Shown here: piece after piece, positions 1 to 64,000 of the stretch
Position numbering within the stretch: position 1 is the stretch's first letter
Layout of the letters: every line of letters begins with the position of its first letter
From: Acanthochlamys bracteata
Taxonomy: Eukaryota; Streptophyta; Magnoliopsida; Pandanales; Velloziaceae
Direction: 5' to 3'
Assembly (NCBI GenBank): GCA_019914995.1
Contig: CM034141.1
Span: 7,108,001 to 7,172,000 of the forward strand
Length of the DNA stretch: 64,000 nucleotides
Program-made: the position numbers and the translations under genes
The notes under the pieces: model-generated
Databases searched by the model: none
Seen by the model: the letters and a program-made list of their open reading frames with translations, nothing else
What the model was told of the DNA's origin: nothing

Positions 1-2139
1 TCAGCAGGCTTACAACTGGCCAGATGGTTGTGCCATCAACATCACTACCAAACTCAGATCTTTCTAATGCTATTTATCGGTGCCCCTCCGAAAGCAGCCA
101 TTACCAAAAGCCCTCAATGCCTAATGACCGCGACATAGCGCCAACAACAAGTATTCCATCTATTTTCTCGCTTTTTTTTATCTACTTGTATAATCTATCT
201 TAATTCCTTCCCTTTACTTTCATTAAAATTCACTCATCACTTGTTCCACCAACCTCCAAAACACAAGCTTAAATCATCAATCAGAAGAGGACCTACTCTG
301 ATATTGAATACAACCCATGAAAGCATAAAAAAAAAAAACAATGCCAGTGACTCAAAGAATTGTAAACAAATTGGAAGAACGTATTGACTGCTAGTAAACA
401 AATAAGAGAGATGGAGAGAGAGAAGTGGGAGGAGGGAGGGAGCAGAGAGGACCGAAAGAAACCAAATCAAACCAAATGGGTATCTGTTTCTTGTGCTGTA
501 AAGCAATCTGTGATAGTTGTCTTCTTCTGCTGCTGACTGCTGCTGCTTCTTGCTGATTGATATCCCTCTCTTATGTTTACTGCGACAAAAGGGGAAAAAT
601 AAATTAAAAGGAGACGCCTTTCTTTAATACAAGTTATAGTTTTTTTCTTTGTTCTTCTTCTTTTGCATTCCTGTGTTGGATTTATCCTTGGCATCAAGAA
701 CAACTGCTGCAGCAGACAAGTGATGGGTATCAACCAAGATTAAATTTTTCTTTTTTTTTTCCAGCAGACAAATAATGGAATTACCTTGGCAATAATAAAA
801 TAAAAATTAATTAAAAGATTGTTGTTTCTTTATTTAACATTGGATGATGAAGAAGAGTGTTGTGTTGTGGTTGTGGGGCTGTCATGTGTTAGCAGACAGC
901 TAATTTGTTGAACGGTGGTGGTGTTTACCAGAACAACAAACAAAACAAAACAAAACATTGAAATGAATAAATAGACAATGAGGATAACGGCTACCTGCCC
1001 CCCTTCCCCCTTCTTCTTCTTCCTTTGATTCATTTGATCGAGTCAACATTAATTCACGCACACATTCGCAGCAGTTCATGCTCTATTTTCTTTTCATCTT
1101 TGAATTCTCGATCGAGGTAAGAACATCTGTGTGATCGTTGAAAAAAGTGGATTGGTTCTTTTTTACTGAAATCTTTCGATCGGTCAATCCAATGAAGATT
1201 TCTGTTTAGAGGATTTCTTTTTTCATGAAATTCTTTAGTAGTTTTTGGTGCAATACAGCTGTCCTAGTAATATGAATGCCTAGTAGGCCTGGGAAGGCCC
1301 AGTAATGTGTCAACTGTTTCAAGCCCACCATAAATCACTGTACTATTTATTACTTGGCTTTCATTTATAGATTAATTAATCATTATAAGATAAATTTAAG
1401 CCATAAAGTTTTAACTTTGCAAATCTTGTAAGAGACAGAAGAGAGTTGAATTGATTAGGCACATAAGTATGTTGGTTGGATGAGTTCTTTCATTTTCATA
1501 TAAATGGGAGTAATGTGGGACTTTGAAATCCATTTGCCATCTTCCTCATTGTTGGTACCCTGACTTTATTCATCTCTAATAATAATAATAACAAGAGTTA
1601 AAATGTTATTATGATGACTTCAATTATGGAAAATAAACTTTTCTCGTTTCAATCACTGTTTCTCTTCAATGAAAGAAGAAATCTTATACTACAGTCTACA
1701 GGCTGGAAAAAAAAAAAAAAAAAATTTAACCCATATCGATCTGTCATTTATTTAATGAATGAATGATATGATATGATATGATAAAATTTTTAACTCAGAA
1801 TCAATCTAGTAGAGAGTCATGAATGATATTGATAGGCTTGCTTAATACAAGAAAGTAAAAGCAAAACAGTTTCTTTTCTTTTACTTGGAAAGTTGTACAT
1901 GGAACAGTTGATGACAACTAAGATTCCTGATAATGAAATGAACCATGTAACAACAACAAAAGGAATATTATTATCATAGCTGACAGATAAGAAAGAAAAA
2001 AGACATTCATCTTATTATTAGATCATCAACAATAATAACATATGTAATGAATTATGAGCACAAGCAGAAGTACCACATACTGCTTCTGAATTCAGAAAAA
2101 CTTTTTAAAAGCTTATTTCTCTTCCTCAGCAAAAAATTT
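1..2139. other. Gene-poor AT-rich stretch
   Basis: No gene is supported here. Positions 3-194 are open in the third forward frame (beginning SRLTTGQMVVPSTSLPN), so this could be the last exon of a gene entering from the left, but there is no homology I recognise and no way to see its start. Positions 410-450 are GA-rich (GAGAGATGGAGAGAG-like). Several open frames between 237 and 1033 are low-complexity and lack recognisable domains. An A-run near 1708-1724 and short ATGATATG tandem units near 1766-1781 are simple repeats. Confidence 0.5.
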
Positions 2140-2993
2140 TGCCTGTAGTATCTGGTCCTCGTTGTAAGACCACCCTACTTCCTGTATCAGCATGTTCTTC
2201 AGCTAAGACATTGCCTTCCCAACCTGTCATGGATGTCTTCACCGCCGGACAGTACCAATAGTGAAACTTTCAGCCTTTGGTATAGCAGCTTGAATCATCC
2301 TTTCGGTGCCAAAGTACTTTATGTTGATGACTTCCTCAGCGAATTGAACTGAGTTATTTGACCCACCTCGTAGTTAATGCCTGCGTTGTTAAACTGTAAT
2401 TTTTGTTAATTAGGGTAGCAAGTATAAACAAACACAACCAAATTCCCAATAAGAAGTGTGAATACAAAGCAAGATTATCTTGAGCATTAGAATTAGTAAG
2501 TGAATAATTACATTCAATTTAACAAAGCTACGAACTGATGCAAGTTTGGATCAAGGGAATCAAAAATAGATGAAAAGAACCAAAAGGCTCAACAAAATGA
2601 ATAACAAAGAACTGCCTTGAAGTTCTTAAGGTCTTCGATTTGCTGCGTTTGCACAATCAGATGGCGAAACTAATAAAAAAGCACCGTCTCGAATGTTTAA
2701 CAACCTTAGCAGAATATCTAGTCCACCATACTTGAACTTGACAAAAGCAGCAAACCTCTCAAAGATTTGGTGTCTGTAACATCAAGCTGGCAGAAATCCA
2801 CTGAGCCAAACTCGCTCACGCTAATCCAATGCTGCATGCCCCTGACCGCATCTCGTGCCATAACAACAACATCATCCGGTGGCCAGCAAGCTGCCGCACT
2901 GTCTAGTCCAATTCCACGATTAGCTCCAGCCATTGCAGCTACTGCTTCCAATGACCACCACTTATTGGGATAAAAAAGAAAAAGGAAAAAAAC
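2140..2993 (-). pseudogene. Decayed short-chain dehydrogenase/reductase (carbonyl/neomenthol reductase type)
   Basis: On the minus strand a classical SDR can be followed in pieces. The amino-terminal cofactor loop reads KWWSLEAVAAMAGANRGIGL (about 2910-2970), close to the plant pattern WWS-ETVAVVTGANRGIG. It continues with a Rossmann segment ending DFCQLDVTDTKSL (about 2765-2810). The next piece, FAAFVKFKYGGLDIL, lies in another frame (about 2708-2755), so a frameshift separates them. Further down are NNAGINYEVG (about 2365-2395), a KYFGTERMIQAAIPKAES-like stretch (about 2265-2320) and a C-terminal VKTSMTG-like segment (about 2215-2240), with stops and frame changes between them. I cannot find the catalytic YxxxK exon. 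The intact family reduces small carbonyl compounds with NADPH. This copy looks dead. Confidence 0.7.
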
Positions 2994-3652
2994 AGGATTC
3001 AGCAAGCTACAACTCTAACAGGAATTTCATCGTACAAGGGCAGGCGGACCCATAATTATGTATAGTAACTATTTGATTTCTGAGAGAAATATCATCAAAC
3101 AATTTGCGGGCGTCAGCTTTGCGAGCGGGAATTGGTGCCTTTCTGATCCCAGAGATTCCTTGAAATCGCTGCGCTCGTCTCTGCTTTTGCAATCTCCTTT
3201 CCTCTTACCCATGAAGTATGGAGATTGAATAATTCCTCAAACAATTTCCTTAAATACGTAATTAGTTTCCGAACTAATCTCAAATATATTCAACTAAGCA
3301 CCTGAATTTAAATCAAAACCATTATCAACATGGTAGTTGATGAAAAATCTTTGGAATGAAGCAGTTCAGCAAGTTCATTGCTTATATTTTAAAAGATTTG
3401 GCGCGAAGGGCAGTAAGCGGTTAGATACATCGCAGGAACAAAATTTTGGTTTTCCTGAACCAGCAACGCTTTTAGCAACCGTTTCAAACCAAACCATTCA
3501 TTAAATTTCATTAGAAATTCTATAAGAATTCGTTCAAACTGAGTATATATCAATTACATTATTCATGAGTAGTACTATAGTGATAATAAGTTGGTGTACG
3601 TAATGGTTCACCGCATCGTGTATATATAGCCGAATGGAGATCTTGATCATCG

Positions 3653-4231
3653 TCAGTTGATCTTGGCTTTCAAAGCACAATGGATAAGGCAGTCCTTGTC
3701 ATCGAGTGTACACTTCAAGTAGCAGTAATGTGGTATTTCAGGTGCAGGAGGCATCTTGTCGTTCGGTGAAGGCACTGCTTTTGGTGCTGGAGGAGGCTTT
3801 GGGCCGGGGGACGGTGGTTTAGGAGGGGCGGGGCACGGTGGTTTAGGAGGATGAGGAGAAGGAGACGGACACGGCGGCGGAGTAGGAGTAGGGCACGGTG
3901 GTGAAGGACCTGGAGCAAGACCGCATTGCACGTCGCACTGGAATTGAGTGGCGGCGCACTTGATGAAGCAAGGAAGGTTTAGAGGGTTAGCCTTGACACA
4001 CTGGGCAGAGCAATCTACTGCTTCAAAAGCGCATTTCATTACGCACAACAGCCCAGCGCCGCTCAGACTGTATATGTATGAATTAGTGTTGTTGTTGATG
4101 AAGTCGATAATGTTGCTGTTGTTGTTGTTGGAGATAGCAGATGCGGCGGCGTTGCATCGTGTAGTTGAGCTTATGATCAGGACAAGCATGAAGGTGGCGA
4201 TCATCAGCTTAAAAGCTTTGATGTCCTCCAT
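3653..4231 (-). CDS. Secreted Cys-repeat/proline-rich protein, function unknown
   Basis: Single-exon gene of 192 residues. Residues 1-29 form a signal peptide (hydrophobic core FKLMIATFMLVLIISSTTRC after MEDIKA), so the product is probably secreted or in the cell wall. The mature part has a polar Asn/Ser-rich region, then two copies of a CX3CX6CX3C unit (CVMKCAFEAVDCSAQC and CFIKCAATQFQCDVQC), a proline-rich linker of about 50 residues made of PP/PSP/KPP words, and a third CX3CX6CX3C unit near the C-terminus (CYLKCTLDDKDCLIHC). The twin CX3C spacing recalls alpha-hairpinins and thionin-like peptides, but the 6-residue spacer is shorter than usual for hairpinins. The proline-rich part resembles cell-wall hybrid proline-rich proteins. 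I do not recognise a named family. An AT-rich TATA-like tract lies near 4290-4322. Confidence 0.75.
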   Translation of the reverse strand: MEDIKAFKLMIATFMLVLIISSTTRCNAAASAISNNNNSNIIDFINNNTNSYIYSLSGAGLLCVMKCAFEAVDCSAQCVKANPLNLPCFIKCAATQFQCDVQCGLAPGPSPPCPTPTPPPCPSPSPHPPKPPCPAPPKPPSPGPKPPPAPKAVPSPNDKMPPAPEIPHYCYLKCTLDDKDCLIHCALKAKIN

Positions 4232-5929
4232 TAATTAATAGTTGATCCTGCAATTGTTTAATTGTTCGATTTGCTAGCTAGCTGTGAACATATATATCTA
4301 TATCTATATATATATATACATATGTGGTGTGGTTTTAATTATCTGTGCTTTTATTTATGAACTGAAAATCCTAAGTAATTAAAGCATGAGTTGTAAATGA
4401 AGTCGTACGTAAAAGGCAAGCAAGCGAGGAAATCCATTTGGCGTGACTGAATTACGTCTTCAATGAGCACTAGCTAGTGTAGATTAACTATGCGCGCGAC
4501 ACTACTCGTGAAAACTAACTACCGTCTTCAATTAAAGATGAAGTTCCTGTTTCTGTGCTGATTGATTTTTCAATTCTGTAACTATATAAGCCTGGTGGAA
4601 ACCTGAAACTGTGCAAAAATTTTCTGGTTTTGTGAAAACTTGACATTAATTGATCCAGCAGAGTTAGGGGTCACCATCAACTTAAGCGTAGAGTTAGGGG
4701 TCCTTAATTGCTCGACTTCAGCTTCTCACTCTTCTGCTTTCACAGGATGTGCAACTTCCAGTTGACGGGAGTGGGACTCCTTAACATATATATATATATA
4801 TAGCGTACATTGTTTGGATTAATAACAGTATGTATACACAGCGCAATATGCAGTTATCGTCTACACTACTATAGCCAAAATTGCCATGATCAACTTGATC
4901 AAAAGAGTAATAATGTACGTGATATAACGTTGCAACAACCAACTATATATATGTGTTCATTCATGAAGAAACCTATATATATATGTGTTCGGCGACTGCA
5001 CGTTCGTTGGATTAATTGATTATTTATTGATCGATCCAACGGGGAAGAATATATATATAATAAGCACGGCACCACGGGGTGACCCATTCTTTTGTGAATC
5101 GAAATGTTACGTACGGTTGCATTCTACTACGTGCCGAGAAACTAATAGTGAGTTTACGTACGGAGTTTAACGAATGCTTTCCATAGATAAATATTGCGAA
5201 AGGTGCATATTTCTTAAGGAATAATGCTTAAATTTGACTATGTGGTCTTAAATTAGACGACTATATGTTCTTCTTCTCTTATTATCCCAAACATTTTACA
5301 TCCTAACTTTTTTTAAATAAAAGATAGAAATGTTATTTATTTTAATATTTTGTAATCACTTTGAAGCACCTTCTAAAAGTCCAAACATTGAATTTTCTTT
5401 TGCTACCTAATTTTCAAATAATTTTTATGCTTTTGTCTTTTGGTTATTGTAGTTCGATTAGGTTACAATTCTTACTTAATTCATTTTTTAATAAAAAATT
5501 ATCTATTTACGAAATTACATATAATAGAGTTAAGTTTTTTTAATTCAGAATTTAAAAAAAAACAAATATTTATTATTAGTCTGTGAAATGGGCTCTGTCG
5601 AAATGCTTCATACACATTGCAACATACATAAAATTTCCTCCGCCTATAAAAGATTCGCTTTCATAATCGACTACGCAGCCCACTAGTTGTAGTAAGAAAT
5701 CCATTATAATAAGCCCATGTTTAATTGGGCCACAAACATTATGGTCTGGTCATATTAAAACTTTGCGGCCTTTAACGTTCTATATCTCAGTCGCACTCGA
5801 TCCAATTCAACGGATACAGTAGCTCATGCAGGACGGACATATAATGCTGCGTCGTGTGATTTTAGTTCTCTCTCTACGATCGATTTTTTTTAGGGTTTTG
5901 TTAAGTTTCCAACTGCCGCCTCTGCGAAA
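4232..5929. other. Intergenic region between the Cys/Pro-rich gene and eS27
   Basis: No coding exon is supported. It holds the promoter of the minus-strand Cys/Pro-rich gene (alternating TA tracts at 4290-4322) and, from about 5580, the eS27 promoter. The latter has TGGGCY Site II-type words (TGGGCT near 5588; TTGGGCC near 5733) typical of plant ribosomal protein genes. A short direct repeat (AGAGTTAGGGGTC) occurs near 4661 and 4690. Confidence 0.5.
5891..5898 (+). promoter_or_regulatory. Telo-box in the eS27 leader
   Basis: TAGGGTTT, the reverse complement of the plant telo-box AAACCCTA, sits 32 bp before the eS27 start codon. Telo-boxes together with Site II (TGGGCY) words are a known signature of plant ribosomal protein and translation-factor promoters. 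Confidence 0.55.
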
Positions 5930-7729
<1,800 letters not shown>

Positions 7730-8439
7730 TGGCGTCCTGGATCATACCGAGTCAAAGAGCTCGGGGAAGAGGGAAGATGAGATTCAAGTTTAAATTTCTG
7801 AATCATTTGTTTTTGGCCTGATATTTTTGGAGATTGTCCACATTGTAGGATCTGTTAGTAGTAAGTTTTTGAAGAATACTGTTTTACCTGTTATTACTTT
7901 TTTTTTTCACAAGCCCTGTCTTAATTCCAGCTAGATTTATTTCTGTTAAGACTTACTGTTGGACGTTAGCGGTTTACTTTTTAGGTTTTAGTTATCACCA
8001 TCATCTAGTCATAGTTTTATTCTGTACCCGATTCGAAGTACAGTCAAAAAGCGTAATTAGCTGGCGGATAATTACTCAGATTTGTTTTAAAGTTTTTGAT
8101 TAACTGTTTGTGAAATTGTAATAGATCGTCGATAGTTTCGAAAGGTTACAGTCATTTGTAATTCGTCTTATAGGCATTGGCAGTATTTATTATTGTTACA
8201 ATTTTTTTTTAACGTTTTTAAATAAATTTTTATAATTTTTTAAAAAGTTTTATTAAATATTTGAATATAAAAATAATTATTATTTTATATATTACTTTTA
8301 TTTATAAAATTTTAAATTTACTTTTAAAAGATTTCAAACAAATTCTTTTTAGAAAATTTTTTTTTAAACACTAACTTTTGGAGCCTGTGCTGACAACATT
8401 AGGCCCAAAAGTTGTGGATATCACACTGTTGTAGTCACT
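7730..8439. other. 3' flank of eS27 and AT-rich spacer
   Basis: The region holds the eS27 3' UTR, then from about 8195 very AT-rich sequence (poly-T and ATTTTTA words) ending near 8375 in AACACTAACTTTTGG. The AT-rich block has the composition of the nearby MITEs, but I could not define ends or target-site duplications. No gene is seen. Confidence 0.4.
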
Positions 8440-9430
8440 AATTTTATTTTTCTCGAGTAATACTACATGAAAACAGGAGTTACGAGTAGTAGTGTATGAA
8501 CTATGAGAATATGGTGTATAGCTCATGAGTTTTAGCATATTAACTACGGCTCACAAGCTATTACATGAGTTATATTTTAAATCACGGACTATAGTTCACT
8601 GATTTTAGCTCATGGTATAACTTATAAACTATGGCTTATGAGCTGTAAATTATGAACTATAGCTCATGAGTTATTGCATATGATCTATAACTCATGAGCA
8701 AGTTCACTAGTTTTAGGGATGTTGGACTGAGCTTTTGAAATACTTATCACTTCGAAAAAATTACTTCATATTTTCTACATTATTTTATAAAATTTTGTAA
8801 AATAATTTGAAAGTAAAAAAGTTTATGTCTCAAAATTTTCTAACGTTCTTATTTTTATTATTATTTTTTAAATAAAAAAATCTAATTTGTTTTGAATTTT
8901 TTAAAATATTTTTATTAAAAAAATTTGATTCATATATATTTCGAATGTTTCTTTTAGAGTAGCATATGAAGGAGATGTTTGAAAGTACTTATAAAATAAA
9001 ACTTTTCTAAAATAAAGAATATTTTTATTTTTTTAAAAATGAACTCTAATTTTTTTTACTTTCAAAAATATAATAAAAAAATCTCACTCTCTAGAATTTT
9101 TTTATAATTTCTAAATTTTTAAATAAAATTTTTATATACTTATAAACTATATATTAAAAAATATAAAATAAAAAAAATTAATAAATAATTTTTTATAAGC
9201 TGCGCCAAACGCACCCGAACTTAGCACAACCTATCAACTCTGCGATTCATGAGCTGTTGTTAATTAACGTTTACTACTAAACTACAATACATGAAATATG
9301 ACTCATTCCTCACTCCCCGAAGGTAATTTTAATTCATGATTTAAAGCACATTTATGAGCTATAACACATGAATACTAGCTCAATAGATTTTAGCCACTAA
9401 TTATAGTTTACTATCTTAACCCGTTAGCGT
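8440..9430. repeat. Degenerate array of CTCATGAG/TATGAGCTATA words, interrupted by a MITE
   Basis: Between about 8465 and 8720 the self-complementary word CTCATGAG and relatives (GCTCATGAG, TTATGAGCTRTA, ACTCATGAGC, CTATAGCTCATG) recur every 20-40 bp. The same words return at about 9245-9420, on the other side of the MITE at 8971-9216. This suggests one older decayed repeat later split by an insertion. The copies are too divergent for a clean period. Confidence 0.5.
8971..9216 (-). mobile_element. MITE, PIF/Harbinger (Tourist)-like, copy A
   Basis: A 246-bp AT-rich element. On the minus strand it starts GGGTGCGTTTGGCGCAGCTT; the other end reads AGTACTTATAAAATAAAAC inward of GGAGATGTTTGA. It is flanked by GAA on both sides (8968-8970 and 9217-9219), a 3-bp target-site duplication. 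Its interior aligns by eye with the element in the RAD52-like gene, including shared words around AAAAATTTAGAAA and GAGTGAGATTTTTTATT. It is non-autonomous, with no coding capacity. Confidence 0.7.
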
Positions 9431-9446
9431 AGTCTGCTAACATTTA

Positions 9447-9668
9447 GGCTGCGTTTGGCGCTGCTTATCATAAATAATTTTTTATTTTTTTTATTTTATA
9501 TTTTTTAATACATATTTTTTAAATATTTAAAAATTTTGATAGTAAAAAAATATTCTACGAAATAAAATTTTTTTGTTAGATATTTTTATTATTTTTTTAA
9601 AAATAAAAAAAATAAAAATATTCTTCATTCTAAAAAAATTTTATTTCATAAGTACTACCAAACACTCT
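9447..9668 (+). mobile_element. MITE, PIF/Harbinger (Tourist)-like, copy B
   Basis: A 222-bp element beginning GGCTGCGTTTGGCGCTGCTT and ending CATAAGTACTACCAAACACTCT, imperfect terminal inverted repeats of about 22 bp. TTA lies on both sides (9444-9446 and 9669-9671), the classic 3-bp Tourist target-site duplication. It is related to copy A, 230 bp away in the opposite orientation. It has no coding capacity. Confidence 0.75.
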
Positions 9669-10096
9669 TTAACTCACGAGTAGTAAACAAAAACTCGAAC
9701 TGTGACCCATAAACCCGGTACCCTAGAGAACGGGGAAATAGATTTGCAGTGGACCAAAAGAGAAATTTGCAGTTAGCCCATTTCCGAGCAATCGATTTCT
9801 CGTGCCTTGCCCTTACCAACAAGTCCTCCAACTTTCTAATCACCCCCCATCCAAAACTACAATAATGCCAGAATATCCAAATTATATACAGCATTGAGGC
9901 AAACAGCATACAGAAAAACTACAACCCTTATATAATAAGAATAGGTTAACCAAGAAATCTAGGCCTAACATGTATTGACAAACGAGGACCTGGGGCAGCT
10001 AGTCATTATTCGCAACCATGTGCTGCTCGCAAAGTAATCCCCATGTCAGTTGAGATCATGTACACAAAAGTTAGCAGCAGATTCAGCAGCTCCCTT

Positions 10097-13000
10097 TCAG
10101 GTTTCAGGTTGTTTGCTCTTGATCGGTAAATTAATATTGCCAGCGGTGGCTGAAGAAACCGAACCACCATTCTGCTGGCTGAAAGTTCCAGCTACAACTG
10201 AATCACTCACCACATCAAAATTTAGCTTTCCATTGACCTTCCTTCCACTGCAAAGAAGATACTCACCATATTGTCACCGCTACATAAGACTGGATAAAAT
10301 TTGACTAGTGCTACAACTTACCAATTCAGCCGATTATTGATGGCTGTCAGATCCTTGGATGGGCTCTGATAAGCATGAGTGCTCTCCCCAATGCAGGCAT
10401 AGTAGCTCTTAGAGCTGGGTGAAAGCAAAGTCTCCATCTGAAATCTTCTCAGTGTTAGATCATAGATGGAATAAACAGAATCTGTGCCTCAACATCTAAG
10501 GCATAGTCAACATCTAAAAATTTGCATGACATGTTGATGTAACAAAACCGCAATACGCACAGATGCAGATAGGCCAACTCCATTGATCTCTATTAAGCGA
10601 CTGATTTAACATTGAATATGAAAAACAACTCTACCATATTCACATTCAGATTTACTATGCATATCATTAAGATATTCTATTAATACTATTTAGATTAATG
10701 AACAGCATATCTTTTAAGAGGCACAGGAAACCATTTGATATGAGATTGTAGTATGTCCACAATCCATGCAAATATACAAGAAGCCAAACCTTATAAACAA
10801 GTGTGTTCTAAAAGCACTCAAACCATAATCCAAATATATATAAGAAAAAAAACACACCTTAGATGCTCGCAAAGGTGAAACATATACATTATGAGCAGCA
10901 GAAACTTTCTTCGGAGACATATCAGGTAAACTTGGAAAGGGAGCTATTCTGGGTGACCCTAGAATATGGCCTGCAAATTCTCATGGATGTAAATCATGCA
11001 CATCAGAGAAATTTGGAGCTTTTTTTGCTTAGGGAAGTAATATACCATACCATCTACACTGCTCTTATCTTCAGGCAGCCGGTTAGGTTTCTGTGTGGAG
11101 CCTACAGGTCCTAGTTCAACCAGGAAAGGCTTAACCGATGGAATAAATACCTCGTTGTAAAATGTAATAATATCGACATGATCCTCCCCACTTTTCTGTT
11201 TGAGATTAATACCCACTTAGAAAAGACGATATAACTCAGGTCGAATTCAAAATGGAAGCAGCTTACCACATTTCTGCTTGTTGCGGACCAATTCACATAG
11301 ACACTTCGAAACACATGAGGCTTACATTGTGGCTGCTTTCTATAATTGTAAATAATCTCCTTAAAAGTCAAACTAAGCTGAGATATCTGTAATCATAAAG
11401 ATATATCTTTAGGCAATAATCAAAAGCCAGAATTTCATGATAGTATGGAACAATACCTTTGCAACACCATAAAAGCTGCACAGTATAAGCTGGTCAATGT
11501 GCCGATTAAAAAACAAAGCAGTACGTTGACTCAGAATTTGTTGTATTAGACTGTAGACACGTTCCAATATTTGCGGAGACAACTGCAGCCTCTCCCACAA
11601 ACTTCTTGTTCGGATAGCTGCTAGCTTTAAAATCTGCAGACAGCAAACAATTAGAGTTCTGTTGCAATACTGACGCCATGTAAAACATCATTTTGGGCAT
11701 TGCAAATAGTACCTTGGTGAAAAATATATTTATTCCTGACTCAGCACATGTTTCCCCTTCTCCTGAAGGATTGGGCCTAGTTGGACTGCAAGATTAAGGA
11801 AAACTTATGTAAATGTAATATCGGTCACTTGTTTGATTAGCCAAAATATTAAAGAAGTTAGAGCAGCCTTCCTTCAACCATAGTACATGAACAAACAGAA
11901 GCTAATGAACAATTGGTCAACACTAATGCATCCATTGAGCACCAACCTTGCAAAAGCAGATTGAAGAGGTGCCAGTTTGGATTTATGACTGCTAAAGGGG
12001 AGTAGCCGTTCCTTAACTGGTGATGTAAATGAATTACGCTCTACTATTACATTTCTGTATTCTGTACAAGCGTGTTTTGGTGACCTAGGATCTCCATTTT
12101 GGTCTGCAATCAAATTTACACACGAAGAAAATCAAGGGAAAAAAGCCAAAGGACGAAAGAAGGAAAGATAAAGAGAGTGATGTTTATTTATTAGCGACAA
12201 AATTCGCTGAAAGGCAAACTGAAGCATAGTCGAGCAGTCCTACTGTCTTAAATAGTACTTCGAAATGCATAAATAAGATCTGAATTAGTATGACATAAAC
12301 ATGTCTCCAACTGCATGTATCTGAACATACTATGACATACTACTAGTGACTAGTCTATATGCACATGGACTACCAAATTATCTTTTCAATGATGACTTTA
12401 ACAAACACCATTCTTACTGAAAAAGATAAGGTATTATAAAGGGCAGAAATGTCTTCAACCATTCAGGTTGAGGCGATTGCACTAGAGTTGGTGTCATGCA
12501 TGTTCCCAGTACTCATCTAATCAATTACATCCATGTCAACCCTAGAGCAAGTTGAGTCCATTTTAGCTGCAAGGAGAACTTCCCTATCCTAAAAGCTATT
12601 AAGCATCCGCATTGCATGCTGAGATAGCAACATAATCAAACAGTAACTGAACAGCCAAACGAAACAGAATAAAATTTTGCAACTAAGGAATAGTTTATAA
12701 GGGCCTGGGAATTATCATCAGCTAAGGAACCATACCAGCTGAAGTTTCAATCTTTCTAGAAGGAAAAGGTGGCAAGCCCCCAGTAGATAGATTGTTCCGT
12801 AGTGAGATTGCATCAAGAGATGGCATTGGTTCTGCCAGAAATCCCAGCCGGGTGATCTCAGTAGAAAGTGCTGGCCTTGCTACAATCAATGAGTTGTACA
12901 TTGACGAGCCTTTTTCCCATGCTATGCTTTCTAACAACCTCTCTTCCAGTGAATTCAAGTGCCTTTTCAACTCTCTTGGAAGGTTTTCTTCATGCCTTAC

Positions 13001-16000
13001 AAAACTTTCTATCACCTTACTCAAATCAAATGCTGTTATGCCAGTTCTTTCCAATATTTCATTAAACGTTACGCTTATTGTCTTGTGCGTCGCAACTACT
13101 AATTCAGCACAACAGGCAAGCATGCATCGATGAAACCGTTCATTAGACAATAATGAAGTTAAATTATGTCCATTCAATATCCGTGATTCTGCTCTGCACA
13201 TGGCCTCCAACACTCTATAATACAACTTCAAGGCCTCAATTTTCCTTTGCTCTGCCCATATGCTATCCATCAAGTTCGTGCTCTGCAGGCTTCCAGAAAG
13301 ACATCGTTCACCAAAACTACAGGTTGGAAAAACAGCTTCCAATATCACTTTTGCTCTTTGGGTGATATCACCAGAGACATCCTTGTCACAAGATGTGAAG
13401 AAGTGCTCAAGCTCTTCTGAAGGCTTAGGGGGAAGCGGAGAAATGACATCACGAAGCCACTTCGCCGTTGCCATTGCAGTGCTTATTGGTGTCATGCAGC
13501 CCACCTTACAATGGCCAGCATGGTCGGTGATTACAGGTGACGCAGGTGAGCGTAAGGGAGATAAGGAGCTTGTTATAGTCTTTGTTGGTGACATAATTGC
13601 ATCCAATTTGCGCTGCAATACCAAACATCATTAACTAAAAAATTGATTTGCGGAAAAGAAGGCAGTGTAACATATGCCTAGATGTATACCTTTGTTCCAG
13701 ATATGTTAACAGGACCTGCAGATAAGCTCCCACTACCAAGTAAACTCTCCTCATCATTAACAAAAAGCCGTTCATCAAGCTCGCCTTTAGCACTTATAAT
13801 ACCTTCATAATCCTTCTCCAAAATAGTTAACATAGACTGCAATGAGGTTCCATCCAAGAGATCCTCGAAATAAGTTAGGGCATCTGCAATGGGATATATT
13901 TGGTGAAAAAAAGAATAAAAACAATCGGATAGAAGTGCAACGACAAAACATGTAGATGTGCTAATGCAGAAATACCATAGTACCTGTGTCGATGTAATCT
14001 AAAGTCTCCCTTTTGCATTCGGATGCTGGGCTTGCTTTCTTCTTTAAGATATCGGCAATCAAACAACATGTTTTTTCCAGTGTCTTCTTCAAATCATCTT
14101 CTGAGGTCTGATACTTCAGACATAAGCAAGCAAGCAGGTTGACACCCTTGCCAGATTTCTTAGCTGAAACAGTGCAAAGGTCCATTCAACATGCTATAAA
14201 TGACTAACAAAAGCATCCAGATGAAGTTATATGAACACAAGACGACATTAAATACCAAATAAAGGAGAAGTCTGAATGTTAAAATTCCGGAAGCTGACAG
14301 GAATATGAAGAATGAGTATAGCCTGTGGACAATTCAAATGTTGTTAACATAATGTCTAAGGATGGGTCGTGACAAAAATAAACAGGAACAGGATGTAAAT
14401 TAGGAATCACTTACCAGAATAGACACTATTCCATTTGTACAGGTCACCAGATCCTTAAAGCGGCTAAATGCATGTACTCGCAATGCCAAGAACAGCAACC
14501 ATCCAAACCGATGGTAGTCAGAAACATATCCTGGATTGGTATATGTAGGTTGCTGGCCATTGCTTGTGTCAGTCGTCAAGAAGAACTCCTCATAAGCTCG
14601 CCGGTAGTACCTAGAATTACCACAAGTGAGTGGGTGTTCGAGCTTCCAACAACCACATTTTATTATACAGAATAGTAACGCATTAATCTACAACGACTTT
14701 TTCTGTTCATTTACAAAATCTTCAACTTCCAGCCAAGGTGCGCCCGAACAAGTCTATTGAGATATTTAGAAAGGTGACACTCACATTTCAACCAACATAG
14801 AAAGCTCAAGCAGACACCATAACAGTCTATATAGTACCTAGTAGCAAGTAAATGCAAGTTAACTAGCAACCTTCTGTAACATGTTTAATGTTTGCTATAT
14901 GCAAGCTTTTGTCAGACGTAAATGATAGCAAATAACTAGACGAGACACGAATGGACGTTCTTCATAAGTGTCTGGTGCAAACTTCTTTGGTTTAATGATC
15001 CATAACAATCTTCACTAAAATTTTGCAATGCTTTCTAGTACAGGCCCTGCTCTTTAAAACTTCATTTTTGTACAAATGTAAACTCAACCATGACTCCAAA
15101 GAGAGCAACTTGATAGACAAATCAGGCATCAGATGAAATAACAAAAATTAATGGAAAGGAAGTCTCAAGTTCAAAAGTCCTCAAAGTAGGTAGATACCTG
15201 CTTAACAGACTCAAGTGGACAACATTTGCTTGCTGCTCCTTCAACTAAAATGAAGTAATTAAATTATCAATTGATGCTAAACAGTTAACGCAGCCTAGTA
15301 TAAGCCAAAGCTAACTTAGATCAATTTTACCTCTAGCCTTTTTTCCCAATTTGAACCATATAGTCCGGTTAGTACATGCCCAGCCTTGAGAGAAAACTGT
15401 GGTATCTCTTTGAAGAAATCGACAACACTGGCATTTTAAAGGAAACAGAGATAAAACCATGAATGCAAATATTTAAGAAATGAACATTGATAATAGCTAG
15501 CTCTAAGCAAGAGCTTACTTCAGCTTAGATGTTCTGAGAATCTGGCAAAGTGTAACACCTCTCTCTTCCTTTGCCTTCCCTGAACTCAGCTTGGACACAC
15601 AGTAGAGCACGAAAGCCGACCAGTACCTCTCGATCTCGTCAGGCTGTAAGAATTCCAGAATAGACCCTAAAGACATTGAACCAACGAAAACAACAATGCT
15701 GGGATTGGTCAAAGAGGTTGAAGAGAAAATACTGATCCGCTCCCAATCGATGACATGTTGGCTAGCAAAATAGGCTTGCTCTCTCTGAACAACACCAACG
15801 CCTGCCTCGCTAAGTTTTCATCGAGCCCCAACACGTTCTGTTTCAAATCAAGGCATAGAATATGACAAGACCATTGACACAGAAGACCAGTTTATATCAG
15901 AAGAAAAAAGTAAGATTTACCGGTTAAATAGGGATTAATCCAATGAAATTCCAAGAACTGGCCAACACCAAAATCCGAGGTAAAGAAAAAAAAAAAAAAA

Positions 16001-16313
16001 GCATTAAACTCATTCCAACAAGTGGCCCGTTGTAAATTTTCAATGGTGAGAGTAACAAAGTGCAAACATTGAAAACCCTTCCAAAATAAGGACAACGCGC
16101 GCAAAAAGAAAAAGAAAAAATAAAACAACCAAAACGAGAGCATCAAGAAAATACCAACAAATTCACTCAAAAAAAGAAGAAAAAAGGAAACGTTACCCTG
16201 CACAACTCGGCGAATCTGGTCTCCATGGCGGCTCCACCATCATCCTGCGGCGGAGAAGGCGGTCGTCGTGCCGGATTCTTTGCATCCCCCGTGTTCACTG
16301 GGGCCGGACTCAT
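10097..16313 (-). CDS. RBR1: Retinoblastoma-related protein (RBR)
   Basis: Multi-exon minus-strand gene of roughly 1000 residues. Exon 1 (down to about 16199) gives [20 protein letters not shown]. Exon 2 gives [20 protein letters not shown] and exon 3 (15643-15519) gives [20 protein letters not shown], the RB N-terminal domain. The large exon near 12735-13614 carries pocket A ([37 protein letters not shown]). Pocket B follows at about 11000-11650 ([49 protein letters not shown]). The C-terminal tail has SP/TP sites fit for CDK control ([20 protein letters not shown]) and ends [16 protein letters not shown] binds E2F/DP and LxCxE partners in the nucleus to restrain S-phase entry and to support cell fate. 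E2F-type sites lie upstream. Exon joins of the middle part were not all checked base by base. Confidence 0.93.
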
Positions 16314-16562
16314 AACAATAAATAATGATCTAGAAATAAACCAAACCAGCTGTAGCTAATCTTCAACAGCAATCTCTTTCATTCCCCCGAAGAACCTCAA
16401 CTCGAAATCAACCGAAATGTCCTCAAGCTCTGGAATGGAAAGTAAATTGAATGCAAATTTGTTGCCGGAGATCACGGATCCAGTAGGGAATCGAGTGATT
16501 TATATCGAAATTTTTAAAGAATCAGTATTGATTGAAGGGGGAGAGGGATTAGGGTTTTCTTT

Positions 16563-16639
16563 TTTCCCGCTTTGGATTTCTGTTTTTTATTTTTTCCTCT
16601 TCCCGCTTTTATATTCCGGTCTCCAGGTTGCGCGGGAAA
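16563..16639 (-). promoter_or_regulatory. Cluster of E2F-type sites upstream of RBR
   Basis: Two perfect TTTCCCGC words, 16563-16570 on the plus strand and 16632-16639 as GCGGGAAA, plus a one-mismatch TTCCCGC at 16600-16606, lie 250-326 bp upstream of the RBR start codon. They match the E2F consensus TTTSSCGC. Plant RBR genes are known E2F targets, so this looks like the feedback control region. The rest of 16314-17352 shows no gene; 17000-17240 is AT-rich. Confidence 0.6.
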
Positions 16640-17352
16640 CGAATCCATGGCTGCTCATGGACATCCGTAGACAACATGTCATCATCATACACCACGATGA
16701 CTCATTCATCGACTCGATGGGGGCAGCGTATTCGGTAAGAAACGCAGAACAAACTGTGGGCAGGTATTTATGTTGGTTAAAAAAAAAAAAAAAGGAATAA
16801 ACGCTCGCAGGTGTTAATAAAGTATGTATGTTTTCAGTCGGTTGGAAATGTCGAACAATCAAGTCGGTCGGTCGGTCGATTACGAAATTATGTTGATGAT
16901 GGGGCATGAGTGATGTATGGGTGGATTGGGGATGGTGAAAGGAAATCGATGGGGTCGGGGAAGGCTCGTTTACCGCCAAAATTCCTCAGACGAGATTAAA
17001 TTTTTTTTATTTTTCTTAAATATAATATATAAATAAAAGATCCCTAAACAAAAGTAAGCGCCCACGAGAAAATTATAAAATGCTCCAATCCAGTAAGCAG
17101 CGCAGAATATCTTTTAAAAATATTTTTTAAAAATAAAAAATACTTTTATCTAATTTAAATTTTTTATTTATTATTTTTTAAAAAAAATAATATTTTATTA
17201 CGTAATTTTTATAATTTAAAAGTAAAGTTAATTTACTTTTAAATCATAACAGATGGAAACCAGTTCTATGCATCAGTATCCTTTGCACACCAAGTCACCA
17301 ACAGCTAAATAACGCCAAACAAATTACATAAGAAGAATTAGTTCCGTTCATT

Positions 17353-17960
17353 TCAATGGCGCATGAAACTCTCTCTTTTATACAAAAGAAGTCGGCAATA
17401 TGCTGCGTAATATACGAAGACCGGAATTGGCAAGATCCTGCGAAGGAGTATACTAAACTTGCATATGATCTGTGAGTTCCTTTCGTTCTGCTTGGCTTGG
17501 CGCTCCTTGTAAAGCTGCACCTTCAAAGGTTCGCTGATCGTGGACTTGATTGGGATAATAACAGGTGGCTGCATCCATTGTTTCGTATCAGCAGGGATCC
17601 AGAGCTGAGCATCCTTGCTGGTGGCTTCATCTGGCAGGTCACAGAAGTATACAGTGACCTCCCAGCTGCTGCCTACGAGGTATGTAAGACCTTCAGATTC
17701 CACTACAGCTTTGAGCATATTGACGAATAAATTAACCAACACATTAGACAAGGACAAGGTGGTTTTACCAGGAGGAAGAGGCCTTGTGAGTGGCTTCGCA
17801 GCATTCACCTTGATAAGGAAGTCCCTCAAGGGAAATGCAAAATCATTCTCCTCCACTTTGATCTTGTGCTACCGCCCTATGATGGCGACCTGAGTTGGCG
17901 TGGCTTAAGTGAAACTTCCAGCACGGAGTGTTCTTGACGGTCCATTCTTGACAGTGGTTG
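17353..17960 (-). pseudogene. Broken gene of an unrecognised plant protein
   Basis: A good-looking coding stretch on the minus strand runs from HKIKVEENDFAFPLRDFLIK (from about 17868) through KPLTRPLPPGKTTLSLSNVL, SSWEVTVYFCDLPDEATSKD and LWIPADTKQWMQPPVIIPIK to SEPLKVQLYKERQAKQNERN, stop at 17353. Just upstream the same frame has TAG, preceded by ATPTQVAIIGR. Further upstream a related-looking segment, DINHCQEWTVKNTPCWKFHL (about 17893-17960), is in another frame. One frameshift and one stop thus separate three plausible pieces, with no good intron to remove them (the gap is about 20 bp). I do not recognise the family. A short functional C-terminal product cannot be excluded. Confidence 0.5.
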
Positions 17961-18236
17961 ATGTCAGGAAGACGAGGAGATGCTACTAATGAACATTCCT
18001 TGCAAGCTTGTCTCGTACAAACACAAAAGCATAAACAATAGCTTTATGAGAGCATCACTGCGCTCGGTCATGAGCTGGATATGTGCTGTATGGTAAAAAT
18101 GCGTTGATCATGGCAGCGCCACATATCCCAACATTCCATCAGCCACGAATAAGCGGACCTTAATATCTATGATGAAAGCAAATCATAACTGGAGGCTCCT
18201 ACTGGCAGATAGAAGAAAAGATAAGCAGAAGCAGAG

Positions 18237-19931
18237 TCAGTCAGCTAGGTGCATCGTCGAGAAGATGCAAGGTTCAGATAATAGAATTCTGCTTATTCCT
18301 GACAGTAGATCAAGTATAATCTCCATGTGATGATGTGATAAATTAGCAGCAAGAAACTCGTTTACTGTTCCATTGATTTCAATAAAAGAACATCCAGGCT
18401 GTTTTTGGATGCTCTGGTCACCCATAGTTCTTCTCACTCGGTTAACATCTGACCACCTTGATGTTGAGGCATAGACATTGGACAACAAAACAGGACCTCC
18501 GCACCTTCTGGGTTCCGTCTCCATGATCCTTTGAGCAGCGAATTCGGCCAACTCCACATTCCCATTTGCCCTGCAAGCAAATAGCAGTGAACGCCAGATA
18601 ACGACATCTGGTTCCATGGGCATTTCTCTTATGAATTGCTCCGCCTCGGCCAAACGTTTCGCACGACCCAGGAGATCAACCATACAGCCAAAATGCTCTA
18701 GTCTAGGGACGAGCTTATAGACATGCATCATGCGGTTGAAGTTGTAGTAACCCTTTTCCACCAGTCCACCATGGCAGCAGGCAGATAACACACCTAGGAA
18801 AGTTATATCGTTTGGTAGGACTTCACCCGATTCTTCCATTTCTAAAAACAAATCCAGTGCTTCCTCTGGTTGGCTGTTCATTGCCAGCCCAACTATCATC
18901 GCTGTCCATGAGAAAACATCCCGTCTAGCCAACCCTCTGAAGATTCTTCGAGCCCTCTCGATATCCCCACACTTGGAATACATATCTATCAGCGCATTCC
19001 TAACGATGAGAGTGTTTCCTATGCCATAACTATCACAGTAGGCATGCACATACCTTCCCTGATCCAAGGCGCCTAGCTGGGCACACGAACACACAACGGA
19101 AGCAACTGTCGCATCATCAGGCCTCACTCCAGCTGCCTGCATTTCCCTAAACAACTCTATCGACTCCCTGAACCTCCCTGCTTGAGCATAGCCAGATATG
19201 ATCGAAGTCCAGCAGACTACGTTCGTATCAGGCATTCTATCAAACGCCTTCCTTGCATCCTCTACAGCGCCACACTTTGCGTACATACTGATCAACGAAG
19301 AGCCCAGGTGAAAATCCAACGCATACCCATTAGTGAGTGCCATTCCATGGACAGTTCTTCCAATTTTCAGCTGCCCAGTTCGAGCGCAAGCAGCCAGAAC
19401 GACCACTGGAGTCGCAGAGTCGATGCGCAAGAAACAATCTTTACAAACCATTCTTGCAAAGAACCGGAGAGCGTCGGCAGGCTGGTCGTTGGAAAGATAG
19501 CATGATATCATGGAGTTATAGGATACGGCGTCGAGGGTGTCCGGAGAAGAAGTGTTGAAGAGAAGAGCGGCGGAGTAGGGGAAGCGAGAGAAAGAGTAGA
19601 GGTGGAGCAGTGCGTTGGTGACGTAGGTATCGGCTACGTAGCCGAGCTTGATAGATTCCAAATGGAGCTGGTGGACAAGGTAAGCACGGGATTGATGGCC
19701 GGAGGCGACGGTGACGAGGGCGGAGAGGATGTAAGAGGAGTGAGGGAAGAAGCCCAAGCGGCGGAGAGAAGAGTAGAGGGAGAGGGCGGCGGAGGGAGGG
19801 AGGGAACGGAAGTAGTTGAAGTCGGGAAAAAAGCCTGATACGGCGGCACGGGCGAGGAGTTGGTGTACGGTGGCGCCGGCGCCGGAGAGAGGCCGGAAGC
19901 ACATGGTTAATTTGAAAGAGATCGTGATCAA
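18237..19931 (-). CDS. Pentatricopeptide repeat protein, PLS class with E domain
   Basis: Intronless gene of 564 residues. Tandem PLS-type repeats are plain (DTYVTNALLHLYSFSRFPYS; GSSLISMYAKCGAVEDARKA; VVCWTSIISGYAQAGRFRES; RNALIDMYSKCGDIERARRI; VFSWTAMIVGLAMNSQPEEA). They are followed by E and partial E+ motifs (PMEPDVVIWRSLLFACRANG; GPVLLSNVYASTSRWSDVNR; QPGCSFIEINGTVNEFLAAN). There is no DYW deaminase domain. Such proteins bind organellar RNA, mostly for C-to-U editing, in plastids or mitochondria. The annotated first Met may not be the true start: MCFRPLSGAG begins ten residues later. The 5' third is markedly GC-rich compared with flanking DNA. Confidence 0.92.
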   Translation of the reverse strand: MITISFKLTMCFRPLSGAGATVHQLLARAAVSGFFPDFNYFRSLPPSAALSLYSSLRRLGFFPHSSYILSALVTVASGHQSRAYLVHQLHLESIKLGYVADTYVTNALLHLYSFSRFPYSAALLFNTSSPDTLDAVSYNSMISCYLSNDQPADALRFFARMVCKDCFLRIDSATPVVVLAACARTGQLKIGRTVHGMALTNGYALDFHLGSSLISMYAKCGAVEDARKAFDRMPDTNVVCWTSIISGYAQAGRFRESIELFREMQAAGVRPDDATVASVVCSCAQLGALDQGRYVHAYCDSYGIGNTLIVRNALIDMYSKCGDIERARRIFRGLARRDVFSWTAMIVGLAMNSQPEEALDLFLEMEESGEVLPNDITFLGVLSACCHGGLVEKGYYNFNRMMHVYKLVPRLEHFGCMVDLLGRAKRLAEAEQFIREMPMEPDVVIWRSLLFACRANGNVELAEFAAQRIMETEPRRCGGPVLLSNVYASTSRWSDVNRVRRTMGDQSIQKQPGCSFIEINGTVNEFLAANLSHHHMEIILDLLSGISRILLSEPCIFSTMHLAD

Positions 19932-20283
19932 TTAAAGAGTGGGAAATTTCAAATTGACGAAAGCACGCTTAGAAAGATGGGCCGGTAAGTTTTATTGGGC
20001 CTAAAATTACAATCATATAGAGGCCCAAAATTAGCTGTCATGAAAACTTCCCTTCTGAACAAATTCTTCCACCACCACCACCACCGGTGAGAGAATAACT
20101 TTTTATTTGTGGATGCACGCATATATTCGTTTCATGGTGATTGTGCTTGCGCTTTATTCCTCCTTGTCACTGAAAAAGGAAAGAAATATTCTTTGCTCCC
20201 TTGTTGTTAATATGCATACGGCGAAGTGGGTAGATAGCTAGCTAGCAGCAGGTAAAATAAGAAGCCTGCATGCATGCATGATA
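19932..20283. other. Short spacer between the PPR and RRM genes
   Basis: 352 bp shared by two divergent genes. It contains a (CAC)n-like run at 20071-20084 and CATG repeats (GCATGCATGCATG) just before the RRM gene start. No other feature is seen. Confidence 0.4.
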
Positions 20284-21065
20284 ATGGGTGCTGATAATCT
20301 GATAGCTCAAGTGTTCAACATATCTCCGAGAGCAACTCTGCAAGACCTGCTGATCTTCTTCTCCTACTGCGGAGCAGTCGATGACGTACAATTGAACGGG
20401 TAATTAAATTAATAAAAATTACTTATGCAATTAATATATGTACAATATAGGTTCTTCATTTCATGCATCTATCTTCTATGGTCATGTGTGTCGATGTTTG
20501 AAATTAATTAAGGCAAAAGGATGGATCTCAAGTAGCTCAAGTAGCATTCAGGCAACCATTTGCCCTGCAGACTGCTCTCCTGTTAGATGTAAGTTCCATA
20601 TATACAAGCTAGCACGCATGTTGAATTCATCAAGAACTAATTAATTAATCATGTTTTTTTTTTTATTTTAAAACGTACGTATTGGTATTGATGCAGGGAG
20701 CTAGACTATTAGATCAGCGAATTCGCGTAGTCCCTCTAAAAATTTCCATTAGAGATGACGCTGATCATGCCCAGGTATTATAACTATATATTATTATTTC
20801 TGACAAGCTAGCTAGCTAGCTAGCTGATTAATGAATCCATAAGAGAAGTACGTACCTGCATATATACCTAACCAATACGTGCCTTAATTAATTTATACAG
20901 AATACAACTGCAGTGGAAATTAGTACGTCTAGTCCCAGCAGCACGACAGACGATCGTGATCGGAAGAAGCTGCTAATAGGAACAGCGGCGACGATCGGCG
21001 GCTGCTTGAGAGGTGCTGTTTGGCTGATGAATACTCTCGAAAGAGCATCATATCGAAGAAGGTGA
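20284..21065 (+). CDS. Small RRM protein resembling binding partner of ACD11 (BPA1-like)
   Basis: A four-exon gene of 144 residues whose exons are each too short to stand out: 20284-20399, 20513-20588, 20697-20774 and 20901-21065, with GT-AG junctions and phases that fit. The product starts MGADNLIAQVFNISPRATLQ. RNP2 is VFNISP and RNP1 is about VAQVAFRQPF, then FALQTALLLDGARLLDQRIR, the order seen in BPA1-type RRMs of plants (SNVS... FKDPKALEIALLLSGA). The C-terminal tail is Ser/Thr-rich, then a short hydrophobic Gly/Ala segment (LLIGTAATIGGCLRGAVWLM), and ends RASYRRR. The family associates with the sphingolipid transfer protein ACD11 and cell-death control; that role is inferred. The protein is shorter than usual BPA1 proteins (over 200 residues). 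Confidence 0.72.
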
Positions 21066-22158
21066 TCGGTGGCAGCAGTACTATTACTACCGGTGCCAGA
21101 GTAATTACCACCATTATTAATTCCACGCAGGAAGTAAAATTAGCCAGCTAACTAATATATGTTCCATAGCTAGGAACTATATATAAATATACAACAGATA
21201 TGCAAGTGGTGAAAATGAGTAATTTGCAAAAGGCAAAAACCTTATATATAGGTAGCCCTACACTGTAGAAGCTTCCCTGAAGAAGAGTTCACGAATCTTT
21301 CACTTTTAATTTTAACGAACCCATGCGCCAGAAAAACAATGCATCACTTCTCATTTGCTTTCGCACACTCCAAGAAGAACGACCTTTAATTGTTCCTCAA
21401 TTCAAAGGCAAAAAAGTTAATCTTACGCTAACATTTCATTTCGGTAAGTGTTGAGTTTGAAGAAGCAATTAACGAAGAGTCATATATATATATATATACT
21501 TAGCAAAGGAAGGAAATAGCAACTGTCAACAAAGATGAAGGCGAAGCAAAGAATCATAAAAGAATCAATTAATGGGGGAAAGGTCCATAATAGATATCAT
21601 CACTTATATTAGAATGAGCTTAAAAATGGCAATAAGAGAAGTGACAGTATAAACACAGAACTCAGCGGTAGCCTTTCATGTAAAACGATGCAGCTAATTA
21701 GCTTTACCCTAACGGGTCTCTATCTACAGCCTAGAAGGCATGCACCTTTTATGTTTGACAGACCCAACTGTTAGACTACTACTTCACTTAAAACTAAGGA
21801 CTACGCTGAGCCGGAGCTCGTCACTAGTGTCATTGAACAGAATTTACACAGGCAAAACAAATAAAGGATCACTAGTCAGAACAAGAGGAATATACACACA
21901 TTAATATCAGCATAAAATAAGTTTGTTGATGCTACAGGATATTTTAGGAAAACAGTTAGAACTTGTACGGCCTTGTTCTTAACAACCTTCTCGTTTGCAG
22001 AAATAAATGACAACTAGTTAGAACAAGATGTAGCACGCTGACTCTATAAATATTAATATTCAGGGCTCTCTGAGGGAACCGGGAAAGGTGTAACGTTTAA
22101 GGATCTCCCACAAAAAACTGCACAGGTCCTTCTATGCAGATCTACCAACTGGATAGCT
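21066..22158. other. Spacer between the RRM gene and MCM2
   Basis: No coding exon is seen. It presumably carries the 3' ends of both genes. TA microsatellite runs occur near 21484-21500. Confidence 0.4.
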
Positions 22159-25100
22159 TCATCTAGCAAGTGCATGCTTGATGACCCTTCGTTCTTCATC
22201 CAGGATGAAATTGTTATTTTTGAAAGCATCACTCATAAAGAAAGGTACCAAATCGTAGATCTCATACTCTTGGGCCTGCATTATTGAATGCAACAGAGAT
22301 ATGTTGTATATATACACACATATATAAAAAGAAGTAAAATATAAGCTGAGCCCTTAAAAAAGTTAGGAAATAAAGCATGGTTGGAGTTAACAGCCAAAAA
22401 TGCACCTTGCTCTGCAGGTCTTCTATTTTGACTTCTATGTGGCTCAGGCGAGCAGTTGATCCTGACACAACTTCCTCAAAATGCAAGGCATCCTTTACAA
22501 GTACACGTAGAAAATGCAAGAGTAGCTCATTATAATCCTTCTTGAATGTCATGTAATTCCTAAATTTCTGCATGAAGAGAAATGCTGGTGTTAGCTCTTT
22601 AGCTTGAATGAACAACCAGATAAAAACACAAGCAAGCGTGTCTGCAACCCAGAGACGGTTGGTGCATGCATCAAGTATTAATATAGCTTACAAAAAGAAG
22701 AAATATTCTAACTTTTTTCAATATACTAACATGTCGATCTCCATATAGTTTCAGTATTTACGCATACACCGAGCATGAGATTTCTGAAGTACATCCCTAA
22801 TGATTTATAGAGATACACAGGGATCATCTGTCAGGCAAAAAATGCACCTTGCTTGACAATGGAGCAAGCAAGACTATTCTTAAAGAGAGATTAAGGTTGT
22901 TCATTCCATCGAAAAACCAAAACATACAACGATTCTCTAAGCCATTTACATAGCAACCTTTCCGAAAAATTGCACATATTGACATCCCTTCTAAAACAGG
23001 CATCTACTGACGTTGGAATTCGTCCATGCGACAACACCTCCCATTTCCAACTTAACTTTCCAAGCGAAGTATCAAGTTTCTTAACTACATCTTTAAAGAA
23101 ACAGCAAAAATAACGGCTTGAAGCACAAATTACCTTTTGTAATGCCCTTTGGACCCCAAATTTCTGTGTTGAGATGAAGGAGTCCAGAAGAACTCGTATT
23201 GCCATATCCACATCTTCTTGAGAAACATAAGTCCTGAGATGCATCCTTGCATGTGCTTCTGACATCCGTATCATTGACTCAATATGCCTTACAGCTACTG
23301 AGACCCCTTGGCCATGCTGCAAATCAAACAATTGAAAGTCAAATGTTTGAAGCATTGAAGGTGCCAAAACATCTCACTAATTGAATGAAGAAGGAGAAAT
23401 TTTGAAAGGCATACAGATGATTCTCTTCTCAGTTCAGCGTATACATGTTTGAGCTTATCCTGGTCAGCATCATGCAACTTTGGGAAGTAATTTTGCTTTG
23501 CGTAGGTTATATACTTCTTCAGCATGTCTTGAGAAAGTATCTGAGTAATAAAATTTCAGTACAAACTCTCAGATGTATAAAATAAAAATAAAAGAAACTT
23601 ATAGTACCTCAGGATCTGGAGGTCTTGTTGACGCAGTTAAATCTTCACCTGTGTTACTTGCATTGTCCAACATAGCCCCCTTGGGCTGTGATTTGGCATG
23701 ACTGTCCACCACAAACTTGGCAAGCATTTCATCTGTAACAGGGTCGACGATGTCCTGCATTCAAAACTTTTAATGAGTAAAAACCATTTTAAATAGCTTA
23801 CGAGCTTATCAACAGACAAAACAAAAAGATGGACTAGGATTTGGAAGTGACCTTGACAACACACAGCACATCAAATCGGGATATTATTGGATCTGTCAAT
23901 TCAACATTTTGGGAAAAGGTCTTCGATGAGTCATATCTGATAATAAATTACAGTGATTCTTAGCTCACGTAAAATGAAAATGGTAAACCAAAATCTTGCT
24001 TTCATCTCCTAATTTACCTTCCACCAATAGGATTTGCTGCTGCTATAACACTGCATCGGGCTTGTAGAGATGTCACAATTCCTGCTTTTGATATACTGAT
24101 GCTTTGTTGTTCCATCGCTTCATGGATACTTACCCTGATGTCAGGAATACACGACAAATACTTATCATAATGATTAATAACAATGTCTGCCAACATCCGA
24201 GTAGTGAAGAATTTCTCACCTGTCCTGATCGTTCATCTTGTCAAATTCATCAATTAGGCATATCCCTCGATCTGCTAGGACAAGCGCACCTCCTTCCAGT
24301 GTCCATTCCCTGGTTACAGGGTCCTTATGCACAGCAGCTGTAAGTCCAACTGCAGAAGCTCCTTTTCCTGTCGTGTAAACAGCTCTATGGGCAGTTTTTT
24401 CAACATACCTACACATTTTAATAGATCTAATAATTGCTCCAGAAGAATTATGTGAACAGCAAAGTCACTTCAATTTAGCAGGTTCACGTTTCCAGCCATT
24501 ACTTGAGAAACTGAGATTTTGCAGTGCCAGGGTCTCCCAGAAGGAGAACATTAATGTCGCCTCTCAGTCGATGATTTCCTTTAGCATATTTCTCCTGCCC
24601 TCCAAACATTGCAAGTGCAATTGCTCTCTTGATGTCTTCATGGCCATAAATGGATGGGGCAATGGACTTAATAATCTGCATGTCAAGTTTTAGATGAGCT
24701 ACACATATAATGGACAATAAGTTGTTCAAGAAAGAGAATGTCAAGAAACAGTATGTCCAGACCCTTTCCCCAATCCTTGGATCCTTAGCCAATTTCTCAA
24801 CCTCTGCTTTGTCCTCGTCAGTAAGTTTATAAACAGAAAAGAGATCTTGCTTTTTGGAAACATAATTTGCCTCAATCACTGTTGCGAAAACGGGAAAGCC
24901 ATTTTTGGTATTTAAAGACAAGTCAAAGTTATTCGTGTAGATGCCTGTCACTTCCTGAAAACCACAAAGTATCAAAAGTACGGAAGGAGGATATTGCTCT
25001 AAATTATAAAGAAAGCACATCGAGTAGCTTCAACATACAATTTCTTCTCCTGGACGAGCACAATCAATTAGATCGTTCAGAAGTATCACTTCCTTGTATC

Positions 25101-27488
25101 TCGGCAATCTACCAGCAGGTACAATTCCAGGACTCTCCTGAAGAGTGAGTTTCTGGTAATTCCTATAAACAGTCTGCAAGAGAAACTAGTTGGTTGAAAC
25201 CAAGGAACTTGCAAGCTGCAGGCTAACCAACTATGCATTATACTACTTGAATAATTGGCAATTCAATCAGCAATATCATTAAAGAACTCGAGACTGAATC
25301 AAGTTTTCAGCAACAGTGATAAGAACTAACCTGCTCAATGTTGATGGTAAATGGGCCTTTGGATTGGCATTCAGGACATGAGCCCACTTTAACTTCTGAA
25401 TAAGAATTCTGGAAGAAAGGACCAAGAACAGTGCCACATTTGTTGCAATCATATTTCACCTGCTGCAATTGAGGAAAAACTCCAGATCTTCTAGTTACAA
25501 CTCCCCCTGTTCGGATCATAGTGTTCAAATGGATTTGCCTAGATGAGAGGGGAAAAAAGTCACAGCTGCATCAATGCAACAAGAAAGAGGATATATTCAC
25601 TGAAGCAATTGCGATTCCCTACTACCTAATATCACGAAGCTGATCATAGACGGGAAGGTTAGTGATACGGACGTATAGCTTTTGATGGATGTTCTTGTAG
25701 TTTGGGTGAAAATCAAAGACAACACGCTTAGCAACCTCTTCCATGACCTCAAGAACTGATTGGGGTGCATCCGCAAGCCAAATTGCAACATTCGGATGAA
25801 CACGTATAAATTGTTTGTAATCTATTTCCAAGCTGCACTGGTTAGCTGCAAAATAAAATACAAACAGCAAGTATAAGAAAAATTCTTGTGAATTAACAAT
25901 GAGCTGAACTTCTTAATAGAAGGAAAGTTGGGCATACCTAACACCATCTCATTTATGATACGAACATATTCAACTTCTTCATGCTGATTCCTTGGGTTTA
26001 CATATGTAAGCAAGAATTCCCTGAATTTTCTGGCAATAAGCCGCCGCACTTCATCTCTTGTTACCCACTCCCTTAGTGTTCCTTGGACACGATACATGTT
26101 CTCGTCCTCATCATGATATCCATCCTATCAAGCATCACAGATATTCAGCTTTTAAAAGAAAAAAGTACTAATAAAGCTTCATTTCATCTAAAGTGAAGAA
26201 GTTAATGACATGTGCACTAAATTTCCACCTCATAAGGGTCGTCATCAGTATGGTCAGTCATGGGAACATCATCTCTTGAGTGTGCAGGTTGAGACCTCCC
26301 TGGTGAACTTAACAGCGGACCATCAGTATTCTCGTCACTTCTTGCTCCATATGACGGCCTAAAATCAGCTCGCAGCCTTTTTGGATGTCTGTAGCTGATG
26401 TCATCATCTGTGTCTGTAAAAAGAGAATGCTCACCATAAGACTACTTAAAGAGTAGTTGTCAACTCTGGCAAGATGGGTTAATTTAGAATGTCAAGCTGG
26501 AAATCCAATTCCTATGTAGAGGTCCCGTCATATGTATACATGATATGATACCTTCTTATGTTTTAACAGACAAAGAGATCACCAAAATTTGATGTCACAT
26601 GAACCAAATGAAAACAGACAGTTTCTTTATAACTGCACCCATCTTGACAAGCAAGTAACAACAATCTGCTTAGCTTAATTAGACAGGTAAACTGGGTAAG
26701 AAAACAATCAATTACTAAAACCAATAGAACAAGGATCTTGTGACTGAAAATCACATATAATAAACTAGCCAAAAGGAAAATAGCATTTCATTGATTACCC
26801 TGATCATGAAGCATCCGTGGTAGCTTCCTATCAGCAGCAGCAAGTCTGCCATCCCTGGTTTCAAGTTCAGCCTCTGCTGCCCGGCGATCAGCCATTATCT
26901 GCTCCATATTCCTATTATCATCCATTGAGTCATCCAGCCCCAAAGACTCATACTGGTCCTGCTCATTCATTGCAAGATAGTCGCTGCACAATATCAACTG
27001 TTTCAATCAGAAAACAACCAATCTGGGCAACTCAAAACATAAAGCGCAGCATGAAAAGGGATCAACAGATAGGAATCCATGTAAAAATAACATTTCTTCC
27101 ACTTAATTATCAATCAAAAGGACGAATAAAAGGAAATTCTGTACTGAATCGCGGTGATGAACTTACTCCAAGTAGTTATCATCATATAGATCCTCGCCCT
27201 CGATATCATCATCCTCACCGCCACCATCAGCATCCCCGTCGTCTTCAGGAAAGACATGCGGATCCACTTCAGCCTCACCATCGTGATCAGAAGAAGAATC
27301 ACCAGCGTTCCCACTGGTGTTCGGCGGCAATCGGTCTGTGCTAAATCCCGCCGATGTCGGCGATCCCGGCGTCGATGGGTCTTCCGAATTATCCTAAAAC
27401 AAATAAAAATCACGATAACAACAAAAACTGCAAAAACTTGGATACGAAGTTTGATTAGAGCTAAAATAAGAAGACAAATTTTCACCAT
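22159..27488 (-). CDS. MCM2: DNA replication licensing factor MCM2
   Basis: Multi-exon minus-strand gene of roughly 940 residues. The start ATG (27486-27488) stands alone before an intron; exon 2 begins at 27393 with [20 protein letters not shown]. The N-terminus is very acidic. Then come the MCM N-domain ([20 protein letters not shown]), a C4 zinc ribbon (CNKC ... CPEC, near 25350-25450), and the AAA+ core with Walker A GDPGTAKS, Walker B LIDEFDKM and arginine finger SRFD. The last residues are [16 protein letters not shown]2 is one subunit of the MCM2-7 helicase ring loaded at origins in G1. The acidic N-terminus matches the histone-binding extension of the family. Two facing E2F sites lie about 100 bp upstream, as expected for an S-phase gene. 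All key ATPase residues are intact. Confidence 0.96.
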
Positions 27489-27579
27489 TGCGAAATCGAG
27501 AGCTTTTGCTTTCTGCGTTTCAATCTGATCTGGTTGTCGGCGGGAGATGGAGGGCAACAATTATATAGAGTTAGAGAGA

Positions 27580-27606
27580 TTTTGGCGGGAAGGGTTCGCG
27601 CCAAAA
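27580..27606 (-). promoter_or_regulatory. Inverted pair of E2F sites upstream of MCM2
   Basis: TTTTGGCGGGAA at 27580-27591 faces TTCGCGCCAAAA at 27595-27606, the reverse complement of TTTTGGCGCGAA. Both fit TTTSSCGS-type E2F sites. Three bases separate them, so the pair forms an almost perfect palindrome, 92-118 bp upstream of the MCM2 ATG. Confidence 0.75.
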
Positions 27607-27620
27607 CAGCTCATTCAACG

Positions 27621-27660
27621 GGCCCAAACCTAACTGGACTAATGGGCCTGAACCTGGGCC
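27621..27660. promoter_or_regulatory. Three Site II (TGGGCC) motifs between MCM2 and calnexin
   Basis: GGCCCA at 27621-27626 and TGGGCC at 27643-27648 and 27655-27660. Site II elements bind TCP factors and are known in plant PCNA and ribosomal protein promoters in dividing cells. Here they sit next to the E2F pair. Confidence 0.55.
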
Positions 27661-27732
27661 GAGATATTGCTGTTGCCTGTTTGGAAAGACACAGAAAAGA
27701 AGCTCCCTATCTCCGAAGGACATGCGACGTTA

Positions 27733-27741
27733 TGACGTGGC
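27733..27741 (+). promoter_or_regulatory. UPRE/bZIP-type site upstream of calnexin
   Basis: TGACGTGGC matches the unfolded-protein-response element core TGACGTGG bound by ER-stress bZIP factors. It lies 264 bp before the calnexin ATG. A TATA-like TATTTAAG follows near 27806. No full ERSE (CCAAT-N9-CCACG) was found. Confidence 0.5.
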
Positions 27742-28004
27742 GGCATATGAGTGGAAGGTTCCACGTATTCTGGTTTATCATTGGCCGGGACAACACATGC
27801 CTAGCTATTTAAGTGGGTAGTCTTCTATCTCCCTTTCCTCTCTCTCTCTATTTCGCAAAACTCGCGAAATTCTTTGTTCAGATCTATCGAGTCTGGTTTA
27901 AGAAACGGTAATCACTCTTACTAGTTCTTTCGATTCTCGAAATTTGTCTCTATAGGAATAATATCTGATCGGCATATCTTTTTGTTCATATTGTTAGTGG
28001 AGTG

Positions 28005-31000
28005 ATGATGGATCGAAGAGTGATCGCGCTGTTGCTGGTGGTTCTGTTGGCTTTCTTCTCTATGAAGACTTGGGCTTCGGATCCGGTAACATTTGTTTGG
28101 ATTTATGCTTCTTTAAGAAGTTTTTGAGTTTGGTTTTGAGTGTACTGATCTATGAATGGGTTCTGATGCAGGTGTTTTACGAGTCTTTTGAAGAATCGTT
28201 TGAAGGAAGGTGGATTTTATCGGATAAGGAGGACTACAAAGGTAGCGACTTTGTAGATCCACTAATAGTTGTTGCTCTACTTTGATCTGTTTTCTTGATT
28301 TGGTGATGCTTCTTAGGATTGTGCTGAAGAGGAAAAAGAATATTTGCTTTTTACCTTTATTATTCTGTAGTAGCTTGATCTATTGGGCTTCGGCTTTCTG
28401 GTCTGGAATTTACCTTCACAATCAAATTTCTGATTTTCTGAGTGAATGAATTTGATCACTTCATCAACCTGCTTCTTGACCAAATTAAGCATTCTAGTAA
28501 GAGTAATAGTGCGTGCTTTATTTTAGCATGCAGCAGCAGAAGTTTAAGATCGGTAATGTACGGGTAAAGTTATCGGTCTTGCATGTTATGGATCCAACTT
28601 TCATTACAATGTGTGAATGCACAATTTTGTTGGATTTTTATGTTAATACAGCTTGACTGCAATTCACATTTATGTTACTTCACTGCCAAGCTGCTCTTAT
28701 TTCAAGTTCTTGTGGACCTTGCTCTGTGACAATGCAGTTAGTATTTGGTTCTGCAGTTTCCTGCATATCCTGATAGCCCACATAAAGTTGGAATCTTAAT
28801 GTTGTAATTTGGAAGTAAGACAGCCTCTAAACATTTCTGTAGATAAGTTATATAAAGCCATGTCAGTTAGCTAGTGAGAAGATTCAGTTATATGTTTCTG
28901 TTGATTGAATTTAACACAAATAGTTATTGGAAGATAATCTTGTTTCAATATGTCTTGGTTAGAAGAGTTTCCTCTTGTTGAAACTGGGAAGAAGAATGAA
29001 TCAAGGCTAGGCACACTGCTTTCTGCGCTTAGGAGAATAATCTTGCCAACATACTAAGTAATTTTAGTTTTGGAATTATCTTTAGCAGTAGCATTGTAAC
29101 GTGCATTTAATTGGTGCACGTACACAGATTCTGTATGTATGCACATGAATAAACAAGGGAATTAGCTTTTCATATGAACTGTATTGCTTTAGGAGGAAAA
29201 TGACTCCATGTCTTCGAGTTTATTTGAAGCTTTTGTAGTTCAGAGTATTGGTAATTGCTTGTATCTAATAGTTTAGTTGCGCCTTTTGAGTTTCCTGAGT
29301 AAATTTGCTTACTTATGTGGGATAGGTGTATGGAAACACTCCAAGAGTGATGGACATGAAGATTATGGTCTTCTTGTGAGTGAGAAGGCGAAGAAGTATG
29401 CCATCTCAAAAGAACTTGATGAGCCTGTAGAAATCAAGGACAAAACTGTTGTTTTGCAATTTGAAACCCGCCATCAGAATGGTCTTGAGTGTGGAGGTGC
29501 ATATTTGAAATATCTGCGTCCTCAAGATGCTGGGTGGACCCCAAAGGATTTTGATAATGAGTCCCCTTACTCCATCATGTTTGGTCCTGACAAATGTGGA
29601 TCAACAAACAAGGTCCATTTCATTCTTAAGCATAAGAACCCCAAAACAGGGAAATATATTGAGCACCATCTCAAATATCCGCCGTCTGTTCCATATGACA
29701 AGCTTACTCACGTTTACACTGCTGTCATCAAACCTGATAATGAGGTGCGGATTTTGATCGATGGGGAGGAAAAGAAGGAGGTCAATTTCCTATCAGCTGA
29801 TGATTTTGAGCCAGCACTTATCCCACCAAAGACTATCCCAGATCCTGATGACAAGAAACCTGAGGATTGGGATGAGAGAGCCAAGATTCCTGATCCTGAT
29901 GCAGTTAAGCCTGATGATTGGGACGAAGATGCTCCCATGGAAATTGAGGATGAAGAGGCTGTCAAGCCTGAGGGATGGTTGGATGATGAGCCTGAGGAGA
30001 TTGATGATCCTGAGGCAACAAAACCTGAAGATTGGGATGATGAAGAGGATGGCGAGTGGGAGGCACCAAAGATCGAAAACCCCAAGTGTTCTGAATCACC
30101 TGGTTGCGGTGAATGGAAGAGGCCCATGAAGAGGAATCCAGCCTACAAGGGTAAATGGCATGCTCCCTTGATTGACAATCCGGCTTACAAGGGAATTTGG
30201 AAGCCACAGGAGATACCAAATCCCGACTACTTTGAACTTGATAAGCCTAACTTCGAGCCAATTGCTGCAATTGGTATTGAAATCTGGACAATGCAGGATG
30301 GCATTCTTTTCGATAACATCTTGATTGCAAATGACGAGAAGGTTGCAGAATCCTATGTTGAGAAGGCATGGAAGCCCAAATATGAGGTTGAGAAGGAAAA
30401 GCAGAAGGCTGAAGAAGAAGCTCCTGGTCATGCTGATGGACTTGCTGGCTTCCAGGTAATTTCTATACTATGCTTTTCATAGTTGCAGCTTGTAAATTTG
30501 CTTCGTCCATAATTTCACTCGGGTTTCTAATGCAAGATTTTGGTAAATGCAGAAGAAGGTTTTTGATGTTCTGTACAAGGTGGCCGACATTCCCTTCTTG
30601 GAACCATACAAGCTCAAAATTATTGTAAGTACTACATGGCTCTGCTTCAATCCATTTCATAAATTCGTTATAGAAGTGGGCTTTTGGTTTAAGGAATGGC
30701 CATATAATTGTGTTTTTCTTTTCCCTCTGAATCTTAACCTTTTTGGATTAATGTTGAAATTAATGGTGTAGTTTATGTAATCCTGCCTTTTTGACTTTGA
30801 AATTCTTCCAATGTGCAGGACATCATTGAGAAAGGTGAAAAGCAACCGAACATCACTATCAGCATCCTTGTGTCCATTGTGGTCGTGCTTCTCACAACAA
30901 TCTTCAGAGTTCTCTTTGGAGGAAAGAAACCTACGGTGAGTGTCAAAACCTTCAAGTAATCTTTGCTGTATCACTTTGTTGTTACTTTAATCGATTTTAA

Positions 31001-31174
31001 TACAGTTGCTTATGCAACTCCTTTCAAATGCAGGCACCCAAGCCTACTGCCGAAACCAACAACACAGGAACCTCTGGGACTGAGAATGCCGAGAGCAGCA
31101 GTGAGAAAGAGGAAGAAACAGAGAAAGATGAAACAGCAGCTCCTAGACCAAGGAGGTCCAGGCGTGAGACTTAG
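28005..31174 (+). CDS. CNX1: Calnexin, ER membrane lectin chaperone
   Basis: Six exons (28005-28085, 28172-28241, 29326-30455, 30553-30624, 30819-30935, 31034-31174) give 536 residues in one frame. Residues 1-24 are a signal peptide ([20 protein letters not shown]). The lectin domain follows ([31 protein letters not shown]). The proline-rich P-domain has the usual arm repeats: KPEDWD/KPDDWD/KPEGWL/KPEDWD, then [20 protein letters not shown] and [13 protein letters not shown]. One membrane helix lies at about 463-485 ([18 protein letters not shown]), and the cytosolic tail is acidic and ends RPRRSRRET. The protein retains monoglucosylated glycoproteins in the ER for folding. Two ATGs stand in tandem at the start. 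It is divergent from MCM2 over 516 bp with a UPRE-like site. Confidence 0.96.
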
Positions 31175-33740
31175 TAACGAAATTTTGAGTATGTGTCTGC
31201 TGAAGTCGAGGGGAGGGCTTTGAATGTAAAACCGGATTAGCATATCTTCAGAACCTTGTCACGGAAGACCTCTGATCTTTAACCATTTATTATCAGTAAT
31301 ATCTTGGAATATGTTTTACAGAGAATTTTGAGATAAAATTTAGAGCTAGTATTTATGTCAGCTTTTGCAGCGTGATAAGGCAGATAGCTTTCGAAAGTCT
31401 TGCGGTAATTTAAAGTACTGGTTGTCACTACCTTCGAATGTTTGCTTTTACAAGTTAAGTACTTACCTGACATCCATGATGTTAGTCTCAACTGAATTTG
31501 AACTTCTCGTTTCGCCAAATCTCAAAATTGATACGAGTTGATTGTATTTGGATATCAGAATTTCTGAAGCGAGCTCGTTTATTCTTGAGTCTGTAAAATT
31601 ATAAAGGTATGGCAGCGACATGAGTTGATCTAATTAAGTTCTCTGCTGGAAAACTCGATGCAGAAGAAGATCAATAGCCCATAGGTCATCATAATACCAG
31701 TAATTTTACGTTAAGCAATATCACTGGCTATGTGATTCGGGCAAGTTTGGTACACATGAACAAGAACCATTTTTTAAAATGTAAAAGCAATTTGGGTCCT
31801 TCAGCGAAAGTTTTCTTTGTGAATTTTGCCACAGCATGGCACTTTTGACAAACCCGTAGGTTCTTAGTCACCCTTACATTGTGCTGCTTCCAGTGCATAT
31901 CAAACCAAAAGCAATTATTAGAAGTTAGCTATGGCCTTGAGGAATGCACTCACTCTCCTTATCCATCATGCAAAGCTAAAATCACTTTCAATGAAGATGC
32001 ATTTGCCTCTCACTTTTATCCATGAAATTTCTGCAGCTGCCAATATATCCTTTCTGACCTTAAGGAAGAGAAAGGGAGGGGTTGGAAATAGCGGAGAGCC
32101 AAGGAGATGGGTTGGTTAACAAAGATGTGATAAATGATAGAGATGTGGGCCCATTTTAGAGTAGGTACGAAATTAGTAAAGCCCATGAGAAAAAGAAAAT
32201 GGGCGTGTTTTAATAAGAATTTTGGATCGACGGAAATTTGTTAAGAGTCAAAAGTTCCGATTTATTTATGAAGAATCGAAAATTTTGGACGTGCGGCTGC
32301 GGGCGTTGCACGTGGGCGGGTGGGAAAGAAGAGGAGAGAAGACCGTCCTGCTCATTTGACCGCTAGTTTGTCTCTTTCGTTTTCGAACGCAATTCAAAAT
32401 CAGAAACTTTGAACGAACTATTTCTAAATTGGAATCAGAACCCTTGTTGTGCTTTGCAGTCCACGCATTTGATTTGAATGTATTGAAAAGAATGGCATAT
32501 ACAATATGTAGAAGCCAATCCTAACACAAACACTCTTCCTCTTCCTTCTTTTTCTCTATCCGACTCGGAAGAAAATATCCAGAACCCAACACATTGACAC
32601 ACACTAGCCAAACGCAGCCTGACTAGCTCGCAAATGTTCCATTGAGCTTTTCTCTCGGACTAAAGTTAAAGGCAATCGGTTCTCTCCGTCCTCTCTATTA
32701 TACGTCAAGAAGTAGTTCTGTTGTATGAGCCTTTGTTTGGACTGCTGTCTGTTGTGTTGTAATTTGTTATGCTGTGATTCCGTAGCTCCTGCTTTCTTCC
32801 ACCCATTTTATATCCTGTTGTCCAGCAGTACAGCTACTGTTCTCTTCAAAGCTCAAGCTCCGTCAATCATAGATATATAATACGTAGCTTCTTACGTGGA
32901 AAGAGCATATATCCATTGGCTATAAAAACTAAAACAAGGACCTTACGCTAATGATAGGAAAAATATTTTTGATATAGATGATTGTTTTGTTTAATATGAA
33001 TGACAAAGTAGCTACGCTAGCACAATTTTTAATTGTTTGAGTCACTCGTAAGGCATATATAGTACTAATATATATTTATGATTTGGTTTCTCGAGTTGTT
33101 CCTCCTTTAATCGAAGACGCAATTGACACCCAAAGGCAAGGCCACCGTGGATGGTGGTGGTATTTTATAGGATCTCACGGCAACGCCCTCATCTGCAGCG
33201 CTGGACGCTGGAGTTACCAAGTGTTTACTGTTTAATTAGCATGAGATGAGAATTTGTTTATTTTAATACGTGTGGATTACTTGATTTTAATAGCGCTTAT
33301 GAGAGACAATGTAAAAGTATGGAATTTTAGCCTACGAAATTCTTTGGATTCATGCTCGCGGTTCCTACGCTCCGTATGTAACTTGCAAATTATCCGATGT
33401 TAGCCTACGAAATCTTTTGGTTATAGGGAGAGAGAGAGAGAGAGAGATCATGAATGCACCACGGTTGTATCCAATATTTGAAGAATATGCTTGAACTGTA
33501 TTCGATCTCCTACGGCCTGCAAGTTAGCGTGTTATTTTAATACGTGATGATTACTTGATTTTAATAGCGCTTATGAGAGAAATTAAATTTGTTCAATGTA
33601 AAAGTACGTCATTTTAGCATCCATCCTCGTTGAATTACTTGCTACGAAGCTCAAAAACTGAAAAACCAAAATGGATCACGATATACGTACACTGATCGAT
33701 TTGTATTTTAACAGTAGTAATTAATATTGGTTAGAGATGA
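31175..33740. other. Intergenic region between calnexin and the PADRE gene
   Basis: No convincing gene in about 2.5 kb. It holds the calnexin 3' UTR, an open frame at 31931-32119 with no domain, a GA microsatellite near 33428-33447 and a duplicated segment described separately. Confidence 0.45.
33258..33613 (+). repeat. Direct duplication, two copies about 273 bp apart
   Basis: Copy 1 (33258-33325) and copy 2 (33531-33613) share TATTTTAATACGTG, GATTACTTGATTTTAATAGC and GCTTATGAGAGA, then AATGTAAAAGTA. Copy 2 has a small insertion before the last word. The shared word AGCCTACGAAAT also recurs near 33330 and 33401. Confidence 0.65.
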
Positions 33741-34511
33741 TCAATCCATACTCTTAATTCTAATTCTAAGATTAGTGAAGAAGAAGATCGAGAATAATGA
33801 AGGAGTAGCACTGGTCTTTCTCTTCTTTGGAATTCCTGGAAATGTTCTGATTCTTCTTCTTCTCCTGTGTTGATCACTGTATTCGCTAATGGTCTCTAAC
33901 TTAGGCTTCCAAGTCCTGCTGCAGCACACCAGCTGCCTGTAATCCTTCTGCAACGCTTCCGTCGTGCAAACCTTGCTGCTCATCGTCATCTTCAACCTCT
34001 TCTTCCCCGCATCTTGATCTTCTTCTTCTTCTTCTTGACTATCTTCTCCGGTAGTACTGGCGTCATGGACGAGCAGCACTATTCGAAGCTTGCCGGAATC
34101 CGTTTTCTGGAGAGTGAATGCGGGTATAAGTTTTTTGGGATCACAGATGGAAGCTAGGGAGAGGAAAGAAAGCGGTGATGAACGGAAGAAGGCTGCGGGG
34201 AGAAGGAAGTAAGAGTTTCCGGGAAGAAGCATGTCTCCGGGGGACATGGCGGGCACGTGTTGTCCGATAATAAGCGAGTCCCAACGGCAGAGAAGGTGCT
34301 TGGGATTCTTCTCCATTATTTCACCGGCGCCGACAACACCTCTGTAAATTTGAACACCACCTTCATAAAGACTGATCACTCTGACAACTCCTTGATGGGG
34401 ATGAGCTGCTGCGCTGCTTCTGCCGGCGTCTTCCGCATCGTTGGGGACGCGGAAACACGACGAAGGAGTCATCATATGTAGCCGTAGCAACAACTTGAAA
34501 CTCAGACGCAT
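33741..34511 (-). CDS. PADRE-domain (DUF4228) protein
   Basis: Intronless, 256 residues. The PADRE/DUF4228 pattern is clear in the N-terminal half: VVRVISLYEGGVQIYRGVVG, then HLLCRWDSLIIGQHVPAMSP, then GDMLLPGNSYFLLPAAFFRS. An acidic run (DSQEEEEEDQDAGKKR) and a basic C-terminal region (HRRRRRIRTF ... KKRKTS) follow. The true start may be MMTPSSCFRVPN, 11 residues into the frame, since family members start shortly before a basic/Cys-rich motif. PADRE proteins are plant-specific and often induced by pathogens or abiotic stress; the biochemical role is not known. The last residues (LFSIFFFTNLRIRIKSMD) are hydrophobic and may be poorly conserved. Confidence 0.85.
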   Translation of the reverse strand: MRLSFKLLLRLHMMTPSSCFRVPNDAEDAGRSSAAAHPHQGVVRVISLYEGGVQIYRGVVGAGEIMEKNPKHLLCRWDSLIIGQHVPAMSPGDMLLPGNSYFLLPAAFFRSSPLSFLSLASICDPKKLIPAFTLQKTDSGKLRIVLLVHDASTTGEDSQEEEEEDQDAGKKRLKMTMSSKVCTTEALQKDYRQLVCCSRTWKPKLETISEYSDQHRRRRRIRTFPGIPKKRKTSATPSLFSIFFFTNLRIRIKSMD

Positions 34512-35734
34512 CTCTTCTCTCCGTAATAAAAATTGTATAGACTGAGAGAGGAGGAAGGGAAGAATGAGCAGAGCTGGTTCGGTGGAGTAGCGGAATAGAA
34601 GAGATGTATAATAATAATAATAATAATATGTAAATGAGAAATAAAAAAAGATTAGAGGGTTGAATGAAATTTGGGTTTGAACGAATAAATGAGCGGATAG
34701 GATGGTTTTTGTATTTGGGGCGGGCAGAACAAACAGCGGAGCATCAGGAGACTACCGAGCGGCGGCATTTGATTTGACTGCTTTTGACTTATACATAGAG
34801 ACTTGTGTGTGTAATAAAAAGGTTGATTATTAACTGAAAAGTAAGATAGTTGGACTACTTGTGGACGAACGGAAAGAACTGCGCGGATTAATTAAAGTTT
34901 GAATGACTGACTGACCGAATGAAGAAACGAAAGTAACCAAAAAATAGTTTCAATAAATGGCTGATTGGTTGAAACGAATGAAACAGCAATCTGCTGTTAA
35001 TATGAATAAATATGAGCAGCAGCATTAGCGGTAGTTTTTTGACCGGACCTGCAGGAAGAAACAATGTTTTTGGATTTCTGAGGGTAATACCATTTGTAAA
35101 GAAAGCATTTGTTTATTAATCAATCAATTTTAGTTGCACTCGCAGCAAAATCAGAAGACAATTGAACGATTCATATTATTGTTTAGCGCTTCTAAGTTGA
35201 GCCCATTGTAAAGAAAGCAAACCTTGCCCTCTCCGGCCCAGCCTATATAACATTGATATTGATATATGTTCATTTTGGGATCTTAAAATAATTATTGATA
35301 TTGATTATATGCATTAGCATGGTAACGACAGTACGCATGCACCCCATTTTACATGAATTATAGCCTCTCTTCAAGTTTCGGGTTCATTTAAGAGTGCTTC
35401 CTTTTTTTACAAAAAATTATTTTCATTAAAATAAAATATATTTAAATTATAGATTAAATTAAAACATAATTTTAAAACTAAAATGGAATTTTTTTTGAAA
35501 AATCCAATCCCCTTCAACTGTCTAAGTAAGGTTTTCTTTCACTTTAGAAAAAGATAAAAGAAAAACAAGAGTGATCGACCGACCAAGAACACATGGCAAG
35601 GATCGGTTAGTTTATGTTTTAGAGTTGCAGAATGGATAGGGAGTAGCAGAAGAGAGCGGGTTGGGTGGGAGTCACATGGAAGGCTTTTCACATTCTCTAA
35701 ACAAGTCCCCACCCCCATGTTCTCATTCATATAC
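34512..35734. other. Intergenic region upstream of the PADRE gene
   Basis: No gene is seen. An ATA/ATT trinucleotide run lies near 34609-34628. Positions 35400-35500 are AT-rich. Confidence 0.4.
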
Positions 35735-35867
35735 GCGGCGTTTAGAAATTATTTTTTAAATAATATAATAACAATCTTATTTGTTTTTTAATTTTTTTAA
35801 ATAAAATCTCTAAATATTTATAAATATATATTAAAAATTTAAAAACTATTTTGAATCAAACGCACCC
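35735..35867 (+). mobile_element. Short MITE, 133 bp, with TAC target-site duplication
   Basis: It begins GCGGCGTTTAGAAATT and ends TTTTGAATCAAACGCACCC, imperfect inverted ends sharing the GCGTTTG core of the other MITEs in the window. TAC flanks both ends (35732-35734 and 35868-35870). It has an AT-rich, non-coding interior and looks like a shorter relative of the 9-kb copies. Confidence 0.6.
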
Positions 35868-35935
35868 TACAAAACATGTCCCCCCGTGATTTATCTGGCA
35901 CCCAAACAGCGTTACCATGCCATATCCCCAACCCT

Positions 35936-36029
35936 ACTACTACTACTACTACTACTACTAATGTTTAGTAGGTCCACAGCACATGACCACAACACCACTA
36001 CACCTTTCTCTCTCTCTCTCTCTCTCTCT
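35936..36029 (+). repeat. Microsatellites (TAC)n and (TC)n in the XTH leader
   Basis: A (CTA/TAC) run of about eight units at 35936-35959 and a (TC) run of about ten units at 36009-36029 precede the XTH start. An upstream ATG at 35983 translates through the TC run (SLSLSL) and is not taken as the start. Confidence 0.7.
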
Positions 36030-36141
36030 GCGCCTCTGCCTGCGACAAATTAACTTGACGAATAAAAGCTTCTACTATTTACTTCCCCTCTCTCCGCTCT
36101 ATTTTTTTCTTTCTAGCTTCCTTGAAAATACCATTAGAGAT

Positions 36142-37791
36142 ATGGCTTCTCTTTCTTCTCCTTCTAGTAACACTACTGCACCCGTACTAGTGGTTATTCT
36201 GTTTTGCTTATTGGGCATGTCCGCCGTGACCTCCATGGCTGCTGCGCCGAGAAAGCCCGTCAATGTCCCCTTCCAGAAGAACTACGTACCTACTTGGGCA
36301 TTCGACCATATCAAGTACTTCAACGGCGGCAACGAGATCCAGCTCCACCTCGACAAATACACTGGTAGCTAGCTAAACATTCATATATTATTGCCTGCCT
36401 TCTCTTTAAATATTTCTATTTTGTCGCAATATGTAAACATTTTGAAATTCTTCATCGTCGATCGAAAGGAACTGGGTTCCAGACCAGGGCTTCCTACCTC
36501 TTTGGCCACTTCAGTATGCAGATCAAGATGGTTCCTGGAGATTCTGCAGGCACGGTGACCGCATTCTATGTATGTTTCTCGACCGCGCATTTCTCCTTGT
36601 CAATTAATTTCAAGATATTATTAGCGATTTTTTTGTTCTGTTCTGTCAGCTTTCATCTCAGAACTCGGAGCACGACGAGATAGACTTCGAGTTCTTAGGC
36701 AACAGAACTGGGCAGCCGTACATACTGCAGACCAACGTGTTCACCGGCGGGATGGGAGACAGAGAGCAGAGGATCTACCTCTGGTTCGATCCCACCAAAG
36801 ACTTCCACTCCTACTCTGTTCTCTGGAACATGTACCAGATCGTGTACGTAGCTCCGTCTCTGTCTTCTCTCTTCTTCTTCTTCTTCTTCTTCTTCGTTCC
36901 CTCTGCTTAATTAATTTTGATTTAGTCTGTCGTCATCTGATTGCTAGTTAATTTGAAATGAACGAAGGAAACAAGTTGGAGTTATTGGACATGATGAAAT
37001 CACGAATTAATGTTACTGACGAGTGAAGTAGTTAGTAATGGTGTCCAACCCAAGCACCGCAAGATACGAACACGACAGAGGGCTCCTTCTCCAATCAATC
37101 TTATTACTTCAAATAAAATATTTAATTCAAACAACTTCGTGGATATCGAAACGTTCACGTGATCAGCCGACAGTTCTCTGCAAAAAGACTCTGATGGTCT
37201 TTTTTTTCTTTACTTCGGCATTTGAATATGATCTGATTTGAATTTCTACTATCTATTACCGGGACAAATATTTTACTCTCTGCTTTCTCCATGTTCGGAT
37301 CTTCTGATTACTTTATGCAATCTGTTGACCGTCCTTATACAAACAAGCTCTTTATGCATGTTTTTTTGATCAATGATATACGCACGCGCAGCTTCTTTGT
37401 GGACGATATACCCATCAGAGTGTTCAAGAACCAGAAGGATCTCGGCGTTCGGTTTCCTTTCGACCAGCCGATGAAGCTTTACTCCAGCCTCTGGAACGCA
37501 GACGACTGGGCGACGCGCGGCGGTCTGGAGAAAACCAACTGGGCCAACGCACCTTTCGTCGCCACTTACCGCGGCTTCCATATCGATGGCTGCGAGGCTT
37601 CCGTCAATGAAAAGTTCTGCAGGACGCAAGGGCAGCGCTGGTGGGATCAAAAGGTCTTCCAGGACCTCGACGCAGTGCAGTACCGCCGACTCCGTTGGGT
37701 TCGCTCCAAATTCACCATATACAACTACTGCATTGATCGCTCAAGGCTTCCTGTTGTCCCGAAGGAGTGCAAGAGGAACAGGGATATCTAG
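36142..37791 (+). CDS. Xyloglucan endotransglucosylase/hydrolase (GH16, XTH)
   Basis: Four exons (36142-36364, 36469-36569, 36650-36843, 37392-37791) give 305 residues in frame. Residues 1-33 are a signal peptide ([20 protein letters not shown]). The GH16 catalytic motif [11 protein letters not shown] lies at about 115-125 with both glutamates and the aspartate, followed at once by the NRT glycosylation site typical of XTHs. Exon 4 has the XTH C-terminal extension with four cysteines (DGCEAS, KFCRTQ, NYCIDR, KECKRN). The enzyme cuts and rejoins xyloglucan chains in the cell wall during expansion. Nothing in the catalytic part suggests loss of function. The exact XTH number cannot be assigned by eye. 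Confidence 0.93.
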
Positions 37792-38840
37792 GGAGTACTA
37801 TATTTGATGAACTAGCGAATTGAATCTTCAAGCATCAGAGTATGAGTGTAGCTACGCTAAAAAACGAGTTAAATTTGAGCCTTTGAATGTTTACTTATTA
37901 GTTGGTTTTGAGTTTCATGCTTTTTGGCTGTTGGTTCGCATGATGTTCATGTATACCCATGACAAATGTAGCTTTGCGGTTGCCGACAATGCAAACGTAG
38001 GAGGCTTCTATGATTGCTTACGAGATTAATAGAAAAGATTGAAGTTAGTCAAATAAATTATTGTGATGATCATGATGCCATCGACCTACATAAAATAAAA
38101 TCAGCAAGTTGCATGCACATACAGCAGTCAATGGCCATTAGATAGTCGCCGTTGTTACTGATAATTAGAAAAGAAAAAACTCCTTTCATGCTTTAATTGA
38201 TATTGAATGCTTGAATATACAATTTTTTTTTCTTCTGTGTATTGGAATGATAACTATTTCTATCTCATGAATAGCAAATATCTAATCTAGTCTTTAGCCA
38301 AAATCCTTAAGAGGAAAAAGATATCCAGACGTACAGAGATTTGCGAGAAGAAGAGAACAAACAGTACTGATCTGACTCGTTGCGTATACACAACACGATT
38401 TCAATGCGCCTGTCTTAACGAAGACGACCGACGTTGTGCTTTGGTTGCTTACGCTGTTCCATTCATAGATATATTAATTCATGGTCAAGGACCATATGTA
38501 GTTGTAGTAATGCAATACAAACAAAGCCAGGACTGTTTATATAATTCTCAAATACTTACGAAAAACATGCATGACGTTGCTTATAAGTTGAAGAAATCGT
38601 CATTGTTAATTAATGACTAAAGTCCCTGGGCTGGATTTTATAAAGGCCTAGCTTTAAGTTCATGCTTACTGAAGAAGCTTTACTCGGGCCTTAGCACTGT
38701 CAAGACCTCAATCATGATCCAAAGCAGTTGCCGGCCGGCCGTTCCCTTCGTTAGCTTCAACGCATGAAATTTTAGTTAATCTCTAAGAATTTAATAATCA
38801 GCTTCTTCTTCTTTGCTCTTCGGTTTGTTGTTCTTCTGCT
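37792..38840. other. Intergenic region between XTH and BTF3
   Basis: No gene supported. It contains the XTH 3' flank and, towards 38800, the promoter of the BTF3/NAC-beta gene. Confidence 0.4.
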
Positions 38841-39915
38841 CCCCCGCAAACCCTAAAGCCCCCAATTTCCGTTCATCGCCTACTCCGCTCCTTCCTTCTA
38901 CCGAGCTTAAGAACAGAAAGGTAAGCAACTGCTTGATCGTTGTTCTGATTTATTACCATTTTCTTTCCGGGTTCGTTCGATCCTTCGCTCGCATCCCATA
39001 GCCCCGTTCCTTGCGCATTGTGTTCCGTTTTGTTATTTTCCCTTTAGATTTCATTTTCTTGGATTGTTCATGTATGACGCATTCGGTTGAGCAATAATCT
39101 GCTTTCACTTTGAAAACGTTGTCTTGGTTTGATCTACAAAAGATCACCATATAATTTCTCACTTTACCAATTTTGGTTGGAGAGCAGAAGAATTTCGTAG
39201 CGCCTTTGTTTTATTGTGATAAGCCAATTTTGGTTTTGTATTGTTGTTGATTGTTACTGCCGGATTGTTTGTTGCGTATATTTCACTCAGTCCGAGGCAC
39301 TACCTTCTCTAATTCCAAAGTTCTGTTAATGGTATCGGATAACAAACGTCACCCCCAGTATGGCCAAGCAATTCAATTTCATAAGATCAATGATTTCGGA
39401 GAACTAGCAATCTGACATTTTTGCTCGTGAAAAGGTGCAAACTTTTACTTAATTTGTAATCCCCTTCGCTTACTACGGAGTGTGGCATGCTAGATATTGG
39501 TTAATAGTTGTATTAGTTTATGTTATGGTCTTGTGTAGATTGTGGAGAAAGAGGAGACGGATGTTGTTTAGAATTTATAAGAGGTGTGGCATGAGATTCT
39601 TTTGTAGCATGTGAAAAATAACAGAAGAGCTCTTAGTTATTAAGAATTTAAAAGAGGCATATCATGATGCATTTTATTAGCTATTTCTTGCTTTGGATAC
39701 TTTTAATGTTTTGGAGATTCCTAGATTGTGCATGAGCATCTTTTCGAATGTCTATATTACTTCTTTATTTCCTTACTTGTAAATAAGTATTTTTCGGCCC
39801 TGTGAAGCAGATGATTCTTCCTTGCGGTGCAGTTTCTACTTGTTTTCGCCTCTACTAGTTACCCTTTTTGTAAAGCATATGTCTTAATTCGTTTATAAAC
39901 CCTCCTTTCTCACAG
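38841..39915 (+). promoter_or_regulatory. BTF3 leader: telo-box and a 5' UTR intron
   Basis: The telo-box AAACCCTAA lies at 38848-38856. A probable untranslated exon ends AACAGAAAG at 38920, followed by GTAAGC, and the acceptor CACAG ends at 39915 directly before the start codon. A 995-bp leader intron of this kind is common in highly expressed plant translation genes. Confidence 0.6.
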
Positions 39916-40912
39916 ATGAATGTGGAGAAGCTACAAAAGATGGCCGCTGCAGTTCGCACTGGTGGAAAAGGCAGCATGAGGAGGTAGCAAATTACGAAAT
40001 ATTGCTCATGATTCAGTGAGATCATCTTTTTATTTCATCTGTATTTCCCTGCTCGCAATTCTTATGATGTAAAACTCTCAGGAAGAAGAAGGCAGTCCAC
40101 AAGACCAACACAACTGATGACAAAAGGCTCCAGACTACTTTGAAAAGGATTGGGGTCAACACAATCCCTGCTATAGAGGAGGTTAACATTTTTAAAGATG
40201 ATCTGGTCATCCAGTTCATGAACCCTAAAGGTACTCATGTATGTGATCTTTCTTTCAGTTGAAAGTAATAGTACTTGTCTATGTGACCTTTCTTTCATTT
40301 GAAAGTAATAGTAAAGTTATGTTTATTTACTTACTAATGATCGTGTATTTCTATGCTAATTCTAGTGCAAGCTTCCATTGCGGCAAACACATGGGTGGTG
40401 AGTGGTGCTCCACAAACGAAAAGTAATTCTCTTCACCTAATTTCTTTTCAAGGCAGAATTGCATGGCGTTTTTAGTGAAGTTTAGTATTCGACATTATTA
40501 GTGTTTAAATGTTGCTTGCTGTCATGATTTTCTTGCTTTTGACAGAGCTTCAGGATCTGCTACCAGGGCTTATTTCTCAACTAGGTATGTAATGTAGCTG
40601 ATAGAAAGTTATGCTTATCACTATATTTTAGTCAAGTGATTGCTCCTTATCATGCAACCAGTTTGCACAAATTTACAGTTGCCTCAACCCTGATGAAAGT
40701 TTATCCTTTCAGGCCCAGATAACTTGGAAAATCTTAAGAAGCTCACGGAGCAATTCCAGAAGCAAGGATTGGCTGCTGAGGGCAATGCACAGGGAGATGA
40801 TGATGATGACGTCCCCGAGCTTGTGCCTGGAGAGACATTTGAGGAAGCTGCTGAAGAGAAGAAAGAGGCAGCTGCTCATGAGGAGAAGAAAGAGGGTGGT
40901 GATGTTAGGTGA
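39916..40912 (+). CDS. BTF3: Nascent polypeptide-associated complex subunit beta (BTF3), altered C-terminus
   Basis: Five exons (39916-39983, 40082-40230, 40366-40422, 40546-40584, 40713-40912) give 170 residues, [20 protein letters not shown] onward. The basic ribosome-binding motif is RKKKAVHKT, and the NAC domain runs about residues 35-105 ([40 protein letters not shown]). The complex binds nascent chains at the ribosome exit. The acidic tail ends abruptly ...[10 protein letters not shown]. Directly downstream, in another frame, the sequence repeats and continues [19 protein letters not shown] (40962-40964), the expected family-like end. A 10-bp near-duplicate AGGTGATGTT at 40907-40916 shifts the frame. 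Function is probably kept, since the tail is not the conserved domain. Confidence 0.93.
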
Positions 40913-40964
40913 TGTTGAAGAAAAGAAAGAGGGTGGTGATGTTGAAGCTGGTCGTGAGGACTAA

Positions 40965-41604
40965 AAGGAGTAGTAGATGAGGAGAAACGGATCCGAGTTG
41001 TATTTCTTTATCAGTTTTTGTTTTTCTTATGCTTGCCTTTGTGTTATGATATCCTGAAACAAAGAAGCTCGTCCGACATATATATTTATGAACTCCTCGG
41101 TAGTGTTACATGCTCCTAGTTTTGCAATTATTGAAGATGATTCTCAGTATTCTACTGCCTAATAGAAATTGCAATAACCTTGTGTTGAAGTTAAATACAT
41201 TTACTTCTGGTGTTGCCTTTTTATAAGTTTAGGTTTTTTCTTTTTAAAGTTTTGAACTTGAAATGCTCTTTCTGTTGGATCATTCTTCATAGTGTATTAC
41301 TGAATGAATGGCTAGCTATTCTAGTGGATCTTGCGGTTGTTTGGTTCACCATTCTCTGGTAATGTTACAGGTTTTACAGTTTTTTGTTTTCGTTGGTGAT
41401 AGAGTTGAGCTTTTTAGAAGATAATGTCTCACAACTATTCATCTGAAGACGGGAATTTTAGATATCAGCCAGCAATTTCAAAATTTATTTTTACATGAGA
41501 AAAAACGACAGTAGGTAGTTTAGTTAAAATTATTGTGGATGAAGAAGAGATGGGCTATCCTCAGCCATTCGTGCCCGTGAATGGCAACCACGTAGTCGCC
41601 GCCG
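40965..41604. other. BTF3 3' flank and PPR promoter
   Basis: No gene is seen in these 640 bp apart from the 3' UTR of BTF3 and the leader of the PPR gene. Confidence 0.4.
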
Positions 41605-43002
41605 ATGTCAGTCAGCGCTGCGTCTGCCGGTGAAGCTCTCTCTCTCCTCGACTGCCCTCGCTCTCTTCATCATGTCAAGGCAGCACACGCCCGCATACTC
41701 CGCTTACGGCCAGCCGCCCTCCGTGACCCCAAGGTGCTGTCGAAGCTCGTCAGGCTCTACGCAGAATTTCACTGCCGCCCTGACCTAGCAGAGTCTCTCC
41801 TGCTCTCTGTTTCCTCACCGACGACTTTCTTATGGAACCTCACCATCCGGTCCCACTTCCTCTCCGGCGACCCTCTCTCCTCCCTCCGTCTTCTCCGTCT
41901 CATGTTCGCGGTCGGCGTCCGTCCTGACAAGTTCACATTCCCCTTTGCCGTCCGAGCTGCAGCTGCTCTACCTGACCGCACTGTCGCTGCTGTTCTCCAC
42001 GCCGCCGCTATCAAGTCTGCTGCCGCCCTCTACCACCATGACCCTTTCCTCCACCACGCCTTCATCCAGCTCTACTCCTGTGCAGCTGACCCGGACTCAG
42101 CCCGCAAGGTGTTCGATGATATGCGTGCGAGAAATGTTGTTTCTTGGACCGCCCTTGTTTCTGGTCTCATTGAGTGCGGCCTGCTGGAGGATGCGTTGGC
42201 GGTCTTTGAGGCGGCTCCCGAAAGGAATGTCGTCACTTGGACTGCAGCTATTGACGGCTGTATACGGCTGGGACGGCCTGATGAAGCTTTTGATCTATTT
42301 AGGAGGATGCTGAGGGAAGGAGTGGAACCAAATGAGTTTACGTTGGTCGCGCTGCTGATGGCCTGCACGGAGCTGCGGAGCTTGAACTTAGGCCGGTGGG
42401 TGCATGAATTGGCATGCAAGAATGACAGGTTCCAGAGGAGCGTCTACGTGTCCACGGCCCTCATTGACATGTACAGTAAGTGCGGCAGTTTGGAGGATGC
42501 TCAGAGAGTGTTTGATCAAATGCCAGTGAAGACCTTGGCCACTTGGAATTCGATGATCGCAGGATTGGCAGTTCATGGGAGGGGAAGTGAAGCATTGTTG
42601 CTTTTCAAGGATATGGGGGAGAAGAAGGTGAAACCAGACAGCATCACTTTTGTCGGACTCTTGATTGCTTGTGGAAGGCAGAATCTTGTCAGTGAAGGTT
42701 GCAAGCTCTTCATAAGGATGGTTCAAGAATTTGGGGTTGTTCCTAATAATGAACACTGTAAATCTATGGCGGAGCTTTTGGAGCAAGGTGATGCAACGGA
42801 GGAAGCACGCAGTGAATTAAATAACTTAGTGAAGGAGCTGGACATCAGACAGTTGAGGTTGCTGTTGAAGCAATGTGAAATGCATGGTAAGATCCAGCTT
42901 TGGAAAGTTATTTGTGATCGACTCCGTGTTCTGGAAGTTGTGGCAAATGGAACTACAGTAGTTGATCAAGATGATGCTTTTGTTGGTTGGGAAGTTGGTT
43001 GA
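41605..43002 (+). CDS. Pentatricopeptide repeat protein, PLS type
   Basis: Intronless, 465 residues. Repeats include TTFLWNLTIRSHFLSGDPLS, DPDSARKVFDDMRARNVVSW, NVVTWTAAIDGCIRLGRPDE, STALIDMYSKCGSLEDAQRV and TLATWNSMIAGLAVHGRGSE. The C-terminal end (VKELDIRQLRLLLKQCEMHG and on) does not match a full E/DYW tail, so this is a shorter PLS protein. Organellar RNA binding is the family role. The first 500 bp are strongly GC-rich. Residue 1 is taken at the ATG in GCCGATGTCAG; no other in-frame Met lies nearby. Confidence 0.9.
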   Translation: MSVSAASAGEALSLLDCPRSLHHVKAAHARILRLRPAALRDPKVLSKLVRLYAEFHCRPDLAESLLLSVSSPTTFLWNLTIRSHFLSGDPLSSLRLLRLMFAVGVRPDKFTFPFAVRAAAALPDRTVAAVLHAAAIKSAAALYHHDPFLHHAFIQLYSCAADPDSARKVFDDMRARNVVSWTALVSGLIECGLLEDALAVFEAAPERNVVTWTAAIDGCIRLGRPDEAFDLFRRMLREGVEPNEFTLVALLMACTELRSLNLGRWVHELACKNDRFQRSVYVSTALIDMYSKCGSLEDAQRVFDQMPVKTLATWNSMIAGLAVHGRGSEALLLFKDMGEKKVKPDSITFVGLLIACGRQNLVSEGCKLFIRMVQEFGVVPNNEHCKSMAELLEQGDATEEARSELNNLVKELDIRQLRLLLKQCEMHGKIQLWKVICDRLRVLEVVANGTTVVDQDDAFVGWEVG

Positions 43003-43556
43003 ATGAGTAGGTGAATGTAGAAGCTGATTACGTACATGGTTCTGGGATGGATTCTCAGCTGCTAATGTACGCAAACAACTTATGTAGCTTGGTTTTGAAC
43101 ATAGAGGTGGCTCATGCCAATAATTTTCTGCAAAGAGATGAGCACCAACGACATAGACATCAGGTACACTACCCTGCGGCATTCACCCTGTCCTTTTTAA
43201 CTCTTCGAGGAAATGTTCTCTTCCATCACTAAGTGCTATATTCATCATACTCTTGGTTGAATTTTCATTCTTATTTTGTTTCGGAACTTCTTATAAAAAG
43301 TTTGAAATAATTGCGGCAGTTACTTATTTTCAATGCATTGCTTCACGGTTTGGCGAACTGCGGTCCTCACCATGAAAGAAATTGTGAACTAGACATCGAT
43401 CTTTCATTTACCCTGGTTCTTCTAATGTGTGCATGTCTGTAATCATACTGATGCCTAGGTAATTATGTTCTAAGTACACAACTAATTTAACAATGTCTAG
43501 GTCATGATTCTAACGAATCCCAGGAGTTGTTACTTTGATAAAACAAGCTAACAGGA

Positions 43557-43594
<38 letters not shown>

Positions 43595-43769
43595 GAGAGT
43601 TCAAAATTTACTCATCTGAATAAACAAAGCGAATAGCAACACTAAGTTAGAATGCTGAAGGGAGTAAATTGCATTACCTAATGCAAATCATGTAGATACA
43701 CAAAAGCACTTGTGACTAATAGCAACAAGAACCATCTCAATTAATGCCAAAGATCTGCATGGAAAGAGA
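43003..43769. other. PPR 3' flank with long TA microsatellite
   Basis: No gene is seen. A perfect (TA)n run of about 15 units spans 43561-43590. Confidence 0.5.
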
Positions 43770-44310
43770 ACACGAATGACCTTCTCCACCAATGTCGTCC
43801 TGCTTCCTCAACCGGGCACAGACATTACACTCCACATCCGATGGATTTCCCAGAGGTGAGGGTTGCAATGGGGGCCAAAAAGTGCAGCCGCAGTTACAGA
43901 CAAATCTCACAAAGAAGTGAGCATGCGGAAAGTCATATCCGCATCATCCCCTTGTCCTTCATTATCATAATTTTCTTCTTATTTCATGGTATTAAAATTT
44001 TCGAGCTCATTTTCTCCACTGTCCTTCTAATTCTTGTCAACCTCACAGCAATCACAGTTTGCACTCGAATACATAGCCTTCCTGAAGCCTGATGCTGGCG
44101 GTCCTTGTACTTCCAGTTGACTGGAAAGTATCTAATGCAGACCTCACGGCCAGTAGGAATATCGTGGACGACAATGCATGGCAACATTGCTTCGAGGTTC
44201 ACTACTGGTCATTGTTTCGAGCTAGGCAAAGCGGCAGGGTTCTGGATCACCGCCGATGATCAGATAACGACCTGTGCCCGGGATGTCTGCAACTCTCACG
44301 ATCGCCGCTG
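43770..44310 (-). pseudogene. Remnant of a SET-domain (SMYD/ASHR-like) methyltransferase
   Basis: Minus-strand pieces match the end of a plant SET protein. NLEAMLPCIVVHDIPTGREV and CIRYFPVNWKYKDRQHQASG (44080-44202) resemble the ...REVCISYFPVNW-YKDRQ segment at the end of a SET domain. Next, in another frame, GYVFECKL leads to a cysteine-rich post-SET piece. HAHFFVRFVCNCGCTFWPPL and DVECNVCARLRKQDD (43785-43930) resemble the FVRYMC--CWGTLAPLPP...MECNICG region. The pieces lie in different frames with stops between, so the copy is dead. No upstream SET core was found. Confidence 0.6.
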
Positions 44311-44371
44311 CCGCCGCCGATATAGATAACAAAAGCAACGGTAGTCAAATACATGGGTTAGAACTACTAAC

Positions 44372-44482
44372 TGGGCTACCCTTTGGGCCTTAAGTTAGCC
44401 ATTTTATATCAGTAGACGTCCTGGGTTAGGCTGTTTGGAACTTTCCTTATTATTTATAACAAACAATACACATATAGGGTTT
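44372..44482 (+). promoter_or_regulatory. Site II pair and telo-box, probable snoRNA promoter
   Basis: TGGGCT at 44372-44377, TGGGCC at 44384-44389 and the telo-box TAGGGTTT at 44475-44482 lie 150-260 bp upstream of the first snoRNA copy. Site II plus telo-box is the known promoter signature of plant snoRNA gene clusters and ribosomal protein genes. Confidence 0.55.
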
Positions 44483-44633
44483 CTTGTTCTTATAAATCCT
44501 CTACTGGTGGCGCTCATCCCCTCTCGGGGAGGCGGCGGTGTCAGACAGCGACAGGCGGCCAGGGACGGAGGTACGATTAACTCTATTTCTGAATCATCTT
44601 CTGATTTGAGCCTTTTTTATTGTTAGTGGTTCG

Positions 44634-44724
44634 TGTCTCCGGTGATGTTACATGTAAAACTTTCGTTCTACCGAGAGGTTTCGCCACTGCGGATAGAATA
44701 TTTGGAGATCTGAACTGAGGAGCT
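44634..44724 (+). ncRNA. Box C/D snoRNA, U59-like, copy 1 (diverged)
   Basis: Flanking TCTCC and GGAG form a short terminal stem. The C box is GTGATGT (one mismatch to RUGAUGA; 44642-44648), the D box is CTGA at 44715-44718, and a D'-like CCGA follows the guide. The guide AACTTTCGTTCT (44658-44669) is complementary to the conserved 18S rRNA segment AGAACGAAAGTT. Shared words with copy 2 include AAAACTTTCGTTCT, TGCGGA and CTGAACTGAGGAG. The weaker stem and C box suggest this copy may be degenerate or less active. Confidence 0.55.
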
Positions 44725-44853
44725 ATTTTTGTTTTCCTTTTTTCTTGTTTGTGCCATGGAAACTTTCTTCAGATCCAATCTCGTTTTGTTTTTTGGTAAA
44801 TGGCTGTACTCGTAAGTATGCAAGTGCACTTAGAAAAAGAATCAAAGTGGCAG

Positions 44854-44955
44854 TTTTGTCTCCAATGATGATCAAAATATTAAAACTTTCGTTCTTCCTA
44901 GGTGTTAGAATCACAATGCGGAAGAAGAATGGAGACCTGAACTGAGGAGACAAAA
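44854..44955 (+). ncRNA. Box C/D snoRNA, U59-like, copy 2
   Basis: A 102-nt unit with a perfect 10-bp terminal stem, TTTTGTCTCC (44854-44863) with GGAGACAAAA (44946-44955). A perfect C box ATGATGA (44865-44871) follows the 5' arm and a perfect D box CTGA (44942-44945) abuts the 3' arm. The guide AACTTTCGTTCTT (44884-44896) pairs over 13 nt with 18S rRNA AAGAACGAAAGTT, followed by a D'-like CCTA. The fifth base before D' pairs with an adenosine, so 2'-O-methylation of that A is predicted. From memory, U59 guides this 18S adenosine (human A1031, Arabidopsis about A975). Confidence 0.78.
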
Positions 44956-45628
44956 CTTGTATTATACGTTTTAGAATTAGTTTTGTTTTAGGTTTTTCAT
45001 GTTTCGTCTGTAGTTTAGATGTTATTAAAATGTGAACTGAATGGTGGTGAGAGTTATCTTGTTGTGAGTATCGTGAAGGTGGTATTTTCATCCCTATGAA
45101 GATCAGATATGTTAAAGTAGTGGACTGATGAATGTCCTTGATGAAAACATTCTATGATGCTGAGGGAATTCTCAGAGATTCGACAACTTTGTCCTGATTT
45201 GAATTTTTCATAGATGTCTTGCATTGAAAAGTGAGTGTTCACTCATCTTAATATCAGTGTGCCTGTTTTTTAGAAGAAAAAGAAATCTGATTTCATGTAC
45301 ATATTGTAGTGCAGCAATGCCTTGCTTGTGAGTGATCATGAACTGACAGCATCTCCCTGTGATTGAAGTTTTTTATTTAGTTTCAGCCTTGTCTGAACAT
45401 AAAAACTTTGTTGACAACTTCATACTAGTTCTGAGGGAGATGTTCAGACTAGCATCATATACCTATGTTGTTTTTTTTATCTTAGAAGGAGCTGCACATT
45501 ATTCTTCTATGATCTAATGTCTCTGCTGCTGAGGGGAAATCCTCAGCTTAATACCATGTACATATTTCGGAGGAGCTGTGCATTAATCTTATATCCACTG
45601 ATATCCCTTTTTCACCTGGAAGGAAGAA
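44956..45628. other. Spacer between snoRNA copy 2 and the uL16 pseudogene
   Basis: No coding exon. It contains possible further C/D-like remnants (CTGATGA at 45125-45131 with CTGA near 45193) and three CTGAG-type hairpins (about 45159-45174, 45426-45454, 45528-45547). None has a convincing terminal stem plus C and D box together. Confidence 0.35.
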
Positions 45629-46045
45629 ATGGGTTGCAGACCTGCTCATTGCTAAAGGCAGATAAAAAATAAGCCTTACCCAAAGTCAAGGTACTGCAGT
45701 GGTATCCCAGACCCCAAGACTCGAACCTATGATGTTGGGATTAAAAAGAAGAGCGGGGATGAGTTCCCGTCGATGTCCACCATGTGAGATGGGAGAAGGA
45801 AAATGTGTTTAGTGAGGCTCTTGAAGTTGTTCTAACTGTCTGCAACGAGTGCATGATCAAGTATGCTGGGATAGATGCTTTCCACCTGCCTGTTAGGGAT
45901 CATCCGTTCTGTGTACTTAGGATCAACAAAATGTTGCCTTGTGCTAGTGCTGATGGAAATGAGAATACTGTTAACCCTATTCCATGTACTTAGGATAAAC
46001 GGGAAACCCTTAACAAGACTTTGTAATCCTGATGGAAATGAGAAT
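45629..46045 (+). pseudogene. Pseudogene of 60S ribosomal protein uL16 (RPL10)
   Basis: The sequence opens MGCRPAHC, hits a stop, and goes on [20 protein letters not shown] and [14 protein letters not shown], close to the RPL10 start [21 protein letters not shown] frameshift follows near 45775, then [20 protein letters not shown] and [20 protein letters not shown] up to [11 protein letters not shown]. The copy stops about half way through the family length. No introns interrupt it, so it is probably a truncated retrocopy. The last part (about 45912-46045) is duplicated in tandem with a 73-79 bp offset. Confidence 0.8.
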
Positions 46046-46472
46046 ATTGTTCGGTTTTGATCTTTGCTTTTGTTTTTAGTTTGAATTCATTGGTATCCTT
46101 ATAGAGCAAGTTCTCTGAGAAATATTTAATTTTGTTTGGTTAGTTCTGGTTTTGACAATTGTATTGGAAACGGTTTGTTATACATGGCAAAAGCTTTCCT
46201 TGCCATATGAGGAACCTGAACTTAGAATGTTCTGGTATTCGCAGCTGCTGTTTGAACTATTTATGTATGGTATAATTGTCTTTGTGTACGCACTAAAATA
46301 TTCGGTAGTTGAAATTGTACTAATACGCATATAGAAATACGGGTCGGATATCCGAAATATGGAGGCTATTTTAAAACCCGTAACCAATTTCTGTTCACGA
46401 GGAAAGTCTATTTATCTTCTTCTCTGCTGCTCGTCTTCGACAGACACGAGAAAATAGAGCGAGAGAGAAAGC
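46046..46472. other. Promoter region of the HP30-type gene
   Basis: No gene is seen. An inferred leader with GAGAGAGAAAGC lies directly before the start codon of the next gene. Confidence 0.4.
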
Positions 46473-48980
46473 ATGACAGCTGGAAGAGAGATGACAGAGA
46501 TCAGCCAAGGATCCGCCGGCGGTGGTGGAGGAGGGGAACTGGTGAACCATCTTAACCAGCTACAGGTGCGGTTCAAGGAAGTGGAGACCCGTTTCCGTTC
46601 GTGGGTTGGCCGGCAGCCGCTGCCCGTCGAGGCAGCCGTAGTCACCGCCACCAGCGCCGCTCAGGGAGCAGCAATCGGTGGGCTTATGGGAACACTCACC
46701 GCTGACCTCTCCCTCCCCACGCCATCGACACCTCCTAATGGCAAAGCAACCCCTTCCTTCAAGCAAGCTGAGGTGCTCTTTCTCTTGAGAAGAACAAAAT
46801 TTTAATTGTTAAACGTTTTTCGTGGCTATCTGAATCTAACGTTGTTAACTTCTTGTTATTTCATATTTGCAATGTTTTTTCTCAAAATTTTAGTGTTATT
46901 AGAATGGCCGGTGAGACTGTTCAAATGTGAAAAGTTAATAAGACGTGCAGCAACCTTGTACCTCCTTATGCTCCGGAAATCTGCATTTTCAATGCAGTAG
47001 TGTACATGTTTATCAAGTAGTAGTACTCTTACATTTCCGATTGTTTATTTATATGAGCTGTTTCGTAAGTGATGGTTTGGCTTCGCTGTAGTTCATCAAT
47101 TGATTATCATTATGGAGAATCAATGTGACAAGAAAAATTCATTGGTGTTCTTTTAGAGCCAGAAAAACTTCTTTAAGGACAACTCTTCATAAGTTTCCAA
47201 AGTTTGTGTCTTTCCTCCTTGCTTGGATGCTTATGAGATACAATCATGTCAAATCAGGCTTTTGTGGGTGGTCCCTTGGTGCAAGCTCGCAATTTTGCAG
47301 TGATGACTGGTGTAAATGCTGGCATATCTTGCGTCATGAAGAGAATTAGAGGAGTGGAAGATGTGGAAAGCAGGTAAGATAATGCAAACGCCTATCATTT
47401 TTTTCCTTTCATTTATTGCAGAGATAACTTGTTTATCTCTGATGTCTCAATTCTTTTGTGTTTGTTTTATTGTGCTTGGAACTTTTATTAACTTGGCACC
47501 TCCTATAAAGATAATCAAATTATATCTATTCTGTGGGCATTTACTCCATCTAGGCTGCCACCATTCTGATTTAAGGAAAGCACCTGTTTTGACAAAGATA
47601 GTATTCAAATCATTGTGACTGGAGAGAGCTTAGCCAAGCACATGAGATCTGTATTTTGGCTTTGTTTGACATTTTTTGAATTTAAACCAAACTGATGAAG
47701 GTTGACTAGGTAATTCTGTGGGCATAAGTCTGTCTCGTTTTTAGCATGTGAACTGTTCCCCTTCTTATGCTGTGTGGTATGGTCGTTTTCCCAACTTAGT
47801 TGTTAGAATTTACCTGATAAAGTACTCTATACAGCATGGTGGCAGCTTTTGGTTCTGGAGCTGCATTTTCGTTAGTTAGCGGCATGGGGAGCCCTAACCC
47901 AGCACTTAACGCGGTGACGTCTGGGCTTTTCTTTGCTCTTGTTCAAGGTGGCCTTTTCAAGGTATTATTTAGAGAGACTTTGGTATTTTTCTGAGACTTC
48001 TGCTCGATTGATTGTGCTTGTGGCCTATGGAATTTGCTGCATCTATATAGACTAGGCATTGCTTATTATCATGTTGAAAACATTATTTTGTCCTCTCACC
48101 TATGAACTACCATTCAATTCTAGGAACCTGCCTTTTTTTGTAGTGTTGCTAGGTTGTTACATTGAAGTTGCTAGATCTTCTAGCTTACATAGCTTGGTTA
48201 AGCTTGTTTATAGTTTCGCTTAGGTGTGTACTGATCAATGGGTTGCTCAGGAGCTATACTTCCCACTGCCCGTGAACCTTTTTAACTTCTTTTGCCTACT
48301 GAGCAAACACAATAACTTAATTTCTGAAGATTACTTTCCTATCTAATAATCGAGTTTGAAAGCTTTTGACCTAGCTTAATTTGGAGTACGTTAGAAATGT
48401 AGTTCATTTGCATTCCTAGGTAGAAGGAATATGTTGGATTACACATTTAAACTAGATGTACTCCCATCTAAGCTTCTGAATTTGGTTAAGGATGAAGATG
48501 CAAGCTAAAAACATTATTAGTTAGAAATTTATAATTCAATTATTTTTAATGCGTCTTGAACATTGCAGCTTGGTCAGCAATTTTCACAACCAAAAACAGA
48601 GGATGTTTTCTATTCTCGCACAAGAAATGTGTTGACAAGGCTTGGCCTCCAAAAGTATGAGAAGAACTTCAAAAAAGGCCTGCTCACAGACCACACTTTA
48701 CCACTTTTGACTGATAGGTAAACCGTTGCAAATTTCATCACTTAGCACCTAATCAAATTGCAAAGAGTGACGAGGGTTGTCCTGCTTGCTACAGTGCTCT
48801 GAAGGATGTCAATATTCCACCTGGGCCTCGTCTTCTCATTCTTGATTATATTCAGAGGTATGCAACAGAAGCTTTTCTTTTTGGTCTGTGTTATGGAGGC
48901 ATGAAGCTGCGTATGTAACTCGCCAGCTGCTATTTGAGATGTGCAGGGATCCAGAGTTGAAGAAAGGAAGGACTTGTTGA
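46473..48980 (+). CDS. Chloroplast inner-envelope import protein HP30 type (Tim17 family with SAM domain)
   Basis: Six exons (46473-46772, 47258-47373, 47835-47961, 48569-48717, 48795-48857, 48947-48980) give 262 residues in frame. The N-terminal half is a Tim17/22/23 (PRAT) domain with Gly-rich membrane segments (AAQGAAIGGLMGTLTADLSL; NAGISCVMKRIRGVEDVESS; FGSGAAFSLVSGMGSPNPAL). The C-terminal part (about 199-252) is a SAM domain (TRNVLTRLGLQKYEKNFKKG; ALKDVNIPPGPRLLILDYIQ). This PRAT plus SAM order is the hallmark of HP30 and HP30-2, which help import plastid proteins lacking cleavable transit peptides. There is no classical transit peptide here either. Exons and residues look intact. Confidence 0.9.
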
Positions 48981-49931
48981 TCCCAATATAGAGATGACAA
49001 CTCAAGTGTTAAGCTCAGTATGCGTGCCACTGGACTACAGAACTTTCAGTTATCGATAGGACTTGTTAGTCTAGAGTGTTTTAGTCTATTGCTTTTGATA
49101 ATCATGTGGTTTATATAATGTCAGTAAAACATTACTCTCTTAGTGTTTTTGTATGTATATGAATCGCCTCGAGTTGAGTAGATTTGGTGGAATGTGATGG
49201 TTAGCTATTAACATAACACTGAACTCAGCAGATGTAATGTTGTTAAGCATTGCAGTGTATGATCATGGTGTCCTGTTTGCAATGCCCATCATCATTATGA
49301 TCATCATCATATTTTAACTAAGGATGAAAATATCAAACAGATAGATAGCTAACTTATGTAAATTTTTTGATTTGAATCTGATTTATCTATTATTCTTCTG
49401 CTTTGAGCTGAAATTGAAATATTAGCTTGGGAGTTAATTTCGCTAAGTTGAGCGCAGAGAGAAGAAAGGAATCTGTTTGTTTGATGAAGCTGGTAGGAAG
49501 TGGACGATACGAAACGCAATACCCGAGCAGTTTGACGAGCGAGCTGTCTCCATGCAGAAGAGCGGTCGCCCCGGTAAACCAACCAATAAGAATAAGCTGC
49601 GGCTCATTGAGGTAATCATTCAAATCAGATGTGCAGCCCGTCGCACGCAACACTTCACCACAGCCTCCATGTCATTCCACGTAGACGAAAGCTACTCGCA
49701 AATCAGACGTGGCGCTCTATCAATGTGGAGGTACAAACCAACCTTAGTACCCAATTCGCAGGCAACAACCTACTGGCTTTCGTCTCCCGCCTCATTTCTC
49801 TTCCCTTGTTCTTCACCTTCAATCATTTCCTTCAAAGCAACGAACTAATTTCACAATTTTCTCTCCGACTCATAAGAGACATAGACAGAAGGCAGAGAGA
49901 GAGAGAGAGGAATCACCAGAGTAAGAAGAGG
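48981..49931. other. Spacer and leader of the ENT gene
   Basis: No gene is accepted. A forward frame from 49477 (FDEAGRKWTIRNAIPEQFDE) reads like protein but has no recognised domain. Open frames reaching upstream of the ENT start are leader sequence. Confidence 0.4.
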
Positions 49932-52400
49932 ATGGGGGCCGAAGTAGAGGAGCAGCGCCGCCTTCTCACGACGGATGCGGAGTCCCAACCTTCATCGCCC
50001 CCCGGTGATTCCATGGGTTTGGCCTACCTGCTCTACTTCGTTCTCGGCACCGGTTACCTTCTTCCCTGGAACGCCTTCATCACCGCCGTTGACTACTTCT
50101 CTTACCTCTACCCAAGCACTCCCGTCGATCGTGTTTTCTCCGTTGCTTACATGGCCACTGGACTCGCCTTCCTGATACTCATTCTCCTGTGGGCCCACCG
50201 CTCCAGTGCTCATCTTCGTATCAACACCGGCCTTGCCCTCTTCGTCGTCTCTCTAATTATCGTCCCTGCAGCCGACGCATTCTGGGTCAAGGGCAGGACA
50301 CAGATCTATCCGACCTTCTACCTCTCTGTCGCTGCTACAGCCCTCTCCGGAGTCGCTGATGCCCTTGTCCAGAGTGGAGTCATTGGTGCTGCTGGAGAGC
50401 TGCCTGAACGGTACATGCAGGCTACAGTCGCGGGCACTGCAGCCTCCGGTAAAACATTAATCAACTCATCTTTCTTCTAATTGTTCTTTCATGCTCTAAT
50501 CTTGTTTGGATATTTCATTCCACTTTAAATCTAAGTAGCCCAGTGTCAGGCAATTGGTGAAAGAAATCAGGAATTGCTTTTGGAAAACTCAAAATTAATT
50601 TCTGAACTGTTTCACTAGCCCTCACCCACCATATACTGCATCAGTGAAATTACATCTTGCTGTGAAGCCAAATAGCGATTGATTTGCATTTTGGAGCTAT
50701 ATGAAGTAATTGTTGGGATGCATAACAAAATGTTAGCTAGTTATTGTCTTTTTTTCTTAATGAATTGTGGATAAAGTTATTGTAAAGAGTGTTTGCCTTA
50801 ATGTGGATGTTTATAAGCTAAAATTTTAGGGGAACTATGCTGCATTGTTAATACAGACATACAACCTTAGAATGAATAATTTTCCCACCTTGTGAGCCAT
50901 CTGTACTTGGACCAGAAACGATTAGTAATAGCTTTGTCAATTTTCTCACGTTATCTAAATGGTGAACACATTCTCCTTTATGATTTCTTCGTTTGACGAT
51001 TTCACATAGTTCTAGATGCTATTTGACACTTGGGAATGTAATGGTCAAAAGTTATTACTTAAATCTAGCTATATCACTTAAATGCAGAAAATGTAGGGGG
51101 AACTGGTGTTAACTGTTAAGGAGTCCTGAACTTTGTATTTGTAAGACAAGCTCCAATTAAGGCAATTCATGGTACAAAGGCTCCTTAAGGCAGTTCATCG
51201 CAAATTGTACGGGAAAGGCTATTCATAAACATGAACTAGACATAACTTCTTATAGTAGCCAAGGTTTCCTATGCAGCTAAAAGTAGATGACTCTAAGGTT
51301 TGCCTTAGTATACCAGTCAAGGATGCAGATTCTTTGTCAAGAGTTATGTTCAAAGTGAATTCGAACTCGATAAACATGTGAATCTAAAGGCATTGAGGAC
51401 CTTTGTCAAGAGTTACATTCAAGGATTTGCTATTTATTTTTACTCCGCCACTAGTTGCTCTTTCAGTTAAATCTAAGCTGCTTATGGTTAAATGCTTCAT
51501 AAAGACTTGACTCTCTTGCATTCCATAGTATTAAGTGAAGTGTATGGCAAATAGCTCCTAAAAATAAAAGAAGTAGATATTGTTGTCTCGGCGCATACAT
51601 TCATGCATCCATGTTTCAAGGAGTATATGTTCAAACACTTGTAAACCCTTGTATAATTGTTCTTGCCAGGGGTACTTGTTTCTCTGATGAGAGTGGTGAC
51701 TAAGGCTGTGTTCCCACAAGATGCTAGCGGCTTGAGGAAAAGTGCTAACCTTTACTTTGCCGTCAGCATTACATTTATGATTATATGCCTTGTTTTCTTC
51801 AATGTGGCAGACAGTCTTCCTGTTATTAGATACTACAAGAACATCAAGATTTTGGCTCAGAAGGAAGAGAGGAGCGAGTTTGGGCCTATGAGTGAATCAG
51901 CATGGAGGTCAAACTTGTGGATCGTCGTCGAAAGAGTGAAGTGGCTTTGTTTGGGCAACTTTCTCGTCTATGTTGTTACCCTTTCTATATTTCCAGGATT
52001 CATAACAGAGGATGTGCACTCAGAGATTCTCAAGGACTGGTATCCGATAATGCTTATTGCTGGTTACAATGTTTTTGACTTGGTGGGCAAATGCCTCACT
52101 GCACTATATCTCCCAGAGGATGGAAAGATGGCTGTTTCTGCGTGTGTTGCCAGACTTCTCTTTTATCCAGTATACTTGGGATGCTTGCATGGTCCCGGTA
52201 TCTTCCAAACAGAAGTTCCTATGATGGTAGTAACATGTGTCCTGGGCTTAACAAACGGTTACTGCACGTCCGTGCTGATGATCCTTGCCCCCAAACTGGT
52301 GCCGATACAACAATCTGAGATGGCAGCTATTGTGATGGTTCTGTTTCTAGTAATTGGACTAACAGCTGGTTCAATTGTTTCATGGTTCTGGGTCATTTGA
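49932..52400 (+). CDS. ENT1: Equilibrative nucleoside transporter (ENT1-like)
   Basis: Two exons (49932-50448 and 51670-52400) encode 415 residues. A hydrophilic acidic N-terminus, MGAEVEEQRRLLTTDAESQP, carries a dileucine-type signal (RRLL) seen in tonoplast or endomembrane proteins. About 11 membrane helices follow, the first being GLAYLLYFVLGTGYLLPWNA with the ENT motif LLPWNAFITA. A central hydrophilic loop (KILAQKEERSEFGPMSESAW) separates helices 6 and 7, as usual in the family. The C-terminus ends in a membrane helix (IGLTAGSIVSWFWVI), which is normal for ENTs. The protein moves nucleosides. The 1.2-kb intron is unremarkable. Confidence 0.93.
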
Positions 52401-53331
52401 TCCCTCAGATATGAAAGGCGTATGTAACATTAGACAATAATTTTGTACATAGACTGTATAGCCCACAATTCTTCTTTCAAATTGCTGCTTCAAACTGCTA
52501 GCTAGCAGCCCTAACCAAATTGTATCGTAATTTTGCTGCAGTTATCACGCTACCATTTTTTTATGTTATTTTATTTACTTTTGCTTATTATCTTCCAGCT
52601 ACACTCTGCAATTTTTATATTAAGAGATAAGACGGAACAGGGTTGAGCTTCACGGCGCGACACTCGTTAGCGATAGCTCATGGATCCTCGAGTAGTCGTT
52701 AACAGTGGGATGTTATCATTCATTTACTTACTATAGCTCATATGGTTAATATCCATGAAAATCTAAGAATTCTGTACTTTTTGAATTTAAAAAAAATCTA
52801 AAAAATTAGTAAAAATTTATCTAAAATCGTGAAATAAAAAATTAAAAATGAACGAACTTTTACTCCGAAACAACAAACCTTAGACGGCAGACATCATGCA
52901 GAAGCGTTACTTCTCAGGATGCCTTCTCATAGAACTTTGGAACAAAAGCCTCTGGTGGCTAGAAAACTACTTCTCACTCAGTACAGAACTACTAGTAGTT
53001 ACATGTATTATAGAGGAACTTGTTGGCCAAATGATTGAACAAAAAATTGTTCCGCCAAATGCATGAACGCAGTTAAATTTGTGAGTGATACAGCATTCCA
53101 GAATCTTGTGGTGCAAATAAATCATAACTACATCCTGATGCATCCTTCAAGTGCTCATATGAGAGAGTAAGGTCCATAAGCAGTATTTCATCCCATTCAC
53201 CTAATCCTGCAAATAAAGGACCAGAACAAGTTTAGAAGAAGGAAGCCATAAACAAAACCTTCATAGTTGACAAAAAAGGACCAGAACAATAGGAACCACA
53301 GTAAGATTTACCTGTTCACTTGGTGGCATCT
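52401..53331. other. Spacer between ENT and the U2A' copy
   Basis: 3' flanks of two convergent units. AT-rich at 52770-52850. No gene is seen. Confidence 0.4.
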
Positions 53332-55508
53332 TCAATTATGCTGCCCATCAGTCTCCATTTTCTTTTCATGCACCTCAGTGTCCATCTCATCATCATTGGC
53401 CTCAGCATCAACCTCATCATCTTTGGCCTCAGTATCCATTTTATCATCGTTGGCCTCATCTCTGGGTTTGCCAGTGTCATTCTTCAAAGCAAATTCTGCA
53501 GAAAGCTGGCCAGACTGTAGAGCCTGCATGCAGATAAATAGAGTCAGTAACTGAAACACAAGGTAAAAAGAACATGAACAAGGCATACTAAACAGTGAGA
53601 GCATAAGATTGTGCTGTATGCTGCTTAGATACATTTTCAAGCCTGGCAACTTCTTCAAGTGTCTGAGAACTTGCAATTGCTGCCTGCAAGAGAGACAAAT
53701 GTAATATGTGTGATGAGTTATTTCCTTCAACCAGATTTGCCGTTCATGCAACATAAAATAGTTGCTAAAAGTCTGTTAGCAGTGAAAAACAGTAGCTACA
53801 GAAAGCTTGGAACCATTAAAAATTTATCATAGACAACATGCAGGAAGCCTTAATATAAGAAACTATAAATTACTTAACAGCGTTTCATTAGTAAAAACTA
53901 CAGTCACAAGGTTGCACAAGATTTATAAGTAAGAAGAATGATGTTGCAATGTATTATCTAGTAATATTTTACCATAATTGCTGTAATCTGGTCAGGCATG
54001 GGACCAATAACTTTTGGAGCATGCTCAGGTTTCGCAGAGTCAGCTGCATTCGTAAGCTCTCCCAGCGTAAACGCCTTAGCAGGTGTCTTTTTGACTTCCT
54101 CTTGCGCTTCCTTTGATGCAAACAGAGTTTCTGCTTCTGTCCTTTCCTGTTGTCAATAGATTCAAGCCATAATAAGCAATTTTGTATCGTAAACATCAGA
54201 GACATGAAATCAGTTCATATTGGTTGGGCAAGGAGCTAAATTCATCTTAGTGGTCTAGGTGAAATTAAGAAGAGAACTTGTAGAACGTAAGTAAGAAATG
54301 TTCAGGAAAGGTTACGATATGCTTCAGGTGAAGTTACCCACACAATCATTCTTGGATGATAGACAAAGCAGATCACGGGAAGTTTAGCGGTCAACTATTC
54401 CTCTGGCTTTACAGCATTGTAAGAAATGCACAAGTGCATGATCACCAATTAACAAGATTGGTAAATAACACTCACCTTACTTTTCACTTTCCTGAAATCC
54501 AAAGGCACAGTTTTTTCAACTTGAAGATCACATAGATGCGGTAGGTTGGATTCTTCATGACGTTGTCATCCAACAGGCTAAGACACTGCAGCTTGGGGGG
54601 AGATGCAAGAGGGTCAATCTCCATGAGGTTTACCAGACGGTTGTCTGTAAGGACCAGGGTATGCAATTAAGGTAAAAACTCTGCAGAACTGAATAAATCT
54701 TTTTGAAGCTCTGGGCAATAAGTCTATGGTAAAGATTCTGCTGAACCACGTAGACTCACCTCCAATGTTTGGGTTTATACGAGTGATTCTGTTGTTATTG
54801 ATGAGCAGCGTCCCAAGTCGATTCAAATAGAGAAAATTCTCAAGCTTGACAATTTCATTGTCAAACAAATCAATAGTGTCAAACTGGTCCTGTGAAGAGA
54901 AAGACCAACAATGAAAATGATTTAAATAATGGCTAGCCGCAGGACTCTGAATTGATTATGGCACAACAAGTATTAAAGATACTATCTTCCAAGAAAATTT
55001 CCAAAGATATTACTGTTATGTTGATAACAGGCTAATTACTAGCAACGATACACGAATTTAGTAAAGGCAATTACTAGGAAAAAGAGAAAAGCGAAACAAG
55101 AGCCTAATTTAAGATTTGAGAAGATAGTCAAATTGTGTGTTTGTAGGGCTTTAAATCTCTAAATAAAGGAGAGAAAGCAGCTAGCCAAGGTGAATCCTAG
55201 ATAACTATACAGGAAATAAAAAAACAAAGGTAAAGAAGAAGGTGGCGGGGGGCTAGGGTTTTAGAGTTGGAGTACCGACCTCGGTAGCGCCCAAGTTCTC
55301 AATGACTGGGATCTTATTGCCTATAGCCCTCAACAATAACAGAGATATAGCAATCATCGTATCTCTCGATATCTCAATATTTGAACAAGAAGAACAGAAG
55401 AAGAAAAACAGAAGAAAGAAGAAGCACCTCTTAGATCAAGCTCTCTCTCTTTTAGGGCGTTGAAGAAGTGCGGGCTCTTCCATATCAAGCCCGCCGTCAG
55501 CCGAACAT
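53332..55508 (-). pseudogene. U2 snRNP A' (U2A') copy, intron-bearing, with three disabling lesions
   Basis: Exons are recognisable in order: RLTAGLIWKSPHFFNALKER, GNKIPVIENLGATE, DQFDTIDLFDNEIVKLENFL, LHTLVLTDNRLVNLMEIDPL, the RKVKSK join, ERTEAETLFASKEAQEEVKK, AAIASSQTLEEVARLEN and ALQSGQLSAEFALKNDTGKP ending in an acidic tail. U2A' is a leucine-rich-repeat protein binding U2B'' and U2 snRNA. Three lesions are seen. The start ATGGTTCGG appears as ATGTTCGG (55508-55501), so ATG leads to a stop after three codons. A Lys codon of the third LRR is TAA (54669-54667). A six-base A run (54511-54516) lacks one base, shifting the frame just before LDFRKVK. Splice sites look intact, so this is a duplicated, not processed, copy. 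An upstream in-frame ATG (55599) does not cure the later lesions. Confidence 0.8.
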
Positions 55509-55828
55509 CTCCTTCTCCGACTCCCGTTGTCGCAGCCGCCTGCAGCTGCTGCTGCTTCGCTGGGGGGACCCAGCCGTCTGTTTGGACTAGTTGGTTCAAT
55601 GATTGGTTATGGGCTATGAATTAGATAGAAGAAGAGCCCAAGGAATACTTAAAAGCCCATTTAGCCTGTTTTGTTCTGGAAACCGCTGGCCAAACAGATA
55701 CACGTATGTAGACGAATCATTGAGCGACACGTCATCACAACCGCGGGTTTAGTCTCGCTTTATAAGCCCGGTGTTTTCCTTCTTCCTCTGACTCGATTCC
55801 GAGCCGTCTTCTCGTTCGCCATCCCTCC
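55509..55828. promoter_or_regulatory. Divergent promoter between the U2A' copy and the FES1/SIL1-like gene
   Basis: 320 bp separate the U2A' start remnant from the next gene on the opposite strand. The segment CGACACGTCATCA (55725-55737) contains an ACGTCA bZIP-type core that could serve the ER-targeted neighbour. Site II-like GGGCTT and AGCCCA words flank it. Confidence 0.35.
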
Positions 55829-58544
55829 ATGGCCAGACCTTCTCTTCTTCTACTACCACTGCTGTTGTCGCTGTTCTTCTTCTCTTGTGCTTCCGCTTCA
55901 ACGGCGGCAGTGACTGGAGGAGATGGGAAGCGGGCAAACAAGTCATGGATTCTGTGGGCCTCAGGCAAGGACGAGGCTGATCTTGTCCCCTCTGTCTCCG
56001 CGGACGCCAATCTCCCTTCTTCCACCACTGACGATATCGAATATGAAACCAATCAATTGGAAGACGCCGGAGCGTTCTCCTCCCTAGAGGGAATGCTCCA
56101 GTGGGCTATCGGTCAGTTGATCTATCAACATTCTTTTCAATTCGTATCAATTTTCTGAAAAACTAGTTTGATATTAAAGGCCGCTCTTGCTTTTCCTTTT
56201 TCAGGCCACTCTGATCCCGAAAAGCTGAAGGAGAAGGCCAGCGACGTTCAACGGTTATCCGCAGAGGAGCTCAGAAGACGACAAGCTGAAATTAAGGTAA
56301 TAAAAAACTAATTATGACCAAAAAAAGCTATTGCAATTTGCTTACTTTCCTTTCGTGCTAGTGCTTTGTGTTGCTCATACTTCCTGATTTCTACCCCCAT
56401 TGCTGGTACTGTAGGAGCTGATGGATAAATTGAAGACCCCTCCAGATACTGAAATGATGCGAATAGCGATCGATGATTTGAACAATTCCTCCATTTCACT
56501 AGAGGAAAGACAACGAGCTCTTGATGAGCTCTTGATTCTTGTGGAGCCAATTGACAATGCTAATGGTGAGTTTTACATGCCAACAACTCTCACTTAAAAT
56601 TTCAAGCCAGATTGACTATATTTCTTTGTCAAATTTGGAAGTTCTTTTCTTCTTTTCGTAGACATACAACATTAAAAATTGTAGCTTCTAGTTTCTAGGT
56701 CTCAAACTGAAGTGATGTTGTAATAGTTAGTATGTACCTTACTAGCATAAACATCTATTGCTGTATCTATTAGATTATGGAATGTGCTGACTGCTGACAT
56801 TGTATCTGTAGGAACTAATCAGATAACTGTTTAGAAAATTTTAACTTTAAATTCTTTTTCTTATAAAGTTGGGCACACAGGTCATGCTTAAGATTCCAGT
56901 AGAAACGTGGCACTATGCTGTGCATTTTAGTAGTTATCATATGCTTGGCAAAGATTTCTGTATATCTGTTATTTCATTTTCGCTCTGCATATTGTAGTAT
57001 CAAAATCCTATTTTAAGTACTTAAGCAACTTGGAGATCTGTAGGTGAGTAAGCAGGCAGAATGCTAGTTTATTAGATTCTAATAATAAGCTATTTGTTCT
57101 GGTTAATGAAATTCTCCCATTTGTGGTTGTTGTCTTTTTGCTGAGATGGTACATCTTGTCTGGAACTTGTTAGACTTGGACAAACTTGGGGGTCTTGTTG
57201 CTGTGATTCGAGAACTCTCTCGTGCAGATGCAAATATACGCACAACCTCTGCATGGATTCTTGGGAAAGCTAGTCAAAATAATGCACTTGTCCAGAAGCA
57301 GGTATATTGCACTATTTTTATTTTCTTTGCTTAACAACCTTTGTCCATATGTATTTCTCTGTCAATTAGTCAACTAATTGCTAGTTTATTCTTAGAACCC
57401 GTCGTATACATGAAGTGACCTCCAGAATAGTGCTAGTTTCTGCTTTTGACTCTGACATGCTATATGTCTGTTGGTTCTTGGTCAGTTCTGTCGTTGCTCT
57501 AGAATAGAGAGAACAGTTAACTCCTTTTATGGTCATGAAGCATGCAGCTAACTTAATTTGAGGGTGTTGTTTTTACTTATCCATACAGTATGTAGTACTG
57601 TTGTTTCTTATAAGCTTCTAATGTCCTTGATTTTTACCTCAGATCCTCACATATGGTGTGCTCCCAAAGTTGATGAATATGGTAAATTCCAGATCCACAG
57701 AAGAAGCTATTAAAGCCTTGTATGCTGTCTCAGCTTTGATTAGGGATAATGGCTATGGTCAGGAATTGTTTTATGCAGAAGATGGAGGTTCAATGCTGCA
57801 GGTATTTTTTATAGGAAAATTAACAGATCAATAACAAAGGTAATATAGCAAGTGCAACTAATTGCCTATTATTTGCAGGGTATATTGAGCAACACTACTA
57901 TTGATATCAGGCTGCAAAAAAAGGCTCTTTTCCTGGTGGCGGACCTAGCTGACTATCAGCTTGAGCATGGGGAGCATGTTAAACTTGAGTATTTAAGCAA
58001 CCGTGTCTTTTTGAAATCTGTTGTTGACTTAGCATCATCATCTGAGCTTGATTTTCAAGAGAAAGTAAGGCATCAGCCTTGCACTGATCATTTTATTTCA
58101 ATACGAATGTTTTCTTGACAAGTTTATTTGGAGAAAACATAAAGCCCTTACAATATTATGAAGCAGGGTTGAATCATTAGTTATTTCTTCAGCTTGTATT
58201 GTTGTTAATGGTATCGTATAAATTTTGTCAGGCTTTATTGGCAATTAGGAGCCTTCTCAAGCTTACATACACAGATGCAGAAATTCTTAAGGATTTCTGT
58301 GCGCTGGACCTGGTACTAGAGAGAATTAGGGAACATTTGGAAAGGCTGATGAGGGAGGAGGAGCAAAGGGATTATGCCAGTGACATCGAAATCCTCCGTA
58401 GAGAAGTGTATATTAGCTTCCATAGCAAGCTCGAACAGGTATTTTGCTCTTGTTCAAACTATGCAGATGACATATTTTAGTGGTACCAATTTTTAATAAA
58501 AGCTTATATATATGATGCTGCAGTTGTCTTGGGTTCCATCATGA
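55829..58544 (+). CDS. Hsp70 nucleotide exchange factor, FES1/SIL1-like, with signal peptide
   Basis: Eight exons (55829-56111, 56205-56296, 56415-56565, 57174-57301, 57643-57801, 57879-58064, 58232-58438, 58524-58544) sum to 1227 bp, 408 residues. A signal peptide (ARPSLLLLPLLLSLFFFSCA) points to the ER, unlike cytosolic FES1. The Fes1 N-terminal segment reads SSLEGMLQWAIGHSDPEKLK. Armadillo-type helices follow (LGGLVAVIRELSRADANIRT; TSAWILGKASQNNALVQKQI; GVLPKLMNMVNSRSTEEAIK; ALFLVADLADYQLEHGEHVK; LLAIRSLLKLTYTDAEILKD). The family releases ADP from Hsp70; an ER location suggests BiP as partner, the SIL1 role. There is no KDEL-type signal: the end is LSWVPS. Confidence 0.9.
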
Positions 58545-59376
58545 CATGAAAAAAGGCAATCCTCAATCACAACTGACCCGTTCAACTCCACTGGTATATT
58601 CAAGCAAGGATCTGCAGAAGAGGATTGGGATAGCTATGGGAACCAGGAAGATATCCTGAAAATGCTTTTCTCAGATAAGTTAAAAACTGAGGACTATGGC
58701 AAACATTTGCAGCGAGTGGAACTCCTCCGATTCGGTAAACACAAGTGGGTTTTTGAACTGCTTGCTTGATGCCGTGTATACAGAGGAGAGTCCTTGTACG
58801 CTAGCTTAAAGGAGAGGTTGGTGCGAGTTTGCTGCAGGGCTTTTTAAGCTGGCATTATGCAGATGCAGCGAGTTGCACTCTGCCATGGCATTTGGATTTG
58901 TATCTGCTAGATCGTTATGTGAATGAAGGAGCTGTATTTTCTTTTTTCTGTGGTTGCATGAGTCCATGTCTTGACAATATTAGCGGCCAAGGTTGATCTG
59001 TATAACTAGGAATCAATTTGGCAGGAAACAACAATAGAGAATTCAGAGTTGAGATGAAGTGACTGGATTGCATGTATATGCTTCATAAGTCTCTGATGAT
59101 ACACTGTATGCTTTGTTGACAAGTTTGTTGCTTAGAAAAGTAACGGTATGCTTTTGAATTATGTTATCTTATCGTTAATAAAATTATTATTTATGATGAA
59201 TAATGAATAAAGATGGTGAAGAGAGGTTGAATCTTGAATGCTGTGTGCATCGTGTGAGAGAGGATGGTAGTAGGTAAAAGAAAGAAAGCGCCAATGGCGA
59301 AAAAAGAGAAGAAAGTAGTAGTAGTAGTAGTAGGTGGTTGAGAAGACGAACAAGAAACAAAACAATGACTCTTCCA

Positions 59377-59409
<33 letters not shown>

Positions 59410-59499
59410 AAAGTCTCTCCTACCTTCTGTTTCAGGGCAAGGCAACCAGAGCTAGCTAGCTCCCTAAGCTACTGCGATCAATCTTTCAGAAGAATCCCC
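58545..59499. other. 3' flank and leader region with microsatellites
   Basis: No gene is seen. It contains a (GTA)n run at about 59314-59332 and a (CT)n run at about 59376-59401 in the leader of the RAD52-like gene. Confidence 0.5.
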
Positions 59500-60462
59500 A
59501 TGGAAGCTTTTTCTTATTCTTCATCGGTCCACTTAATGCCGCTGAGCTTCAGTCTGCGCCACGGTCACCTGCATCGCCACACCAACTGCAACAGTTTGAT
59601 GATCTCCTGCAGCAGCAGCAGCAACGGTAACGGAGGAGGAAAACGAAAGACGGTGGGCGGCGTTGGGCTGCCAGGTTCTTCTGCTGCTGCTGTGGCTGTA
59701 TCCAAGTACGTGGTTCCCCTTGAGAAGGTTTCGCCTTCTCTGATTCGCCCGCTGGAAGAGATCCTCCGTGATCTCAACAAGCGCGTTCCCGACAACATAA
59801 TCAACCAACACACCAACTCCATCCCATGGCGTGTAACTACTGCCGGCAATTTCTCTACATAATCTCGTTCACTTTCTTGTTCATGTGCTTAGTTAGTCTG
59901 GCTAACGCTCTTGGCTTTGTGTTCTTATGAAGGTACCATGCCAACAGAATGCTGAGCTTCTATGCACCAGGTAGAACTTCCGTGCTTGTGTTTGTAAACA
60001 GAAAAAATTGCTTCTTACATCACTTGCCATGAACGGTGATGTGTATATGTAGATTTATATTCTAACTTGCCAAATTGAACAAACTTGGGATAAAAATTCC
60101 CCTGTTTGTTATAATACATGATCTAGTCATAACTCATCCTATGATCTCTTGCAATGATGCTTTGCAAGATAGAAAACATTGGAAGGCAATTCAATCCATA
60201 TTTATTACTTCTCGGTAAAGAAAGAGTCAATTTGTCATCTACTACTTGTCATGAATCTAGTTGTTAAAACTCTTGAAGTTAGATAATTGCATATATCATA
60301 AGGATCAACTGCTGTGCATTCAGAGCGAGTCGTGCCGTGAGCCTTTCTTGTACGATGCAACATGTACTTCTGTTCCTGATGAGAGCATTAGCTATTAGCA
60401 GTAGATCACTACAGCACCTTCACTCTTTAATCTAGCAAATCCAATATGAACACGCAAGGTCT

Positions 60463-60814
60463 GTTTGCTGCTATTGATTTGGTATCTTTGCTGCTATTGA
60501 TTTGGTATCTTTTAATAATACATCTGCTGCACATTCGTGCCTGTTTTGTAAGGAATTGGTCTCCTTTTGAAGTCAACCACGAATAGAAGATGTACTTTAC
60601 TTTCTGCTACATGTTGGACCTTGTCTCCTATGTGGTTGATTAAGAAAATATTTGCAATATACTTAGAAGCTGAAGTTGCTGCCTTCTTAGTGACTCTTTT
60701 ATACGTACTGAAGATGATTCGGAGTAGGAGGCCAAATATCTTGTTTCAAGTTAGGAGCTCTAGTATGGATTTGTCTTATCTTTATAGAAGCTTTAGTATG
60801 GATTTGGCTTATCA
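60463..60814 (+). repeat. Short tandem duplications in intron 2 of the RAD52-like gene
   Basis: TTTGCTGCTATTGATTTGG is repeated back to back at about 60466-60508. Later, TAGTATGGATTTG(T/G)CTTATC occurs twice with a 33-bp step (60761-60814). Both are simple local duplications in non-coding sequence. Confidence 0.6.
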
Positions 60815-61120
60815 TCACTCATGATTGTTAAGCTGGACATGCTTCCCTAATGTTTTAAGTGATATTGATTCCTCAGTTTGATGTAAGGGCTAGTTATTGA
60901 CCTTAGAGAAAGAAGTGAACGTATTTTCAGAGATGCTAGCTTTCTCTGATCGCAGGAGCCTTCATTTTCTGATAGTTACATTCATAGCCTGCTTGTTTGG
61001 TTGGATGATCCAAAAAACTTGCCTTTTTTATGCTCTAGATGTCGAATAAGATAAAGTTTCCATTATCTCATTTATTTGTTGCTTTGCAATTTTTTTAAGG
61101 TTGGTGTGGAGAAGTATGTG

Positions 61121-61374
61121 TTGTTTGGCACTGCTTATGGTAAGCTGCTTATCAATTTTTTTTTATTTTATATTTTTCAATACATATTTTATAACTATAT
61201 AAAAAATTTATTTAAAAATTTAGAAAGTGTAGAAAAATTCTACGGAGTGAGATTTTTTATTGCATATTTTAATTATTTTTTTGGAAGTAAAAAAAATAGA
61301 GCTCGTTTTTCAAAAAAGATAAAAATATCTTTTATTTTAAAAAATTCCATTTCATAAGCACTCCCAAACGCTCC
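61121..61374 (+). mobile_element. MITE, PIF/Harbinger-like, copy C, inside a coding exon
   Basis: Left end TTGTTTGGCACTGCTTATGG and right end TTTCATAAGCACTCCCAAACGC make an imperfect inverted repeat of about 19 bp. The interior aligns by eye with the minus strand of the copy at 8971-9216, including AAAAATTTAGAAA and GAGTGAGATTTTTTATT. The left end seems to lack the outermost GGNTGC bases, and a target-site duplication is not clear. The element sits between the RAD52-like codons for GEVC and IFGEN. Confidence 0.75.
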
Positions 61375-61925
61375 GGTTATATTTGGTGAAAATGGCAGTG
61401 TTACAGTTGTGTACCGCATCACAATACGAGGAACAGATGGGGAGGTACCTTTCTATGGCATCCTTCAATTGTTAGATAGACTATAACTAGAAACCTTCTT
61501 CAGTAGTCTAGGTTCTTGTGACATGCGACTAAAGTGACTTCCTGAACTTCAGTGAGCAGTAGAACTTCTTGAGTCAACTTTGCCTTTAATCTTGAACCAT
61601 CATTTTTATGTTGTTTGGGGTGTGTCCATGCAAACACAAGCCTAGTCCATGATAAGGGCATTGGATAATTGGTTTGTTTCTTTTTCAAAAGTAACAATGG
61701 CTAGTTTCATAGTAGTTGAATTTGTGACCGTTCGGTGCTTCTTATGCTGTTTCCCTTCTTCTGGGGTCACTATTGCAGGCACACCGTGAGGCGACAGGGA
61801 CAGTTTCTTCAACTGATTTTGGAATGGAAGACCCAGTTGCTGCAGCCGAAGAATTGGCCTTCCGCAGAGCATGTGCTCGCTTTGGGTTCGGATTGTATCT
61901 ATACCATCAAGATGAAGCAGTATAA

Positions 61926-62593
61926 TTTGTAGTCTGCTTTGGTGGACTCTACGCTTAAGGGATTCATACACACTATAGTCAGGAAGAGATGAGCTTTAGG
62001 GGCCAGATTTTGTGACGTCTGGATTGCGATACTTTTATTCCAAATTCATGTCTTCTCTTTTTCGCTTGATCGTTTGCTTTCTTTGCTTGACCTTGTTAAT
62101 AGTCAAATGAAAACTTGCTCAATCTTGTGTTTGGAAGGCAACCTCCAAAACATGTCACAAGCTGTATCTTTTTGTCAAGTACATTCTTGGTTATTCCTGT
62201 CATTATGCCCCTTGTCAGATCTAAGATTTGGATTCTCCTTGTAGTTTGCTTTCTTCAATTAAATAAGATGTCAATCTTGTAAGGCAGAGGTTCTTTGTAT
62301 AACATCTCATTGCTGTTCATGTAACTTCTGTCAGATTGGAACACTCGAAGAGATACGTCGCCTGTTCCTAACGAAGTTGTAATGAGAAAAATGAATAAGT
62401 CTGATCTCATCTATGCCATTTGTTGCAAAGCTACACCATCACACACAAACATATATCGATCTACTAATTCTTTTGGATACCTGATGAAACGATATTATTG
62501 CTATTCAAATTACAAAAGAAGATTATCGCTTTTATTTTAAATTTATAACTATGCATGTATGTAATCGTGATATCTACACAAACGAGGTGCTAT
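61926..62593. other. Convergent spacer between the RAD52-like and DUF1350 genes
   Basis: 668 bp of 3' flanking sequence from two convergent genes. Nothing else is seen. Confidence 0.4.
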
Positions 62594-64000
62594 TCATGGG
62601 TTAAGTTCTCTTGGACCTGAGTTAAACGCTATCCATGAATAGATCATTTCAACAAGCATATCCACGTCTCTTGAGATTCTTGCTCGAAGGATCCCTGAGT
62701 CAGAACCTAATGTATTGCCTACTTCTTTTGCCACAGATTCCCATGGGGTCCCTGCTGTCAGATTTACAAGAAGCTCACCTCCACGGTTCACAGCATCAGC
62801 CATGGCTGGTGGAATATCTGGCAACACCTACACAGACATTTATGTTAAGCAAACGTGATCTTAAAAGAAGAAACAAAAATATATCTGCAATTTGTCAGAG
62901 AATGAAAAGGAGCCAGACCATTCTTAGATCTTATAGTAGTCATAAACATCTTTACAACTGACTGATACAGTAAATTAACTCTGCAAACTAATTTCGCAAA
63001 CCCCAACTACACAGTTGATAATCTACCTGTTGCAGTGGAAGTCCATGATCACCAGGTACTGACCGGATAGACATGTCTAGCTGTGAACTTATGGCAGACT
63101 CACTAAGCACCTGGGCCAATCTTGAAGTTTCATCTATTGTGTCATCTTTAAACTTCACCAGGAGGTTCCTTGAGATTCCATAATAATTCTTAACCTGCAG
63201 GAAAAGAGTTGAAATAACATAATGATGGGTATTTTGTCCAAAAACCTATTCCAAATACATGTCCACCCAGACAGAAGCGAACAGGTACTGCACGCAAAGG
63301 TTTCACTTAAAATACTGTTGCAGCACAGATATAGGCTATAATCACGGTTGATGCATTTCTAATTGAATGAACAAAGAGAAATAGGGAGCTCCGTAGTTTT
63401 TACCTGAAGACATCCCCCCTCTCCTAAAAAAAGAAACCATACCCAATGAGGTCATTTCTTTTCTAATTTTTTCATAGGTGCAAAGAATTACCTCCTGTTA
63501 TAGCTATTACACTTGAATAATTAAGGTTAAACAGGAGAACTAGGATGTAGTACAAGACATAATGCTATTTCAGTATGCAGCCTACTAATACATCCTGATA
63601 GTACTATGTCTTTCCTCAAGGTCATAGATGTAAGTTGACTACTAAGCTCACAATTGTCTCTGAAGATGCGAACAGGCCTCAGCTTCATGTTTGATGCTGA
63701 AATGAATATATGAATGAAATACAAACATGCACAAGTAGTTATCGCATATTGAAATAAGCTCCACAGAAGATGATAAATACCAGGCGTCGAGTTTCTTCTG
63801 GTTTTGGAATAAAATCTTCTCTTCCTTTGACTAAATCCATATATAATGGAGGGAGTTGCTCAACCAATGGCAAGACTTGCTTCATGATAGGGGGGTTAAG
63901 ATTCTGTAACTGTTTTCTAGCCAATTCTGCCTGTCACCAGTAAAGAAAGGTAAATGAAGATCCAAATACAAAGAAATATCACAACTGACAAACACTGAAC
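62594..64000 (-). CDS. DUF1350 family protein, C-terminal part, runs off the window
   Basis: Three exons of a minus-strand gene are visible: 63930-63781 (AELARKQLQNLNPPIMKQVL and PLYMDLVKGREDFIPKPEET), about 63196-63029 (VKNYYGISRNLLVKFKDDTI and SSQLDMSIRSVPGDHGLPLQ) and 62827-62594 (VLPDIPPAMADAVNRGGELL through SGILRARISRDVDMLVEMIY, ending SGPRELNP). This is the conserved end of the plant/cyanobacterial DUF1350 family, predicted alpha/beta-hydrolase-like proteins, mostly plastid-targeted; activity is not established. The N-terminal half lies beyond position 64000. It is convergent with the RAD52-like gene. Confidence 0.85.

Follow-up and report, generated by a model that had tools for sequence, protein, structure and literature searches.

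Arabidopsis SnoR59, of the snoZ159/U59 family (RF00160), has been assigned to two rRNA positions, 18S A978 and 25S G1855 (PMC8053127), and is given with two gene copies, SNOR59a and SNOR59b, in PMC6461891. For the 18S site, the Neurospora row Nc CD49 in PMC2780460 names human U59A/B and yeast snR54 as counterparts. Plant snoRNA clusters and ribosomal-protein genes carry the TeloSII promoter signature, described in PMC4660826 as a telo-box and Site II elements within 1 kb, with a TATA box. A different guide, snR41, is also relevant here: yeast is known to carry its mark at 18S G1126, Neurospora has been assigned the mark and Entamoeba is predicted to have it, and it is missing from the listings for human and Arabidopsis. 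In yeast, G1126 is reported in PMC3938493 among the positions that DNAzymes leave uncut in the wild type, as with methylated sites. The Neurospora RNA, Nc CD9, is equated with snR41 and assigned to 18S Gm1122 by a 14/0 pairing at box D, with G-U counted as a match, and its table row shows a dash for both A. thaliana and H. sapiens (PMC2780460). The Entamoeba RNA, Me-Eh-SSU-G1152, contains TTTCAGCCTTGTCTGA and is given as the homologue of snR41 and 18S G1126 in a table that has dashes under human, Plasmodium and Trypanosoma and is laid out without a plant column (PMC3542256). Of the 35 18S sites that the Arabidopsis RiboMeth-seq table contains, none falls between U1013 and C1219 (PMC8053127).

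The locus described here lies in a 64-kb stretch of the Acanthochlamys bracteata assembly (the window, whose own numbering is used throughout), all of which was scanned with cmscan against 4227 Rfam families, with a repeat search and a close reading of 43600-46200. Two matches to RF00160 exceed its gathering cut-off of 39 bits, copy 1 at 44635-44724 (57.3 bits, E 1.2e-8) and copy 2 at 44858-44951 (67.1 bits, E 3.5e-11). Beyond these two, cmscan gave no gathering-level match to any of the 4227 families in the window, and ARAGORN found no tRNA in it. Elsewhere in the window, at 51657-52400, there is a nucleoside transporter for which Musa and Cocos are the best named matches, at 71% identity, among the best 120 of 913 matches. 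The sequence-only reading had proposed a tandem pair of U59-like box C/D snoRNAs and had named a covariance-model comparison as its own refuting test; since both copies pass at gathering level, the pair is borne out and can be taken as confirmed. It is genuine-looking but ordinary: its family, its paired arrangement and its type of promoter are all already known. The features of the region, some of them defined by comparison with a second locus on contig C18, are the following.

44372-44377 and 44384-44389, + strand: two Site II elements, TGGGCT and TGGGCC, exact matches to TGGGCY
44475-44482, - strand: telo-box AAACCCTA, exact match, with the same element in C18
44490-44497, + strand: TATA box TTATAAAT, identical and in the aligned place in C18
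44567-44575, + strand: possible 5' splice site GGAG/GTACG (GGAG/GTAAG in C18), conserved between the loci
44635-44724, + strand: U59 copy 1, by its family match, guide and conservation with C18
44852-44957, + strand: U59 copy 2 with its end stem, by family match, stem and guides
45089-45169, + strand: third conserved C/D-like RNA, resembling snoR21 (RF00352, below its cut-off), 87% between loci
45348-45444, + strand (C18: L005 4027-4119): fourth conserved C/D-like RNA, by a 14-nt 18S guide and conservation
45470-45516, + strand: possible 3' splice site, a T-rich tract and ATCTTAG/AAGG, with a conserved exon-like block, also in C18
45629-45960, + strand: decayed intronless copy of RPL10 (uL16), by tblastn with the genome's own RPL10
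Contig C18, 6914904-6915173 (L005 3405-3674): second U59 tandem pair, by RF00160

The general C/D layout, RUGAUGA and CUGA joined by an end stem, is perfect in copy 2 and present with one box C mismatch in copy 1. The complete order of parts claimed for copy 2 stands: a perfect box C, ATGATGA (44865-44871); a 13-nt 18S-directed guide (44884-44896); a D'-like CCTA (44897-44900), which has 2/4 letters of CTGA yet sits in the family-consensus register; and a perfect box D, CTGA (44942-44945), abutting the end stem, with a putative 25S-directed guide at 44931-44940 before it. The stem had been described as a perfect 10-bp helix; the pairing is indeed perfect (100% complementary), and the length is corrected by the repeat search to 12 bp, 44852-44863 with 44946-44957. 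Copy 1, whose guide lies 226 bp upstream of that of copy 2 as had been stated, is likewise the weaker of the two, with a box C of GTGATGT (44642-44648, one mismatch) and an end stem of only 4 bp (CUCC/GGAG). Its D' guide (44658-44669) is mismatched at the letter adjoining D', and is followed by the D'-like CCGA (44671-44674), the D guide (44704-44713) and box D, CTGA (44715-44718). The pair shares with snoZ159/U59 and Arabidopsis SnoR59 the C/D layout and an 18S guide in the same register, and with Arabidopsis the number of two gene copies; its putative 25S guide would correspond to the one that Arabidopsis SnoR59 has. It departs from the family in having CCTA and CCGA rather than CTGA as D' boxes and in the altered box C of copy 1. 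Copy 2 is also crossed in antisense by an open frame of 122 codons (44723-45091, - strand) of chance-like appearance.

Guides were paired to 18S and to large-subunit pieces and compared with 200 shuffled guides each. The 18S reference was L029 (contig C378 of the assembly), which appears to carry small deletions and whose 5.8S we take to be plant-like. The guide before D', AACTTTCGTTCTT, pairs 13/0 with this 18S in copy 2 (0/200 shuffles equal) and 12/0 in copy 1 (1/200); in viral contigs the 18S pattern has no exact match. The fifth-base rule locates the methylation target relative to the D or D' box, and by that rule the 18S target of U59 would be the final A in AAGAA, equivalent to A978 of Arabidopsis. 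The plant's own 25S piece, L033, is a 3' part without the second site, and hence this site was examined in two contigs foreign to the plant: L023, a eukaryotic rDNA contig filed under a bacterial horse-feces bin, and L028, which has the same 25S core and a 5.8S that is presumably fungal. Against UCAGGUCUCC in the large-subunit rRNA of L023, which is not this plant's, copy 2 pairs 10/0 through its D guide (2/200 shuffles), and the D guide of copy 1 gives 10 pairs, one of them G-U (11/200). Since the copy 1 guide also has an equally long chance match in 18S, its 25S assignment leans on its likeness to copy 2. Counted to the fifth base, the U59 25S guide would select the G in UCAG, equivalent to G1855 of Arabidopsis. 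Copy 2 also matches the contaminant L028 over 14 nt, but this match precedes neither D nor D' and was dropped. The fold energy of copy 2 is unusual (z -2.97; 3/200 shuffles as stable), that of copy 1 ordinary (z +0.64; 150/200 shuffles fold at least as well), and those of the third and fourth RNAs not outstanding (z -1.46 and -1.67); save for copy 2, fold energy was dropped as evidence.

The assembly itself has some peculiarities. Several contigs are seemingly foreign (C457, C249, C354 and others), the fungal-looking rDNA of L028 being on C457; many L16 genes are on small, bacterial-looking contigs; and within an 8 Mb contig, L020 (C12:4163300-4173200) has plastid-type matches (psbJ, ycf2, tRNAs) that would represent either a nuclear plastid insertion or a misjoin.

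A genome search over the 195.5-Mb assembly (557 contigs), in which RF00160 was scored on 61 of 44653 first-look candidates, gave 4 matches among those scored: the window pair and the second tandem pair on C18, whose copies 1 and 2, at 54.5 and 59.7 bits, are both above the family cut-off. Both the cluster and the flank at 43461-44245 can be aligned with the C18 block (L005), and thus the two loci probably arose by block duplication. With gaps counted, copy 1 is 88% and copy 2 86% identical across the loci, as against 63% and 61% between the copies of one locus; hence the tandem duplication came before that of the block. The copies show mirror-image wear, with copy 2 intact and copy 1 worn in the window, and, on C18, copy 1 keeping its stem and box D and copy 2 altered (box C ATTATGA, box D CTGT).

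The promoter elements are found between 138 and 263 bp ahead of copy 1. C18 has them as well, its two Site II elements being upstream of the cluster at a comparable place. Single elements prove little, because the 64-kb window contains 61 instances of TGGGCY where about 42 are expected, and 6 of AAACCCTA where 2.3 are expected. The combination is another matter: at both loci, Site II and telo-box within 1 kb, with a TATA box and upstream of the cluster, are the signature published in PMC4660826. The claim of a Site II/telo-box promoter just upstream thus stands, and gains from the C18 locus. The resemblance to the plant TeloSII polycistronic clusters of PMC4660826 extends to the presence of several snoRNAs in the same direction; what differs here is that candidate splice sites flank the cluster and that a relic of RPL10 lies downstream.

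The sequence, the family match, the rRNA complementarity and the conservation in a duplicated locus are direct observations. Our main reading, to which we would give a probability of about 0.9, is that this is a polymerase II snoRNA gene cluster with a TeloSII promoter and that two of its C/D RNAs are U59/snoR59. Polymerase II would transcribe the cluster from this promoter, and the transcript would be cut into box C/D RNAs. After assembly into snoRNPs, the U59 stretch before D' would pair with 18S and set fibrillarin on A978, and the stretch before D would pair with 25S and mark G1855; two further C/D-like RNAs would come from the same cluster. Transcription, processing, snoRNP assembly and methylation are all predicted here from sequence.

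An alternative reading concerns the host transcript: a 5' intron may house the RNAs, in a transcript that formerly continued into an RPL10 retrocopy, the frame having since died in both loci and the snoRNAs having been kept. GGAG/GTAMG before the cluster and a T-tract with ATCTTAG behind it are conserved in both loci, though as splice sites they are candidates read by eye. The exon-like block behind the cluster is reported by DNA search from the two loci only. In both loci, a block like GGAGCTGCACATTATTCTT occurs twice with a spacing of 84 bp (window 45488-45600, where GGAGCTG stands at 45488 and again at 45572); such blocks stand behind TTAG in 3/4 cases, are found by DNA search nowhere but in these loci and are possibly old exons. 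The RPL10 relic follows directly downstream in both loci, and, in PMC4660826, plant hosts of intronic snoRNAs are mostly ribosomal-protein or ribosome-biogenesis genes. In the window, the relic matches the first half of the gene only, tblastn shows a stop codon in frame and a change of frame, and the first RPL10 intron position is closed; in C18 (L005 about 4330-4960), the second and third positions are closed and the frame is broken too. Coding exons of an intact host gene were therefore rejected, and the broken frame and closed intron positions identify a processed relic. The frame-breaking gaps in the alignment are not common to the two relics, which would suit this reading. Against it, the relic may simply have been inserted downstream of the cluster as a processed pseudogene. 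The two intact-RPL10 loci, L018 and L019, contained no snoRNA by cmscan at E up to 1. On balance, an intronic origin of this kind is possible, with the odds leaning somewhat against it.

The relic has a second use. Its stretch at 45629-45960 is 62% identical between the loci, and the differences fall at 25/99 first, 31/98 second and 32/101 third codon positions, a rough evenness that would follow if coding constraint had been absent from the time of the duplication, and that makes the relic usable as a neutral yardstick. In the global alignment of the loci, with gaps counted, the best conserved stretch is the copy 1 island, at 89%, and the spacer behind it falls to 40%; the copy 2 island stands at 84% and its spacer at 44%, the 45086-45170 island at 87% and its spacer at 52%, and the 45346-45450 island at 84%, followed by 64% for 45451-45620. 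Three stretches preceding copy 1 have 42-45%. Measured against the yardstick, the four islands, at 84-89%, appear to have been kept by selection.

These figures bear on whether copy 2 is the sole working snoRNA, with copy 1 and the C18 copy 2 as decaying duplicates. The box C, the 4-bp stem and the ordinary fold of copy 1 would suit this, as would the altered boxes C and D of the C18 copy 2. However, copy 1 is the best conserved of the islands and retains its box D and 12-nt guide, the odd letter in its box C is common to both loci, and both C18 copies still score above the RF00160 cut-off; we thus regard a single working copy as unlikely. That the whole is a chance resemblance or a repeat, for which one could cite the unremarkable fold energies of copy 1 and the third and fourth RNAs, is highly improbable and already contradicted by the Rfam E-values, the genome search and locus alignment that give a second conserved locus on C18, and the fit of the D' guides to the assembly's own 18S.

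The snoRNA cluster probably extends beyond the U59 pair, and the putative 25S-directed guides, the third and fourth RNAs and the C18 locus are all absent from the sequence-only reading. The third RNA has a box C of ATGAAGA (45096-45102, one mismatch), a D' guide (45114-45123) before CTGA (45125-45128; TTGA in C18), a D guide (45149-45159) before a box D of CTGA (45160-45163) and a 4-bp end stem. Its overall layout and the stretch preceding D' are like those of snoR21, but it scores 29.2 bits in the window and 36.7 in C18 against an RF00352 gathering cut-off of 45, and membership of that family was rejected. Its D guide also differs from that of snoR21, and the window RNA has one extra G before D', by which the target would shift one base. 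The genome search with RF00352 gave no match at E up to 0.1, even for this island, and its controls likewise gave none; a DNA search reported the two clusters only. The D' guide pairs 10/0 with 25S CCACTACTTT of L033 (11 nt in C18; 7/200 shuffles) and the D guide with 18S CATCATAGGAT over 11 nt with one G-U (4/200 shuffles), where the C18 copy is changed; both targets are tentative. Its middle part also matches 18S over 16 nt; this match was set aside, since no D-type box adjoins it and since it is broken in C18.

The fourth RNA, which lies beyond the part of the cluster covered by the sequence-only reading, is its least ordinary member. No Rfam family matches it above cut-off in the window scan. 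Its end stem pairs 45348-45357 with 45435-45444 (10 bp including one G-U), its box C-like GTGATTGA (45359-45366) has one extra U and is irregular in both loci, and its box D, CTGA (45431-45434), is perfect. The guide, AGTTTCAGCCTTGT (45379-45392), directly precedes a perfect D', CTGA (45393-45396), and pairs with GCAAGGCTGAAACT of the L029 18S over 14 nt, with one G-U beside the box; 0/200 shuffles do as well. With ACAAGGCTGAAACT of two other eukaryotes, it pairs without any G-U. Guide and D' are unchanged in C18, and as an 18-mer with up to two mismatches they occur at 16 places in the genome, of which only 2, the two clusters, are exact (6 places for a backwards control). The other guide position is without a target (101/200 shuffles as good), and a 13-nt match to 25S was dropped, as it runs through box D. 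The fifth base from D' pairs with the 18S G of yeast snR41, so that the predicted target is the first of two adjacent Gs in 18S GCAAGGCUGAAACU (yeast G1126). Compared by guide alone, it shares with snR41, Nc CD9 and Me-Eh-SSU-G1152 an antisense box that precedes a D-type box, the letters being those of the Entamoeba RNA and the Neurospora likeness being that of the 14/0 pairing given for Nc CD9; here, however, the box is at D' and not at D.

From this complementarity, the fourth RNA probably guides methylation of the 18S G marked by snR41 in yeast. A narrow literature search gave nothing for a plant G1130 mark, and the main texts of four plant papers (PMC8351944, PMC11542601, PMC7464842, PMC8575768) have no mention of a G1126-type mark; the same holds for the main text of a study of the tobacco ribosome (PMC10281867), where 113 putative 2'-O-methyl sites are reported, with the site tables in the supplement. 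A plant counterpart of the fourth RNA may exist in further literature. We give even odds to the fuller proposition that this RNA is a working plant guide for the equivalent of yeast G1126, that the lineage either kept an ancient guide lost elsewhere or remade it at D', and that its ribosomes would carry a mark missing from the Arabidopsis map.

With the U59 pair, a known family gains a well-behaved member. Comparison of the two loci, for which the dead gene serves as a built-in neutral clock, indicates which stretches of the cluster are kept. The fourth RNA predicts a ribosomal mark at one nucleotide that can be searched for directly, and, if the prediction is true, the absence of this mark from the Arabidopsis map would not hold for all plants.
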